Of a DNA stretch of 64,000 bases, positions 1-64,000 are shown one piece after another. The stretch is from Roseobacter fucihabitans (GTDB lineage Bacteria; Pseudomonadota; Alphaproteobacteria; Rhodobacterales; Rhodobacteraceae), in contig NZ_CP143423.1 of assembly GCF_014337925.2 (NCBI RefSeq), positions 650,501 to 714,500 on the forward strand. Reading direction: 5' to 3'. The position numbers and the translations under genes are program-made. Each line of letters opens with the position of its first letter. Position 1 is the stretch's first letter. The notes under the pieces were generated by a model, which saw nothing but the letters and a program-made list of their open reading frames with translations, was not told where the DNA came from and did not search any database.

Positions 1-1953
1 CGCCTGTGGATCGACCAGGGTCACGATGTCCATCATGATTGTGTTCAGCTCGAAGTCCTTTGGCGTGTAGACCCGCGCCACGCCCATGGCGCGCAGCCGC
101 TCCGCGTCATCATCCGGGATGATACCACCGACGATCACCGGTATATTGCCCAGGCCCGCCGCGCGCATCTGCTCCATCAGGTCCTCGACCAGGGGAATGT
201 GGCTGCCTGACAGGATCGACAGGCCGACGACATGGGCTTCATCCTCAAGTGCTGCGGCGACGATTTCGGCGGGCGTCAGGCGAATGCCCTCATAGGCGAT
301 GTCCATGCCGCAATCGCGCGCGCGCACGGCGATTTGTTCGGCCCCGTTGGAGTGACCATCAAGGCCGGGTTTGCCGACCAGAAACTTCAACCGCCGCCCC
401 AGTTTATCGCTGACCACATCCACGGCATCACGCAGATCATCGAGGCCTTCGGTCTTGTTGGAGCGTGATCCGGACACGCCCGTCGGCCCGCGGTATTCGC
501 CGTGCACCGCACGCATCTGCGCGGCCCATTCGCCCGTCGTGACACCGGCCCTGGCCGCTGCAATCGAGGGTTCCATAACGTTGCGCCCTTCGGCGGCGGC
601 GGCGCGAAGATCGGCTAGCGCCCTTTTTACGACATCTGCGTCACGCGCATCGCGCCAGGCGTCCAGTCGCGCGATCTGCTCGGCCTCGACCGCTGGGTCG
701 ACGATCATGATACCACCATCGCCGGTCATCAAGGGGGACGGTTCGCCCTGCGTCCATTTGTTCACGCCAACGACGATGGTTTCACCGGCCTCGATCCGGC
801 CCAGACGGTCCGCGTTGCTGTCCACAAGACGCGCTTTCATGTAATCAATGGCCTCAATGGCACCGCCCATACCGTCGAGATTGGCAAGCTCGGCGCGTGC
901 ACCCTCCTTGAGGGCCTCGACCTTGGCATCCACGGCCGGGTTGCCGTCAAACAGGTCATCAAATTCCAGCAGGTCGGTCTCATAAGCCATGATCTGCTGC
1001 ATGCGCATCGACCATTGCTGATCCCAGGGACGTGGCAGGCCAAGCGCTTCGTTCCAGGCGGGCAATTGCACGGCGCGCGCACGGGCCTTTTTGGAGAGCG
1101 TGACGGCGAGCATTTCGATGAGGATGCGATAGACGTTGTTTTCGGGCTGTTGTTCGGTCAACCCGAGGCTGTTCACCTGCACGCCATAACGGAATCGGCG
1201 GTATTTCGGGTCCTCGACACCGTAACGTTCCAAACAGATTTCATCCCACAGGTCGACGAATGCACGCATTTTGCACATCTCCGTCACGAAACGGATGCCC
1301 GCGTTCACGAAGAACGAAATACGCCCCACCAATGCGGGGAAATCCTCTGCCGGTACGCGCGGTTTGAGCGCATCGAGCACGGCCGTGGCGGTGGCCAGCG
1401 CAAAAGCCAACTCCTGTTCCGGCGTCGCGCCCGCCTCTTGCAAATGGTAGGAGCAGACATTCATCGGGTTCCATTTGGGCACGTTCGTGTAACAATATTC
1501 GGCCACATCCGCGATCATCTTGAGGCTGGGTGCGGGCGGGCAGATATAGGTCCCCCGGCTAAGGTATTCCTTGATCAGATCGTTTTGCACGGTCCCTTGA
1601 AGGGCAGACACATCCGCCCCCTGTTCTTCGGCGACGGCGATATAAAGCGCCAGCAGCCAGGGTGCGGTGGCATTAATTGTCATCGAGGTATTCATCTGAT
1701 CAAGCGGGATATCATTAAACAGCGTGCGCATATCACCCAGATGGCTGACCGGGACGCCAACCTTGCCAACCTCACCGCGCGCCAGAATATGGTCGCTGTC
1801 ATACCCGGTTTGCGTCGGCAGATCGAAGGCCACCGATAGCCCGGTTTGTCCTTTGGCCAGGTTCGAGCGATAAAGCGCGTTGGACGCTTGCGCGGTTGAA
1901 TGTCCGGCATAGGTTCGGATCAGCCAGGGTCGATCTTTTGCGGCATTGGACAT
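1..1953 (-). CDS. ecm: ethylmalonyl-CoA mutase, B12-dependent (3' end off window)
   Basis: Converts ethylmalonyl-CoA to methylsuccinyl-CoA in the ethylmalonyl-CoA pathway of acetate assimilation. 651 codons are visible and the stop lies just beyond base 1; the family is about 650-660 residues, so nearly all of it is here. The N-terminal part is the acyl-CoA mutase barrel, with the PTQTGYDSDH and TMTINATAPW signatures. The C-terminal part is a cobalamin-binding domain with the DxHxxG motif (DGHSNG, near residue 530), a GLSILSGSH segment and a late VGGIIP glycine motif. The start is ATG at 1953 with GAGG just upstream; an in-frame ATG at 1971 has no ribosome site. It could be mistaken for methylmalonyl-CoA mutase, but the sequence and the nearby ccrA favour Ecm. 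Confidence 0.95.
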   Translation of the reverse strand, partial: MSNAAKDRPWLIRTYAGHSTAQASNALYRSNLAKGQTGLSVAFDLPTQTGYDSDHILARGEVGKVGVPVSHLGDMRTLFNDIPLDQMNTSMTINATAPWLLALYIAVAEEQGADVSALQGTVQNDLIKEYLSRGTYICPPAPSLKMIADVAEYCYTNVPKWNPMNVCSYHLQEAGATPEQELAFALATATAVLDALKPRVPAEDFPALVGRISFFVNAGIRFVTEMCKMRAFVDLWDEICLERYGVEDPKYRRFRYGVQVNSLGLTEQQPENNVYRILIEMLAVTLSKKARARAVQLPAWNEALGLPRPWDQQWSMRMQQIMAYETDLLEFDDLFDGNPAVDAKVEALKEGARAELANLDGMGGAIEAIDYMKARLVDSNADRLGRIEAGETIVVGVNKWTQGEPSPLMTGDGGIMIVDPAVEAEQIARLDAWRDARDADVVKRALADLRAAAAEGRNVMEPSIAAARAGVTTGEWAAQMRAVHGEYRGPTGVSGSRSNKTEGLDDLRDAVDVVSDKLGRRLKFLVGKPGLDGHSNGAEQIAVRARDCGMDIAYEGIRLTPAEIVAAALEDEAHVVGLSILSGSHIPLVEDLMEQMRAAGLGNIPVIVGGIIPDDDAERLRAMGVARVYTPKDFELNTIMMDIVTLVDPQA

Positions 1954-2051
1954 AGGAACCTCACGACTCATTTGGGTAATTTAATTACGTTGATGTGTTG
2001 ATACTTGAAATAATATACCGGTGTCAATTCGCTGCATTGCGGCATGATGCG

Positions 2052-2645
2052 TCAAGCTTTTGTGGTGTGCCAGAGCATCTGCGTCGCGGAGTCGAATCGG
2101 AAAACAAATCGAAAGAGGCCGGTGTTTTCTGTTTTTGTCGCCTCAAAGCCGCAACGCATATAAAGCGCTTTTGCGCGCGGGTTGGTGTTGATGACATCCA
2201 GCCGGACGGCGGATTTGCCCAGACTGCGGGCGTGTTGTTTGATCGTTTCGAGCAATGCGGTCCCCAGACCCAATCCACGCGCCGTGGCCTCCACGCAAAT
2301 GCCATCCATCAGCAGGATGTCAGGTTCCACATCGCGTTCCAGAACCGTCAAGAGTAGCCCGCGCCAAAGCCCACCCCAGTCGCCGTAGAATTGTTTGAGG
2401 TCACTATATTCACCACCGACCAACGCACCCTGCGCCGTTTTGAACCCGGCAATGCCCAGAATCTCCCCGTGGGCGTTGCGTGCCACAAGGGCAAATTCCG
2501 GATCCATGACCTGGCACAGGAACGCTTTTGCCCGTTTGTGCGGTCCCAGCACCCGACCCAGCTTGGCGCCAAAGGCCTGCCAGTAAAGTGCTGCAACCTG
2601 ATCGTGTTCGTCGGGGCAAAATCCGGGCGTGATGACAAATTCCAT
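2052..2645 (-). CDS. GNAT family N-acetyltransferase
   Basis: A 197-residue GNAT-fold acetyltransferase; the substrate is unknown. The acetyl-CoA-binding motif A is clear at residues 118-133 (VEATARGLGLGTALL), followed by the motif B region NPRAKALYMRCGF at 155-167. An open frame continues upstream to 3623, but that extension only mirrors the divergent acyltransferase and is not coding. The ATG at 2645 fits the domain start. It lies between ecm and ccrA and is divergent from the acyltransferase gene, with only 45 bases between the two starts, so they probably share a promoter region. Confidence 0.85.
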   Translation of the reverse strand: MEFVITPGFCPDEHDQVAALYWQAFGAKLGRVLGPHKRAKAFLCQVMDPEFALVARNAHGEILGIAGFKTAQGALVGGEYSDLKQFYGDWGGLWRGLLLTVLERDVEPDILLMDGICVEATARGLGLGTALLETIKQHARSLGKSAVRLDVINTNPRAKALYMRCGFEATKTENTGLFRFVFRFDSATQMLWHTTKA

Positions 2646-2690
2646 CCTTTTTATATTGTCCTTGTCGTGCGGGCCTGCAAGGGTCAGATC

Positions 2691-4061
2691 ATGTCGCAGA
2701 TCGTGGAAATCCCTCTTTGGCTTTTTGTGCTGATAGTGCTCTTTGCGGCGGTCACTTTTGCGTCGCATTTTCTGTTTCCGTCGGTGCGCTGGTTTTTTCG
2801 CCGCCGTCTGGAACGTGCTGTTACACGTCTCAACACCCGTCTGACGCGCCCGATTGAACCGTTCAAGCTGGCGCGGCGCTACGATATGATCCAGCGGCTG
2901 ATCTATGACCCGGAGGTGACGCGCGAAGTTGTCACCTATGCCAAGAATAACAATGTACCCGAAAACGTTGGCTTTGAGCGTGCGCGCGTCTATGCCCGCG
3001 AGATCGTGCCAAGTTTCAGTGCCTTTACCTATTTCGGATTTGGCATCCGTATGGCGCGGCTTTTGGTGCGTTCCATCTATACGGTCTGGACGGGTCCAAA
3101 CAATGACGCGGTGATCCAGAGCATCCCCAAAGACGCCACGATTGTTTTTATCATGAACCACCGTTCCAATATGGATTACGTGCTGGTCACCTATCTGGCC
3201 GCGCGCACCTCCGCCTTGTCTTATGCGGTTGGGGAATGGGCGCGGGTCTGGCCGCTCAGCCGTCTGATCCGGATGACGGGGGCCTATTTCATCCGACGCA
3301 AATCGCGCGGGGGGCTTTATCGCAAGGTGCTGGCGCGGTATGTTCAACTGGCCACGGCGGGCGGTGTAGCACAGGCGATTTTCCCCGAGGGTGGCTTGAG
3401 CCTGAACGGGCGTCTGATGCCTCCGCGCGTGGGTCTGCTGAGCTATGTGCTGGAAGGGTTTGATCGCGAGGAAGGGCGTGACGTCGTCTTTGTGCCGGTG
3501 GCGATCAACTATGATCGCGTGTTGGAAGATCGCGTCTTGATTGCGGCCGCCGCGCGCGGAGATCGCCGGTTTGGCGCGCGTATTTCGGTTGTAGTTCGCT
3601 TTATTCTGTCCAAATTCTGGCAAGGGCTGCGGGGTCGTATCACCCGCTTTGGGACAGCAGCAGTAGTTTTTGGTGAGCCTCTATCGTTGCGTTCATGGGG
3701 GGCGGGTGACACGGTTGATGATCTTGCTCACACTATGATGGCGCGTATCGAGGAGGTGATGCCGGTCTTGTCTGTGCCCCTGGTCGCGCGGGTTTTAGCG
3801 CGCCAGAGCGAGGCAATCTCCTTAGGTGATCTTGTCATGACCCTGGAGCGAGACCTGCCGGACCTACGTGACAGGATGCCAGCCCAAATCTGCGAAAACC
3901 TGCCAATGGCAGTCGAACAGGCGTTGATTCAATTGAAAAACCATAAGGTGATCGAAGAGACGTCAGAAGGCTGGCGTGTTATCCCTGACCAGATATCGGT
4001 GATTGCCTTTTACGCCAATTCCATCGCGCATCGTTTCCCCGATGATGCGAGTGCAGCGTAA
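2691..4061 (+). CDS. 1-acyl-glycerol-3-phosphate acyltransferase-like membrane protein
   Basis: Probable phospholipid-synthesis acyltransferase of the PlsB/PlsC superfamily. One N-terminal membrane segment spans about residues 4-35. The catalytic HX4D motif is HRSNMD at residue 157, and the substrate-binding motif FPEGG is at about 231. At 456 residues it is much longer than PlsC (about 250) and shorter than PlsB (about 800), and it carries a roughly 170-residue C-terminal extension of unknown role. An in-frame extension back to 2391 overlaps the divergent GNAT gene and is rejected. The gene sits upstream of ccrA with a 150-base gap. Confidence 0.85.
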   Translation: MSQIVEIPLWLFVLIVLFAAVTFASHFLFPSVRWFFRRRLERAVTRLNTRLTRPIEPFKLARRYDMIQRLIYDPEVTREVVTYAKNNNVPENVGFERARVYAREIVPSFSAFTYFGFGIRMARLLVRSIYTVWTGPNNDAVIQSIPKDATIVFIMNHRSNMDYVLVTYLAARTSALSYAVGEWARVWPLSRLIRMTGAYFIRRKSRGGLYRKVLARYVQLATAGGVAQAIFPEGGLSLNGRLMPPRVGLLSYVLEGFDREEGRDVVFVPVAINYDRVLEDRVLIAAAARGDRRFGARISVVVRFILSKFWQGLRGRITRFGTAAVVFGEPLSLRSWGAGDTVDDLAHTMMARIEEVMPVLSVPLVARVLARQSEAISLGDLVMTLERDLPDLRDRMPAQICENLPMAVEQALIQLKNHKVIEETSEGWRVIPDQISVIAFYANSIAHRFPDDASAA

Positions 4062-4107
4062 TTGCTGCGGCTGCTCGGTTATAAAATTACAAAAATGATC
4101 TCTGGGA

Positions 4108-4127
4108 TGTTGCAATATTGCGCAACA
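4108..4127. promoter_or_regulatory. TGTTGC-N8-GCAACA dyad upstream of ccrA
   Basis: A 20-base interrupted palindrome with perfect 6-base arms and an inner TTGCGCAA, about 85 bases before the ccrA start. It is a candidate operator for a regulator of carbon assimilation. The regulator is not known from the sequence. Confidence 0.4.
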
Positions 4128-4211
4128 GGTCCTATCCAATCGTCATGACGTTGCGGTTCTGCGCTGCAGCGCGATTGAATATGGAACGATTTTTAAAAGC
4201 TGGAGGCTGGA

Positions 4212-5492
4212 ATGGCACTGGACACGACGATCGCGCAATATGACGCACCCCAAAAGGACCTCTATGACATGGGGGAAATGCCCCCCATGGGTCATGTGCC
4301 CAAGCAGATGTACGCTTGGGCCATCCGTCGCGAACGCCACGGCGAGCCGGATACCGCCATGCTGGAGGAAGTTGTGGATGTCCCGGAACTGGACAGCCAT
4401 GACGTGCTTGTCTTGGTGATGGCGGCTGGTGTGAATTACAACGGCGTTTGGGCCGCGTTGGGTCAACCCATCAGCCCGTTTGACGGTCACGGCGAACCCT
4501 ATCAGATTTGTGGCTCGGACGCTTCCGGTATCGTTTGGGCGGTCGGGGATCGTGTAACGCGCTGGAAGGTCGGCGATGAGGTGGTCGTGCATTGCAACCA
4601 GGATGATGGCGATGACGAGCATTGTAACGGCGGCGATCCGATGTATTCGCCCAGCCAACGGATTTGGGGCTATGAGACCCCCGATGGCTCCTTTGCGCAA
4701 TTCACTCGCGTACAGAGCCAGCAGCTGATGCCGCGTCCCAAGCATCTGACCTGGGAAGAAAGCGCGTGTTACACGCTGACGCTTGCGACGGCATATCGGA
4801 TGTTGTTTGGCCATGAGCCGCATGATCTGAAACCCGGTCAGAACGTTCTGGTCTGGGGCGCGTCAGGGGGGCTTGGCTCCTATGCGATCCAATTGATCAA
4901 TACCGCCGGGGCCAACGCGATCGGCGTGATTTCGGATGAAAGCAAGCGCCAGTTCGTGATGGACCTGGGGGCAAAGGGCGTCTTGAACCGCAAGGATTTC
5001 GATTGCTGGGGCCAGATGCCCACCGTGAACACGCCCGAATATGCGGTCTGGTTCAAGGAGGCGCGCAAGTTTGGCAAAGCGATTTGGGACATCACGGGCA
5101 AGGGTGTAAACGTTGACATGGTGTTCGAGCACCCCGGTGAGGCCACCTTCCCGGTCTCGACTTTTGTGGTGAAAAAAGGCGGCATGGTCGTGATATGTGC
5201 GGGTACGACAGGGTTCAACCTGACGTTTGACGTCCGTTACATGTGGATGCACCAAAAGCGGTTGCAGGGGAGTCACTTTGCCCATCTCAAGCAAGCCTCG
5301 GCTGCGAATAATCTGATGCTGGAGCGCCGGTTGGACCCTTGCATGTCCGAAGTCTTCAGCTGGGCGGACCTGCCACAGGCTCATATGAAGATGCTGCGCA
5401 ATGAGCACAAGCCGGGGAACATGTCGGTTCTGGTTCAGGCCCCGACGACAGGGTTGCGCACCCTGGAAGACGCGCTAGAGGCGAAGCGTTAA
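4212..5492 (+). CDS. ccrA: crotonyl-CoA carboxylase/reductase
   Basis: NADPH-dependent reductive carboxylation of crotonyl-CoA to ethylmalonyl-CoA, the committed step of the ethylmalonyl-CoA pathway. 426 residues, the normal family length. It is a medium-chain dehydrogenase/reductase with the nucleotide-binding glycine motif VWGASGGLGSYA near residue 213. Family hallmarks include GVNYNGVWAALG near 76, which holds the CO2-binding asparagine, WEESACYTL near 180 and SHFAHLKQA near 355, which holds the CO2-binding histidine. An acidic insert around 130-145 (QDDGDDEHCNGGDP) is typical of Ccr and absent from ordinary quinone reductases. GGAGG lies 7 bases before the ATG. A hairpin terminator follows. 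Confidence 0.96.
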   Translation: MALDTTIAQYDAPQKDLYDMGEMPPMGHVPKQMYAWAIRRERHGEPDTAMLEEVVDVPELDSHDVLVLVMAAGVNYNGVWAALGQPISPFDGHGEPYQICGSDASGIVWAVGDRVTRWKVGDEVVVHCNQDDGDDEHCNGGDPMYSPSQRIWGYETPDGSFAQFTRVQSQQLMPRPKHLTWEESACYTLTLATAYRMLFGHEPHDLKPGQNVLVWGASGGLGSYAIQLINTAGANAIGVISDESKRQFVMDLGAKGVLNRKDFDCWGQMPTVNTPEYAVWFKEARKFGKAIWDITGKGVNVDMVFEHPGEATFPVSTFVVKKGGMVVICAGTTGFNLTFDVRYMWMHQKRLQGSHFAHLKQASAANNLMLERRLDPCMSEVFSWADLPQAHMKMLRNEHKPGNMSVLVQAPTTGLRTLEDALEAKR

Positions 5493-5520
5493 CAAGACAC
5501 CGTTAACGTTTGCAATGACT

Positions 5521-5560
5521 AACGCCCGCGACTCATGTATATTGGGAGCGGGCGTTTCTC
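5521..5560 (+). terminator. terminator after ccrA
   Basis: A 9-base-pair inverted repeat (AACGCCCGC at 5521-5529 with GCGGGCGTT at 5548-5556) is followed by a short T-containing tail, 28 bases after the ccrA stop. The loop is long (18 bases), so its strength is uncertain. Confidence 0.55.
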
Positions 5561-5708
5561 GTTATACGTGTGTATTTCTATCGTTTCAGACACTTAGCAT
5601 TTTGGGCCTCACTATTTCTGGGGAGTATATAAATGCGAATTTCGGACCAGCCTTTCACATGTTAGAGTTGTGTTAGTTCGAAATTAACCTATAAAAGGCG
5701 AGTCTGAT

Positions 5709-5924
5709 ATGAGAAGTGACTGGATACTGGACGTTCTGACGGACCTGAAAACTTTTGCAACTGCGAATGACTTGCCGGTACTTGCCGAGCAGTTGGACGA
5801 CACAGCAATTGTTGCTCTCGCCGAGATCGCCGCCCTTCACGATAGAACGCAGGGCAACACAAATGGTGACGACCAATCGAGCAGAAGCGATTTTGGAGGA
5901 ATTGGATCAAGCGGACACGCTTGA
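5709..5924 (+). CDS. small protein overlapping the luxR start
   Basis: A 71-residue ORF (start MRSDWILDVL) beginning after AGGCGAG, which runs 62 bases into luxR in another frame. The first 45 residues are acidic and predicted helical (LTDLKTFATANDLPVLAEQL); the last 25 lie in the overlap and look unstructured. I do not recognise a named domain. Its position directly before luxR and its regular helical composition suggest a real small gene, perhaps translationally coupled to luxR. It could instead be a leader with only its upstream part selected. Confidence 0.5.
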   Translation: MRSDWILDVLTDLKTFATANDLPVLAEQLDDTAIVALAEIAALHDRTQGNTNGDDQSSRSDFGGIGSSGHA

Positions 5925-6582
5925 CAAACTCTACCGCGTCACGTTCCGCATGCGAGACGTTTATGACGTCAAGCATGTGGTCTATTATTGGGTCAATAGC
6001 GTTGGTGAAAACTATGGAGCTGGGACGTATAGCCCCGAATGGGCCGAACGCTACGTAGAGAAGGACTACAACAAGATCGATCCGGTTGTTCTGGGCTGTT
6101 TTCAGCGATTTGACCCAGTAAACTGGAAAGACCTTGATTGGTCCTCCAAGGCCGTAAAGGGCTTCCTGAAAGACGCGATGGATCACGGTGTGGGCGCGCA
6201 GGGGCTCGCAATTCCGATCAGAGGACCAAGTGGACAATACGCGGTTCTGAGCATCAATGACGCAAGAGAAGACGATGATTGGGATGTTTTCATTCGCGAA
6301 TACAAACGCGATTTCATGATCATTGCTTATGAGTTCAACAAGAAAGGCCTGGAATTCGAAGAGCGCGGCGCCGACCAGATGTTGGGCAAACTGTCACCGC
6401 GCGAATTGAGTGCACTGACATATCTTGCGCGGGGTCTCAGCCGGGTTCAGGCCGCGCATCACATGAAGATTTCAGAGCATACATTGCGCGTCTATATCGA
6501 ATCCGCGCGCCATAAGCTTGGCGCTTTGAACACCACCCACGCGGTGGCGCGCGCCATCAACAGCGGTCTGATCGTCGCCTGA
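5863..6582 (+). CDS. luxR: LuxR-family autoinducer-binding transcriptional regulator
   Basis: Quorum-sensing regulator that binds an acyl-homoserine lactone and DNA. 239 residues: an N-terminal autoinducer-binding domain (about 15-150) and a C-terminal GerE-type helix-turn-helix (about 172-235). The usual invariant positions are present: the Asp-Pro of KIDPVV, the Trp of VNWKDL and the Gly of QGLAIP in the ligand domain, and Glu, Leu and Gly of RELSALTYLARGLS in the DNA-binding domain. The start is ATG 5863; a longer frame from 5755 only mirrors the small upstream ORF. It is followed 128 bases later by the luxI-type synthase gene, the usual cognate pair. Confidence 0.93.
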   Translation: MVTTNRAEAILEELDQADTLDKLYRVTFRMRDVYDVKHVVYYWVNSVGENYGAGTYSPEWAERYVEKDYNKIDPVVLGCFQRFDPVNWKDLDWSSKAVKGFLKDAMDHGVGAQGLAIPIRGPSGQYAVLSINDAREDDDWDVFIREYKRDFMIIAYEFNKKGLEFEERGADQMLGKLSPRELSALTYLARGLSRVQAAHHMKISEHTLRVYIESARHKLGALNTTHAVARAINSGLIVA

Positions 6583-6613
6583 AACCTTAACAAGACGTAG
6601 CTGTGCTTGCACG

Positions 6614-6633
6614 GTCCCCTAAGATTCGGGAAA
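6614..6633. promoter_or_regulatory. possible lux-box-like dyad between luxR and luxI
   Basis: A 20-base imperfect palindrome with TCCC and GGGA half-sites and matching AA positions, about 80 bases before the luxI start. Size and place fit a LuxR operator that would give autoinduction, but only about six of ten half-site positions match. Confidence 0.25.
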
Positions 6634-6710
6634 GCCAACCGCACGCCCAAAAAAGCCAGCGTTAATAAAAATACCCCAGATTGTGTCAAACACAACGCTG
6701 GAGACGCAAC

Positions 6711-7376
6711 ATGCTGCATTACATCTACGGAACCGATCTCGCCAATTTTCCGAAACTGCGCGACACAATGTTCCGCGACCGCGCTGCCCAATTCGCCAAC
6801 CGCCTGGGATGGGATGCGGTCACAGTAGATGAAAACGGTCATGAGATGGATGGCTATGACGCGCTGAACCCGCTTTATATCATCTGGGAAATGCCCGACG
6901 GCACGCACGGCGGCTCTATGCGGATGATGCCGACGGTGGGTGAAACCATGGTCAACGATCATTTTGGCCATCTGACCGGGGGCGTAAAAATCCAAAGCCC
7001 GTTGATCTGGGAATGCACGCGCTTTTGTATCTCGCCGCGCGCAGATCGCAAGGCTACGGCGGCCCTCGTTGTCGCAGCGGGCGAGTTGATGGATGAATTC
7101 GCGCTGGAGCATTTCGTCGGCGTGTTTTTTGAAAAAATGAACCGCGTTTTCAGCCTCAGCTACATTGATGCCGATGTGTTGGGTGTCGATCCGCAAATGG
7201 ATGCTGCGGGGGATCGTATTGCCGTGGGGACATGGGAAATCACGCCTAAAACGATCGAGCGCAATCTGGCACGGGTTGGTATCACCCGTGAGATGTCAAA
7301 AGACTGGTTCCGTGCCTCTTTCAACCGGAATTATGTGCCCACACCGGCCCCGGTCGAATTCAAGATGTGCGCCTGA
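6711..7376 (+). CDS. luxI: acyl-homoserine-lactone synthase
   Basis: Makes the acyl-homoserine lactone signal from S-adenosylmethionine and an acyl carrier. 221 residues. The LuxI catalytic residues are visible at nearly textbook numbering: Arg24, Phe28 and Trp34 (RDRAAQFANRLGW), acidic residues at 47 and 50, Arg71, Phe85, and Glu101 with Arg104 (WECTRF). The ATG at 6711 follows GGAG at a good distance; the frame extends to 6681 but that start has no ribosome site. It sits downstream of luxR on the same strand. Confidence 0.95.
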   Translation: MLHYIYGTDLANFPKLRDTMFRDRAAQFANRLGWDAVTVDENGHEMDGYDALNPLYIIWEMPDGTHGGSMRMMPTVGETMVNDHFGHLTGGVKIQSPLIWECTRFCISPRADRKATAALVVAAGELMDEFALEHFVGVFFEKMNRVFSLSYIDADVLGVDPQMDAAGDRIAVGTWEITPKTIERNLARVGITREMSKDWFRASFNRNYVPTPAPVEFKMCA

Positions 7377-7467
7377 GCACGGCGATCCGTACCCGCGCGC
7401 CAAAGCGGGGCGGGGGGTGACGGCAATTGATCTGGTTCCCGGTGCGATCCCCTTGTAGGGTCGCGCC

Positions 7468-9012
7468 ATGACCAGCTCTGCTCTCATATTTTCTGATGAT
7501 CAGGCCGCCGCCTTTGATCGCGTCGCCGATGTCCTGCGCAGCGCAGGGGTTGATCTGAATGATCAGCTTTTAACGCCGCCAAAAGGTGCCGCCACATCGG
7601 TGATGGCGGTCACGGGCAAGGCGGGGTCGGGCAAAACCCTATTGCTCGCGGAGCTTTACAAAGCGCTGCAAAGTGCCGGTGTCGAAGTCGTTTCAGGCGA
7701 TTACGAATCGCGCAAGCGCCGGGACAAACGTTCGCTTGCTATTCTCGCGCCCACCAATAAGGCCGCCAGTGTTCTGCGCCTGCGCGGGGTCCCGGCCACG
7801 ACGATTCACCGTATTCTCTATACGCCGGTTTATGACCCCCAATATGAGCAATTGGCGGAATGGCTGGCCACAGGTGGCGATGATCGCCCCGAGATTGAGG
7901 GGCTGAGCGACATCGCGTTGGATCGCGCCGTGGCGTTTTATGCGAGCAACAAATCAATTCCGGGCGCATTGGCAGCGGCGGGGTTGCGTGGATCGGATTT
8001 TATTACCGGCTGGAAGCGACGTGAGGAGCCTTTGGACATTGGCTTCGTGGATGAATCCTCCATGCTGGATGACAAGCAGTTCGAAGACCTCAAGGAAATT
8101 TTTCCGACCTTGTTGTTGTTTGGCGATCCGGCACAGCTTGCGCCTGTCAATCAATCCGGCACGATGGTATTTGAAAAATTACCCTCAAACAGGGTGCTGG
8201 AGCTCAGCCGAATTCACCGACAGGACGCAGATAACCCGATTCTTGATCTTGCGCATGCGCTGGGCGATCCCGATCTCAGTTTCGAGCAGTTTGAAAATAT
8301 GGTTGAGCAGGCGGCGGCGCGCGATGATCGTGTCATCTGGGGTCAGCGCGTCGAGGTCGACCTGATGGCGCGCAGCCCGGTTCTGGTCTGGCGCAATGCC
8401 ACGCGCATCCGTCTGATCAATGCGTTTCGCCGGGTCCACGGTGCTCCGGAGGATGCCTTGCTGGAAGGCGAGCCACTCATTTGTGACGGGCTGGAACTGC
8501 CCTTGAAACACCGCAAGAAACGTCTCGATCTGGAGGCGCGCGGGTTGATCAAAGGCGCGCAGGTGATTTTCCTGGGAGAGGGACGCAAGCCCGGCTTCAG
8601 CCGCTTGCATGTGATGAGTGCAGAAGATCCGCAGGTCTCGGCGGCCTCGATCGTCAAAATCGAAAAACCTGATGAAGAAGAGCCATTCATCCCTTTTGCC
8701 GCGCGGATGGGCGCGACCTTTCTGCACGGTGCCGCCGTCACGATCCATAAAGCGCAGGGCAGCCAGTGGGACACGGTACAGGTCTTTGCGCCGGATCTTT
8801 ATGCGGCGGCGCGGATGGGGCGCTCGGAGGCGGGACAGCCGCTTTGGAAACGTCTGGCCTATGTAGCGATCACGCGGGCGCAAGAGCGGCTGATCTGGGT
8901 GGTGCGCAACCGCCTGTCGATGCCCACAGGACCGTTGATTGTGGATGATTTGCGGGCACTCCCGGCGGCACACCTGTCGCTAGCACAGCCCCCATCGGAG
9001 GAAGTTTTATGA
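7468..9012 (+). CDS. ATP-dependent RecD-like DNA helicase
   Basis: A superfamily 1 helicase of 514 residues, resembling RecD2/TraA-type enzymes. Motifs in order: Walker A GKAGSGKT (50-57), Ia APTNKAA (94-100), motif II DESS (195-198), motif III GDPAQLAPV (219-227), motif IV LSRIHRQ (246-252), a late UvrD-C type TIHKAQGSQWDTV, and motif VI YVAITRAQERL near 480. Full RecD2 proteins are longer and have N-terminal HhH repeats, which are absent. Exact role unknown; probably DNA repair or replication restart. Its stop overlaps the next start (ATGA), so the two genes are cotranscribed. Confidence 0.88.
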   Translation: MTSSALIFSDDQAAAFDRVADVLRSAGVDLNDQLLTPPKGAATSVMAVTGKAGSGKTLLLAELYKALQSAGVEVVSGDYESRKRRDKRSLAILAPTNKAASVLRLRGVPATTIHRILYTPVYDPQYEQLAEWLATGGDDRPEIEGLSDIALDRAVAFYASNKSIPGALAAAGLRGSDFITGWKRREEPLDIGFVDESSMLDDKQFEDLKEIFPTLLLFGDPAQLAPVNQSGTMVFEKLPSNRVLELSRIHRQDADNPILDLAHALGDPDLSFEQFENMVEQAAARDDRVIWGQRVEVDLMARSPVLVWRNATRIRLINAFRRVHGAPEDALLEGEPLICDGLELPLKHRKKRLDLEARGLIKGAQVIFLGEGRKPGFSRLHVMSAEDPQVSAASIVKIEKPDEEEPFIPFAARMGATFLHGAAVTIHKAQGSQWDTVQVFAPDLYAAARMGRSEAGQPLWKRLAYVAITRAQERLIWVVRNRLSMPTGPLIVDDLRALPAAHLSLAQPPSEEVL

Positions 9013-9710
9013 AATCGATCATCATTACAGGGGCCAGTTCGGGGATTGGGCATGCCACCGCCAAGGTGTTTTTGGACGCCGGTTGGCGCGTCGGTCTGAT
9101 CGCGCGCCGTGCGGATCGGTTGGAGGCTTTGGCGGATCAATATGACACAGCTGTGCCGTTGCCAGCCGATGTGAGCGACGCGAACGGCATGCAGGCTGCT
9201 TTTGAGGCTTTCGGGCATATCGACGTTCTGTTCAACAATGCTGGTTTGTTTGGGCCATCGGCCACCATTGATGAGATCACGTTGGAGGATTGGGCGCAGG
9301 TGATGCAGGTCAACATCGGCGGTATGTTCATTGCGGCCCGCCTGGCCTTTATGAAGATGCGCGCGCAGGACCCCCAGGGCGGGCGGATCATCAACAACGG
9401 ATCATTGTCCGCGCATGTGCCACGGCCCAATTCGGTCTGTTACACCACGACGAAACATGCGGTGACCGGCCTTACCAAGACGCTGTCTCTGGATGGGCGG
9501 TCGTTCAATATTGCCTGCGGTCAAATCGACATCGGTAACGCAGAGACGGATTTGCTCAGGCAGCTTAAGGCGTCGCAACCGGGGACAGAGACAATGGATG
9601 TGGGCAATGCCGCGCGCTCTGTCCTGCATATGGCTGAGATGCCGACAGAGGCGAATGTGCAATTCATGACCGTCATGGCGACGCGTATGCCCTATATCGG
9701 GCGGGGCTGA
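9009..9710 (+). CDS. short-chain dehydrogenase/reductase
   Basis: A 233-residue classical SDR oxidoreductase using NAD(P). Visible motifs are TGASSGIG (7-14), NNAG (76-79), catalytic Ser132 (NNGSLS) and the YxxxK pair Tyr145/Lys149 (CYTTTKH). The substrate is unknown. It starts inside the helicase stop codon (ATGA), so translation is coupled, although no functional link between a helicase and an SDR is evident. It is followed by a small palindromic repeat and a convergent gene. Confidence 0.88.
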   Translation: MKSIIITGASSGIGHATAKVFLDAGWRVGLIARRADRLEALADQYDTAVPLPADVSDANGMQAAFEAFGHIDVLFNNAGLFGPSATIDEITLEDWAQVMQVNIGGMFIAARLAFMKMRAQDPQGGRIINNGSLSAHVPRPNSVCYTTTKHAVTGLTKTLSLDGRSFNIACGQIDIGNAETDLLRQLKASQPGTETMDVGNAARSVLHMAEMPTEANVQFMTVMATRMPYIGRG

Positions 9711-9720
9711 AGGGAAAGAA

Positions 9721-9745
9721 GGTGGCCTGAAAGCCCACCTTACGG
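9721..9745. repeat. REP-like palindromic repeat, copy 1
   Basis: GGTGGCCTGAAAGCCCACC followed by TTACGG, lying between two convergent genes. Seventeen or eighteen of the 19 core bases recur at 56209 between groES and groEL. It can fold as a short hairpin and may also end transcription from both sides. Confidence 0.55.
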
Positions 9746-9755
9746 CGCGCGCGGA

Positions 9756-10526
9756 TCAGGCCCGAAAAATACGGAAGACGGCGGAGGCACCCCAACCGGC
9801 GGCGATGGCGATCCCAATCGACATCAGGCCATAGAGCAGCGGCTGGTTGCGCGAGAGCTCAAAGAGCCAGCGCTCCATGCCGACCTTTTGGACGTCGATG
9901 GTCGTTTCGTAACTCGAGATCACGTTGCCGTCGCGGGTCAGAAAAATGCGCGTGGCATAATCGCCTTCGGTCAGCGCTGCGGGCAGGCGCACGGCGGTGC
10001 GGAACAGGGTTTGTTCGCTGACGGTAACCGCACCCTCACGTAGTTGGTAAAGATCGGACCGACTTCGGATACGAATCAGGGCTTCGGTAAAGCTCTCGGA
10101 ATCCTGAATGGTTGCCGGAGCCCCGACCGAGCGAATGGCGCGTGGAACCGATATGCGGTGGCGCAGGTCTTCGACGTCTTTGAGCACGTCGCGCAGGGGG
10201 CCGCTGGTTTGAACGGCGTAAAAGCTTGGGGCACGGTCGACCTCCACGGCATCTACGTTAACCCAGATGCCGAGCCGTTTTTCCTTGCGCCGCACAGTCA
10301 GGGGCGTGGAGGGGCCAGCCACGGTCACGATGACCTCAAGGGGGGGGCCGTCCGGGATCGCCTCTTCGCGTTTGACCGCCCCGAAAATCAGGATGTCGGA
10401 GCCATCAAAGCTGGTTGTGATCGACACCTTATCCTTGCTGAGGCCAAGGACGACTTCCTCGGCTCGGATCGGAGTGGTGAGGAGAAGCGTGACGCTCAGC
10501 AGCACACCGAAGAGACGCCATGACAT
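9756..10526 (-). CDS. TIGR02186 family transmembrane protein
   Basis: A 256-residue conserved alphaproteobacterial protein. It has an N-terminal signal peptide ending near the TPIRAEE segment, a large non-cytoplasmic region with beta-rich composition, and one C-terminal membrane helix (about 230-250, LLYGLMSIGIAIAAGWG) with a basic tail. The TIGR02186 assignment is from recall of the family. The start is ATG 10526; a TTG at 10532 would overlap the upstream stop. It is cotranscribed with the TauE/SafE gene immediately upstream, a recurrent pairing that suggests a partner role in anion export. Molecular function unknown. Confidence 0.82.
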   Translation of the reverse strand: MSWRLFGVLLSVTLLLTTPIRAEEVVLGLSKDKVSITTSFDGSDILIFGAVKREEAIPDGPPLEVIVTVAGPSTPLTVRRKEKRLGIWVNVDAVEVDRAPSFYAVQTSGPLRDVLKDVEDLRHRISVPRAIRSVGAPATIQDSESFTEALIRIRSRSDLYQLREGAVTVSEQTLFRTAVRLPAALTEGDYATRIFLTRDGNVISSYETTIDVQKVGMERWLFELSRNQPLLYGLMSIGIAIAAGWGASAVFRIFRA

Positions 10527-10528
10527 GC

Positions 10529-11443
10529 TCAATGCCCCGACGCCGCGCCGATGGAGTAAAGCTCCGATGGCATCAGCAGCAGATCAAGCGCGAGTTTGCC
10601 ACAGACCGCGAGCACCATGACCGCAAGCCAGATGCGCAGCTGTTCAGCCTTCATTTTCACGCCAATGCGGGTGCCGATCTGCGCACCGATGACACCGCCC
10701 ACCAGCAGCAAGACGGCCAGGACGATGTCCACCGTGAAGTTGGTTGTGGCGTGTAAAAGCGTGGTGAAGGCGGTCACAAAGATGATCTGGAACAGCGAGG
10801 TCCCAACCACCACCTTTGTGGGCATGCCCAGGAGGTAGATCATCGCAGGCACCATGATGAAGCCGCCACCCACGCCCATGATGGCCGCCAGAATGCCAAC
10901 CGAAACACCGACCAGAAGGGGGGGGATGACAGAGATATAGAGACCCGATACGCGGAATCGCATTTTGAAGGGCAGACCGTGGATCCAATTATGTTTCTTG
11001 CGCACCGGGGCCTTGCCCGCCTTGGTGTTGCGGATCGCGTTGAGGCTTTCGATGAACATCAACCCGCCGATCACGCCCAGAAACACAACGTAGCAAAGCT
11101 TGACCAGCAGGTCGACCTGGCCTTGTGCCTTGAGATAGTTGAACACGATGACGCCCAATCCGGCCCCGACGAGACCGCCGACAAGGAGGACAGTGCCCAT
11201 CTTGAGGTCGACGGTTTTACGTTTGAGATGCGCCAGGACGCCGGAAAAGGAGGATGCCACGATCTGGTTTGCCTCAGTCGCCACCGCGACCGCGGGCGGG
11301 ATGCCGATCATGAAGAGAAGCGGCGTCATCAGGAAGCCGCCGCCGACACCAAACATGCCCGATAAAACGCCGACGATTCCTCCCAGCCCCAATAATAGAA
11401 AGGCGTTTACCGATAGTTCGGCGATAGGAAGGTAAATCTGCAT
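10529..11443 (-). CDS. sulfite exporter TauE/SafE family membrane protein
   Basis: A 304-residue polytopic inner-membrane protein of the TauE/SafE (DUF81) family. These export or import sulfite, sulfoacetate and related organic anions. It has two homologous halves, each with a glycine-rich loop: SGMFGVGGGFLMTPLL near residue 30 and AAIMGVGGGFIMVPAM near 190. About eight membrane segments are visible. I start at the ATG at 11443 because the family begins with MQIYLPIAELS; the frame extends nine codons further to 11470 and neither start has a clear ribosome site. The next gene downstream is the TIGR02186 partner. Confidence 0.85.
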   Translation of the reverse strand: MQIYLPIAELSVNAFLLLGLGGIVGVLSGMFGVGGGFLMTPLLFMIGIPPAVAVATEANQIVASSFSGVLAHLKRKTVDLKMGTVLLVGGLVGAGLGVIVFNYLKAQGQVDLLVKLCYVVFLGVIGGLMFIESLNAIRNTKAGKAPVRKKHNWIHGLPFKMRFRVSGLYISVIPPLLVGVSVGILAAIMGVGGGFIMVPAMIYLLGMPTKVVVGTSLFQIIFVTAFTTLLHATTNFTVDIVLAVLLLVGGVIGAQIGTRIGVKMKAEQLRIWLAVMVLAVCGKLALDLLLMPSELYSIGAASGH

Positions 11444-11539
11444 GGGTTTTGTTAAAGCACAGACGGGCATGAAATCAATGCTGATTGCTGCCGTGCAGCG
11501 ATCAGGACCGATATAAATCGCGATTCTGGACTTAAGACG

Positions 11540-12508
11540 TCAGCGTTCCTTGACGTAGGGTTGCCCGCCCGCGCGTGGCGGGATCGCCTTGCCGACGAAA
11601 CCAGCCAGAATGATCACCGTCATCACATAGGGTAATGCGCCGAGCAATGCGCCCTGCACCTTGATGCCCAGTACCGCCTGAATGATATCGGGGCGGGTTT
11701 CAAGTGCGCCGAAAAGGCCGAAAAGCAGGGTGGCATAAAGGGCGTACCAGGGGCGCCATTTGGCGAAGATCAGAGCCGCAAGTGCGATGAAACCGCGCCC
11801 AGCGGACATGTCCTTGACGAAACCGGCCTGCAACGCGGTGGACAGGTAAGCGCCCGCAATACCGCAGAGCACGCCGCAGATCATCACCGCCGCGTAACGC
11901 AACCCCACGACGGAAACGCCCGCGGTATCCACAGCTGCCGGGTTTTCACCAACGGCGCGCAGGCGCAGGCCAAAGCGGGTACGAAACAGGATCCACCAGG
12001 TCAGTGGGACCATGGCGAAGGCGACATAGACGAGGATCGAATGCCCGGAGATCAGTTCCGCGTAGATTGGCCCCAGAATGGGCGTGGAGGCAAGCGCATC
12101 GGCAAAGGGCAGGGTGATGGGTTCGAACCGCGCGCCGCCCATCAGAGAGGGGGTGCGCCCGCCTTGGCTGAACCAGTCCTGTGCAATCAGCACGGTGAGG
12201 CCAGCGGCGAGGAAATTGATCGCGACGCCTGAGATCAATTGATTCCCGCGAAAGGTGATGGAGGCCAGCCCGTGCAGCAGGCTGAAGGCCATGGAGGCGG
12301 CAATTCCTGCCGCGAGGCCGATCCAGACCGACCCGGTCAGCGCGGCAATGGCAGCGGAAAAGAACGCCGCGGCCAGCATTTTGCCCTCAAGGCCGATGTC
12401 GAAAATGCCCGCACGTTCCGAGAAAAGCCCCGCCAAACAGGCCAGAAGCAGCGGTGTTGCCAGCCGCACCGTGCTGTCGAGCAATTGGATCAGCGTGAGG
12501 AAATCCAT
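11540..12508 (-). CDS. ABC transporter permease (nucleoside, BMP type), second subunit
   Basis: A 322-residue inner-membrane permease of the branched-chain/RbsC-like superfamily, the YufQ/NupQ type that pairs with a BMP-family binding protein. About eight to ten membrane segments are visible, with the family motif ERAGIFDIGLEGKML near residue 30. Likely imports nucleosides. Its start overlaps the stop of the other permease by one base (TGATG), so it is the last gene of a four-gene operon read right to left: binding protein, ATPase, permease 1, permease 2. Confidence 0.9.
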   Translation of the reverse strand: MDFLTLIQLLDSTVRLATPLLLACLAGLFSERAGIFDIGLEGKMLAAAFFSAAIAALTGSVWIGLAAGIAASMAFSLLHGLASITFRGNQLISGVAINFLAAGLTVLIAQDWFSQGGRTPSLMGGARFEPITLPFADALASTPILGPIYAELISGHSILVYVAFAMVPLTWWILFRTRFGLRLRAVGENPAAVDTAGVSVVGLRYAAVMICGVLCGIAGAYLSTALQAGFVKDMSAGRGFIALAALIFAKWRPWYALYATLLFGLFGALETRPDIIQAVLGIKVQGALLGALPYVMTVIILAGFVGKAIPPRAGGQPYVKER

Positions 12509-13602
12509 CAGCTGTTCCCCCGGCGCATCATCAGAAACAGGCGCTCCAGCGGCATGCGCACCATGTTATCCAGCGCGCCGGTAAAGAGGATCACAAGCGC
12601 CTGAATGACCACGATCAATTCGCGCGGGATGTTGGTCCAGAGTGCGAGTTCCGCGCCGCCCTGATAGAGGAACCCAAAGAGGATCGCCGCAAGGAAGACG
12701 CCAAACGGGTGGCTGCGCCCCATGAGCGCCACGGCGATGCCGATGAAACCCGCGCCCTCCACCGCGTTGAGGACAAGGCGTTCGGCCTCGCCCATGACGT
12801 TGTTGATCGCCATCATGCCCGCCAAGGCACCGGAAATCAGCATGGCGATCATCGTGATCGCAGTGGGGGAAATGCCGCCGTATTTTGCCGCCGGTTCGGA
12901 TTTTCCATAGCTGCGGATTTCATACCCGAGCCACGTCCGCCACAGCAAAAACCACACCAGCACACAGGCGATGAGGGCGATCAGGAAGGTCACATTGGCC
13001 GGGGCGGCTTTGGAGAAACTGATGCCGAGGGGGGCGAGGATGTCGTGCAGGGTGGGCAGGTGAACGGCTTCGGGAAAGCGCGCGGTGGCCGGATCCATGC
13101 TGCCCGCCGGGCGCATCAGGTTCACCAGCACATAGTTCAAAACAGCCGCGCCGATGAAGTTGAACATGATGGTGGTGATGACGATATGGCTGCCACGTTT
13201 GGCCTGTAGGAAGGCCGGGATCGCCGCCCATGCCGCCCCAAAAAGCGCTGCCGCCAGTGTCGCGCCGAGCAGCGCCAGCGTCCAATGCGGCCAGGGGATC
13301 AGCAGGCAGGCCAGCGCCACGCCGAGCCCCCCCAGCATCGCCTGCCCCTCGCCGCCAATATTGAAAAGCCCCGCGTGAAAGGCCACGGAAACCGCCAGCC
13401 CGGTAAACAGAAAGTTCGTCGCGTAATAAAGCGTGTAGCCCCAGCCATAGGTGCTGCCCAGGGCACCCGTGACCATCAGCTTCACCGCTGCAACAGGGTC
13501 CTCCCCAATGGCGAGGATCACCAGCGCCGACAGGATCGCGGCCAGCAGCAACGAGATCAGCGGTACGAGGGTCACCTCGGCCCATTTTGGCATCACTTCC
13601 AT
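12508..13602 (-). CDS. ABC transporter permease (nucleoside, BMP type), first subunit
   Basis: A 364-residue permease of the YufP/NupP type. It is polytopic, with the signature LFNIGGEGQAMLGGLG near residue 80, the counterpart of the same loop in the second permease. It forms a heterodimer with the downstream permease. The start follows the ATPase stop by three bases, so translation is probably coupled. Substrate inferred as nucleosides from the BMP-family binding protein in the same operon. Confidence 0.9.
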   Translation of the reverse strand: MEVMPKWAEVTLVPLISLLLAAILSALVILAIGEDPVAAVKLMVTGALGSTYGWGYTLYYATNFLFTGLAVSVAFHAGLFNIGGEGQAMLGGLGVALACLLIPWPHWTLALLGATLAAALFGAAWAAIPAFLQAKRGSHIVITTIMFNFIGAAVLNYVLVNLMRPAGSMDPATARFPEAVHLPTLHDILAPLGISFSKAAPANVTFLIALIACVLVWFLLWRTWLGYEIRSYGKSEPAAKYGGISPTAITMIAMLISGALAGMMAINNVMGEAERLVLNAVEGAGFIGIAVALMGRSHPFGVFLAAILFGFLYQGGAELALWTNIPRELIVVIQALVILFTGALDNMVRMPLERLFLMMRRGNS

Positions 13603-13605
13603 CGC

Positions 13606-15171
13606 CTAAGCCCCCACACCGGCCATTAGCAGCCCCAGTTCTTTTTCGTCGGTTTCAGAAGACAACCGCTCGCCCATGATATGCCCATCGAACATCACCG
13701 CCACGCGGTCCGAAAGCGCGAGGATTTCTTCCAACTCCACCGACACCAGCAGGATGGCCTTGCCCTTGTCGCGCAGGGCGACGATCTGTTGGTGGATGAA
13801 CTCGATCGCGCCAATGTCCACACCCCGCGTCGGTTGCCCCACCAGCAACAGATCCGGGTTGCGTTCAATCTCACGGGCCAGGACGATTTTCTGCTGGTTT
13901 CCGCCGGAGAAATTCTTGGCGGCCAGTGCCGGGTTGGGCGGGCGCACGTCAAAGCGCCCCATTTTGGCCTCGGTATCCGCGCGGATCGCGGCATTGTTCA
14001 GCAGTAATCCGGATTGATACCCTGGATCGCGGTGATAGCCAAAGGCCGTATTCTCCCAGGCGGAAAAATCCATGATCAGCCCTTCGCGCTGACGGTCCTC
14101 GGGGACATGCGCAATGCTGCGCGCCCGTCGCGCGCGCCCATCCGCAAGCTTGCCGTTCAGATCCAGCGGCTGGCCGTTGACCTGAATAACGCCTGTGCCG
14201 GTGGCATAGCCGCCCAGCACTTCCAGCAGTTCGGATTGCCCGTTGCCAGCCACGCCCGCGATGCCCAGGATTTCGCCTGCACGAACCTGCAAATCAATGC
14301 CCTTAAGGCGCTCAACGCCCTTCTCATCGACCACGCGCAGGCCTTTGATATCCAGCACGACCTTACCGGGCGTTGCGGGTGTTTTATCCACGCGTAACAG
14401 GACCTTGCGGCCCACCATCAATTCCGCCAGTTCCGCCGGAGAGGTTTCCGCCGTCTTGACCGTCGCGGTCATTTCGCCGCGCCGCATGACGCTGACCGTA
14501 TCGGTGGCTTCCATGATTTCGCGCAGCTTATGCGTGATCAGGATGATGGTTTTACCCTCAGCGCGCAGCCGGTCCAGAATGCGGAACAGCTGATCCGCCT
14601 CGGCCGGGGTCAACACGCCTGTGGGCTCATCGAGGATCAGGATATCGGCCTGCCGGTAGAGCGCCTTGAGGATTTCCACGCGCTGTTGCATGCCGACGCC
14701 GAGGTCTTCGATCACTGCATCCGGGTCCACATTCAGCCCGTATTCGTGCTCCAATTCCAGCAACGTTTTGCGCGCCTTGGCGAGCGAGGGGCGCAGGAGC
14801 CTGCCGTCTTCGGCCCCCAGAATGATATTCTCGAGCACGGTGAAATTTTCAACCAGCTTGAAGTGCTGGAACACCATGCCGATGCCTGCAGCAATGGCCG
14901 CCTGACTGTCGGGGATCTCGGTCTTTTTGCCGCCAATGAAAATTTCGCCGCGGTCGGCTTTGTAAAAGCCATAAAGGATCGACATCAGCGTCGATTTACC
15001 CGCGCCATTCTCGCCGATGATGCCGTGGATCGTGCCGGGCATCACCCGGATCGAGATGTCCTTATTGGCCTGAACGGGTCCAAAGGCCTTGGAAATGCCC
15101 TTGAGTTCGATGGCCGCAGAGGCGGCAGGAGCGGCAGTTGCCTGCCGCCCCGAAATGTCACTGGCGTTCAT
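13606..15171 (-). CDS. ABC transporter ATP-binding protein, duplicated (sugar/nucleoside type)
   Basis: A 521-residue ATPase with two fused nucleotide-binding domains, as in RbsA/MglA and NupO. The first half has Walker A GENGAGKST near residue 55, a Q-loop (GMVFQHFKL) and Walker B ILILDEPT. The second half has a degenerate Walker A (GVAGNGQSE), a canonical signature FSGGNQQK and a Walker-B-like region (LLLVGQPTRG). One competent and one degenerate site is normal for the family. It energises the two permeases encoded downstream. Its ATG lies a few bases after the stop of the binding-protein gene. Confidence 0.92.
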   Translation of the reverse strand: MNASDISGRQATAAPAASAAIELKGISKAFGPVQANKDISIRVMPGTIHGIIGENGAGKSTLMSILYGFYKADRGEIFIGGKKTEIPDSQAAIAAGIGMVFQHFKLVENFTVLENIILGAEDGRLLRPSLAKARKTLLELEHEYGLNVDPDAVIEDLGVGMQQRVEILKALYRQADILILDEPTGVLTPAEADQLFRILDRLRAEGKTIILITHKLREIMEATDTVSVMRRGEMTATVKTAETSPAELAELMVGRKVLLRVDKTPATPGKVVLDIKGLRVVDEKGVERLKGIDLQVRAGEILGIAGVAGNGQSELLEVLGGYATGTGVIQVNGQPLDLNGKLADGRARRARSIAHVPEDRQREGLIMDFSAWENTAFGYHRDPGYQSGLLLNNAAIRADTEAKMGRFDVRPPNPALAAKNFSGGNQQKIVLAREIERNPDLLLVGQPTRGVDIGAIEFIHQQIVALRDKGKAILLVSVELEEILALSDRVAVMFDGHIMGERLSSETDEKELGLLMAGVGA

Positions 15172-15175
15172 GTCC

Positions 15176-16171
15176 TTAGAAGCTCAGCGCAGGGCAGCTG
15201 TCGTCTGATGTGTAATCATGCACGGCCAGATCACCCGCCGCGATCTGGCTGGCGGCTGCGTCCACGGCGGCCTGCATATCTGCACTTACGAGGTCGGCGT
15301 TGAATTCGTCCATGGCATATCCGACACCGCCATTGGCCAAGCCCATGACGTTAAATCCTTTTTCCATACCCGGACCGTCGGACATCGCCTGGAAAACAGC
15401 ATTGTCGACACGTTTCATCATGGAGGTCAGGACCTTGCCCGGATGCAGGTGGTTCTGGTTGCTATCCACACCGATGGACAGGATATCCTCATCCGCGGCG
15501 GTTTGCAGAACACCAACGCCGGTACCGCCGGCCGCTGCATAAACCACATCCGCGCCCTGGCTGATCTGCGCTTTGGTCAGCTCCGATCCCTTAACCGGAT
15601 CATTCCATGCAGCGGGGGTCGAGCCGGTCATGTTGGAGATCACGGTGGCGTCCGGGTTCACAGCCTTGACGCCCTGTGCATAGCCACAAGCAAATTTACG
15701 GATCAGCGGAATGTCCATGCCGCCGATGAATCCAACGGTGCCGGATTGCGACGCTTTGGCCGCCATCATGCCGACAAGGTAGGACCCTTCATGCTCGTTG
15801 AAGACAACCGAGCGCACGTTGGGCGCATCCACCACCATGTCGATGATCACAAAGTCGGTGTCTGGATAATCACTCGCGACCTGACCCAACGCATCGCCAA
15901 AGGCAAAGCCGGTCATCACGATGGGGTTGGAGCCGGATTCGGCAAAACGGCGCAGAGCCTGTTCGCGCTGTGCTTCGGATTGCAGCTCGATGTCGCGGAA
16001 CGTGCCGCCGGTTTCTTCGGCCCAACGCTCAGCGCCGCGAAAGGCGGCCTCATTGAAGGATTTATCGAACTTGCCGCCCAGATCAAAGATCAGCGCAGGT
16101 TCGGCCAGTGCGGCACCAGCAGAAAGCGCGAGGCCCGCCGCCCCGCCAAGGAATTTTTGCATAAGGGTCAT
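15176..16171 (-). CDS. BMP family ABC transporter substrate-binding protein
   Basis: A 331-residue periplasmic or lipid-free binding protein of the Bmp/PnrA/Med family, which binds purine nucleosides. The N-terminal signal peptide ends near AALAEP (residue 25). Family motifs are DLGGKFDKSFNEAAFRG (30-46) and GFIGGMDIPLIRKF (about 148-161). No lipobox cysteine is visible, as expected for a soluble periplasmic form. It is the first gene of the transporter operon and the promoter should lie in the 250 bases upstream, next to the decayed IS630. Confidence 0.93.
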   Translation of the reverse strand: MTLMQKFLGGAAGLALSAGAALAEPALIFDLGGKFDKSFNEAAFRGAERWAEETGGTFRDIELQSEAQREQALRRFAESGSNPIVMTGFAFGDALGQVASDYPDTDFVIIDMVVDAPNVRSVVFNEHEGSYLVGMMAAKASQSGTVGFIGGMDIPLIRKFACGYAQGVKAVNPDATVISNMTGSTPAAWNDPVKGSELTKAQISQGADVVYAAAGGTGVGVLQTAADEDILSIGVDSNQNHLHPGKVLTSMMKRVDNAVFQAMSDGPGMEKGFNVMGLANGGVGYAMDEFNADLVSADMQAAVDAAASQIAAGDLAVHDYTSDDSCPALSF

Positions 16172-16426
16172 TTAGGTGTCTCCCGGTTGGTAATTCTGGA
16201 GCGTTTGGGGGCCCGGCTGAGCCCGTCATCGCCCAATATGAGCAGATTTATTCTGTTCCTGCGCAAATTAGGACCTAGCTGACCGGCAGGGTCAACCGGT
16301 TTTTGACGCATTCCCGTTGAATCAGGGGCGCTTACCAAGCCTTAAAGCGGTTTGCGTTTAATCTGAATTGATTTGTGTTTCCCAAAGGAGTCTTTGTCTG
16401 TTTCATTTTCAGTGTGGAGGTGGATG

Positions 16427-17131
16427 ATGGGCAAACCTCTTTCTTTAGATTTTCGGCACCGGATTTGCGGGTATGTTGCTGCTGGGAACTCTTGTCGTGC
16501 AGCAGGGCGCATTTTTGGTGTCAGTGCGGCAACGGCGGTGCGTTATGCTGCGGACAAACGAGAGCGGCGCGACGTCACGCCCAGACCACAGGGCGGGCCG
16601 GTGGGCCGGATTTGGCCAGCTGGCACCGTATAAGGATTTCTTAATCGGGATTATCCGTGCCGAACCAGACATAACATTGCATGCACTATCGGGCGCGTTG
16701 GAAGACACGTCTGGCGTATCCGTTCACCTCTCATAAATTCACCGCGCCTTGGTACGCGCCGGGTTCTCATATGGAAAAAGGACTTATCGCACAGGAACGT
16801 AATCGGCCTGCCCTGCGCAAGTCAAGGCGGGGGTGGATCAACCACCGCCAGCCGCGCATGCGCCAGGAGCCAGGAGCCAGGAGCCACACAGACTGGTCTT
16901 TATTGCTTCTGGGGACATTGCTGCGCAATACCCTGACGGCCAGTGGATGAGATGGCTTTCTCAAAGCCCATCTGAGACGGATCGGACCAAAAACGTTTGA
17001 TACAAACTTCCAGGCCCTCGGCGACATTTATGATCCGTTTGATCCAAGCAAATGCTGAAACCTCCTCAAAGCTGCCGGATATGCCTCAGATCAAATGCAA
17101 AATGCTTTAATTAAGTATGTAGGCCCTAATC
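16427..17131 (+). pseudogene. IS630-family transposase remnant
   Basis: Pieces of one IS630-type transposase can be read in order across shifting frames. The N-terminal helix-turn-helix (MGKPLSLDFRHRICGYV, then AAGRIFGVSAATAVRYA) is followed in another frame by GQLAPYKDFLIGIIRAEPD and ALEDTSGVSVHLS, then HRALVRAGFSY, and RQPRM. After a gap come C-terminal pieces (EMAFSK, LRRIG-KTFDTNFQALGDIYDPFD and AAGYASDQMQNALI). The central part holding the DDE catalytic residues is missing. Several frameshifts and stops show it is dead. Its right end reaches the last codons of the next gene. Confidence 0.8.
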
Positions 17132-18160
17132 AAAGGTCCCCGCGACACGCCCCAGTAACATGAAGGCCCGCGCAGTCCTTGTTTCGGCGAGGGCTGAAAT
17201 ATCGCTATCCGTTGCGTTTGGTTCAAATTCGGCAAAGGCCTTGTCAAAGCGGCGCAAAAAGTGGTGCGCGGCATCGCGGAAAATCGGATCCTGCTTCATG
17301 CGCCCGGAGGTCAGCGCCAAGGACGAGCGGTCCCGCACGCCCCCCAGACCCGCGATGGCGCGCCCGCGTGCGCCCTGTCCGAAATGGCGCCAGATTTCCG
17401 GCTTGGCGCGGTCGGGCCGCAGATCATCCATGTAAATGCCATCCTGGCTCAGCAGCGTCAGGATATCCTGCGCGGCCTGGATGAGTTGCGCGGTCGAGCG
17501 GTCCTTCAAAGCGCGCCGCAGGGCGGAAAACCCGGCCTCATCTTCGGCGGTTTCAGGAAAATGTAGCGCGCGGATGAAATCCTCATTGGCCAGCGGTGGG
17601 GCCATATCCACGGCCTGCGTGCCCAAGGCGAGCGCGGGTTGGTCATCGGTTTGCGTGTTCTTTTCCGGCGCGGGGGCGGGCGCGCGCTCTTGATCCCGGC
17701 GCGACGTAAATGTGGCCAATACGGTTTCGGTATTGCGCGCCGCGGCGGCGATTTCGTCGAGTTTACGCGCCACACTGGCGGGTTCATGGCCCAGCGTCCC
17801 GCTTTGGCTTTGCGCGATATAGGCATGGCGGATGGCGTCGATGGCGGCCTGCAGCCGCTGGCTTTCTTCGCGCATCACACGGCTGGAACGCGCCGCGGTA
17901 GCCGCAACCCAGATCATCGCAACCGGCATAAAAACCGCCAGCATGGTCAGCAGAAACTGCATCCCGCCGCCCGGTTCATCCACATTGTTCGGCACCAGCG
18001 TGAAAAACACGATCGCGCCCAACAACCAGACGCCTGACAGCGCCAGTGCGACGATTTCGATGCTGGTGATGCCACCCGAATGCGGTTTGTCATAGATGCC
18101 AAGAGGCGTCGGGCGGGCCCGTGTCTCATTGCTCTCGGCCTGTTCATTTGTATCAGCCAT
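17126..18160 (-). CDS. conserved hypothetical membrane protein
   Basis: A 344-residue protein I cannot name. It has a short hydrophilic N-terminus, two membrane helices (about 33-55 and 68-92), a predicted coiled region around 95-160 and a Pro/Ala-rich linker (ERAPAPAPEKN). A soluble alpha-helical C-terminal domain follows from about 190, with repeated FRDAAHHFLRRFDKAF-type helices. It resembles conserved Rhodobacterales proteins of unknown function. It precedes no partner on its strand; greA lies directly upstream with 14 bases between. The last codons abut the decayed IS630, so the native C-terminus may have been altered slightly. Confidence 0.72.
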   Translation of the reverse strand: MADTNEQAESNETRARPTPLGIYDKPHSGGITSIEIVALALSGVWLLGAIVFFTLVPNNVDEPGGGMQFLLTMLAVFMPVAMIWVAATAARSSRVMREESQRLQAAIDAIRHAYIAQSQSGTLGHEPASVARKLDEIAAAARNTETVLATFTSRRDQERAPAPAPEKNTQTDDQPALALGTQAVDMAPPLANEDFIRALHFPETAEDEAGFSALRRALKDRSTAQLIQAAQDILTLLSQDGIYMDDLRPDRAKPEIWRHFGQGARGRAIAGLGGVRDRSSLALTSGRMKQDPIFRDAAHHFLRRFDKAFAEFEPNATDSDISALAETRTARAFMLLGRVAGTFD

Positions 18161-18174
18161 GTCCGCAGGTCCTG

Positions 18175-18645
18175 TCAGGCATAGACGATTTTAAGCACCT
18201 CATAGGATTTCTCACCACCCGGGGTGCGCACATTTACGCTATCGCCTTCGTCCTTGCCAATCAGGGCGCGCGCAATCGGCGATTTTATGTTCAACAGACC
18301 TTTTTCGACGCTGGCCTCATGTTCGCCTACGATCTGCCAGGTTTTTTCCTGATCGGTGTCTTCATCCACCAGCGTGACGGTTGCGCCGAATTTGATGGTG
18401 CCGGACATTTTGGAGGGATCAATGACCTCAGCCAGACCAAGCACGCCCTCCAACTCCTTGACCCGACCTTCGATGAAGGAGTGTTTTTCGCGCGCGGAAT
18501 GATACTCTGCGTTCTCGGACAGATCACCATGCTCACGTGCCTCGGCGATCGCCTGAATGATGGCGGGGCGTTCCACGGTTTTCAACTTCTTGAGTTCCGC
18601 TTCCAGATCGTCGTGGCCCTTTCGGGTCATTGGGATTTTGTCCAT
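18175..18645 (-). CDS. greA: transcription elongation factor GreA
   Basis: Stimulates RNA cleavage by backtracked RNA polymerase. 156 residues, the standard length. The N-terminal coiled coil with the [15 protein letters not shown] signature (about residues 41-55) holds the acidic tip, and the C-terminal FKBP-like domain ends in [15 protein letters not shown] begin at the ATG at 18645 (MDKIPMT); the frame continues upstream to 18768 but that is non-coding. The stop is 14 bases from the downstream hypothetical membrane protein gene. Confidence 0.95.
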
Positions 18646-18774
18646 CGGTATCGTCCAGGAAAAGGTGCGGCCCGCCGGAAGAAACCCGTGGGCCGCAGGT
18701 GAGAGTTGGCATTTACCAGACCGAATGGCGAAGCAAAATGCAAGGGGAACCGTCAGGCGGGCCCCCACAGATCA

Positions 18775-19155
18775 CTAATCGTATTGCACGACCTCGTATT
18801 CGATATTGTCGTGGTCATGGAAATAAAACCGGCGACCGGGCTCATAATCGGCGTGATTGACGGTCGTGAAACCCGCCACCTTTATCGCCTGCTCCGCCGC
18901 ATCGATATCCTCAACCGTCACGGCGATATGATTGAGCCCGCCGTTTGTCTGGTAACTGTCAGGTTTTGGCGTGATGCCTTTGCCGGGCGTATAAAGCGCC
19001 AGGTACTGCGTCTCTGTTCCGACATGGATGGATTGACCGCCATCTATCGCGGCCCCTTTCCAACGGATGTGCCACCCAAACAGATCACACATCCACGCCG
19101 CCGTCGCGTCATTGTCCGAGACCGTGACATTTGCGTGTTCGAGCATCGCGACCAT
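18775..19155 (-). CDS. VOC family (glyoxalase-like) protein
   Basis: A 126-residue vicinal-oxygen-chelate protein with two beta-alpha-beta-beta-beta modules. Putative metal ligands are His8 (MLEHANV), a histidine in LNHIAV in the second module and Glu in the terminal IEYEVVQYD. It may be a dioxygenase, a glyoxalase or a small-molecule resistance protein. AAGGAG lies 8 bases before the ATG. It is divergent from the SoxR-type regulator and its promoter carries a MerR-type operator, so it is probably that regulator's target. Confidence 0.87.
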   Translation of the reverse strand: MVAMLEHANVTVSDNDATAAWMCDLFGWHIRWKGAAIDGGQSIHVGTETQYLALYTPGKGITPKPDSYQTNGGLNHIAVTVEDIDAAEQAIKVAGFTTVNHADYEPGRRFYFHDHDNIEYEVVQYD

Positions 19156-19190
19156 TTGTTTTCTCCTTTGAATGAGTTTTGATGTCACCT

Positions 19191-19221
19191 ATCGTAATTT
19201 CTAAACCTAACTTTAGGTCAA
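19191..19221 (-). promoter_or_regulatory. MerR/SoxR-type promoter and operator for the VOC gene
   Basis: On the minus strand a -35 box TTGACC (19221-19216) and a -10 box TACGAT (19196-19191) are separated by exactly 19 bases, the long spacer typical of MerR-family promoters. A perfect dyad ACCTAA-NN-TTAGGT (19205-19218) lies in the spacer, as SoxR operators do. This points to redox-dependent activation of the VOC gene, and perhaps autoregulation of the divergent regulator. Confidence 0.75.
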
Positions 19222-19232
19222 GGAATTTCTTG

Positions 19233-19688
19233 ATGGCACTGCATGACGGGCTTTCCATTGGTGCGCTGGCGGATCGGACCGGTTTGGCCGTATCGGCCAT
19301 TCGCTATTACGAGGCGCAGGGCTTGATCAAACCCTGGCGTAACGCGGGCGGGCAACGTCGGTTTGAACGCTCCGATCTGCGTCGCCTGAGCTTTGTGATG
19401 ATCGCGCAGCAGTTCGGATTTACCCTGCCACAGATTCGCGCCGAACTGGATCGGTTGCCCGGCGGGCGCACCCCAACCAAGGCGGATTGGGCAAAAATCA
19501 GCGCGGGGTTTCGCGCCAGTCTCGACCAAAAGATCGACACCCTGACCCGCATGCGGGACAATCTGGACGGCTGCATCGGCTGTGGCTGCCTCAGCCTGCC
19601 CAATTGTGCGCTCTATAACCCCACGGACAAAGCGCGCGAAAAAGGGCAGGGACCGCGGTATCTGATGGGGGATCGCCCGGAAACGTAA
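19233..19688 (+). CDS. soxR: SoxR-type redox-sensing MerR family regulator
   Basis: A 151-residue MerR-family regulator with a SoxR iron-sulfur motif. The N-terminal winged helix (SIGALADRTGLAVSAIRYYE, then RRFERSDLRRL) is followed by a dimerisation helix. The C-terminal cluster CIGCGCLSLPNC gives the CX2CXCX5C arrangement that binds [2Fe-2S]. It senses superoxide or redox-cycling compounds. AAGGAA precedes the ATG at 19233; the longer frame from 19179 overlaps the operator and is rejected. Its only obvious neighbour target is the divergent VOC gene, with no soxS nearby, as usual outside enteric bacteria. Confidence 0.9.
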   Translation: MALHDGLSIGALADRTGLAVSAIRYYEAQGLIKPWRNAGGQRRFERSDLRRLSFVMIAQQFGFTLPQIRAELDRLPGGRTPTKADWAKISAGFRASLDQKIDTLTRMRDNLDGCIGCGCLSLPNCALYNPTDKAREKGQGPRYLMGDRPET

Positions 19689-19841
19689 CGTGATCACGCG
19701 CTGTTCGGCGTTGAACGCGTCGCTTTTACCCATATGTGACGTCCAGTTGCGATTGCATTGGGCCATAACGTGGTTTAGCCAAACGCGAACGATTGTTGCG
19801 CAGTCGCGCCAGCGCCGCGAAGATAATTAGGGGAGCCGGAC

Positions 19842-21491
19842 ATGTCCGAGAACGAACGTGAAACCATGGAATACGACGTTGTCATCGTGGGTGCTGGCCC
19901 GGCCGGGCTGTCGGCCGCCATTCGCCTCAAGCAGTTGAATGCGGATTGCGACGTGGTCGTGCTGGAAAAGGGCTCCGAAGTGGGCGCGCATATCCTGTCG
20001 GGTGCTGTGCTCGATCCGGTGGGTCTTGATGCGCTGATCCCGGATTGGAAAGCGAAGGGCGCACCGCTGAATGTGCCGGTGATTGAGGATAAATTCTACA
20101 TGCTGGGCGAGGCGGGGCAGATTCGCATTCCCAATGCGCCGATGCCACCGCTGATGAACAACCATGGCAATTACATCGTCTCAATGGGTAATGTGTGCCG
20201 CTGGATGGCTGAACAGGCCGAAGAGCTGGGCGTTGAGATTTTCCCCGGCATGTCCTGTTCGGAGCTGGTGTACGGCGAGCAGGGCGAGGTCAAAGGCGTC
20301 GTGGCAGGTGAGTTCGGCAAGAACTCTGATGGCACGAAAGGCGATGGCTATGAGCCGGGCATGGAGCTGCATGGCAAATACGTTTTCCTCTCCGAGGGCG
20401 TGCGCGGCAGCCTGTCCAAACAGGTGATCGACAAATACGACCTCTCCGCCGGGCATGAGCCACAGAAATACGGTCTTGGCATGAAAGAGATCTGGGAGAT
20501 TGACCCCGCCAAGCACAAGGAAGGCTCCGTCACCCACACGATGGGTTGGCCTTTGAATGGCAATGCGGGGGGTGGGTCTTTCATCTACCACCTTGAGAAA
20601 AATCAGGTTTATGTCGGCTTTGTGGTGCATCTGAACTACAAGAACCCGCATCTGTTCCCCTATATGGAGTTCCAGCGTTTCAAGCATCACCCCATCGTGG
20701 CGAACCTGCTGGAGGGGGGCAAGCGCATCGCTTACGGCGCGCGCGCGATCTCCGAGGGCGGGTTTCAGTCGATGCCGAAAATGGTGGCACCCGGCGTAGC
20801 ACTCTTGGGGTGTTCGGTGGGCATGGTCAACGTGCCGCGCATCAAGGGTAACCATAACGCAATGCTCTCGGGGATCGCGGCGGCAGAAGCTGCGATGGAG
20901 GCCATCAAGCATGACCGCAGCGGTGATGAGCTGAGCGCCTATGAGGTCGAGGTTCGCAACGGCCTGATCGGCAGCGATCTGCGTAAGGTGCGCAACGTCA
21001 AACCGCTCTGGTCGAAATATGGCCTGACGGCGAGCCTTATGATGGGCGGGCTGGACATGTGGACCAACACGCTCGGGTTTTCATTCCTCGGCACGCTGGG
21101 ACACGGCAAATCGGACGCGGAAGCGACCGAGGAGGCGTCCAAACATGCGCCCATCGATTATCCGAAACCAGATGGCAAACTGTCTTTTGACCGGCTGACT
21201 AATGTCGCGTTTTCCTTCACCAACCACGAGGAAAGCCAGCCTGCACACCTGACCCTCCGGGACGCGTCGGTGCCGGTGAACATCAACTTGCCGAAATTTG
21301 CAGGCCCCTCGGCGCGTTATTGCCCAGCGGGTGTTTATGAGTTCGTGGAAGAAGCCGGCAAGGACACGCGCTTCGTGATCAATTTTCAAAATTGCGTGCA
21401 TTGCAAAACCTGTGATATCAAGGATCCGGCGCAAAACATCGTTTGGACCACACCGCAAGGTGGAGACGGGCCAAATTACCCCAACATGTAG
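19842..21491 (+). CDS. electron transfer flavoprotein-ubiquinone oxidoreductase
   Basis: Passes electrons from reduced ETF (fatty and amino acid oxidation) to ubiquinone at the membrane. 549 residues, normal for the family. The N-terminal FAD-binding motif is VVIVGAGPAGLSAA (about 9-22). The C-terminal [4Fe-4S] ferredoxin-like domain has Cys in RYCPAGVYEF and the CVHCKTCDIKDP cluster near 525. There is no signal peptide, as expected for a monotopic enzyme. GGGGAG precedes the ATG. ETF subunit genes are not in the window. Confidence 0.95.
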   Translation: MSENERETMEYDVVIVGAGPAGLSAAIRLKQLNADCDVVVLEKGSEVGAHILSGAVLDPVGLDALIPDWKAKGAPLNVPVIEDKFYMLGEAGQIRIPNAPMPPLMNNHGNYIVSMGNVCRWMAEQAEELGVEIFPGMSCSELVYGEQGEVKGVVAGEFGKNSDGTKGDGYEPGMELHGKYVFLSEGVRGSLSKQVIDKYDLSAGHEPQKYGLGMKEIWEIDPAKHKEGSVTHTMGWPLNGNAGGGSFIYHLEKNQVYVGFVVHLNYKNPHLFPYMEFQRFKHHPIVANLLEGGKRIAYGARAISEGGFQSMPKMVAPGVALLGCSVGMVNVPRIKGNHNAMLSGIAAAEAAMEAIKHDRSGDELSAYEVEVRNGLIGSDLRKVRNVKPLWSKYGLTASLMMGGLDMWTNTLGFSFLGTLGHGKSDAEATEEASKHAPIDYPKPDGKLSFDRLTNVAFSFTNHEESQPAHLTLRDASVPVNINLPKFAGPSARYCPAGVYEFVEEAGKDTRFVINFQNCVHCKTCDIKDPAQNIVWTTPQGGDGPNYPNM

Positions 21492-21610
21492 GGTGCTATG
21501 GCGTCCAACGGAGCGGGGTGCTTGCGAAGGGTAGGACCCCAGTGCCATTGCGCCTGAGCCGCAACATGTTACCGTCTGGTCAACCTCCGTATCCAAAAAG
21601 GCATAAGCTT

Positions 21611-23320
21611 GTGTTCCGTAGAATGATGACATCCGCAGTCGCAATCGGGCTTTGTATCGCCTCTGCGGCCCCTTTGGCGGCGCAATCCAATGCGGGCGCG
21701 TACCTTGCGGCGCGCTCTGCCGCGATCCAAAGCGACTTTGAACAGGCGGCCTCCTATTTTACCCAGGCGCTCACGCGGGATCCGCGCAATTTCGGCTTGA
21801 TGGAAAGTGCTGTTGCCTCGCAACTTGCGCTGGGACGCATTGATCGTGCCGTGCCGATTGCGCAATCCCTCAAGGCTTCGGGGCAAAGCAGCCAGGTTGG
21901 TGAGCTTGTGCTGACCGCCCATAAAATCCTGCAACAGGATTTTGCCGCTCTTGAAGCAAAACCCATTGCGGACGCAGGCATCGGCCCCCTTGTGGATGGC
22001 CTGGTGCAGGCCTGGGCCTTGATGGGAAGTGGCAAGGTCTCCGAGGCGCTGGCGGGTTTTGACGAGGTTGCCGCGCAACCCGGCCTTATGGGGTTCGCGC
22101 TCTATCACAAGGCGATGGCGCTGGCGTCGGTGGGCGATTTCGAGGGCGCGGAACGCATTTTCGACGGCGATACCTCCGGGACGGTCATCCAAACCCGGCG
22201 TGGTGTTTTGGCGCGTACCGAAATCCTCTCTCAGCTGGGGCAGGGGGACAAGGCGCTGTCGCTCTTGCAGCAGATGTTCTCCGGCGCGACTGATCCGGAG
22301 ATTGAGCAAATCATCGTGCGGCTAGAAAATGGCGAGCAAATCCCGTTTCAGCATGTGAACTCTGCGCAGGACGGCTTTGCGGAGGTCTTTTTCTCGGTTG
22401 CTGCGGCTTTGCGCTCTGAGGCCGGACCGGAATATATTATCCTCTATGCGCAGATTGCGTTGAATTTGCGCCCCGATCACGTGGATGCGCTGCTTCTGAC
22501 GGCGGATATCTTTGAGTCGCTGGGTCAATTTGACGAGGCGATCAAGATTTACAAACGCGTTCCGGCAAACGACCCAAATTACCATGCAGCCGAGCTTGGG
22601 CGCGCCGAAGCGCTGCGTAGTTCTGATCGCCCCGAAGCGGCGATTGAGGTGCTCGAACAGCTGGCGCGCAGCCACGGCGAACTTGCGACGGTCCATTCGG
22701 CTTTGGGCGATGCGCTGCGCCGCGAAGATCGGTTTGGCGAGGCCGTTGCGGCCTATGACGCGGCTGCTGAGCTGGTCACCGACAAAGGCGGCCCAAGCTG
22801 GTTCCTCTATTACGCGCGCGCGATTTCGCAGGAACGTCAGGGGAATTGGGAAGCGGCAGAGAGTGATTTCCGGGCCGCGCTGGAGATCAACCCGAACCAG
22901 CCGCAGGTGTTGAACTACCTTGGCTACTCCCTTGTAGAAAAAACACAAAATCTGGACGAAGCCCTGGAAATGATCGAACGCGCGGTCGCCCTAAGCCCGG
23001 ATAGCGGGTATATTATCGACTCGCTGGGCTGGGCGCTCTATCGCCTCGGACGTTTTGAAGAGGCCGTGCCCCATATGGAGCGCGCGGTGGAATTGATGGC
23101 GGTGGACCCGGTGGTTAATGATCACCTGGGCGATGTTTATTGGGCTGTGGGGCGCAAACGCGAGGCGGAATTCCAATGGGCGCGCGCCTTGTCCTTTGTG
23201 GATATGGACGACCCGCTGAGCGAGGCTAAACCCGACCGGATCCGGCGCAAACTTGAGGTTGGCCTCGATGTGGTGCTGGAAGAAGAGGGCAGCGACCCTC
23301 TGGAAGTCGCGCGGGATTGA
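21611..23320 (+). CDS. secreted tetratricopeptide-repeat protein
   Basis: A 569-residue protein with a signal peptide (FRRMMTSAVAIGLCIASAAP, cleavage after LAA) and TPR units along most of its length (for example EQAASYFTQALTRDPRN, DEAIKIYKRVPANDPNY and EAAESDFRAALEINPNQ). It is probably a periplasmic or outer-membrane-associated scaffold. I choose the GTG at 21611: AAAAAGG lies nine bases before it and it supplies the two arginines a signal peptide needs. Alternatives are ATG 21566 or 21623. It lies 9 bases before ispE, so the two are probably cotranscribed. Confidence 0.82.
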   Translation: MFRRMMTSAVAIGLCIASAAPLAAQSNAGAYLAARSAAIQSDFEQAASYFTQALTRDPRNFGLMESAVASQLALGRIDRAVPIAQSLKASGQSSQVGELVLTAHKILQQDFAALEAKPIADAGIGPLVDGLVQAWALMGSGKVSEALAGFDEVAAQPGLMGFALYHKAMALASVGDFEGAERIFDGDTSGTVIQTRRGVLARTEILSQLGQGDKALSLLQQMFSGATDPEIEQIIVRLENGEQIPFQHVNSAQDGFAEVFFSVAAALRSEAGPEYIILYAQIALNLRPDHVDALLLTADIFESLGQFDEAIKIYKRVPANDPNYHAAELGRAEALRSSDRPEAAIEVLEQLARSHGELATVHSALGDALRREDRFGEAVAAYDAAAELVTDKGGPSWFLYYARAISQERQGNWEAAESDFRAALEINPNQPQVLNYLGYSLVEKTQNLDEALEMIERAVALSPDSGYIIDSLGWALYRLGRFEEAVPHMERAVELMAVDPVVNDHLGDVYWAVGRKREAEFQWARALSFVDMDDPLSEAKPDRIRRKLEVGLDVVLEEEGSDPLEVARD

Positions 23321-23329
23321 GCCGGTATC

Positions 23330-24229
23330 ATGGCTGATCTGGCGCAAGCTGTGCGGGTGTTCGCCCCGGCCAAGATCAATCTGACGCTGCATGTCACGGG
23401 CCAACGCGCGGACGGATATCACCTTTTGGATTCTCTGGTGGTCTTTGCCGATGTCGGGGATCACCTGGCGGTTCACAGGCAGGACGGTTTTTCGATGCGC
23501 GTGGAGGGGCGTGAGGCCGCAGCGGTACCGGCGGATACGGACAATCTTGTGCTGCGCGTCGCTGCTTTGTTCAAAGACCTGCAGGGTGCGCGGTTTCACC
23601 TCCTCAAAGAGCTGCCTGTTGCTTCTGGCATCGGCGGCGGGTCTGCGGATGCAGCGGCGGCTATGCGCGCGCTGGCGGCTCTTTCTCAGGCGGGCAATGC
23701 GCCTGACATGGCCGATGTTTTGCGACTGGGAGCGGATATCCCCATGTGCGTTAGATCGGATGCGGCGCGGGTGCGGGGGATCGGTGACAGGATCGAGCCC
23801 CTGACAGATTTACCGCCGCTCCATGCCGTTCTGGTCAATCCGCGTCGCGCGGTTTCAACGCCCAGCGTGTTCAAGGCTTTGCGTAATCGCAATCAGCCGC
23901 CGATGCCCGAGACCCTGCCGCACTTCGCGGATGCGTCCGACATGGCGGCTTGGCTGGGCACACAACGCAACGACCTGGAGGCCGCAGCCACATCGGTGGA
24001 CCCTGCGATTGCGCAGGTAAAGGCCGCTTTGGAAGCGTGCCAGGGCTGCATGTTGGCACGTATGTCAGGGTCAGGTGCCACATGTTTCGCGCTGTTCGCG
24101 GACCACCGAACCGCCAAAAATGCCGCCGCGCGCCTGTGTGAGGCACATCCCGACTGGTGGATTAAACCTGCGCGCCTGGGCGATCAGAGCCAGCGCGCAG
24201 CGCCTCAGTTAATCCGCTCAACTACATAA
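23330..24229 (+). CDS. ispE: 4-diphosphocytidyl-2-C-methyl-D-erythritol kinase
   Basis: Phosphorylates the 2-hydroxyl of CDP-methylerythritol in the non-mevalonate isoprenoid pathway. 299 residues, GHMP kinase family. Visible motifs are the N-terminal PAKINLTLHVTG (9-20), the ATP-binding glycine loop PVASGIGGGSADAAAA (about 93-108) and the C-terminal MSGSGATCFALF. Its 3' end overlaps the convergent polyprenyl synthase gene by 25 bases, another isoprenoid gene. Confidence 0.95.
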   Translation: MADLAQAVRVFAPAKINLTLHVTGQRADGYHLLDSLVVFADVGDHLAVHRQDGFSMRVEGREAAAVPADTDNLVLRVAALFKDLQGARFHLLKELPVASGIGGGSADAAAAMRALAALSQAGNAPDMADVLRLGADIPMCVRSDAARVRGIGDRIEPLTDLPPLHAVLVNPRRAVSTPSVFKALRNRNQPPMPETLPHFADASDMAAWLGTQRNDLEAAATSVDPAIAQVKAALEACQGCMLARMSGSGATCFALFADHRTAKNAAARLCEAHPDWWIKPARLGDQSQRAAPQLIRSTT

Positions 24230-25200
24230 TCGGCCAGATCATTCAGCATGTGTTTGACCTCGTGATCCGGCAGCGGCGTCAGCGCCGATTTCGCCTTTGC
24301 CGCCCAATCCCGCGCTGCTACGGCCGTATCCGTCAGGGCCGCATGTTTGTGCAGATAGGCAATGGCAGTGTCGAGATCGGCGTCGGTCTGTTTGCCTTTT
24401 TCGATGGTGCGCTCCCAAAAGGCGCGCTCTTCCGCCTCTGATTTGGCAACCGCCTTGATCAGGGGCATTGTCAGCTTGCGTTCACGAAAATCATCCCCGA
24501 TGTTCTTGCCAATTGCGCCCGCATCCCCTTGGAAATCAAGCAAATCATCGACGATCTGGAAGGCCACGCCCAAGGCATCGCCATAATCAAACAGAGCTCG
24601 TATCTGAGCCTCGGGCGCATCCGCGATGACGCCACCCACCTCCATCGCCGCCGAAAAAAGCGCCGCCGTCTTGCCGCGCACGACTTTTAGGTACACCTCT
24701 TCTGTGGTGGCCAGATCCTGACTGGCGGTCAGCTGTAAAACCTCACCTTCTGCAATGGTCGCAGAGGCATTTGCCAGAATATCCAACACCCGCAAGGAGC
24801 CGGTTTCCGTCATCAACTGGAAACTGCGCGCAAAGAGATAATCGCCCACCAGAACGGAGGATTTATTGTCCCAGAGCAGGTTCGCCGTGGGCCGCCCGCG
24901 CCGCTGCCCGCTCTCATCGACCACATCATCATGCAGCAGCGTCGCCGTATGGATGAACTCCACCGTCGCCGCCAAATTGATATGATAGCGGCCTTCGTAG
25001 CCGCACATATGCGCCGCCGCGAGCGTCAGCATGGGGCGCAGGCGTTTGCCGCCTGCCTCCACCAGATGCGCGGTGACCTCGGGGATGCGCGGGGCATGCT
25101 CGGAAGCCATGCGCGTGCGGATCAAATCGTTCACCGCGAGCATATCGGCGGCCAGAAAGGTGGCCATCCTGTCATGCGGTTTTTGTGATTTCTCACTCAT
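24205..25200 (-). CDS. polyprenyl (octa/decaprenyl) diphosphate synthase
   Basis: Trans-prenyltransferase that makes the long isoprenoid side chain of ubiquinone. 331 residues. The first aspartate-rich motif is LLHDDVVDES (DDxxD, near residue 88) and the second is QIVDDLLDFQGD (near 214). Small residues before the first motif fit a long-chain enzyme. The start is ATG 25200, which has GGGAAG at a proper distance; TTG 25209 and ATG 25206 are closer in and less likely. Convergent with ispE, overlapping by 25 bases. Chain length (ubiquinone-10 in this group) is inferred. Confidence 0.9.
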   Translation of the reverse strand: MSEKSQKPHDRMATFLAADMLAVNDLIRTRMASEHAPRIPEVTAHLVEAGGKRLRPMLTLAAAHMCGYEGRYHINLAATVEFIHTATLLHDDVVDESGQRRGRPTANLLWDNKSSVLVGDYLFARSFQLMTETGSLRVLDILANASATIAEGEVLQLTASQDLATTEEVYLKVVRGKTAALFSAAMEVGGVIADAPEAQIRALFDYGDALGVAFQIVDDLLDFQGDAGAIGKNIGDDFRERKLTMPLIKAVAKSEAEERAFWERTIEKGKQTDADLDTAIAYLHKHAALTDTAVAARDWAAKAKSALTPLPDHEVKHMLNDLADYVVERIN

Positions 25201-25261
25201 TGGCATCAACTTCCCGTTTGCAGGCTCGACAACATGGCCAGCTTGCCCTTACATCCCTGAT

Positions 25262-25477
25262 ATGAAGGAACTTTTGCGCAGCACCGACCCGACGATCATC
25301 GCCTTTGCCATGGCCCTTCTTCAAGGCGAGGATATAGACTGCTTTGAATTGGACGTAAACATGAGCGTGCTCGAAGGTAGCATAGGCATTTTTCCGCGCA
25401 GGCTGATGGTCCGCCCGGACGATCACACAGCGGCGCTGCGAGTGATGCGTGACAATGAAATCCCATTGGGAAAATGA
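25262..25477 (+). CDS. DUF2007 small protein
   Basis: A 71-residue conserved small cytoplasmic protein (MKELLRSTDPTIIAFAMALL, with a later EDIDCFELDVN segment), matching the DUF2007 family, sometimes called putative signal-transducing proteins. The fold resembles PII-like beta-alpha-beta proteins. Its stop overlaps the start of the methyltransferase gene by four bases (ATGA), an arrangement common in Rhodobacterales, so it is cotranscribed with that gene. Function unknown. Confidence 0.8.
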   Translation: MKELLRSTDPTIIAFAMALLQGEDIDCFELDVNMSVLEGSIGIFPRRLMVRPDDHTAALRVMRDNEIPLGK

Positions 25478-26214
25478 TGGATGACCTGACGCGGGACGCC
25501 TTTCTGGGCGGCTTGGTGCAGTTGTTGCAGCCGCGTGTGGGGTACCGGGCCGGCGTTGATCCGGTGCTTTTGGCAGCCAGCGTGCCGGCGCAGGCAGGGC
25601 AAAGCGTGCTGGATCTGGGCTGCGGTGTCGGGGCGGCGGCCCTATGTCTTGGCGCGCGGATTGCGGGGTTATCGCTCACCGGTGTTGAAATGCAGGCCGA
25701 GTATGCACAACTTGCCGCGCGCAATGGCGGTGGCAGGCTGGAAGTCGTCGTCGCGGATTTGAACGACCTGCCTGCGGATTTGCGCGAACGCCAGTTTGAT
25801 CATGTCATGGCCAACCCCCCGTATTTTGACCGAAAGGCTGGTCTTTCCGGTCAAAATGCTGCGCGTGAGGCGGCGTTGGGCGAAGCGACGCCGCTGGCGG
25901 TTTGGATCAAGGTGGCGGCGAAACGCGTAAAACCCAAGGGGCAGGTGCATTTCATTCACCGTGCGGAACGCATCCCCCAAATCCTTGAGGCTCTGCCCGA
26001 TCATATGGGAAGTATTGAGATCTTGCCGATCAGCCCGCGTATCGGTCGTGCGGCGGAACTGGTGATCCTGCGGGCGCGCAAAAATGGACGGGCTGCTTTC
26101 AAATTGCATGCGCCGCTGATTCTGCACGAGGGGGCGCGGCATCTCAGGGATGGGGACAGCTATGCGCCCCGTATCAAAGCAATTTTGCGGGATGGGACGG
26201 CGCTTGATTTTTGA
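25474..26214 (+). CDS. tRNA1(Val) (adenine-N6)-methyltransferase-like enzyme
   Basis: A 246-residue class I SAM-dependent methyltransferase of the TrmN6/YfiC type. The SAM motif I is VLDLGCGVGAAALCLG (about 46-61). Motif II has the acidic GVEMQAEYA, and motif IV is NPPYF (about 110), the signature of N6-adenine methyltransferases. It probably modifies the wobble-adjacent adenosine of tRNA-Val, but the exact substrate is inferred from family resemblance. Coupled to the DUF2007 gene by ATGA. Confidence 0.82.
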   Translation: MMDDLTRDAFLGGLVQLLQPRVGYRAGVDPVLLAASVPAQAGQSVLDLGCGVGAAALCLGARIAGLSLTGVEMQAEYAQLAARNGGGRLEVVVADLNDLPADLRERQFDHVMANPPYFDRKAGLSGQNAAREAALGEATPLAVWIKVAAKRVKPKGQVHFIHRAERIPQILEALPDHMGSIEILPISPRIGRAAELVILRARKNGRAAFKLHAPLILHEGARHLRDGDSYAPRIKAILRDGTALDF

Positions 26215-26326
26215 GCGACGTTAATACAATCTTAACGGGAGTCGTGTGCATGCTGCTAATGCGGCGTGACTTGAAGCGCAAGGTGTGCTCCACTCGATGT
26301 CGTACCGATGCAAACAGGAGGAATGG

Positions 26327-26491
26327 ATGAGCGTTACTGCACATGTCGAGCAACTGAAGAGAAAACATCAGTCCCTGAGCGATGCCGTGGAAGAGGCGCA
26401 ACGCGCCCCCGGTATTGATGACCTTGCAATCGCCGATCTGAAGAAACAGAAACTACGTCTCAAAGAAGAAATATCGCGATTATCGGCCTAG
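26327..26491 (+). CDS. YdcH family (DUF465) small protein
   Basis: A 54-residue protein, helical and highly charged (HVEQLKRKHQSLSDAVEEAQ, with LKKQKLRLKEEISRL at the end), matching the DUF465/YdcH family. AGGAGG precedes the ATG at 26327. A second, divergent member of the same family is cut by the end of the window at 63902, so the genome has at least two. Function unknown. Confidence 0.85.
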   Translation: MSVTAHVEQLKRKHQSLSDAVEEAQRAPGIDDLAIADLKKQKLRLKEEISRLSA

Positions 26492-27357
26492 TTTCGAGAA
26501 GACAGACTGGCGCGGGCCGCGATCACCGCCCCGCCAGTTACCAAAATTGCCGCGATACCCAGCGTTGCCGAAAATGCTGTAACGCCCGCAACGACCAGCA
26601 CACATGTCGACAAAAGAGGTGCCGCATAAGACGCTGTGCCCAAAAGCTGTATGTCGCCCTGCTTGACCCCAATATCCCAGACGAAAAACGCGAGCCCAAC
26701 CGGCCCCATGCCTAGAAGTAAAGTGGACCCCCAAGCGATTGCGGTTTGAGGGAATATTGTTTGCTCGAAGATGAGATGCAGCGGTAGCGACAGCGCAGCC
26801 GCAGCGAGGCAGAAGACGGTCACAGATTGCGTTGGTGCCGTTCCAACCAAACGGGACAGCACCGAATAGCCCGACCAGGTAAAAGCGCAGACAAGCGCCA
26901 AAAGGTAGCCAGCCATATGCGCGGTCTGAAATCCAGCGTCACCGCCCGATAAAATCAATGCGGCTCCAGTGAATCCGATTGTGGCACCGATCAAATGGCC
27001 CTTTTTGACCCGTTCACCCGGCAAAAACCCTGAGAGTATCACGATCAGCAACGGCCATAGATAAGCGATCAAGCCAGCCTCTGCCGCCGGGGCCAAGCGC
27101 AGGGCCGAAAAATACAAGGCGTGATACCCAAAAAGACCTAGTGAACCAAAGACATAGACCCGCAAAGGCACTGCGCGCAATGCGCCCAGCCCAGTGGAAA
27201 AATGCGTCCAGATCAGGCCGGAAACCCCGCCGATGGTAAAACAGATCGTATTGAGCAGCAGCGGTGGCGTCGGAGCTGAACCGACCGTTAACAGGGCCAG
27301 CAGGGACCACAGGATCACTGCGATGAACCCGATCAACGTCGCGCGGTGCCGCGTCAT
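26488..27357 (-). CDS. EamA/DMT family transporter
   Basis: A 289-residue drug/metabolite transporter with ten predicted membrane helices in two EamA repeats. It is likely an exporter of amino acids or metabolites; the substrate cannot be read from the sequence. Its start overlaps the stop of the LysR gene by four bases, so the regulator and transporter are one transcription unit. The 3' end meets the convergent DUF465 gene, overlapping by four bases. Confidence 0.88.
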   Translation of the reverse strand: MTRHRATLIGFIAVILWSLLALLTVGSAPTPPLLLNTICFTIGGVSGLIWTHFSTGLGALRAVPLRVYVFGSLGLFGYHALYFSALRLAPAAEAGLIAYLWPLLIVILSGFLPGERVKKGHLIGATIGFTGAALILSGGDAGFQTAHMAGYLLALVCAFTWSGYSVLSRLVGTAPTQSVTVFCLAAAALSLPLHLIFEQTIFPQTAIAWGSTLLLGMGPVGLAFFVWDIGVKQGDIQLLGTASYAAPLLSTCVLVVAGVTAFSATLGIAAILVTGGAVIAARASLSSRN

Positions 27358-28298
27358 GGGTCTTCTCCGGTGGGTTCAAGGATACGTAGCGCCTCGGTAA
27401 TATGGGTTGTCTTGCTGATCTCATGCAGCATCCACTCGCGGAAGGCTTTGACCTGCGGTCGGGTTTCATTTCCCAGCGGACACAGAAAGCGAAACTGTGC
27501 ACCGGTCGAGATTGCCATGTCAAAAGGCATCACCAACCGACCGTCGGCAATGTCCTTCACCACCAATGCGCGGCGCCCCAGAACAATACCGACACCGGCC
27601 AAGGCGGCATCCACGGCATGATCGGCCTGGCTGAACCGGGGGCCGTGGCGTGGATCAAAGTCAATGCCCATCGCGCCAAACCAGGCTTTCCAGTCGCATG
27701 GGGGGCGCAGGAAATTAATCGAATCATCAAAGATCAAAGGCGCACGGGTGAGGCTTTCGGCATCGGGGTATTTTTTTGCCAGTTCAGGCGTCATGACAGG
27801 GGCCACCCACTCCGTCGCCAGGGGCAGAGAATAGAGCCCTTCGTAGGGATCGTGCCCGAAGCGGATGGCAACATCTATGGCGTCGCGACCGAAATCCATG
27901 ATTTTCAGCGAGGCGGAAAAACGCAGTTCGATCTCCGGATGCGCCTGTGCAAATTCATAAAGCCGGGGTGCCAGCCATTTTGCGGTAAAGGCGGGGCCAG
28001 CGGTGACGGTTAGGGTCTGTTCGTCCTGAAGCCGCTGTGCCGCGCGCCAGGCGGCGGAGAGTTTTTGAAACCCATCGGCGGCACCGGGAGCCAGTGCCGC
28101 GCCCGCTTCGGTCAATTCGACCGCCCGATTGAGTCTGCGGAATAAGGGCGCGCCCAGATGTTGTTCAAGGGATTTAATCTGGAAGCTCAAGGCGGCCGGG
28201 GTGACCGAAAGCTCCTCTGCGGCCTTGGCAAAAGACATATGCCGCGCCGCCGCTTCAAAGGCACGCAAGGCGGTCAGGGGCGGCAGGCGTTCAATCAT
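27354..28298 (-). CDS. LysR family transcriptional regulator (GcvA-like)
   Basis: A 314-residue LysR regulator. The N-terminal winged helix (LTALRAFEAAARHMSFAKAA, then LSVTPAALSFQIKSLE) has the wording of the GcvA subfamily. The C-terminal effector domain includes TVTAGPAFTAKWLAPRL. It is cotranscribed with the EamA exporter, which is probably its target. The intergenic DNA towards the divergent small gene at 28413 contains ATAACT (28310) and AGTTAT (28346), inverted with 30 bases between, a possible binding site. Confidence 0.9.
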   Translation of the reverse strand: MIERLPPLTALRAFEAAARHMSFAKAAEELSVTPAALSFQIKSLEQHLGAPLFRRLNRAVELTEAGAALAPGAADGFQKLSAAWRAAQRLQDEQTLTVTAGPAFTAKWLAPRLYEFAQAHPEIELRFSASLKIMDFGRDAIDVAIRFGHDPYEGLYSLPLATEWVAPVMTPELAKKYPDAESLTRAPLIFDDSINFLRPPCDWKAWFGAMGIDFDPRHGPRFSQADHAVDAALAGVGIVLGRRALVVKDIADGRLVMPFDMAISTGAQFRFLCPLGNETRPQVKAFREWMLHEISKTTHITEALRILEPTGEDP

Positions 28299-28412
28299 TT
28301 CACATCAGTATAACTTAACCGAACGGATTAAAAGTCTCGTTTGTCAGTTATGTTTGCGAATGACATATTGAGGTCAGATCAAATTCACTGATGCTCTGAA
28401 AGGACCAAACCT

Positions 28413-28526
28413 ATGTTCGAAGCCTCCACAACCGCCACAACCCGTAATGCAATGCAACGTGCGCATGAAGAACGCGCGCAAGCCATGAAAGACGCATGGC
28501 ACTGGTTGTTTCCTTCTTCCCGCTGA
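28413..28526 (+). CDS. 37-residue Trp-containing small protein
   Basis: A short ORF starting MFEASTTATTRNAMQRAHEE and ending HWLFPSSR, too short for most gene finders. GAAAGG lies nine bases before the ATG, the sequence is helical and charged, and an excellent terminator follows 28 bases after the stop. It is divergent from the LysR gene. I do not recognise the family; similar tiny proteins occur in roseobacters as far as I recall. Could be a leader or a real microprotein. Confidence 0.5.
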   Translation: MFEASTTATTRNAMQRAHEERAQAMKDAWHWLFPSSR

Positions 28527-28553
28527 TGGGCTGCAGCCATCTTACGGGATACG

Positions 28554-28585
28554 AAAAGGGCCGGTCACGGTGACCGGCCCTTTTT
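28554..28585. terminator. bidirectional terminator
   Basis: A near-perfect 15-base-pair hairpin (AAAAGGGCCGGTCAC paired with GTGACCGGCCCTTTTT) with T-runs on both strands. It ends transcription of the small gene on the left and of phaB on the right. Confidence 0.9.
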
Positions 28586-28606
28586 GTCTGCGCGTCTGTC
28601 GAAGGG

Positions 28607-29329
28607 TCAGACGAAAAACTGCGCCCCATTGGCCGAGATGGTCGATCCGTTCACGAAGCCGGAATCGTCGGATGCCAGGAACACAACGCAACGCGCTATT
28701 TCTTCGGGCTCGCCCAAGCGACCGGCTGGTATCTGAGCGATGATCGATTCGCGTACTTTCTCCGGGACGGCCATGACCATATCCGTGGCGATATAGCCGG
28801 GGCAAATCGCGTTTGCCGTGATGCCTGCGCGCGCGCCTTCCTGGGCGAGGGATTTAACAATCCCAAGGTCGCCTGCTTTCGTTGCGGCATAATTCACCTG
28901 AGCGAATTGGCCTTTCTGACCGTTGATCGAACTGATCACGATGACGCGACCAAATTTGCGCTCGCGCATACCGGGCCAAACCGGATGGACGGTGTTGAAC
29001 ACACCGGTGAGGTTCGTGTCGATGACCTCCTGCCATTGCTCGGGCGTCATTTTATGGAATGGCGCGTCGCGCGTGATCCCCGCATTGGCAACTACCACAT
29101 CAATCGGGCCCAGATCCGCTTCGACGCTGGCGATGCCGTTTTTGCTCTCGCCGTAATCCGCCACGTTCCACTTATAGGTTTTGATGCCTGTTTCGGCGGT
29201 GAATTTCGAAGCGGCTTCATCGTTGCCGGCATAGGTTGCCGCCACCGAATAACCGGCGTCCTTGAGGGCGGTGGAAATCGAAGCGCCGATTCCTCGGCTG
29301 CCTCCTGTGACGAGTGCGACGCGGGACAT
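28607..29329 (-). CDS. phaB: acetoacetyl-CoA reductase
   Basis: NADPH-dependent reduction of acetoacetyl-CoA to (R)-3-hydroxybutyryl-CoA for polyhydroxybutyrate synthesis. 240 residues, SDR fold: TGGSRGIGASI (7-17), NAGITRD near 87, catalytic Ser in VISSINGQKGQ near 137 and YAATKAG near 151. The Q-G-Q segment and PGYIATDMV are diagnostic for PhaB. It follows phaA with a 137-base gap that contains a TTGCGCAA-type dyad. The pair supplies monomers for a polymerase encoded elsewhere. Confidence 0.95.
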   Translation of the reverse strand: MSRVALVTGGSRGIGASISTALKDAGYSVAATYAGNDEAASKFTAETGIKTYKWNVADYGESKNGIASVEADLGPIDVVVANAGITRDAPFHKMTPEQWQEVIDTNLTGVFNTVHPVWPGMRERKFGRVIVISSINGQKGQFAQVNYAATKAGDLGIVKSLAQEGARAGITANAICPGYIATDMVMAVPEKVRESIIAQIPAGRLGEPEEIARCVVFLASDDSGFVNGSTISANGAQFFV

Positions 29330-29378
29330 TTGGGATTCTCCTCTGAATTTCTGATAATCTTGTTACGTACTCCATTCG

Positions 29379-29403
29379 CATTGCGCAATATTATTACGCA
29401 ATG
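29379..29403. promoter_or_regulatory. CATTGCG-N11-CGCAATG dyad upstream of phaB
   Basis: Perfect 7-base inverted arms with TTGCGCAATATT inside, 50 bases before the phaB start. It resembles the dyad upstream of ccrA. A candidate site for a PHB or carbon-storage regulator; could also act as a hairpin. Confidence 0.4.
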
Positions 29404-29466
29404 AATTTTGGAGTTAAGTGCGAAAGAGTGCCGGGCGATACGAGGCCGCATCGCCCAGACGTCACA

Positions 29467-30642
29467 TCAGGGGCGCTCAAGGCACATGGCAACACCCATA
29501 CCGCCGCCGATACACAGCGTCGCCAGCCCTTTTTTGGCGTCGCGGCGTTTCATTTCGAACAGTAGCGTGTTCAAAATCCGTGCACCTGAAGCACCGATGG
29601 GGTGACCGATTGCGATCGCACCACCGTTCACGTTCACAACATCCGGGTTCCAGCCCATATCCTTATTCACAGCACAGGCCTGCGCAGCAAAGGCTTCATT
29701 GGCCTCGACCAGGTCCAGATCTTCCGCTTTCCAACCCGCTTTTTCGAGTGCCTTGCGGCTGGCGTAAATCGGACCGGCCCCCATGATGGACGGGTCGAGG
29801 CCGACCGTGGCGTAGCTGGCGATGCGCGCGAGAGGTTCGATACCCCGTTTTTCGGCTTCATCCGCTGACATCATCAAAGCTGCTGCGGCGCCATCGTTCA
29901 GACCCGACGCATTAGCGGCCGTCACCGAACCGTCTTTGGTAAAGGCTGGGCGCAGTTTTTGCATGGCTTCCATCGTGGCACCGTGACGGATGTATTCATC
30001 CTGGTCCACGACCGTGTCGCCTTTACGGCCCTTGACCGTAAAGGCCATGATTTCATCGGCGAATTTGCCAGCTTTTTGAGCAGCTTCGGCCTTGTTTTGC
30101 GAGGCGACAGCAAAACTATCTTGTTGTTCGCGGCTGATTTGCCATTTTTCGGCAACGTTTTCAGCGGTTTGCCCCATATGATAGCCATTGAAGGCATCCC
30201 AGAGGCCGTCACGGATCATGGTGTCGATATATTTCATATCGCCCATTTTATGTCCGGCGCGCAGGGCTGCGGCATGTGGCGAAAGGGTCATGTTTTCCTG
30301 TCCGCCCGCCGCGACGATGCTGGCATCGCCCAATTGAATGTGCTGCGCAGCAAGGGCAACGGAGCGCAATCCCGAACCACAGACCTGATTGATCGACCAG
30401 GCCGCGCTTTCCAGGGGTAAGCCAGCGTTGACATGCGCCTGACGCGCGGGGTTTTGTCCCTGTGCAGCCGTGAGAACCTGACCGAGTATGGTTTCGGAGA
30501 CTTCGGAGGGATCCACACCGGCGCGCGCAACGATTTCTTTGAGCACGGCGGCCCCGAGATCATGGGCAGGGATGGTTGCGAAAGATCCGCCAAAGCTGCC
30601 GACAGCGGTACGGGCTGCGGATGCGATAACAACATTTGTCAT
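29467..30642 (-). CDS. phaA: acetyl-CoA acetyltransferase (beta-ketothiolase)
   Basis: Condenses two acetyl-CoA to acetoacetyl-CoA, first step of polyhydroxybutyrate synthesis, and feeds the same node as the ethylmalonyl-CoA pathway. 391 residues. Catalytic Cys in [11 protein letters not shown] near residue 88, His in [12 protein letters not shown] near 348 and the second Cys in [11 protein letters not shown] near 378 are all present. Tetrameric cytosolic thiolase. A promoter should lie in the 160 bases upstream; the downstream gene phaB is on the same strand. Confidence 0.96.
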
Positions 30643-30802
30643 AGAGATAAGTCCTTTGCCATTTCTGGTAAGGAACGCGGCACTCGCGTCTCATGGTCCC
30701 CTACCGATGATGGTGCAACGCTTATCTCATTCGTTAAGGGGCGGCAACCAATCGAAATATGTCGTGGCCTTTTTGGGCGGCGCGATTAGGTGAACAGGAT
30801 GC

Positions 30803-31645
30803 TCAGGACGCTATTTTTTTTTCTCGTTCTACGAACCAATGAGGGTGCGTCGTAGCCGCAGCGTAGTAGTGGCCTTGGAGACAGTCGATACCCAAGGCGA
30901 TGAGCGTATCAGCGTCCTCCTTGGTCTCCACAAATTCGGCAACCGTGAGCATATCAAAATGGCGCGCGATGGATACGAGAGCTGCGGTCAATGCCTGGTT
31001 GTCAGGGTCAGAGGCGATGCCCTGAATGAATTGTCCATCGATCTTCAGGATATCGAAGCAAAAGTCCTTGAAGTAACTCAAGGCTGTGTACCCAGCACCG
31101 AAGTCATCGAGCGCAAAGCAAATCCCTTTTAGCTTGAGGCGGTCCATGAAATCGACCACCTGTTCGGGCGCGGTCACCGCCGAACTTTCGGTAATTTCCA
31201 AAATCAACCGTTCCGCAATGAGGCCGTCGCGGTTCAGCCACCTGTCCAGGGTCCGGTTCCATTGCCGAGAGCCGATAGAGCGGGCTGACATGTTTATAGA
31301 CAAGCGCAGTCCCGGATTTTCATGTAGCGCTCGCAGCCCCTGAGCGAGGGCAAGGGTGTCCAATTGTCGACCCAATTCGGTATTCTCAATTGTACTCATG
31401 AAATGAGCCGCCGGAATAACACGGCCTGTTGCATCCAATACACGAATCAGACCCTCGTAAAAGGCGACTTTTGTTGGATTTTGGGCCTGCATGATAGGTT
31501 GATACGCCAGCATGACCTGCTTGTGTCTGACAGCGTCGGCTACCATTTGCATGACGTTCTGATCACGTTTGGAGAGCGTGAAGGCGAGAGGGTTGATCGT
31601 ACCGGCGGGAATCTCTGCAAGCTGTCTTTTTTTTAGTTCGGACAT
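30803..31645 (-). CDS. EAL-domain cyclic-di-GMP phosphodiesterase-like protein
   Basis: A 280-residue stand-alone EAL protein without a sensor or GGDEF domain. The signature motif is EGL (FYEGLIR) instead of EAL, but the metal- and substrate-binding residues look complete: Asn in LSINMSARS, Glu in LEITESS, Asp-Asp in ALDDFGAGYTAL, Lys in LKIDGQF, Glu in AEFVET and Gln in CLQGHYY. It may therefore hydrolyse cyclic di-GMP. I choose the ATG at 31645 with GAAGG five bases before it; the frame extends to 31687. It stands at the edge of the IS-rich island. Confidence 0.85.
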   Translation of the reverse strand: MSELKKRQLAEIPAGTINPLAFTLSKRDQNVMQMVADAVRHKQVMLAYQPIMQAQNPTKVAFYEGLIRVLDATGRVIPAAHFMSTIENTELGRQLDTLALAQGLRALHENPGLRLSINMSARSIGSRQWNRTLDRWLNRDGLIAERLILEITESSAVTAPEQVVDFMDRLKLKGICFALDDFGAGYTALSYFKDFCFDILKIDGQFIQGIASDPDNQALTAALVSIARHFDMLTVAEFVETKEDADTLIALGIDCLQGHYYAAATTHPHWFVEREKKIAS

Positions 31646-32042
31646 GGTAACCTTCATATTGACGCGTTCAATCACTGTGGAGCGCAAATCACTAAGATCG
31701 GGTGAATTTTCCTATTTTGTTCTTGATGTCTGTCGAAGGCGGGTATCCCTGCCTGTCGTGACTTTTGCTGGGCTCTGTCGAAGGAGGGGGCAATTCGTAA
31801 AGAGGCTGTTCTAGAAAGAGGTAGGTACTGAAGGGATTGTAAGCAGATCCTTTGGAAATTGAGCCAGCTGGCAGATATTAGACGTCTGGCTTGGAATGAT
31901 GTGTTTTAAGCATGAGTTTATAACGAGAATTCGTAAATAACTGCAGCAAGCTATACATGATTGTGGTAGCCAGATAAAAACTGGCTGTGTTCTGGAGTTG
32001 TTCGTTCGAATGTGCGCCGATGTTTGTTTGAAATGCCTTTCC
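31646..32042. other. gene-free stretch upstream of the EAL gene
   Basis: About 400 bases with no credible ORF, lower in G+C than the flanks. It contains two near-identical short motifs (CTGTCGAAGG at about 31730 and 31786) but no recognisable insertion-sequence end. It marks the left edge of the island. Confidence 0.4.
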
Positions 32043-32330
32043 TCAAATATGACCGAACGGTTTTAGCCCACTTTCCAAAACCGCCGCCTCTGTTTGTCGA
32101 AGCGACGCAAATAGTTCTATCCGCGATAGGTGATAGGAGGGGCTGTTTTTGCGGAAGATAGCCATCGTGCCCTGCGTCTGGATGTCTGCCGTCAGTTCAG
32201 GCCATGAAGAGCCGCTGAATGAGCACCATTGTAATGGTAGCGGGACGCCAGAAAACGAGCTTTTAATCGACCGATTAAGCTGATCTTCTCGCATGAGCCG
32301 CGCAATAAATGCAGGGGCAATATTTGTCCA
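32043..32330 (-). pseudogene. 3' fragment of an unknown gene cut by an IS3 remnant
   Basis: An open frame on the minus strand reads coding-like sequence for about 95 residues (for example MREDQLNRSIKSSFSG and YHLSRIELFASLRQTE) ending in a normal stop at 32043. Its upstream part runs straight into the IS3 fragment on the opposite strand at about 32330, where family-like sequence stops, so the gene has lost its 5' end. I do not recognise the protein. Confidence 0.45.
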
Positions 32331-32463
32331 TTCGATATACCGAGCGGTTGGCCCTCGCAGGGATCGAGCCCTTGGTTGGTGCTGTCGGTGATTTCTATGA
32401 CAATGCCTTAGCCGAAACAATAAACAGCCTTTACAAAGCCGAAGTCATCCGTCGCCTAGGGCG
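32328..32463 (+). mobile_element. C-terminal fragment of an IS3-family transposase
   Basis: About 45 codons (RYTERLALAGIEPLVGAVGD, then YDNALAETINSLYKAEVI) match the end of an IS3 OrfB, including the third catalytic Glu in ALAETIN. It has no start and no stop before the next element begins. The subgroup differs from the neighbouring IS3 at 32464. A fossil left by nested insertion or deletion. Confidence 0.8.
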
Positions 32464-32526
32464 TGGACCTGTCGCGGTTTGATGCCGCTCCTTTGATAGC
32501 ATTTACTGCACCAAAGGAGACGGACT

Positions 32527-32802
32527 ATGGGACTGAAACGAACGGACGAATTCCGCCAAGATGCAATGCGTATCGCATTGACCAGTGGGCTGACGCGCAA
32601 GCAGGTGGCTGACGATCTGGGTGTCGGGATGTCGACGCTGAACAAATGGATCACCGCGCACCGAGATACAGACGTGGTGTCGAAAGAGGATTTGAGCCTC
32701 GCTCAAGAGAATGATCGACTTCGACGGGAGAACCGACTCCTGAAGGAGAAGAGGGAGATCTTAAAAAGGGCCACCCAGTTCTTCGCGGGCCTAAAGCAAT
32801 GA
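32527..32802 (+). CDS. IS3-family transposase OrfA
   Basis: 91 residues: an N-terminal helix-turn-helix (LTSGLTRKQVADDLGVGMST, then LNKWITAH) that binds the element ends, and a leucine-zipper-like coiled coil (LAQENDRLRRENRLLKEKRE). It is intact and has the normal size. Its stop overlaps the start of orfB in ATGA at 32799-32802; in IS3 elements the fused OrfAB transposase is made by frameshifting. Confidence 0.9.
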   Translation: MGLKRTDEFRQDAMRIALTSGLTRKQVADDLGVGMSTLNKWITAHRDTDVVSKEDLSLAQENDRLRRENRLLKEKREILKRATQFFAGLKQ

Positions 32803-32816
32803 GATTTAGGTTTATC

Positions 32817-32852
32817 CACTGCCCGGCAGTGCATTGAAAATGCACGAGAGGG
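32817..32852 (+). repeat. hairpin element, copy a (36 bp class)
   Basis: Inserted after codon 6 of orfB (MRFRFI) and before GAAGAACAC. Starts CACTGCCCGGCAG, ends GAGAGGG. The apex stem is GTGCATT-GAA-AATGCAC. The length is a multiple of three but the insert has an in-frame TGA. Confidence 0.85.
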
Positions 32853-32987
32853 GAAGAACACAGGTGCAGCTTCCCAGCCAACCGGTTGTGCAATGTTGTG
32901 GGCGTCAGCACAAGCGGGCTACGCGCATTCCGCAACCGTCCTGCCAGCCGAAGACGGCGGTCTGACTTGGTCACGCTTGCGCACATC

Positions 32988-33023
32988 CATTGCCCGGCAG
33001 TGTATTGAAAATACATGAGAGGG
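32988..33023 (+). repeat. hairpin element, copy b (36 bp class)
   Basis: Inserted between LAHI and KERSRL codons. Starts CATTGCCCGGCAG, ends GAGAGGG. The apex stem is GTGTATT-GAA-AATACAT, differing from copy a by a paired C-G to T-A change. It also has an in-frame TGA. Confidence 0.85.
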
Positions 33024-33181
33024 AAGGAGCGGTCCCGTCTCAGCCCGGGCAGCTATGGTCGACCGCGCATGACTGAAGAGCTGAAGGAGATCGGTCTGAA
33101 TGTTGGCCATCGTCGTGTTGGTCGTCTGATGCGTCAGAACGGAATAACCGTGGTCAGGACCCGTAAACACAAGGTCACAAC

Positions 33182-33222
33182 CATTGCCCGGCAGGCGATT
33201 GCACAGCAATCTGCTGAGAGGG
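33182..33222 (+). repeat. hairpin element, copy c (41 bp class)
   Basis: Inserted between KVTT and DSDHKF codons. Starts CATTGCCCGGCAG, ends GAGAGGG. The outer stem GGCAG/CTGCT and inner stem ATTGC/GCAAT are separated by a GCG bulge. Boundaries are certain to one base. Confidence 0.85.
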
Positions 33223-33478
33223 GGACAGCGACCATAAGTTCAACATAGCGCCGAACCTGCTGGATCGGGACTTCACCGCAGATGCGCCAAATCAGAAGTG
33301 GGCTGGTGACATCAGCTACGTTTGGACCCGAGAGGGTTGGTTGTACCTGGCTGTCATCCTCGACCTGCATTCAAGGCGCGTCGTTGGTTGGGCCGTCAGT
33401 AATCGCATGAAGCGCGATCTGGCAATTAGGGCGCTGAAGATGGCGATTGCATTCCGGTTACCGCCGAAAGACTGCATT

Positions 33479-33519
33479 TATTACCCGACAGGCGATTACA
33501 AGGTAATCTGCCGAGAGGG
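33479..33519 (+). repeat. hairpin element, copy d (41 bp class)
   Basis: Inserted between DCI and HHTDRG codons, next to the second catalytic Asp. Starts TATTACCCGACAG, ends GAGAGGG. The inner stem is ATTAC/GTAAT, a compensatory change relative to ATTGC/GCAAT in copies c and e. Confidence 0.85.
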
Positions 33520-33633
33520 CACCACACGGATCGCGGCAGCCAATATTGTTCTCATGATTATCAGAAGGTCCTGCGCCAGCATGGCTTCAAGGTATCGATG
33601 AGCGGCAAAGGAAATTGCTATGATAATGCCGCC

Positions 33634-33674
33634 CCCTCTCGGCAGATTGCTTTGCAATCGCCTGCCGGGCAATG
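33634..33674 (-). repeat. hairpin element, copy e (41 bp class, inverted)
   Basis: Read on the minus strand it starts CATTGCCCGGCAG and ends GCCGAGAGGG, with stems GGCAG/CTGCC and ATTGC/GCAAT fully paired. It lies exactly at the deletion that joins YDNAA to the YAFERKVA end of orfB. Confidence 0.85.
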
Positions 33675-33725
33675 GTACGCTTTTGAACGGAAAGTGGCTT
33701 AAACGAGCACCTGGGGCGGCACAAA

Positions 33726-34358
33726 AGCGCGACAGGTCCAGTCCGGGCGGTGATGTATGAATATGGCCATGTTTTTCCGCTAGGCATTGCGAACCTCAAG
33801 CGTATCGAGGCCACCCTTGAGGGATCGAACGGAGAGCTACCTGAACTGGCCCTTGAAGCGTGCCGAGATCTCATTTTACAGATCGCCGAGAAGACAGCCC
33901 GAATTGAAGCCAAAACGAAGAAAGCCAAGGTCCTGTCAAAGAATGCGGATTTAACCCGGCAATTACAGACGATGCCAGGCGTTGGACCTCTAACGGCGTT
34001 AGCTATTGAAGCTTTTGCTCCGCCGATGAGCAGTTTTAAATGTGGGCGGGATTTTGCCGCCTGGCTTGGTTTGGTGCCCCGTCAACATTCCTCAGGCGGC
34101 AAGGCCCGGCTTGGGCGGATCTCAAAAGCAGGGCAGGCTGACATTCGCCGGCTTTTGATCATTGGAGCAATGATGCGGCTCAACTGGCTTGGACGCAAGT
34201 CGATCCGGCCAGGCTCGTGGCTGGCGCGAATGTTAGAGAGAAAGCCTCGGATGCTGGTGGCAATCGCATTGGCAAACAAAATGGCGCGCGCGATCTGGGC
34301 CATGATGACGCATAATGAAGATTACAGAGATCCGACGCAGGCGGCAGCAGCAGTATGA
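33726..34358 (+). pseudogene. IS110-family transposase, N-terminally truncated
   Basis: About 203 codons remain from MMYEYGHVFPLGIANLKRIE to the natural stop. The Transposase_20 (helix-hairpin-helix) region is clear: LQTMPGVGPLTALAIEAF near 33970, then CGRDFAAWLGLVPRQHSSGG and ISKAGQADIRRLLIIGA. The N-terminal DEDD catalytic domain is missing, cut where the neighbouring IS3 ends at 33740, so the element is dead. Confidence 0.85.
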
Positions 34359-34618
34359 CGCTAGCTCTGCGCACAGCAATCTGACGTCGGTGAAGGAGGT
34401 GTGAGAAGTCGATGACCTGAATGGGCAAATTGATCGAATAGACCTGGATTAGGAAAACCAAGACTACCGGCTGAGCAGCAAAGCTCGTACGTCAGATTTG
34501 GACCTGATCCGCAGATCACCATACCGGCCAGCGGCTGCTGAAGTGCCGCACTCAAAGGCCTGATAGAAGACCGCACTCAATCACATGCTTACAGCGTCAA
34601 AAACAACTTGCACCATAG
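34359..34618. other. non-coding tail of the IS110 remnant
   Basis: 260 bases between the transposase stop and the next gene fragment. No ORF is supported. By position it is the 3' non-coding end of the IS110 element and its junction; no inverted repeats are expected for this family and I see none. Confidence 0.45.
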
Positions 34619-35086
34619 GCGGTAACCATAAAAGGCGGTCGTGGTTTAGTCCTATTTATTGATCTAAAAGAAAATTCGAGAATTGATCTAAAAACTGCGG
34701 CAAAGGCGGCTATTGCATGGGCTGATCTAATTGAAAGCGTCGGCGGTCATTTTGATCCATCCTGGCCGCCTACGATTGATCTGGTTTCTTCTGAGCCGGG
34801 CAGCCAAAAGTTAAAGATTGTCATATCTTCGCTAGTCGACGACCCCAAGGCCACCATTAGAGCGGCTATCATTTCATCTATCATATTGATTATAGGGACA
34901 ACGGTGCGGTGGGGGATAAAGCAAGTTTTGGAGTATAGGTCTGGACCCGACGCGCCTGCCCAAGTCCAAAATCTGTCGGTCGGAGATCGGGAGTCGATTG
35001 CACAAGATGTTGTAACCTCGCTTCAGGCGAAACGCATCCAAGGGTGTGAGCATGGTTCAACAAACTTGCGAAAAAAAGTCGTATAA
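34619..35086 (+). pseudogene. 5'-truncated gene for a membrane-anchored protein
   Basis: An open frame of about 155 codons with no start codon, opening right after a TAG at 34616. It reads GGRGLVLFIDLKENSRIDLK, GGHFDPSWPPTIDLVSSEPG, a membrane helix (AAIISSIILIIGTTVRWGI, about 34862-34918) and a cytoplasmic tail ending LRKKVV. G+C is lower than in the neighbours. The left side is lost in IS110 debris. Family not recognised; probably a resident accessory gene destroyed by the insertion. Confidence 0.55.
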
Positions 35087-35143
35087 AAGGTCAAATCGCT
35101 CTAGAACGCCCAAATGTCAGGGGTGCTGCCAAGTATAAAAGAC

Positions 35144-35179
35144 GAAAAAAAGCCCCGTCATATCAGAAAATGACGGGGC
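35144..35179 (-). terminator. clpA terminator
   Basis: On the minus strand a perfect 10-base-pair stem (GCCCCGTCAT with ATGACGGGGC, 35152-35179) with an 8-base loop is followed by a run of seven T. It lies 24 bases after the clpA stop. Confidence 0.92.
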
Positions 35180-35202
35180 CAGCCGGTTGTCTTTATGCGA
35201 CT

Positions 35203-37524
35203 TTATTCTGCCGTCAGCAGAGGAGGTTTATTGCCGGACAGTCGAGGTTTTTCAGGCCCTTCAATTTTCAGGTCGATCTCACCGGCCTTTACGCCCACCT
35301 TCACGATCCCACCCTTTGCCAACTTGCCGAACAGCAGGTCTTCAGCCAAAGGTTTTTTGATGTGCTCTTGGATCACACGTCCGAGCGGACGCGCGCCCAT
35401 TTTTGTATCATAACCCTTGTCTGCCAGCCATTCTGCTGCGGGTTTAGTCAGCTCAATCGTCACGTTGCGATCCATCAATTGCGCTTCCAGTTGCAGGACA
35501 AACTTCTCAACCACACGCAAGATGACTTCCTTGGGCAGTGGTGCGAAGCTAATCACGGCATCAAGTCTGTTCCGGAACTCAGGCGTGAAAGTCCGCTCTA
35601 TTGCAGCCGTGTCCTCGCCGGTCCGACGATCGCGCCCAAAACCGATGGCCTCTTTGGCTTGCTCGGACGCACCGGCATTGGATGTCATGATCACAACGAC
35701 ATTGCGAAAATCAACGGTACGCCCGTTGTGATCTGTGAGTTTGCCGTGATCCATCACCTGCAACAAGATATTGTAGACGTCCGGATGGGCTTTCTCCATC
35801 TCATCGAGCAGCAAAATACAATGAGGGTGTTGATCTACGCCATCCGTCAGCATCCCGCCCTGGTCAAAGCCGACATATCCCGGAGGGGCTCCGATCAAGC
35901 GGCTCACGGCGTGCTTTTCCATGTATTCGGACATATCAAAGCGCAGGAGTTCGACGCCAAGCGTATCCGCTAACTGCTTGGCGACTTCGGTCTTTCCGAC
36001 GCCAGTCGGGCCTGCAAAAAGGTAATTCCCGATGGGTTTTTCCGGCTCGCGCAGGCCTGCGCGAGCCAGTTTGATCGCAGAGGACAAGGCTTCGATGGCT
36101 TTATCTTGACCAAACACCACACGTTTCAGGGATCCTTCTAGATCCTTCAGCACTTCGGCATCGTCTTTGGAGACGTTTTTGGGCGGAATGCGCGCGATCT
36201 TGGCGACGACATTTTCAATTTCCCGGGTGCCGATTGTTTTGCGGCGCTTGGCCGCGACGACAAGATGTTGCGCCGCACCGGCCTCGTCGATCACATCAAT
36301 CGCGGAATCGGGCAGTTTGCGGTCATTGATATAGCGAGACGCCAGTTCCACAGAGGATTTAATCGCATCTGCCGTGTATTTGACAGAGTGGTGCTCCTCA
36401 AAATAGGGTTTCAAGCCACGCAGGATTTTTACCGCATCCTCAACCGACGGTTCATTCACGTCGATTTTCTGGAACCGGCGGCTGAGCGCGCGGTCCTTTT
36501 CGAAATGCTGGCGGAATTCCTTGTAGGTGGTTGAGCCCATGGTGCGCAATTTGCCGCCCGCAAGCGCCGGTTTGAGCAGATTGGAGGCATCCATCGCCCC
36601 GCCAGAGGTCGCACCCGCGCCGATCACAGTGTGGATTTCGTCGATAAACAGAACCGCGTCTTTATGGTCTTCCAGCTCGGAAACAACCGCCTTCAGACGT
36701 TCTTCGAAATCGCCGCGGTAGCGTGTACCGGCCAGCAGCGCACCCATATCGAGTGAGTAAATAGTCGCGTTTTCCAACACTTCCGGTGTTTCACCCGCAA
36801 CGATTTTTCGCGCCAAGCCTTCGGCAATTGCCGTTTTGCCTACACCGGGGTCGCCCACCAGAAGCGGGTTGTTCTTGCGCCGACGACACAGCACTTGAAT
36901 GCAGCGTTCCACCTCAGACTCGCGTCCGATCAGCGGGTCGATGTCGCCCTCGCGTGACTTGGCATTGAGATCCACGCAGTATTTTTCCAGCGCACTCTCT
37001 TTTTTATCGCCCTCGGTAACACCCTGGGTCTCTTCTTCATGCTCGGGCGCGCCGGAAACCGGACGTGGCTCGCCGTAAGCGGGATCCTTGGCGACACCAT
37101 GCGCGATGAAATTAACCGCATCATAACGCGTCATATCCTGCTCTTGCAGGAAGTAGGCGGCGTTGCTTTCGCGTTCAGCAAAGATCGCAACCAACACATT
37201 TGCGCCTGTCACCTCGGTGCGCCCGGAGGACTGCACATGGATTGCGGCCCGCTGGATGACGCGCTGGAATGCAGCCGTCGGCACGGCTTCGGAGCCATCG
37301 ACATCGGTGACCAGATTGCTCAGGTCCTCGTCTACGAATTCCACCAAGGTCGCGCGTAAATCGTCAATGTCGACGCTGCACGCCTTCATGACGCGCATGG
37401 CATCGGGCTCGTCAATCAGGGCCAGCAGAAGGTGCTCAAGTGTTGCAAATTCATGTCGCCTGGCATTGGCCAGCGCCAATGCAGAATGTATCGCCTGTTC
37501 AAGTGTGGTCGAAAATGAAGGCAC
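35203..37524 (-). CDS. clpA: ATP-dependent Clp protease ATP-binding subunit ClpA
   Basis: AAA+ unfoldase that feeds substrates to ClpP, including N-degron substrates via ClpS. 773 residues. Clp_N repeats at 1-145, AAA-1 with Walker [14 protein letters not shown] and [11 protein letters not shown], and AAA-2 with Walker [15 protein letters not shown] and [12 protein letters not shown], then the C-terminal Clp domain. The start is GTG 37524 ([10 protein letters not shown]) with AGGAGC nine bases before; the 22-codon extension to 37590 is not conserved. A ClpS gene is not adjacent. A strong terminator follows. Confidence 0.95.
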
Positions 37525-37699
37525 AATATGCGCTCCTTCTGATCGGGGTCGGTGGGGGATCTGAAAGATGTCGATCCATGAGCCGACCATGGCCTCATAG
37601 TGTTAGAGTTTGGTTGATCGCAGCCCGGCTTCAAGTTTTTTCTTCACTTTTTTGATGAAAAATAATGTGAAGATGTAAATAAGGGCTGTGTTGCAGGCG

Positions 37700-38473
37700 T
37701 TAGAAGGCGTCCTTTCGGGCACGGATTTCAGCGAAGACCTGAGCATCCGTTGCGTCTGGCATGTCCAGACCTGCGCGAATGTCAGCGTTGGCGGCGCGCA
37801 AAAACGGATTTGTCGCCGCCTCCAGCGTCAGAAGTGAGGGAACGGTGGGGCTGCCAGCGGCGCGTGCCGAGACAATCTTTTCATTCCGTGATATAAGATC
37901 AGGATTATGCGGATCAATGGTTAACGCGAACTTAGCGTTGGATGCGGTATATTCATGTCCGGAACAAATAATTGTGTCGCCGGGCAGCGCCGCCAACTTG
38001 CTCAGGCTCTGCCACATCTGATCGGCGCTGCCCTCAAACAGCCGCCCGCAGCCCAAAGCCATCAGACTGTCCCCGGTGAACGCCGCCGATGCATCCGCCA
38101 TGTAATAGGCAATATGCCCCTTTGTGTGGCCGGACACATCCATGACCTGAACCGAATGGCCCGCGAAATCGAACGACTCCCCATCTGATAACGAGCGGTC
38201 CAGGGGGGGCAGTCGATGCGCATCCGCCGCAGCCCCGGTGACGCGGGCGGGGTGCGCCTCCAATACCTTAACCAACCCCTGCACATGATCGTCATGATGA
38301 TGCGTGATCCAGACCTCGCTCAACACCCAGCCGCGCGTGGACAGCGCCTCTAGGATCGGTGCGGCCTCGGGAATATCGACAAGCGCGGTCTGCCCGCTGG
38401 CGGTATCATGCACCAAAAACGCGTAATTATCCGACAGGCAGGGGATGGTCACGATCTCGACGGGCATGGTCAT
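37700..38473 (-). CDS. gloB: hydroxyacylglutathione hydrolase (glyoxalase II)
   Basis: Hydrolyses S-lactoylglutathione to lactate and glutathione. 257 residues, metallo-beta-lactamase fold. The binuclear metal motif is ITHHHDDHVQG (near residue 53), with further ligands in SGHTKGHIAYY (about 113), FTGDSLMALGCGRLFEG (about 131) and CSGHEYTASNAKFA (about 170). Alternative starts 38473 (MTMPVE) and 38467 (MPVE) are both possible; GGAAG lies just before. It is divergent from the methyltransferase gene by about 57 bases. Confidence 0.94.
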   Translation of the reverse strand: MTMPVEIVTIPCLSDNYAFLVHDTASGQTALVDIPEAAPILEALSTRGWVLSEVWITHHHDDHVQGLVKVLEAHPARVTGAAADAHRLPPLDRSLSDGESFDFAGHSVQVMDVSGHTKGHIAYYMADASAAFTGDSLMALGCGRLFEGSADQMWQSLSKLAALPGDTIICSGHEYTASNAKFALTIDPHNPDLISRNEKIVSARAAGSPTVPSLLTLEAATNPFLRAANADIRAGLDMPDATDAQVFAEIRARKDAF

Positions 38474-38529
38474 TTACTTCCACTTTTGCAAAGCTGTTGC
38501 CAGAGTGACCGATACCGAGGCTGGCCGCA

Positions 38530-39264
38530 ATGCATCTGGACGTTCAGGACCTGCGAAATTTCTACTACCGCTCCGCTTTGGGGCGGGCGGCGCAGTCGAG
38601 CCTGCAATCGCGCATGCGCGAGATCTGGCCCGAGGCCAAGGGACAGACGGTGGTGGGTTTTGGCTTTGCCGCGCCCTTGCTGCGTCCCTACCTCAAGGAT
38701 GCGCGCCGCGTGATTGCCTTGATGCCTGGGCCACAGGGGGTGATGCCCTGGCCGCCGGGCAAACCCAATGTTTCGGTGCTCACCGAGGAAACACAATGGC
38801 CGCTGGAAACCGGCCATGTGGACAAATTGGTGCTGCTGCATGCGCTGGAGACCTCCGAGCGCGCCTCAGACCTGTTGGAGGAGTGCTGGCGCGTGCTGGG
38901 ACCGGGGGGGCGGGCGCTGTTCATCGTGCCCAACCGCGCGGGACTTTGGGCACGGCGCGACCGCACACCCTTTGGCTTTGGGCGTCCCTATTCGCCGGGA
39001 CAACTCGAAACGCAATTGCGCAAACATCAATTCCTGCCGGAACGCCACGCGGGCGCGCTTTATCTCGTGCCTTCGACAAAGCGGTGGTGGATGAAAACCG
39101 GTGCTGCCTTTGAAAAATTCGGTCGCCGCATGCCGACCATGATGGCGGGGGGGGCCTTTATGGTGGAGGCCACGAAACTGGTCTACCCGCCCAAGGGCAA
39201 GGTCGAACGCAGCCGAAAACTGCGTCCCAGCGCCGTTTTGGAGCCGGCCGCGAAACCGGTTTGA
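38530..39264 (+). CDS. class I SAM-dependent methyltransferase
   Basis: A 244-residue protein with a Methyltransferase_11-like core. The N-terminal [19 protein letters not shown] is a poorly conserved SAM motif I. The clearest part is a motif IV/V stretch, [20 protein letters not shown] followed by [15 protein letters not shown]. The C-terminal extension is basic. Gene pairs of this type beside gloB are common in Rhodobacterales. Substrate unknown. Confidence 0.82.
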
Positions 39265-39578
39265 TCATGGGTCGGGGCTTTCGCGGGACGCTGATACGAC
39301 CTCAAATGCCGGTTTTTGCAGCATGGGAATCGCAAAACCGCTCCAGATTTGTGTCATTTGCGGATTTTTATTACGGGCCAAACCGCCGCAGCCAAGCCAA
39401 GTGCCTGAAATAACGAAGAAAGTGCCAAAACCGCTGATCACGATCTCATGTTGCGGGGTCTGATCCTCTCTGCTACATCACCGCTGATTTCGACGTCTTG
39501 AGTAATTCAAGCCGCGCCAACACTCTCGGTGACGCGACCTCTTCGCATATCCGGGGCCAGAACATCGGAAGGGTGGAC
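39265..39578 (+). other. upstream region of the atp operon
   Basis: 314 bases without a gene. It should hold the atp promoter; the best candidate I see is TTGCGG (39451) and TACATC (39474) separated by 17 bases. No terminator is obvious after the methyltransferase gene. The frame upstream of the atpH start back to 39498 is not conserved-looking. Confidence 0.4.
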
Positions 39579-40139
39579 GTGTCAGAACCAGCTTCGATTT
39601 CCACAAGCATTGCCGGGCGTTATGCCACGGCGGTCTATGAAATTGCCAAGGACGCCAATGTCGTCAAAGCGCTGGAGGCTGATCTCGATGCGCTCCGGGA
39701 CGCTCTTGCGGATAGCGCGGATTTCCGTGCGCTGATCCATTCGCCGATTTATTCGCGTGAAGAACAGGGTGCTGCGATTGCCGCGCTGGCCGCGAAAATG
39801 AAGCTGTCGGATACGGTCGCCAATACGCTGGCCCTGATGGCACAAAACCGCCGCCTGTTCGTCTTGCCGCAACTGGTGTCGACCCTGCGCGAGATCATCG
39901 CCACCGAAAAAGGCGAAGTCACTGCCGATGTGACCTCTGCCAAGGCGCTGACCAAGACGCAGAGCGACAAGCTCACCAAATCACTCAAGGCCTCTACAGG
40001 CAAAACCGTCACACTCAATACGACCGTGGATGAAAGCCTCATCGGTGGTCTGATTGTCAAAGTTGGTTCGCGCATGATCGACACCTCGATCCGCGCGAAA
40101 CTGAATTCCCTCCAGAATGTAATGAAAGAGGTCGGATAA
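39579..40139 (+). CDS. atpH: ATP synthase F1 subunit delta
   Basis: Peripheral-stalk subunit linking F1 to F0. 186 residues, normal length: N-terminal helical bundle ([20 protein letters not shown]) and C-terminal [15 protein letters not shown] typical of delta/OSCP. The start is GTG 39579 with GGAAGG upstream; ATG 39498 would add 27 residues with no family match. First gene of atpHAGDC; the stop is directly adjacent to the atpA start. Confidence 0.94.
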
Positions 40140-41678
40140 ATGGGTATCCAAGCAGCAGAAATTTCTGCGATCCTGAAGGACCAGATCAAGAATTTCGGTC
40201 AAGAGGCCGAAGTGGCCGAAGTAGGCCGTGTGCTTTCCGTCGGTGACGGCATCGCGCGCGTTTACGGGTTGGACAATGTCCAGGCCGGTGAGATGGTCGA
40301 ATTCCCCGGTGGGATTCAGGGCATGGCGCTGAACCTCGAATCCGACAACGTCGGTGTGGTTATTTTCGGTTCCGACCGTGACATCAAAGAAGGCGACACC
40401 GTCAAGCGCACGAATTCCATCGTGTCCGTGCCCACGGGCGACGAATTGCTGGGCCGTGTTGTGGATGGTCTGGGCAATCCGATTGACGGCAAGGGCCCGA
40501 TTGGCGCGAAAACCTCCTCCGTGGCAGACGTTAAAGCGCCGGGCATTATCCCGCGTAAATCTGTGCACGAACCCATGGCGACTGGCCTCAAATCCGTCGA
40601 TGCGATGATCCCGATTGGCCGTGGCCAGCGCGAATTGATCATTGGCGACCGTCAGACTGGTAAAACCGCTGTGGCGCTCGATGCGATCCTGAACCAGAAA
40701 TCCATCAATGATGCGGCTGGCGATGACGAGGGTAAGAAGCTCTATTGCGTCTATGTTGCGATTGGCCAGAAGCGTTCCACCGTGGCACAGCTGGTGAAAA
40801 AGCTCGAAGAGACCGGCGCGATTGAATATTCCATCGTTGTGGCCGCGACCGCTTCCGAGCCTGCACCGATGCAGTTCCTCGCACCTTACTCCGCGACCGC
40901 GATGGCCGAGCATTTCCGCGACAATGGCCGTCACGCGCTGATCATCTATGATGATCTGTCCAAACAGGCCGTGTCCTATCGCCAGATGTCCCTGTTGCTG
41001 CGTCGCCCACCTGGTCGTGAAGCTTACCCAGGTGACGTTTTCTATCTCCACTCCCGTCTGCTGGAACGCTCCGCGAAACTGGGCGATGATGCCGGTAACG
41101 GCTCTTTGACGGCGCTGCCGATCATCGAAACCCAGGGCGGCGACGTGTCGGCGTTTATTCCGACCAACGTGATTTCGATCACAGATGGTCAGATCTTCCT
41201 TGAAACCGAACTGTTTTACCAAGGCATCCGCCCTGCTGTGAACACAGGTCTGTCGGTATCGCGTGTGGGCTCCTCCGCTCAGACCAAGGCGATGTCCTCG
41301 GTGGCCGGACCGGTGAAACTTTCCCTCGCGCAGTACCGCGAAATGGCGGCTTTTGCGCAGTTCGGTTCCGACCTTGATGCCTCCACACAGCAATTGCTGG
41401 CCCGTGGCGCGCGTCTGACCGAATTGATGAAACAGTCGCAATATGCACCTTTGACCAACGCGGAAATCGTCTGTGTGATCTTCGCGGGGACCAATGGGTT
41501 CCTCGACAAGGTTGCCGTCAAGGACGTCGGGCGTTTTGAGGCCGGCATGCTGGCGCATCTGCGCTCCAAGCATAAAGCGTTGCTGGATGACATCACCAAC
41601 AACGATCGCAAGGTGAAAGACGAATTGGCCGACAGCATCAAAGCTGCGCTCACCGAATTCGCCGCTGATTTCGCTTAA
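40140..41678 (+). CDS. atpA: ATP synthase F1 subunit alpha
   Basis: Non-catalytic nucleotide-binding subunit of the F1 hexamer. 512 residues. Walker [14 protein letters not shown] near residue 170, [20 protein letters not shown] near 270 and the alpha signature [17 protein letters not shown] near 364 (with the catalytic arginine) are all present. The ATG follows the atpH stop without a gap. Confidence 0.98.
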
Positions 41679-41689
41679 GAGGTAGGCCC

Positions 41690-44009
<2,320 letters not shown>

Positions 44010-44021
44010 GGAGCCCGCACA

Positions 44022-44438
44022 ATGGCAGATACGACGCAATTTGATCTGGTCTCGCCCGAACGGCGGCTTGCCTCTGCGCAGGTCGTATCCGTCCAGATTC
44101 CGGGCGCTGATGGCGACATGACAGCGATGGCGGGCCACGCGCCCACCATCACCACCCTGCGCCCCGGCGTGCTCAGCACGGAAGGCCCGGACGGTAAATC
44201 CGAATATGTCGTGACGGGTGGTTTTGCCGAAATCACCGCTGCTGGCGTCACGGTGCTGGCCGAACGCGCCATGCCGCGCGCCGAGGTCACATCGGAGCAT
44301 ATCGCGGAACTGGTCAAAGAAGCCGAAGAGGCGCTTAACAACGCCAAGTCGACCTTCGTGAACGAACCCGGTCCCGTGGATGATGCGGCCAAGCTCCTCG
44401 CCGATATGGTGGCCGTGGGCGATCACATCCGCGTTTGA
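44022..44438 (+). CDS. atpC: ATP synthase F1 subunit epsilon
   Basis: Rotor-associated and regulatory subunit. 138 residues: N-terminal beta sandwich ([34 protein letters not shown]) and a C-terminal helical part ([17 protein letters not shown]). Last gene of the F1 operon, starting 12 bases after atpD, and followed by a strong hairpin terminator. Confidence 0.95.
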
Positions 44439-44529
44439 TTGCCCCATGATCCGTCCGCGAGCGGCTTTTCGTTGAGCGCACGGCGGGTGAAGTTTGGGTG
44501 AATACCGCAACCATATATGTAATATTGTA

Positions 44530-44563
44530 ATGGCCGCGCCCGATATCAGGCGCGGCCATTTTT
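44530..44563 (+). terminator. terminator of the atp operon
   Basis: A perfect 11-base-pair stem (ATGGCCGCGCC with GGCGCGGCCAT, 44530-44559) with an 8-base loop and a T-rich tail, 91 bases after atpC. Confidence 0.93.
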
Positions 44564-44896
44564 ATATCAAATTCATACGAAGCGATGGGGTGCTGCCGGT
44601 TTGATTTGATGGAATCTTGCCCCCATGATCAATAAGTGTGGCGCTAAACCAGCGTTTGTATTCCGTGCTAAACTTCAAAGGAGGCAGGTTGCGTTGGGTC
44701 TAATTTGGACCAGAGTGCAGCGCGCGTTAGGGTGTTGCTGGCGGTAAGATTGGGGTGAGCAAAATCCAGGTGCACAACCTATATAACCAGACATAAAGTT
44801 CTTAAGATCGAAAATCATAGCGGTTTTACCGTTTTTTAGGGTCCTGATGTCCTAATGGAAGCGTCGCGGAAACCATAGGGCGGGATTGGCCATATA
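44564..44896. other. intergenic region before the hydrolase gene
   Basis: About 330 bases with no supported gene. It is A+T-richer than the coding DNA. I see no clear promoter pair, RNA gene or repeat. Confidence 0.4.
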
Positions 44897-45694
44897 ATGA
44901 AGACACGAAGCTGCAACGTGGCCTTGGCCATTTGTAACGTATTTTTCGCGATGTTTTTGATTATGGGGCAGGGCGCGTATGCGCAGACCGGTGATTTTGA
45001 AATCGAAACGATTCCCTACCCTGCTGACGTGGCGCGCGTTGGCGCAAATGTCAGCTATACCGCCCCCGCTTTTGCCGAACTGCAGCGCAGCATCAGTTTT
45101 GAGGGCCAGCCACGCCGTTATTATCTATATGCTCCTGCAACCTCGACTAAGGCACCGCGTCCGGCGGTTTTGCTGCTGCACGGCGCACAACGATCGGGGC
45201 GTTCGATGATCGACATGTGGTGCCAAACAGCGGATCGGCACGACATGATCCTGATCGCGCCCGATTCCTTTGGCCCGAGCTGGTCTCCGGTGGAGGATCA
45301 TCCGAATTTTCTGATCACTGCGCTGCGCGATGCAAATGAGCAGGTGCCGCTTGATACTTCACAGCTCTATCTTTTTGGTCATTCCGCTGGGGGCATTCTG
45401 GCAACGCTCTATGCAAACCGCGTGGGGACGCCCTGGCGTGCCGTGGCGACTCACGCAGGCATATTGGACGCGTCTCAGGTCCTTCCGGCCCAAATCGCCC
45501 CACCCATGCGCCATTACCTTGGCCTGAATGATCATCTGTTTTCCGGTCGCGCCGCGCAGGTAACAGGGGAGGCGCTTTCCGCGGCAGGCCATGATGTTGA
45601 TCTGGTTATGATCCGCGGGCACAGCCGTTGGTATTATGAGATCGGACCCCATCTGAGTGAAGCGGTTTGGCGCTACTGGCAGAGCCTCGACTGA
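44897..45694 (+). CDS. secreted alpha/beta hydrolase (PHB depolymerase/LpqC-like)
   Basis: A 265-residue exported hydrolase. The signal peptide runs to about residue 30 (FFAMFLIMGQGAYAQ). The oxyanion region is AVLLLHGAQRSGRSM near 95 and the nucleophile elbow is LFGHSAGGILA (GxSxG) near 160; a late His in MIRGHSRWYYE could complete the triad. The layout resembles feruloyl esterases and polyhydroxybutyrate depolymerase-like proteins of the LpqC group. Substrate uncertain; the phaAB genes are 14 kb away. Confidence 0.82.
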   Translation: MKTRSCNVALAICNVFFAMFLIMGQGAYAQTGDFEIETIPYPADVARVGANVSYTAPAFAELQRSISFEGQPRRYYLYAPATSTKAPRPAVLLLHGAQRSGRSMIDMWCQTADRHDMILIAPDSFGPSWSPVEDHPNFLITALRDANEQVPLDTSQLYLFGHSAGGILATLYANRVGTPWRAVATHAGILDASQVLPAQIAPPMRHYLGLNDHLFSGRAAQVTGEALSAAGHDVDLVMIRGHSRWYYEIGPHLSEAVWRYWQSLD

Positions 45695-45813
45695 GGGACT
45701 GTTCTGTGTTTACACCTTTCAGAATTCGTACCCCTTTGGGTCCGTCCAGTCTGTATTTGGCCAATCATAAGGCCACAATCATGAACCAGGCGGTGTCTGT
45801 GCCGTTTGAGCCG

Positions 45814-46542
45814 CTATTGGCAAATTGGGTTCCGAAAACTGCAATTATTTGGTATCATATCGCCGAGATACCATTGTGCATTGCGGTAAAAACTCTGCGC
45901 GGCCATTTCCCAGGCTTTTCCGTAGGGGGCATGCTTTTTCGCGTCTGCAAGTGCTTGATAGTAGGACTGCATCGATCTTTGATAGGATTCGAAAAGACCC
46001 TGACAAAATTTGACATGCAGCCTGCGTAACTCACCGGTTTTGTTTGTTACAATCGTTTTCGCAATGATGTCGCGCGATGTCGCACTTGCCGAGACACAAA
46101 TTTGAGCCGGTTTCACGGCTGCTTTTTCCAAACCACTTTTTTTGATTTCTTTTGTTGCATTGCGAATTGGCACGGTCGGTTGGGGTATGTCGTCAGGCTT
46201 CTCTTTGGGGCCAACCCGAATAAACACGCCGGGTTCTTTGGGTTTGGGGTTCACGCCAATCACCGCATTATCACCAACAGGAATTTCCGGTTTCACCTTT
46301 CCGGCAAGTTCTTCAACAGCTTCCTGTAAAGGGTTCACGCGCTCGGCGGTTGGACAGTCCGGCAGGCAGTCCAATGGCCCGGTTGGTTGGACAGGGCAAT
46401 TTGGCCCGGGGCAGGGCTCCCTGAAGACCTGCGCAGGATCGAGATTCGGCGTCGGTTGGCGAGGCACCTTCCCGTCCTGAGCTCCTGCCATCCCGAAGGA
46501 CAAAAGTAAGGCCAAACAAGAAAAGGTTCCGAGCCGCCGCAT
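45814..46542 (-). CDS. secreted hypothetical protein, Pro/Cys-rich N-terminal region
   Basis: A 242-residue exported protein I cannot name. Signal peptide MRRLGTFSCLALLLSFGMAG is followed by a low-complexity region with several Pro-Cys pairs (REPCPGPNCPVQP, DCLPDCPTAE). A basic linker comes next, then a helical C-terminal domain with aromatic residues (QGLFESYQRSMQSYYQALAD) and three more cysteines. Disulfide formation in the periplasm is likely. No partner gene is adjacent, and it converges on the hydrolase gene. Codon usage fits the genome. Confidence 0.6.
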   Translation of the reverse strand: MRRLGTFSCLALLLSFGMAGAQDGKVPRQPTPNLDPAQVFREPCPGPNCPVQPTGPLDCLPDCPTAERVNPLQEAVEELAGKVKPEIPVGDNAVIGVNPKPKEPGVFIRVGPKEKPDDIPQPTVPIRNATKEIKKSGLEKAAVKPAQICVSASATSRDIIAKTIVTNKTGELRRLHVKFCQGLFESYQRSMQSYYQALADAKKHAPYGKAWEMAAQSFYRNAQWYLGDMIPNNCSFRNPICQ

Positions 46543-46997
46543 TTTCGCCCTCGACTTACAATTTCAACGACAAGTCTGACATATTTTTTGAGTCTCTGCC
46601 AAAGAAAGTGAAAAACAGTCAAATTACGAAGCTCTCTTGTTAGGGACCGGGCAGGCAAGGCCCTGCCTGGGTTTGCTGCGGCTGCATGTCATTTTGAGCC
46701 ATAGCATAGGGTGATCCGCGAGGAGTCTGTCTCGTGAAATCATACGTCCAGATGGGTGGCGATGGCACTTGTCGTGGAGCGCCGGCTCGAAGTCTTCGCG
46801 TGACGTTCGAACGCGTTGACAGGAGATACTCAGGCTCGCCGCAAAGAGGCATATTACCCCGAATGACGCATTACCCCTTGATCACAACCCCCTGCACTCA
46901 GGCTGTAAATCGCGTTCTGGCCTTAAAACAGGTCTGTTTGATTCGCTCATAGCAGCGGCCCACCAACCCCAGGGCACCAGACGGTTTTACCTGCGAT
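46543..46997. other. intergenic region between the secreted-protein gene and prs
   Basis: 455 bases with no convincing gene. A hairpin GGCAGG-N6-CCTGCC lies at 46650-46667, without a good T-run. No tRNA or known small RNA fold could be recognised by eye. Confidence 0.4.
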
Positions 46998-48017
46998 TTA
47001 CTCAGCGGCATACATCCCATCATAGATCGGGCTCAGCGTGTCGGCCTCAAACAATGACGATACGGATGTCCCACTCCAGATGTTCAGAATGGCCTGCGCA
47101 AAGACAGGCGCTGTCGGCACGATGCGGATGTTGGGTGCGGATTTGACCGCATCGGTCGCCGCGATGGTGTCGGTGATGACCAGCGATTTCATCACGGATT
47201 TGGTGACGCGTTCCACAGCGGGGCCAGACATGATCCCGTGAGTAATATAGGAATGTACTTCCTTGGCACCATTCTCAATCAGAACTTCGGCAGCCTTGCA
47301 GAGCGTGCCGGCTGTGTCGCACATATCATCCACGATCAGGCAGGTTTTCCCGGTCACATCCCCGATCACGGTCATTTCCGCGACTTCACCGGGTTTTTCG
47401 CGGCGTTTGTCCACAATGGCCAATGGCGAGTTGATCCGCTTGGCCAATTCGCGCGCGCGCGCCACACCGCCCACATCCGGAGAGACGACCATGAGCTCGT
47501 TCATCCGGCCCTTGAAGGCGGTCTTGATGTCCAGCGCAAAGATCGGTGAAGCATAAAGGTTGTCCACGGGAATGTCGAAGAACCCCTGGATCTGCGCGGC
47601 GTGCAAATCCATTGTCAGCACCCGCTCGATCCCCGTGCCGACGAGCATATTTGCAACCAGCTTGGCCGTAATCGGCGTGCGCGCCTTGGTACGCCGGTCC
47701 TGTCTGGCGTAGCCGAAATAGGGCAAAACGGCCGTGACCCGCGCCGCTGAAGACCGCCGCAGCGCATCGGCCATGATCAGCAGTTCCATCAGATTGTCAT
47801 TGGCCGGATTGGACGTCGATTGAACAATGAACATGTCCTCTCCGCGCACGTTCTCGAAGACCTCGACGAATATCTCGCCGTCATTGAACCGCTCGACGCG
47901 GGCATCGACCAGCCCGACTTGTTTGCCACGATGCATCGACATACGTCGCGCAATGGCGTTGGCGAGCGGCATATTGGCGTTACCGGCGATGAGTTTTGGT
48001 TCGTGGAATTCTGGCAT
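46998..48017 (-). CDS. prs: ribose-phosphate pyrophosphokinase
   Basis: Makes phosphoribosyl pyrophosphate for nucleotide, His and Trp synthesis. 339 residues, slightly longer than the E. coli enzyme (315). ATP-binding flexible-loop residues ([18 protein letters not shown], about 108-125) and the PRPP-binding loop [14 protein letters not shown] near 247 are intact. The start is ATG 48017 ([10 protein letters not shown]); the frame continues upstream to 48101 without coding character. Confidence 0.95.
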
Positions 48018-48130
48018 GAGGGGCGATCCTGATGTTGCAGCGGGCAAATGTGACAGATTCGTGATGTTGACTCCCCCTACCACGCCCTTACCAATCGGCA
48101 AAGAACCACACCCCTATCAGGAGCCGCTAA

Positions 48131-48730
48131 ATGGCACATATTGACCTCTTTTTTTCAACACTGTCGCCCTATGCCTACCTGGCCGGGAACAGGGCTGAAG
48201 CGGTGGCGGCCAAACACGGCGCGACCATCACCTACAAACCGCTCGACATCATGGCGCTCTTTGGGCGCACCGGGGGGACGCCGCCCAAGGATCGCCATTT
48301 CAGCCGGGTCGAGATGCGCGCGCAGGAGTTAGTGCGTCAGGCCAAGCTGCTCGACATGCCGCTCACCCTCAAACCCGCGCATTGGCCAACAAATGCGGCA
48401 CCGTCTTCTTATGCATTCATCGCTGCGCAAAACGCAGGAGGCGGTGATCTGGGCAAGTTGATGGCGGCGATCCTGCGTTCGGTCTGGGCGGATGAAAAAG
48501 ACATCGCGCAGGACGCCGTCGTGCGCGCCTGCCTTGAGGAGGCCGGGTTCGACCCGAGCCTTGCGGACAGCGGGTTGCTTGAGGGCGCCGAAACCTATGC
48601 CGCCAACCTCGAAGAGGCTGTGGAGCGCGGCGTGTTCGGCGCGCCCTTCTACATCACGGACACGGATGAACGCTTCTGGGGGCAGGATCGGATCGACCAT
48701 CTGGGCGCCCATCTCGCCGGGAAACTGTGA
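48131..48730 (+). CDS. 2-hydroxychromene-2-carboxylate isomerase family protein
   Basis: A 199-residue DsbA-like thioredoxin-fold protein of the HCCA isomerase/GST kappa group. The N-terminal IDLFFSTLSPYAYLAGNR holds the catalytic Ser that replaces the thioredoxin Cys. The C-terminal FGAPFYITDTDERFWGQDRI is the family signature. It uses glutathione; the physiological substrate in roseobacters is unknown. Divergent from prs. Confidence 0.9.
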   Translation: MAHIDLFFSTLSPYAYLAGNRAEAVAAKHGATITYKPLDIMALFGRTGGTPPKDRHFSRVEMRAQELVRQAKLLDMPLTLKPAHWPTNAAPSSYAFIAAQNAGGGDLGKLMAAILRSVWADEKDIAQDAVVRACLEEAGFDPSLADSGLLEGAETYAANLEEAVERGVFGAPFYITDTDERFWGQDRIDHLGAHLAGKL

Positions 48731-48748
48731 CGTCAGGTTTTTGTCCCT

Positions 48749-49015
48749 ATGCGCGACATTTCGGGCATGGGGCGCGCGCCGTGCTGGCGGTCCGTTGCAG
48801 GCTGGGACATTCCGGTGCTTGTCGCGGAATGTGCCATGCTGTGGGTCCTTGACCTGCCGAGTCCTGCCAAAAGCGGTGACTGGGACGGGGCGGTCGATCT
48901 GCACTATCCTTGTACGGACGCGGCCCTGGCGCATGTGCCGCGCCGCATTGGCGTGATCGGGTATTTGTTTGGGGCTATGGTTGCGGATGAAATCGGCGCT
49001 ACGCGAAGTGGCTGA
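48749..49015 (+). CDS. small hypothetical ORF
   Basis: 88 residues filling the gap between the isomerase gene and the convergent aldolase gene, with a 17-base overlap of the latter. It contains VAECAMLWVLDLPSP and RRIGVIGYLFGAMVADE stretches. No ribosome site is visible and I do not recognise a family. May be spurious. Confidence 0.3.
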   Translation: MRDISGMGRAPCWRSVAGWDIPVLVAECAMLWVLDLPSPAKSGDWDGAVDLHYPCTDAALAHVPRRIGVIGYLFGAMVADEIGATRSG

Positions 49016-50039
49016 GGAATAGATCAATCTGATCGGTCGTGATCGACCAATCACAAACGAGCCGCGCCGCGAGGAGCGCATCCGGCGCGCCGCTTTCAAG
49101 CCCCGGTTCCCACATGTTATACGCCGCACCCGCGTCGTGCAGGCGCTGATGAATGTGGCGGGGGAACCGGGTAAACACCATATTCGCTTGGGGTTCATGC
49201 AGGAATTCGGCCCCCGCAGCGCGCAGGCCCGCAACCAGATAGGCGGCGTTCTCATTGGCGCTCTTGGCGGCCTCAAGCCACGCGCCTCCCGCCAGATATC
49301 CCGCCATCTGCGCCGATAAAAACCGATGCTTGGAAAACAGATGCGCTCCGCGCTTGCGGCGTAATTCGAACTCCCTGGCCTTGGCGGGGTCAAAGAAAAC
49401 CACCGCTTCCACGCCCAGACAGCCGTTCTTCGTACCGCCAAAGCTCACCACATCGACACCCGCTTTCCAGGTCATTTCGGCGGGTGTGCACCCCAAAGCG
49501 ACCAGCGCATTGGCAAAACGCGCCCCGTCCAGATGCACGGGCAGATCATAGGACTTGGCCACGGCGCAAAGCGCGTTCAACTCCTCCACGGTGTAAACAC
49601 TGCCGCGCTCTGTCACCTGTGTGATCGATACCGGTCCGCGCTCGCCGCCATGCACACCGCGCACCCCTTCGGTCTCGATCCGCGCGTGCAGACCCTCGGG
49701 CGTCATCTTGTCGGGGGTGTCGACAAGGCACAGTTTCGCGCCGCCTGAATAAAACTCCGGCGCGTTACATTCATCCTCCTGGATATGGGCGACCTGGCTG
49801 CAAAACACCATCTGCCAGGGTTGGGCATAACAGGCGAGTGCCAGCGCATTCGCCGCCGTCCCCGTGGCCACCAGATAGACCACCGCCTCCGGGGCCTCGA
49901 AAATCGCGCGGATTGCGGCGCGGACCTCCTCCATGATGGGATCGGCCCCATAGGGCAGGGCAAAGCCCGTATTGGCTGCATTAACGCGCGCCATGACTGA
50001 GGGCAGGGCGGGCCCGGCATTGTCGGAGGAAAAATACAT
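48999..50039 (-). CDS. ltaE: low-specificity L-threonine aldolase
   Basis: PLP-dependent cleavage of threonine/allo-threonine to glycine and acetaldehyde; beta-eliminating lyase fold. 346 residues, fold type I. VYLVATGTAANALAL near residue 50 binds the phosphate, LPVHLDGARFANALVALG holds the Asp near 165, and the PLP lysine is in VVSFGGTKNGCLGVEA near 195. The ATG overlaps the stop of the YcgN-family gene by one base (TGATG), so the cluster ribF-ycgN-ltaE is one operon. Confidence 0.92.
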   Translation of the reverse strand: MYFSSDNAGPALPSVMARVNAANTGFALPYGADPIMEEVRAAIRAIFEAPEAVVYLVATGTAANALALACYAQPWQMVFCSQVAHIQEDECNAPEFYSGGAKLCLVDTPDKMTPEGLHARIETEGVRGVHGGERGPVSITQVTERGSVYTVEELNALCAVAKSYDLPVHLDGARFANALVALGCTPAEMTWKAGVDVVSFGGTKNGCLGVEAVVFFDPAKAREFELRRKRGAHLFSKHRFLSAQMAGYLAGGAWLEAAKSANENAAYLVAGLRAAGAEFLHEPQANMVFTRFPRHIHQRLHDAGAAYNMWEPGLESGAPDALLAARLVCDWSITTDQIDLFLSHFA

Positions 50040-50509
50040 CAGATCGGCTCCTCGATGATATGCTCTTCCCACTCATCCTCGGGAATGTCGAATTCGCTGA
50101 GCGTCCAGCCTTGTACCGACACGCCGGCATCATGCACGGATTGCGCCGTGCCGGTGATCAGCGGATGCCAATCGGGCAGGGGTTTGCCCTGCCAGAGCAA
50201 ACGGTAAGCGCAGGTCATGGGCATCCAATAGGCGTGGGTATCCAGATTATCCGGTTTCAGCACAATGCAATCGGGCACGAACTGGTGGCGGTTGTCATAA
50301 TGGGCACAGCGGCAATTGGAATCGTCCAGCAACCGGCACGCGATCCGGGTCAGGGCGACGTCGCCGCTGTCCTCATCTTCCAGCTTGTTCAGACAACATT
50401 TGCCGCAGCCATCACAAAGCGATTCCCACTCCTTTTGGCTCATTTTGGCCAGCGGTTTACGCTCCCAGAACCGGTCTTTCAGGCCCTTGCGGTCAATCGG
50501 ATCGCTCAC
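50039..50509 (-). CDS. YcgN family cysteine-cluster protein
   Basis: A 156-residue conserved protein of the UPF0260/YcgN type with an N-terminal CxxCxxCC cluster (CDGCGKCCLNKLED) and later cysteines in ACRLLDDSNCRCAHY, CIVLKP and MTCAYRLLW. These residues probably bind Zn or an Fe-S cluster. Function unknown. Start and stop overlap ribF (4 bases) and ltaE (1 base), so all three are translated from one message. Confidence 0.9.
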   Translation of the reverse strand: MSDPIDRKGLKDRFWERKPLAKMSQKEWESLCDGCGKCCLNKLEDEDSGDVALTRIACRLLDDSNCRCAHYDNRHQFVPDCIVLKPDNLDTHAYWMPMTCAYRLLWQGKPLPDWHPLITGTAQSVHDAGVSVQGWTLSEFDIPEDEWEEHIIEEPI

Positions 50510-51438
50510 AGCGCGCTCAATATGGCGCGTGCCTCGGCGCTGTCGGCATCCATTTGCTTGATCAGCGCGTCCAATCCGTCGAACTTTGCCTCCGGACGCA
50601 GATGTTCAACCAGTGCAACCGAGAGGGGCGTACCATAAAGGTCGCCCTGAAAGTCAAAGATGAAACTCTCCAGATTGGGCCGGTTCTCGCCAAACATCGG
50701 CCGTACGCCCATGGAGGCGACACCCTGATAACTGCCCTCGTGCGGCCCTTCCAGCACATCCACCAGCACCGCATACACCCCAAAGGCGGGCGGGTGCAGC
50801 CCGTCGATGGACATATTCGCCGTCGGGTATCCCAACTCGCGCCCGCGTTGTTCGCCGCCGATCACCGGTCCTTCGATACGGTGCCAATGCCCCAGCATGG
50901 AGGCGGCCAGTCGCGGATTGCCCTCGCTCAGAGCCGTGCGGATCGCGGTGGAGGAGATGGTTTTATCGGATTGCGCGATCAATTCGGCGATTGTCACGCA
51001 GAAGCCCATCTCCTTGCCAAACGCGCGCAGGTGTTGCGCTGTGCCTGCGCGCCCTTTGCCAAAACAGAAATCCGCCCCCACGATCACATGTTTCAACCCG
51101 AAACCATCGGCAATGACTTTGAGGGCGAAGTCTTCGGGGGTGAGCGCGGCCAAGGCGGCATTGAAGTTGAGTTCGTACAGCTGGTCCACGCCCAGCTTTT
51201 CCAACCGGCTGGCCCGCGCTTCGCGGCTCATCAGGCGGAACGGCGATGCGTCGGGGGCGAAATAATCGCGCGGATGGGGCTCAAATGTGACGACACCCAG
51301 CGGTGCTGCGGGTTCGGCGCGCCGGGCAAGATCAATCACCGATTGATGGCCCAGGTGCACACCATCAAAATTGCCGATCGCGGCACTGGCCCCCCGAGTG
51401 TCGGGGTCAACAAACTGATAGTCGCGGATGATCCTCAT
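50506..51438 (-). CDS. ribF: bifunctional riboflavin kinase/FAD synthetase
   Basis: Converts riboflavin to FMN and FAD. 310 residues. N-terminal FAD synthetase: AAIGNFDGVHLGHQSVID (about 19-36) with the nucleotidyltransferase HxGH-like motif, and FCFGKGRAGT near 125. C-terminal riboflavin kinase: RELGYPTANM near 202, GVYAVLVDV, and ESFIFDFQGDLYG. It begins the operon with the YcgN-family and aldolase genes. Confidence 0.95.
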   Translation of the reverse strand: MRIIRDYQFVDPDTRGASAAIGNFDGVHLGHQSVIDLARRAEPAAPLGVVTFEPHPRDYFAPDASPFRLMSREARASRLEKLGVDQLYELNFNAALAALTPEDFALKVIADGFGLKHVIVGADFCFGKGRAGTAQHLRAFGKEMGFCVTIAELIAQSDKTISSTAIRTALSEGNPRLAASMLGHWHRIEGPVIGGEQRGRELGYPTANMSIDGLHPPAFGVYAVLVDVLEGPHEGSYQGVASMGVRPMFGENRPNLESFIFDFQGDLYGTPLSVALVEHLRPEAKFDGLDALIKQMDADSAEARAILSAL

Positions 51439-51516
51439 GGCCCCTGCGTACCCGTCGCGCGCCAGACACGCAAGCGAGCGGGCGCGCGATTATTGCGCAA
51501 CAGCCCTGCGCATGGA

Positions 51517-51960
51517 TCAGTCGAATTTGCGCGACGGCGCCATGACCGTAGCTTCACCGATCAGCACTTTTTTACCGTCCACGGCGCAGTGGCATTCCAG
51601 CTTCACGCGCCGCTTGGCCATTTCGATGTCGATGACCTTGACCTCGGCGTGGACCAGATCCCCCGGACGCACGGGTGCGAGGAATTTCAACGATTGGCCC
51701 ATATAGACGGTGCCATGGCCGGGGAGCTGCTCGCCGATCACCGCGGAAATCAACCCAGCGGTCAGCATCCCGTGGGCAATTCGACCCTCAAAGATCGTGT
51801 CGCGCGCATAATCATCATCCAAATGGACTGGGTTCCGGTCGGTGGATATTTGGGCAAACATCTCGATGTCAGCGTCCGTCACAACCTTTTGCAGGGAGCG
51901 CGACATGCCCATTTCGATGTCTTCGATGCAGATGGTGCCACGGGGCAGATTGTCCAACAT
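51517..51960 (-). CDS. MaoC-like hydratase/dehydratase
   Basis: A 147-residue single hot-dog-fold protein. The hydratase-2 motif is DRNPVHLDDDYARDT (about 44-58, with catalytic Asp and His) and GRIAHGMLTAGLISAVIGE near 63-81. Likely an (R)-specific enoyl-CoA hydratase, which could link beta-oxidation and PHB metabolism; the substrate is not shown by the sequence. GAAGGG precedes the ATG at 51960; the longer frame to 52038 is not used. Confidence 0.88.
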   Translation of the reverse strand: MLDNLPRGTICIEDIEMGMSRSLQKVVTDADIEMFAQISTDRNPVHLDDDYARDTIFEGRIAHGMLTAGLISAVIGEQLPGHGTVYMGQSLKFLAPVRPGDLVHAEVKVIDIEMAKRRVKLECHCAVDGKKVLIGEATVMAPSRKFD

Positions 51961-52050
51961 GATGACCCTTCTGGTAATTTTCTGACCATTACGACATGAG
52001 TGTTGAAACTTTATTACTTCGCAGATGCAGAAAAGCAAGAAGAAAATAGG

Positions 52051-52923
52051 TCAGCGCAGATACCCTATTGTGTAAGTTGGATTGGACATTTCCTTTTCTA
52101 AATAATCCTTTAGGGCGTTGGGATCGGGATCCTTTTGGGTTTTGGTCTCAGAGGCCGCCAGCCCCCCCGAAATAAACAGCGAATCGATGTCTTCTCCCAT
52201 CGCGCCCGCGATGTCGGTCAGCACACCATCACCGATGGCCAAAATCCGGCCGTCCGCAACATCCGTTCCCAATGCCGCCAGCCGGCGACGGGCCAGATCG
52301 TAGATCGGCGGGTGGGGTTTGCCGAAATAGAGGCTTTCGCCGCCCATCTCCGTGTAAAGCTGGGCCAAAGCCCCTGCACACCATTCACGTTGCTCGCCCC
52401 GGTCCACGATGATATCGGGATTGGCGCAGAGCAGCTTGAGCCCGCGCTGCTTGGCAACCAGAAACTCCGGGCGCATGACCGCCGGGTCCGCAAGCGGATC
52501 ATGCGGTCCCGTGCAGACAATACCGGTGGCTTCTTCCAGCGGGACGGTGCGCATTGTCACGGGGTTATCAACAACGCCGATCGGCTCGAAAAACCGCTCA
52601 TCACCCGGATAACCGATGTGCCAGACGGCCTCTCCCACCACGCCGCGAAACATTGCGGACCGGGCGCTGTCGCCGGATGTGGCGATGGTATCCCAGCTGT
52701 CATCGGGCACACCAAACGCCACCAATTGCTTTTCGACACCTGCGCGCGGGCGTGGTGAGTTCGTCACCAGCACGACTTTGCCCCCCGTTGCGCGATAGGC
52801 CTGCAATGCGCTGACGGCCTCCGGCAAGGCTGCGATCCCATTGTGAACGCATCCCCAGAGATCGACAAAGAGCGCATCATATTGGGTGGAAATATTGGAA
52901 AGTGATTTGATGATCTGGGTCAT
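52051..52923 (-). CDS. HAD superfamily hydrolase, TIGR01459 type
   Basis: A 290-residue class IIA HAD phosphatase related to NagD. The motif I nucleophile is in ALFVDLWGCVHNG near residue 20 (Asp followed by Trp rather than a second Asp, as in the TIGR01459 group). Motif II is VLVTNSPRPRA, and the motif III/IV region is ILAIGDGVLTDIAGAMGEDI near 230. Probably a sugar or nucleotide phosphatase. It stands alone, separated from the MaoC gene by 90 bases. Confidence 0.88.
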   Translation of the reverse strand: MTQIIKSLSNISTQYDALFVDLWGCVHNGIAALPEAVSALQAYRATGGKVVLVTNSPRPRAGVEKQLVAFGVPDDSWDTIATSGDSARSAMFRGVVGEAVWHIGYPGDERFFEPIGVVDNPVTMRTVPLEEATGIVCTGPHDPLADPAVMRPEFLVAKQRGLKLLCANPDIIVDRGEQREWCAGALAQLYTEMGGESLYFGKPHPPIYDLARRRLAALGTDVADGRILAIGDGVLTDIAGAMGEDIDSLFISGGLAASETKTQKDPDPNALKDYLEKEMSNPTYTIGYLR

Positions 52924-53477
52924 ATTTACCCCTCGTTTGTCAGAATATGGGTTGGCGCGAACCTTGTGTGGCAGGGTGGCGGCGTCAAGGGGGACAGATC
53001 ATGAAGGACGCAGTGCCGCAAGCCCGGCCTTTCAGGTCCTGCTGCACGCCCTCTTGTGAAGCGCAGTTGCGCAGGGTTGACCGCTCGCCATCATGGCAGT
53101 TCCCCGGATAAACCGCCGGGTCCTGTCTGCCGGGCGCAATGCCTCAACTGAACTGGCTCAAGGACTGCGTCAGTGTCGGTATGTCGTCATAGCCCCGTGC
53201 CGCCTGTCTTGCACCTGCTGTCGTTCTTCCGGGTGCGGACTACACATCGGCAGGATCCGGACCCGAATGGCTTTCAATACCTTCCGAAAGAAATGAATGC
53301 ATTTTCCGGCGCTGGCAGAGCCCGCATCCACGCCTGAGCGCGCGGATAGAGGGGATGACTCCAAATACCGACCCTAGCAGCCCGCCGCCAACCTTCCGGT
53401 TTGAATAGCCGGCACCCCCTTAGAGGCATGGTTAACCTACGTGAACCAAAGGGGCCTGGCGGTTGCAAACGGGTGGA
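52924..53477. other. gene-free stretch of 554 bases
   Basis: No ORF with coding character on either strand, although G+C stays high. I looked for RNase P, tmRNA, SRP and tRNA signatures and did not find them. It might hold a decayed gene or an unrecognised small RNA. Confidence 0.4.
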
Positions 53478-54398
53478 TTAAACTTTGAGGTTTGGAATGA
53501 TCTGCTTTTTGCGGCTCATAATTCCGGGCAACACCACTGTGTCACCGTCAACAGAAGCGCCAAAGCTCTTCTGAGCCACCGATTTCACAAAGTCATTCGG
53601 GACCAGCAGCGTGGCTTCCTCGTTCAAGATATCGACCACGAAGAGCAAGACCTGATCCGCGCCGTCCTCACTGGCAACACCCGGCATCGCGGCCATGAGC
53701 GCGTCCTTGCGCGCCAACACCTGCGCTGGTGAGGTGGTTTCCAGCACGGAGACGCGGAATTGTTTCCCGTCTACGGCGTATTCCTTGCTGTCCATGCGCA
53801 ATAATTCGGCTTCGGAAAATGCTGATACATCGGACTTTGCTGCAAACATTTCAGCGGCATACTCGGCGATGTTAATGTCGAGCGCCTGCGCCAGATCCCA
53901 CGCGATTGCCTTGTCCTCATTGGTGGTGGTTGGGCTGCGAAACTCCAGCGTGTCGCTGAGGATACAAGACAGCATCGCGCCCTGGATGTTCTGCGGCATC
54001 TGGGCGATGTCCTTGCCGATCATCTTCCACATCAAGGTCGCCGTGCAAGCCACTGGTTCTATACGAATATCAATAGGACCTTTGGTTTCCAATCCCCCGA
54101 CCAGTTTGTGGTGGTCAATGATGCCTTGAATGTCGGCGTCATTGATATTGTCGGGCAATTCGGCGGGGTTATTGGTGTCCACGATCACAACGGGCGTGTC
54201 CGCAACCAGCTCGGAGATGATTTCGGGCTTATCCAAAGACCACCGCTCCAGTACGAACAGAGCTTCTGTGTTAGGTTCACCCAAAATAACAGCTTTGGCT
54301 TCCACGCCTTTGATATTATTTAGATACCATGCCCAGATGATCGGCGATCCGGTGCTGTCGGTGTCGGGAGATTTGTGGCCAAAGACGAGCGTGGTCAT
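53478..54398 (-). CDS. ppaC: manganese-dependent inorganic pyrophosphatase (family II)
   Basis: Hydrolyses pyrophosphate. 306 residues. DHH family: VFGHKSPDTDSTGS (5-18) with His and two Asp ligands, VIVDTNNPAELPDN near 70 and the DHH motif GIIDHHKLVGG near 97. The C-terminal DHHA2 domain ends in MSRKKQIIPNL (SRKKQ, phosphate binding). Mn(II) or Co(II) enzyme; many Gram-negative bacteria use family I instead. Confidence 0.96.
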   Translation of the reverse strand: MTTLVFGHKSPDTDSTGSPIIWAWYLNNIKGVEAKAVILGEPNTEALFVLERWSLDKPEIISELVADTPVVIVDTNNPAELPDNINDADIQGIIDHHKLVGGLETKGPIDIRIEPVACTATLMWKMIGKDIAQMPQNIQGAMLSCILSDTLEFRSPTTTNEDKAIAWDLAQALDINIAEYAAEMFAAKSDVSAFSEAELLRMDSKEYAVDGKQFRVSVLETTSPAQVLARKDALMAAMPGVASEDGADQVLLFVVDILNEEATLLVPNDFVKSVAQKSFGASVDGDTVVLPGIMSRKKQIIPNLKV

Positions 54399-54487
54399 GC
54401 GAAGAATCCTATGATTGCAGATGTGAAATTTCGCGCCTTATAACATGGGCTGGGGTCTTGTCACCCCGAAGACGCTGCAACGCAGCA

Positions 54488-54841
54488 TCACGGGTTAATC
54501 TCCGCGCGTTTCTTTTTGCTGAGCCCTGCAACCACCATATCATAGGAGGCATGCAAGTGTTCTCGCAATTCAACATCCGACAGGCCGGGCTCGGCGTAAT
54601 GCTGTAACCATTTCAACCCGCGGGACGCCATATAGGGCGCGGGCCGTATCCCCGGCGTGTCCGGCAGAACCTCAAAGGCGAGGTCCGATGCTTTGAACGT
54701 GAAGGCATCGGCTCCGTCGTTCCAGCCGCAGATGGCAAAGACCTTGCCGCCGACCTTCCAGACGTCCGAATTTCCCCATTGCACGACATGGGTTGTGGCG
54801 GGCAGGATTGCGCAAAATACGTTGAATTCTTCGCGGGTCAT
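54488..54841 (-). CDS. MmcQ/YjbR family protein
   Basis: A 117-residue YjbR-type protein (CyaY-like fold): MTREEFNVFCAILPATTHVV, WKVGGKVFAICGWN and the YMASRGLKWLQHY motif. Members are called DNA-binding, but the function is not settled. The start is ATG 54841; a GTG at 54877 would add 12 residues. Confidence 0.88.
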   Translation of the reverse strand: MTREEFNVFCAILPATTHVVQWGNSDVWKVGGKVFAICGWNDGADAFTFKASDLAFEVLPDTPGIRPAPYMASRGLKWLQHYAEPGLSDVELREHLHASYDMVVAGLSKKKRAEINP

Positions 54842-55051
54842 GGGGGGATGTATAGGCTGTGGTGATTGTAACGTCACCCTAAACCTGCTCCTGTGCCGGG
54901 TGTCAGAGTAGCAGGATGTGGAGCCGTTCTGGCCATGCGCCGATATGCTAATCGCCGGCGCAAGGCGCTGAAATGGCGCGGGCCAGTTGAGTAAGCGGGA
55001 GGGGCAACAATTTCGAAACCGGTAAAAAATAGGGTCAGCCCGCCGAGGGAG

Positions 55052-55714
55052 ATGGACCTCTATCCTCCCATCAAACGGGTGCTGGAGGGTCAGGGGTATG
55101 AGGTAAAGGCCGAGGTTGGCGCGGCAGATGTCGTGGCCCTGCGTGGATCTGAGGATCCGGTGGTGGTGGAGTTGAAGCTATCCCCTTCGCTGGCGTTGTT
55201 TTATCAATGCATCGCGCGTTTGGCTGTGACGGATGCTGTTTACATGGGTTTCGTGCATCAACCCGGCAAGCGAGGGCAGAAGTCACGCAAGCAGGTGATT
55301 TCAATGGCGCGCAGGTTGGGGTTGGGGGTGATGACGGTGCGCTTCTCGGATGGGTTTGTAGAGGTGCATTGCGATCCGGGGCCTTACACGCCGCGCAAAT
55401 CGCTCAAGCGTAAAGCCGCGATGATTCGCGAGTTTGCGCGCCGCACGGGCGATCCCAATGCCGGGGGGCAGACGCGTTTGGGGTTGGTCACGTCCTATCG
55501 TCAGGACGCTTTGCGATGTGCGGCGCATCTGGCCGAGAACGGCGAGAGCCGGGGGGCGCAGGTTGCCAGGGCAGCCGGGGTGCCGACAGCCACGCGTTTG
55601 ATGCGCGACAATCATTATGGCTGGTTTGAGCGTGTGTCCAAGGGGGTTTATGCCCTGACGGATGAAGGACGTGCGGGGCTGGTGCATTGGGCATATAGCT
55701 GGGAGGACCCTTAA
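55052..55714 (+). CDS. DUF2161 family PD-(D/E)XK-type protein
   Basis: A 220-residue conserved alphaproteobacterial protein. The N-terminal half looks like a restriction-nuclease-like fold: Asp in GAADVVALRG (about 23-32) and the ExK of VVVELKLSP (about 37-45) form the D...ExK catalytic set. The C-terminal half has winged-helix character (GAQVARAAGVPTATRLMRDN, RVSKGVYALTDEG). DUF2161 members are annotated as putative phosphodiesterases; no partner genes suggest a restriction system here. Confidence 0.83.
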   Translation: MDLYPPIKRVLEGQGYEVKAEVGAADVVALRGSEDPVVVELKLSPSLALFYQCIARLAVTDAVYMGFVHQPGKRGQKSRKQVISMARRLGLGVMTVRFSDGFVEVHCDPGPYTPRKSLKRKAAMIREFARRTGDPNAGGQTRLGLVTSYRQDALRCAAHLAENGESRGAQVARAAGVPTATRLMRDNHYGWFERVSKGVYALTDEGRAGLVHWAYSWEDP

Positions 55715-55769
55715 GCGGGCTGGTGATTTTACAAGGTGTGAGTGTGATAAATTTTTCACGATCGGGCTG

Positions 55770-55798
55770 TTGACACCTTGTCGGGTGATGCCTAGCTA
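55770..55798 (+). promoter_or_regulatory. housekeeping sigma promoter of groESL
   Basis: TTGACA at 55770-55775 and TAGCTA at 55793-55798 are 17 bases apart. The CIRCE operator starts 8 bases after the -10 box, covering the transcription start region. Confidence 0.8.
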
Positions 55799-55805
55799 TG
55801 CGCCG

Positions 55806-55832
55806 TTAGCACTCGATAGGCATGAGTGATAA
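55806..55832 (+). promoter_or_regulatory. CIRCE element (HrcA operator)
   Basis: TTAGCACTC, nine bases, then GAGTGATAA: the CIRCE inverted repeat with one mismatch in the right arm (the consensus right arm ends GCTAA). It predicts HrcA repression of groESL, relieved by heat. Confidence 0.93.
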
Positions 55833-55901
55833 CGGTTCGGGTGTGAAAGACTTGACCCCGGATCAATTGGGAGAAACTTTGAGCCTTAAGGAGCTGCAAA
55901 G

Positions 55902-56189
55902 ATGGCATTGAAACCGCTTCATGACCGCGTGCTGGTACGCCGCACGGAAAGCGAAGAGAAAACATCCGGTGGATTGATCATCCCCGATAGCGCAAAAGAA
56001 AAGCCCTCCGAGGGTGAAGTTGTCGCTTGCGGCGAAGGTGCGCGCAAGGACAGTGGTGAGCTGATCGAGATGGCCGTCAAGACGGGCGACAAGATCCTGT
56101 TCGGCAAATGGTCCGGTACAGAAGTCACGCTGGATGGCGAAGAACTGCTGATGATGAAGGAAAGCGATATCATGGGGATCATCGAGTAA
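55902..56189 (+). CDS. groES: co-chaperonin GroES
   Basis: 95 residues, heptameric lid of the chaperonin. N-terminal FKPLHDR-type start ([14 protein letters not shown]), the mobile loop [20 protein letters not shown] and C-terminal [19 protein letters not shown] are typical. AAGGAG precedes the ATG. Under CIRCE control and cotranscribed with groEL. Confidence 0.98.
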
Positions 56190-56208
56190 GCCACCGGGCC
56201 GGCTCGAT

Positions 56209-56233
56209 GGTGGCCTAAAAGCCCACCCTACGA
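56209..56233. repeat. REP-like palindromic repeat, copy 2
   Basis: GGTGGCCTAAAAGCCCACC followed by CTACGA, inside the groES-groEL gap. It matches the copy at 9721 in 18 of 19 core bases. In this place it could form an mRNA hairpin between the two chaperonin cistrons. Confidence 0.55.
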
Positions 56234-56254
56234 CATATCGCTGAACTTAACTGA

Positions 56255-57922
<1,668 letters not shown>

Positions 57923-57945
57923 ATCAGCTGACTTGCTACAGGATT

Positions 57946-57972
57946 GGGCTCGCCTTCCGGCGGGCCCTTTTT
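57946..57972 (+). terminator. groESL terminator
   Basis: A nine-base-pair stem (GGGCTCGCC with GGCGGGCCC, one G-T pair), a TTCC loop and five T, 24 bases after the groEL stop. Confidence 0.93.
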
Positions 57973-58138
57973 CGTTTGGGGGCGGGGCGTGTCGTAACCA
58001 AAAGATCGCTCCTCCCGCAAAACGGCGTTGGCTGTCCTGCCGCGCGCGGTGTGTGATCGTGCACAAGGGGCTGTTAACAGTGTCTTTAGCAGGCGGTGCT
58101 AGCCTGCGCGGGTCAACCACTCCAAGGATCGCGCCTCC

Positions 58139-58873
58139 ATGAACCGCACTGTTTCAATAGATGAAGCCGACACACCTCTTGCGCTGAGCAATACCTCGCC
58201 TGATTCCAAGGAAATCGAGGATTTCATCTATTTGATCAGCCATGATGTACGCAACTCCGTGCGTGCCTTGATCGAATTGCCGCAATGGATTGTCGAAGAC
58301 CTTGAACAGGCGGGTGTGAAGATTGACGGGCCGGTTGCCGAAAGTATCGACCTTATGAATCGACATACAGGCCGGTTGGATCGGATGCTTGTGGATCTTC
58401 TGACCTTTTCACGCATTGGACGGATGCAGAAAATTGAAACCGTTGATGTCGGTGCGGCGCTGGACGACGTACTCGAAGATGCGCGCATCCCCCCCGGTTT
58501 TCAGGTTTCACGGGAGTTGGAGTGCACCGAAGTAAGGATGGGAGAGCGGGATTTTCTCACGCTGTTGACGTCATTGATTTCTAACGCAGTTAAGCACAAT
58601 GAAGCTGCGACAGGCAGGATTATTATATCCTGCCGTCGCGATGGCGCGCATGTGTTGGTTTCTGTTAGCGACGATGGGCCGGGCATTCCGCATGCCTATC
58701 GTGACCGTGTTTTTGGGGTCATGACCACGTTGAAGCCGCGCGACGAGGTGGAGGGCAGCGGAATGGGACTGGCGATTGTCCGCAAAATTGCGAAAATCTA
58801 CCATGGTGACGCAAAAGTTATCGAAAACGGAAACGGTACGGGAATAACTCTGGAAGTCAAATTGGAGGCCTGA
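58139..58873 (+). CDS. short soluble histidine kinase
   Basis: A 244-residue kinase with only the transmitter. The H-box is IYLISHDVRNSVRALIELPQ (His near residue 39) and the HATPase_c part has N-box LISNAVKHNEA, G1 SVSDDGPGIP and G2 GSGMGLAIVRKI. There is no membrane segment, PAS or GAF domain, and no response regulator gene beside it. The input must come from another protein or the short N-terminus. The H-box wording is like that of bacteriophytochrome-type kinases. Confidence 0.88.
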   Translation: MNRTVSIDEADTPLALSNTSPDSKEIEDFIYLISHDVRNSVRALIELPQWIVEDLEQAGVKIDGPVAESIDLMNRHTGRLDRMLVDLLTFSRIGRMQKIETVDVGAALDDVLEDARIPPGFQVSRELECTEVRMGERDFLTLLTSLISNAVKHNEAATGRIIISCRRDGAHVLVSVSDDGPGIPHAYRDRVFGVMTTLKPRDEVEGSGMGLAIVRKIAKIYHGDAKVIENGNGTGITLEVKLEA

Positions 58874-58988
58874 TTCACCGGTTTTGAATGCGAGTTGTGG
58901 CATGAAGTGGCCCCGTTTTGGCTTTTGGCTGTATCGCAGCCCGAAACAGCTTCTTGGCCTGTCACAATAGAACCGATAAGCCACAATC

Positions 58989-59837
58989 ATGCGTATCGTC
59001 CTTCTGACATCCTTCACAATGATCGCCTTTGCGGCGAATTCTCTTTTGACCCGGCTAGCGGTTGAAACCGGCTCCATCGACCCGAACAGTTTCGCGCTGA
59101 TCAGGGTTCTTTCGGGGGCCGTCGTCCTCGCATCGATACTGTTCTTGAGAGGCGGCAAGCTACAGCTGTTCGCACCCGCTCGGTTTCTTGGGGCGGCTAG
59201 TCTGGCCGCCTATATGGCTGGATTTTCTTTGGCTTACCTGACATTGGATGCCGGGCTTGGCGCGCTGATCCTTTTCGGCGTGGTGCAAATGTCGATGTTC
59301 GCGCAGGGTGCCGTGACCGGCAAACGCCCCACGACACGCCAACTCGCGGGTGCCGCGCTCGCATTTACCGGGCTACTTTTCGCGCTTTGGCCTGGAAATG
59401 GGGGCCAGTCTGATCCAGTGGGCGCCGGTTTCATGGTTTTGGCGGGGCTGGGCTGGGCCGCCTATACGATTTCCGGCCGCGGCACCGCTGATCCTCTGGC
59501 AGCAACGACCGCAAACTTCATACTTTGTTTGCCGCTGTTAACGGTTCTAATCGCCGGTTTCGTGACACATGCCTCTTTGATGGGGGTCGGTCTGGCCATC
59601 GTCTGCGGGGGTATCACGTCGGGCTTGGGCTATGCGTTATGGTACAGGGTTTTGCCGAGGCTGCAGGGCAATGTGGCTGCAGTCGTTCAGCTCAGCGTCC
59701 CCCTCATCGCGCTGCTTGGGGGCGGGCTGTTGCTGGGGGAGACCTGGACGCCAATGTTGCTGGTCGCGACGGTTCTGGTCATTACCGGAATCGCGGTGGC
59801 CGTCATATCACGATCCGTTCCAGCGGATCGTAAGTGA
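58989..59837 (+). CDS. EamA/DMT family transporter
   Basis: A 282-residue membrane protein with ten helices in two EamA repeats, the second starting near the GAGFMVLAGLGWAAYTISGR segment. Unrelated in detail to the transporter at 26488. Likely exports a metabolite. Its 3' end overlaps the convergent Nudix gene by 35 bases. Confidence 0.88.
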   Translation: MRIVLLTSFTMIAFAANSLLTRLAVETGSIDPNSFALIRVLSGAVVLASILFLRGGKLQLFAPARFLGAASLAAYMAGFSLAYLTLDAGLGALILFGVVQMSMFAQGAVTGKRPTTRQLAGAALAFTGLLFALWPGNGGQSDPVGAGFMVLAGLGWAAYTISGRGTADPLAATTANFILCLPLLTVLIAGFVTHASLMGVGLAIVCGGITSGLGYALWYRVLPRLQGNVAAVVQLSVPLIALLGGGLLLGETWTPMLLVATVLVITGIAVAVISRSVPADRK

Positions 59838-60258
59838 AGCCATTGGCTTGTGAAAACGCAACCTGGGCCAGGCTCGCGGGTTTGAAATGAAGCTCCGTCA
59901 TTTCGTCTTCGCGCGCCCAGACGTGGCGGTTAACGATATTCTCCGGGTCCTTCCAATCCTCAGCGATGTGATGCGTCCCGAGAAGTTCACAGCGGAAAAA
60001 TACTTCGACCTGGTGAAACCCGGTGCGCGGATCATGAAACTCATTCACCAGACAAGGCGTGTTCACGCGCACCCGCAATCCGGTCTCTTCGTGAACTTCG
60101 CGCACCAGATTTTCGGGCAAGGAGGTGCCTGGCTCCACGCCGCCTCCCGGAGCGCATAAAAGCGTGCTGCGCGCCTTGGGCCAGGCGTTCACCAAGAGCA
60201 GCTTTGCCTCGTGGATAATCACAGCACGGGCCGCGAGACGGACAGGTTTTTTGAGCAT
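59803..60258 (-). CDS. Nudix hydrolase
   Basis: A 151-residue Nudix protein. The Nudix box reads GGGVEPGTSLPENLVREVHEETGL; the REVHEE metal-binding part is intact, but the first Glu of the consensus (GX5E) is Thr. It may hydrolyse nucleoside diphosphate derivatives. Overlaps the convergent transporter gene. Confidence 0.88.
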   Translation of the reverse strand: MLKKPVRLAARAVIIHEAKLLLVNAWPKARSTLLCAPGGGVEPGTSLPENLVREVHEETGLRVRVNTPCLVNEFHDPRTGFHQVEVFFRCELLGTHHIAEDWKDPENIVNRHVWAREDEMTELHFKPASLAQVAFSQANGFTYDPLERIVI

Positions 60259-60330
60259 TGCGACAGATTCCGATAAAACCGCGTGGCGTTACACTTTCGC
60301 TGGATCAATAATGACACTATCTCCGGGGGT

Positions 60331-61122
60331 ATGACCAGAGCCGTGAAAACTCTTCTGACCGCCTGTGCGCTGATCCTGGCCGCCTCATCGGCCTCTGCGC
60401 GCTGTGTGGTGTTGTTGCATGGGCTGGCGCGCACCGAATTTTCCTTTGCTTTGATGGAGGCCGCATTGAATGCAGAGGATTACACGGTCGTGCGTCCGGG
60501 GTATCCGTCGACAACCGCCCCCATTGCGGATCTGGTGGCGCGCACGTTGCCTGATGCCATGGCCAAATGCGGTCCACGCGGCCAGGTTGATTTTGTAACC
60601 CACTCCATGGGTGGCATTTTACTGCGCCAATGGGTCAGCGATACGGCACCGGAGCGGCTGGGACGCGTGGTCATGCTGGCCCCACCCAATCAGGGCAGCG
60701 AGGTTGTTGATGCCTTTTCCGATATTGAGGCCTTTGACTGGATCAACGGGCCGGCGGGCGGCCAATTGGGGACCGGGCCCGATGATTTGCCACGCAGCCT
60801 GCCCCCTGTAACCTTCGATCTTGGTGTGATCGCAGGCGATCAATCGCTCAATCCGTATTTCTCCTCGCTGTTACCGGGGCGTGATGATGGCAAGGTTTCG
60901 GTTGCCTCGACGCGGGTTGCGGGCATGAATGACCACATCGTTTTGCCGGTTACGCATACTTTCATGATGAATAATCCACGCGTCATTGCGCAGACGGTGT
61001 CTTTCCTGACGACGGGAAAATTTGATCGATCCCTGTCGTGGTTTGATGCCGTGCTCTCCCAATTGGGGTGTCCGGATGGTAATTGCATACCGGATGTGGG
61101 GGCGATGATTGGCGAACCTTGA
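60331..61122 (+). CDS. secreted alpha/beta hydrolase (lipase/esterase)
   Basis: A 263-residue exported lipase-like enzyme. Signal peptide ([17 protein letters not shown]), oxyanion loop [10 protein letters not shown] near 28, nucleophile elbow VTHSMGGIL near 88 and a catalytic His candidate in [15 protein letters not shown]. Two cysteines near the end ([13 protein letters not shown]) suggest a disulfide. The start is ATG 60331 after GGGGG. It overlaps the phnM start by 14 bases. Confidence 0.85.
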
Positions 61123-62254
61123 GTTTCAGGGCGGGCAGGTTCTGCTCCCATCGGGGCTTGCGCGCGAAACCCTGGCGATCTCGGGGGATGTGATCGCGCC
61201 GCCCTGTGATGCGCGCGCCATTGATCTGCGTGGGTTTTGGGTGCTTCCCGGTATCATCGATCTACACGGGGATGGCTTTGAGCGACATCTGGCACCGCGC
61301 CGCGGGGCGATGAAGCAGATGGCCGAAGGGATTGTCGCCACCGAAGCGGAACTTGCGGCAAACGGTATCACCACGGCGATCTTGGCGCAGTTTATCAGCT
61401 GGGAAGGGGGGCTGCGGGGCGAGCAATTTGCAGATCAGGTGTTCTGCGCAATTCGGGATACGGCACCGCACCTCGTGACGGACATTCGCGCGCAGCTCCG
61501 GCTCGAAATCCACCTGTTGGATTTGTTTCAAACCCTGCCGGATCGCATGATCGATTGGGGTGTCGATTACATCGTGTTCAATGACCATCTGCCACACGCG
61601 CGTCTGGCGCAAGGACGTCAACCGCCCAGGATGGTGGGGCAGGCGTTGAAGGCGGGGCGCAATCCGGAGGCTCATTTTGCGATGATGCTGGCCCTGCACG
61701 CACAGGCGCGCGACGTCCCCGCAGCTTTGGACGAACTCTGCGCCGCCTTGCAAAAACGCCAGATCCGCATGGGCAGCCATGATGATGCCACGAAATCTGC
61801 GCGTGATACCTGGCACCGGCGGGGGACCTGTATCGCGGAATTTCCCGAAACGCTGGAGGCTGCAGAGGCTGCGCGGGATGCGGGGGACGCGGTTATTCTG
61901 GGCGCACCAAATGTCGTGCGCGGCGGTTCGCACAAAGGCAACGTCTCGGCGCTGGAGCTGATTTCCATGGGGCTCTGTGACGCGGTGGCTTCGGATTATC
62001 ACTATCCGAGCCCGCGGCGCGCAGCCTTGATACTGGCCAAAAGCGGGGTTGCCGATCTGCCCACGGCCTGGGGTTTGATCTCGGCCGGGCCCGCGCGCAT
62101 TTTGGGGTTGGAGGATCGCGGGACGCTTGAGGCGGGCAAGCGCGCCGATATCGTCATTCTAGATGCTCAGACCCAGCGGGTTGCCGCGACGATGGTCGCC
62201 GGGCGCTTCAGCTATATGTCAGGTGAAATCGCGGAACGTTTCATCGCGCCCTAG
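61109..62254 (+). CDS. phnM: alpha-D-ribose 1-methylphosphonate 5-triphosphate diphosphatase
   Basis: Amidohydrolase of the C-P lyase pathway that removes pyrophosphate from ribose 1-alkylphosphonate 5-triphosphate. 381 residues. Metal ligands and motifs visible: [17 protein letters not shown] near 48, [15 protein letters not shown] near 230, [14 protein letters not shown] near 275 and [15 protein letters not shown] near 295. It begins with TTG 61109 inside the lipase gene, with GGGGG upstream. No other phn genes are in the window. Confidence 0.88.
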
Positions 62255-62259
62255 CGCAC

Positions 62260-63327
62260 CTACTTAACGATCCGGTTGACATGGCCCATCTTGCGTCCCG
62301 GCTTGGTTTCGGATTTTCCATATAGATGCACGGCGCAATTGGGCTCTTTTGCCAAATCCGCCACCTGTTTCACATCCGCACCAATCAGGTTTTCCATGAT
62401 CACATCGGCGTAGCGGGATCCATTGCCCAAGGGCCATCCGGCCAGCGCGCGGATATGTTGTTCAAACTGATCCACGGTGCAGCCGTTCTGGGTCCAATGC
62501 CCTGAATTATGCACGCGCGGTGCGATTTCATTCACGATCAGACCGGCGCGGGTGACAAAAAGCTCAACCCCCAAGACGCCGACGTATTCCAGCGCATTCA
62601 GGATCTTTGCCGCGATTAAAACCGCGTCCGTGCGCATTGAGGCGTTCAGCCGCGCGGGGACTTTTGTCGTGTGCAGGATGCCGTCACGATGGACGTTTTC
62701 GCCCGGATCAAAACAGGCGATATCGCCTTGCGGGCTGCGTGCCGCAATGACGGAAACCTCATGGGTGAATTCCACGAACCCCTCCAGGATCGCGGGTTGT
62801 CCGGCCATGTCTGCCCAGGCGGGCGCGATATCCTGTGGGGTTTTCAGGCGGGCCTGGCCCTTGCCGTCATAGCCGAAACGGCGGGTCTTGAGGATGCCAG
62901 GCGTGCCAATGGTCTCAACGGCTTTTTCGAGCGCGTCGTGGTCGGGGACATCGGCAAAGGGCGCAACCGTCAGGCCTAGGTTTTGTAGAAATTGCTTTTC
63001 GCTCAGGCGGTCCTGACTGACCCGCAGCGCCTCACGACCCGGGCGGATTTGCACGTATTTTTCGATGATATTCAAAGCAGAAGTCGGAATGTTTTCAAAC
63101 TCATAGGTCACGATATCGACGCTTTGTGCAAAGCGGGCCAGCGCGTCAGCATCTGTATAGGGCGCGGTTGTGAGCCGGTGTGCAACCTGCGCGGCGGGCG
63201 GTTCGCCGCCGGGCTCAAACACATGCGTCTTGAAGCCCAGTCGCGCCGCGGCAACCGACAGCATCCGGCCCAATTGCCCACCGCCCAGAATTCCGATCGT
63301 TGCACCGCTTGAGAGGGGGTCAGACAT
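62260..63327 (-). CDS. purK: N5-carboxyaminoimidazole ribonucleotide synthase
   Basis: ATP-grasp enzyme that makes N5-CAIR from AIR in purine synthesis. 355 residues. [18 protein letters not shown] (about 10-27), the ATP-grasp segment [15 protein letters not shown] near 150 and [26 protein letters not shown] near 262-287 are typical. The start is ATG 63327, 8 bases inside the end of purE; a 28-codon extension is not used. Confidence 0.96.
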
Positions 63328-63808
63328 CGCTTGGCATCTCGGGAATGGACGCAGAGAGGGCCGCGCGCCATGCGTCCAGACGTGTGGCAAGTGCGGGGTC
63401 TTGCAAAGCAAGAATGCCAGCGGCCATCAAGGCGGCATTTGCCGCACCCGCCACGCCGATTGCCATGGTCGCCACCGGATAGCCGCGCGGCATCTGCACG
63501 ATCGAATAGAGCGAATCGACCCCGGAGAGCGCCTTCGTCTGTACCGGAACGCCCACGACGGGGACGCGCGTTTTTGACGCCATCATGCCCGGAAGATGGG
63601 CGGCACCTCCGGCACCGGCGATGATCACCTGCAGACCGCGTTCAGCCGCCGTTTTGCCATAGTCCCACAGCCGGTCCGGCGTGCGATGCGCCGAAACGAT
63701 CCGGGTCTCATAAGCCACCCCCAATTCGTCCAGCAGAGTTGCGGCCTCGCGCAGGGTGGGCCAGTCGGACTGGCTGCCCATGATAATTCCGACAACAGGT
63801 ACGGTCAT
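63320..63808 (-). CDS. purE: N5-carboxyaminoimidazole ribonucleotide mutase
   Basis: Rearranges N5-CAIR to CAIR. 162 residues, class I PurE. The catalytic region is [16 protein letters not shown] (about 7-22, with Asp of SQSD), [14 protein letters not shown] near 40, and the [12 protein letters not shown] loop near 70. Translation is coupled to purK (8-base overlap). Confidence 0.97.
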
Positions 63809-63901
63809 GTCAAAGGCTCCTCCGGCCCAATGTCTAAAGGCGGCACTATAGCCAAACCGCGCGCGTAGGCAATGCGCTGAAAATCCTGTCTCAAAAGGGG
63901 C

Positions 63902-64000
63902 TTAGGCGATAATGTCGGGGGTCAGGCGATCTTCGATCTGAGCGATAAGATCCTTGAGGCGCAATTTGCGTTTCTTCAGCCTTTGCAACGTCAATTGATC
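63902..64000 (-). CDS. YdcH family (DUF465) protein, 5' end off window
   Basis: The last 32 residues are in view (LKKRKLRLKDLIAQIEDRLT, ending PDIIA). This matches the C-terminus of DUF465 proteins and is a longer relative of the gene at 26327. A 93-base gap separates it from the purE start. Function unknown. Confidence 0.8.
   Translation of the reverse strand, partial: DQLTLQRLKKRKLRLKDLIAQIEDRLTPDIIA

What the first reader, a model, noticed from the sequence alone, without database searches (positions are those of the whole stretch)
32799..33633. Four hairpin inserts in one transposase gene whose exact removal restores a 227-codon open frame
The IS3 orfB gene is interrupted by inserts of 36, 36, 41 and 41 bases at 32817, 32988, 33182 and 33479. 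Each begins YATTRCCC or CACTGCCC and ends GAGAGGG. Taking them out exactly leaves 681 bases that read as 227 codons, from MRFRFI to YDNAA, with no stop and no frameshift, and with the first two DDE residues in place. A dead gene that gained four insertions slowly should show other damage; this one does not. Either the elements arrived in a recent burst with exact, duplication-free insertion, or they are tolerated because something removes or skips them (RNA processing or ribosome bypass). I know of no described bacterial element of this size with this behaviour. Copies a and b contain an in-frame TGA, and c and d shift the frame, so plain read-through is excluded.
Basis: partly seen in the sequence, partly recalled or inferred. 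Interest (0 to 1): 0.93.

Follow-up and report, generated by a model that had tools for sequence, protein, structure and literature searches.

The report
Mobile hairpins nested in transposase genes
The inserts are copies of a tiny (about 36-45 base) hairpin that has spread through roseobacter-type bacteria and sits mainly inside the genes of other jumping elements, at exact and recurring positions; it looks like a little-known kind of genetic parasite rather than something spliced out to keep those genes working.

Summary
The four inserts are exact, duplication-free insertions relative to an insert-free relative (G017, 91% protein identity). A fifth copy (33634-33674, minus strand) was missed; it sits on a deletion that removed the end of orfB, including the third acidic residue, so this gene is dead whatever happens to the inserts. 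The elements form a family (CAYTGCCCGRCAG - variable hairpin - GAGAGGG): 118 pattern matches in this genome, 0 for the reversed pattern, and matches in 98 of 394 genomes of the bacterial family. They lie mainly in transposase genes of many IS families, in both orientations, at a weak target YCRTC^G, without clear reading-frame preference. Homologous genes carry elements at exactly the same base and orientation in 64 of 178 pairs (4.1 expected from the motif), often with different hairpins; in one tree a shared site is filled on three separate branches and empty in 22 rows. RNA processing or ribosome bypass is not supported. Best explanation: a small non-autonomous mobile hairpin, moved by an unidentified enzyme, that settles in transposase genes and is then carried by the IS. 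Y1 (RAYT/IS200) and IS110 enzymes are missing from some element-bearing genomes. Why transposase genes are favoured is unexplained.

The parts
32464..33740 (+). host IS3-family element, internally deleted; 5 full copies at 99.5-100% identity found in the genome
   Evidence: terminal inverted repeats, copies with different flanks
32464..32491 (+). left terminal inverted repeat of the host IS
   Evidence: pair I3
33713..33740 (-). right terminal inverted repeat of the host IS
   Evidence: pair I3
32527..32802 (+). orfA of the host IS, 91 aa, no element inside
32799..33633 (+). interrupted and 3'-truncated orfB; 227 codons if a-d are left out; lacks the C-terminal end with the third acidic residue
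32817..32852 (+). hairpin element a, 36 bp; genome G031 has a different 38-bp hairpin at exactly this site
32988..33023 (+). hairpin element b, 36 bp
33182..33222 (+). hairpin element c, 41 bp; in genome G016 this site holds an element split by a 1.2-kb IS110-like insertion
33479..33519 (+). hairpin element d, 41 bp, A-type ends (TATTA...|C)
33634..33674 (-). fifth hairpin element (e), 41 bp, antisense, at the junction of the orfB deletion

Best explanation
The inserts are copies of a small non-autonomous mobile DNA element of Rhodobacteraceae and relatives: one hairpin whose stem sequence is free but paired, between fixed ends (CAYTGCCCGRCA and GAGAGGG). Shown: at this locus it sits precisely and without target duplication; across the family it lies next to a weak motif YCRTC^G, in either orientation, mainly in transposase genes, and the same base is used again in homologous genes of different species. 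Inferred: it moves as folded single-stranded DNA (or another hairpin-dependent form) by an enzyme supplied in trans, and the element's own end bases help choose the target. The interrupted IS is carried to further loci as a dead passenger by a transposase from elsewhere, which also multiplies the inserts.
For: 118 matches in the genome, reversed-pattern control 0; 98 of 394 family genomes. Exact empty sites without duplication. 229 distinct elements: folding energy of the variable part -8.9 versus -4.2 kcal/mol for shuffles (lower in 213 of 229), longest perfect stem 6.0 versus 3.5, 113 different stem arms. Target YCRTC^G. Element positions 1 and 5 covary (C-G or T-A), and with the first target base (G or C). 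Site recurrence 64 of 178 against 4.1 expected; 0 of 49 opposite-orientation pairs at offset 0. In one IS3 tree of 25 rows site 113 is filled on 3 separate branches and empty in 22. Full copies of the dead IS in different flanks.
Against: No mobilising enzyme or autonomous version was found. Recurrence could partly be descent with precise loss: hairpins at shared sites are more alike than random (0.795 versus 0.679; 6 of 64 identical versus 0.6%). No insert-free sibling was found in this genome for five multi-copy interrupted ISs. The motif of about 3 bits explains neither the recurrence nor the preference for transposase genes. Single-stranded movement rests only on hairpin conservation, lack of duplication and a small rise in predicted unpairedness at targets (0.372 versus 0.294, n=120 each, no significance test). 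Some elements (35 of 140 other-genome sites, 8 of 9 viral ones) have no detected transposase homology nearby.
Confidence: 0.7

Rival explanations
1. The elements are removed from RNA or skipped by ribosomes (byp-like), so the interrupted transposases still work.
For: Removal restores open frames in many transposases; the IS1182-like gene with two inserts reads 478 aa when they are left out and exists in 6 copies that are 100% identical over the queried 1201 bases, with no insert-free copy except a partial relative at 81%.
Against: Both orientations are used and codon phases are close to background; the window gene lacks its catalytic end; another multi-copy interrupted IS is broken elsewhere too; in one IS3 clade 29 of 29 spanning loci without a known insert at site 113 are empty there.
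Confidence: 0.05
2. The elements are excised precisely from DNA at appreciable frequency, so a few cells carry working transposase genes that then move all copies in trans (an IES-like or peel-and-paste behaviour).
For: Orientation-independent and exact; would explain multi-copy interrupted ISs without intact siblings and scattered empty sites. L047 and L057 share a rare hairpin at a site that is empty in the window copy, which is closer to L047 than L057 is over most of its length.
Against: No excised sibling copy seen in the assembly; the window IS could not be revived by it; hairpin similarity at shared sites is only partly raised.
Confidence: 0.12
3. They are REP sequences of the GTAG or CGTC kind mobilised by a RAYT (Y1, IS200/IS605-like) transposase.
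For: Size, single hairpin, absence of duplication, Alphaproteobacteria.
Against: No Y1_Tnp match in G016 (22 pattern matches), G031 (17) and G020 (12, some without a hairpin); mainly inside transposase genes; no GTAG/CGTC tag as part of the element.
Confidence: 0.08
4. They are minimal derivatives of an IS110/IS1111 element moved by its bridge RNA system.
For: IS110 elements insert without clear duplication (recalled); an IS110-like gene sits within an element at site c in G016; IS110 domains are present in 13 of 15 element-bearing genomes tried.
Against: No IS110 domain match (E up to 0.001) in G117 and G025, which carry elements; the G016 case reads as an IS inserted into an element, as known for REPs.
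Confidence: 0.05

Closest known systems
REP / REPIN elements with RAYT transposases, and CGTC-tagged REPs of Alphaproteobacteria (PMC3733652: abstract and passages seen)
   Same: 20-40 bp single palindromes in many copies; CGTC REPs are mostly alphaproteobacterial and lack a known transposase; some REPs lie inside genes
   Different: ours sit mainly in transposase genes, with exact empty sites at this locus, fixed CAYTGCCCGRCA and GAGAGGG ends, stems of free sequence and no GTAG/CGTC tag; that paper's main text holds none of the words Rhodobacter, Roseobacter, Silicibacter, Ruegeria, Dinoroseobacter or 'IS elements'
MITEs, including RUP of pneumococcus (recalled; only search listings seen)
   Same: non-autonomous short mobile DNA; RUP is recalled to favour ISs as targets
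   Different: no terminal inverted repeats with duplication; only 36-45 bp; no parent IS found
Mitochondrial byps and phage T4 gene 60 bypass (recalled; reviews PMC5009743 and PMC8211752 seen as listings only)
   Same: inserts of similar size, with hairpins, whose removal joins an open frame
   Different: ours are in both orientations and, at this locus, in a dead gene
ISs that use REPs as targets (PMC1525189: abstract and passages seen)
   Same: an IS110-like element sits in one of our hairpins in G016, and an IS3 end abuts a half-element in L353
   Different: here the hairpin itself lies in ISs

Membership tests
REP/RAYT | Y1 (RAYT) transposase available in the genome | tested here: not met
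   no PF01797 match in G016, G031, G020, which have 22, 17 and 12 pattern matches
REP/RAYT | extragenic location | tested here: not met
   40 of 42 own-genome sites and 105 of 140 others have transposase homology within 600 nt (part of the query set came from these loci and 18 of 37 queries were picked by eye); of 40 sampled other sites 19 matched Pfam, 17 transposase, integrase-core or IstB (one below cut-off) and 2 only HTH domains, 21 nothing
REP/RAYT | GTAG or CGTC tag in the element | tested here: not met
   CRTC next to the element is a weak target preference (about 3.3 bits) and the flanking bases are there in empty homologues
MITE | target site duplication and terminal inverted repeats | tested here: not met
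   four exact boundaries without duplication; the two ends pair only over CCC/GGG
MITE | parent autonomous element | tested here: inconclusive
   none found; only an IS110-like gene inside an element
byp / intron-like | sense orientation only | tested here: not met
   67 antisense, 40 sense of 107 better supported frames
byp / intron-like | host gene functional | tested here: not met
   at this locus the C-terminus with the third acidic residue is deleted; not tested for other hosts
IS110 derivative | IS110 transposase present wherever elements are | tested here: inconclusive
   no match in G117 and G025, present in 13 of 15 element-bearing genomes tried; G025 is a draft in about 190 contigs
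Rfam RNA families | match at gathering score | tested here: not met
   two matches, both below gathering score, in 32400-33800

The most novel reading that the evidence does not exclude
A new class of minimal mobile DNA: a hairpin of about 40 bases that homes, without duplication and with base precision, into transposase genes of unrelated IS families, with its own end bases helping to select the target, moved by an enzyme not yet described; in effect a hyperparasite or natural silencer of transposons.
Probability: 0.35. Interest if true: 0.88.

Novelty: new variant of a known kind. Interest (0 to 1): 0.7.

Why it matters
If right, it is one of the smallest mobile elements known, with an unusual preference for transposase genes and recurrent insertion at single bases in diverged homologues. 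It offers a testable route to a new site-selective DNA insertion activity and to the question of how cells or parasites disable transposons. It also warns that many 'frameshifted' transposases in roseobacter genomes may be hairpin insertions, not random decay.

Tried and rejected
Considered and rejected: chance repeats (control pattern 0); in-frame read-through (a and b carry TGA, c and d shift frame); ribosome bypass or RNA splicing (orientation and phase); selection of sites by the host reading frame; a guide role of the variable stem (no excess complementarity or identity to flanks, six tests with z between -0.5 and 1.3); Y1 transposases as the mover; IS110 as the mover; mobilisation by the 71% relative of the host IS, weakened because its ends differ. 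I first took third-codon bias between copies sharing an insertion as a sign of function with inserts; the tree with 22 of 25 rows empty at the shared site makes independent insertion at least as good a reading, so I do not use it. The IS110-like insertion in G016 was examined as a possible autonomous form and judged an insertion into an element. Rfam gave nothing.

Own errors found: the stem filter always returned 0, so those sets were chosen by folding energy alone. In one search my pattern missed a variant element in L363 (residue 149) and a half-element in L353 (near residue 79); therefore labels L363 'empty', which holds for site 113 only; correct this. One search aligned one sequence in the wrong orientation and was redone.

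Literature: nine of ten searches used; none of the listings or the two papers opened describes this element. Most subscription papers are not in that library.

Full report
OBSERVATION. The window holds an IS3-family element (32464-33740, inverted ends) with orfA (32527-32802) and an orfB interrupted by four 36-41 bp sequences at the stated places. Without them 227 codons read through. A homologue in genome G017 (same genus) is uninterrupted, 91% identical over all 227 residues, with an orfB of 285 aa. In a four-way DNA alignment the four inserts are clean insertions relative to G017, with no duplicated target bases.

A fifth element lies on the minus strand at 33634-33674. It sits where G017 has 157 bases between YDNAA and the C-terminus and the window has 49, including the element. 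The lost part contains VETFFKTIKAE, with the third acidic residue (assignment recalled from IS3 family knowledge). The gene is therefore dead apart from the inserts. Five full copies (99.5-100% identical over 1277 bases without gaps, so all with the five elements, one with a point change in element a) lie in different flanks; three further copies are partial, and two diverged relatives (L047, L057) also matched. At L061 the flanks show GTC on both sides, at the others I see no clean duplication. So the dead IS moved after it had all five elements, presumably in trans. No insert-free close copy was found in this genome; a 71% relative gives 19 listed uninterrupted rows, but with different ends.

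THE FAMILY. The looser pattern gives 118 matches in this genome and none for the reversed pattern; the list was cut before its end. I fetched stretches around the sites listed; 114 matches in them and the window reduce to 46 distinct sites, so a few matches were not looked at. In 59 relatives 33 have a match (some clearly chance matches without a hairpin; the reversed control also has scattered single matches there). With a stricter pattern 98 of 394 family genomes match. 23 viral contigs matched a shorter pattern, of which 9 sites passed my folding-energy filter. Among 229 distinct elements (one low-stem viral type left out) the variable part folds better than its shuffles in 213, with 113 different stem arms.

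HOSTS. In the own genome 40 of 42 sites kept (of 46; 4 fell to the energy filter) have transposase homology within 600 nt; the other two look like IS genes by eye only. In other genomes it is 105 of 140, for viral contigs 1 of 9. Caveat: 18 of the 37 query proteins were picked by eye, and queries came from these same loci, so some hits are self-hits. Independent of that, in a random sample of 40 of the 140 other sites, 19 matched Pfam: 17 to transposase, integrase-core or IstB models (one below cut-off) and 2 only to HTH models; 21 matched nothing, partly because the longest open frame was not the real one; none matched an unrelated family. Scans of 89 and 106 flanking frames list mainly transposase families, but also single matches to T2SSE, MatE, Flavodoxin_5 and a phage integrase domain, and 45 and 42 families matched of which 25 each were shown. 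So the restriction is strong but not shown to be absolute; I did not follow those four. IS types hit include IS3, IS481-like, IS21, IS66, IS256, IS1182-like, IS6-like, IS630-like, IS110 and IS200 (several names by eye).

ORIENTATION, PHASE, TARGET. Of 219 sites (a few chance viral ones included) the longest joined frame is antisense to the element in 131 and sense in 88; in 107 better supported frames it is 67 and 40. Codon phases 0:1:2 were 43:12:12 (antisense) and 18:9:13 (sense); the motif RTC^G in the same frames gives 613:286:314 and 593:386:253. There is at most a mild excess of phase 0 on the antisense side and no sign that reading frames select the sites. The target is YCRTC^G, mean score 3.3 bits. 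In 187 sites positions 1 and 5 of the element covary (C..G 174, T..A 8); position 5 = A goes with C as first target base in 8 of 8, position 5 = G with G in 153 of 178. In the larger set the A type has C in 11 of 13. At the homologous sites of L068, L069 and L135, and of L261, L103, L179 and L183, the element type follows the target base. This suggests that the element's own ends take part in target choice.

RECURRENCE. Among 178 pairs of homologous sites (different loci, flank identity below 90%), 64 coincide to the base in the same orientation, 4.1 expected from the motif; 129 pairs are same-orientation (64 at offset 0, 4 at one base, none at 2-10) and 49 opposite (none within 3). Pairs are not independent, and the expectation ignores descent. 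Site a carries three different hairpins in window, G031 and L121. For one IS3 clade I fetched 30 loci from 30 genomes. Of these and two earlier loci, 29 span residues 106-120 and all 29 are uninterrupted at site 113; three do not span it. L363 has a variant element near residue 149, the site also used in L179 and L098, and L353 a half-element near residue 79. In a tree of 25 rows, site 113 is filled in L102, L208 and L179 on branches separated by forks with 97-98 / 91-96% support, and empty in 22 rows. L102 and L208 share a stem that I saw in no other of my 276 sites, which a descent-and-loss view explains more easily. Hairpins at shared sites are more alike than random ones (0.795 against 0.679). 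I cannot fully separate repeated insertion from ancient insertion with precise loss.

FUNCTION OF INTERRUPTED GENES. For five multi-copy interrupted ISs of this genome no insert-free close copy was found: this IS3; an IS1182-like with 6 full identical copies (only a partial relative at 81%, shorter by the length of one element, looks empty at that site); a second IS3 with 6 copies at 99-100% over the IS part; a third with 4; an IS21 with 3 plus a partial one. This would fit working interrupted genes, but two of the five are broken for other reasons (window IS3; second IS3, my reading), so copies multiply without working themselves. G012 and G031 show 8 and 6 interrupted copies and no full-length row at E up to 1e-30.

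MOVER. No Y1 transposase match was found in G016, G031 and G020, which have 22, 17 and 12 pattern matches. No IS110 match was found in G117 and G025; IS110 is present in 13 of 15 element-bearing genomes tried and in 4 of 5 with no element match. Neither is required, unless lost later. In G016 an IS110-like element of about 1.2 kb lies inside an element at site c, like ISs known to enter REPs (PMC1525189, abstract and passages). The mover remains unknown.

VERDICT. A genuine, widespread family of tiny hairpins, undescribed in the papers I could search, that behave like mobile DNA and concentrate in transposase genes; the splicing or bypass idea is not supported here. On re-checking I lowered the main confidence from 0.72 to 0.70 because the host and empty-site counts needed caveats.

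Noticed in passing
window 33750-34358 (+): IS110-family gene fragment (by eye) directly beside the right end of the host IS3, suggesting nested ISs.
   Followed up: no
L304 1785-3013 (genome G016): 1229-bp stretch at site c: an element split by an IS110-like gene, with another element in reverse near its right end.
   Followed up: partly
L353 (genome G345), about 70 nt before the transposase hit: A half-element (hairpin plus GAGAGGG) abuts an IS3 end of the same type as the window IS (...CGCGACAGGTCCA), as if that IS had inserted into an element.
   Followed up: no
L047 about 3729 (own genome): An element sits at a junction that joins orfA to the site-c right flank, i.e. another deletion with an element at its edge, as for element e.
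   Followed up: partly
L014, L037, L065, L135, L262: Variant elements ending GGGAGGG, and others with one base missing, so the family is larger than the pattern counts.
   Followed up: partly
L241, L249, L118: Three related loci with an unusual 45-nt hairpin (TTTTTCGCAGAAAAA type) at one site in GC-rich DNA; L241 and L249 had no transposase homology in my test (L118 was not in it); possible non-IS host.
   Followed up: no
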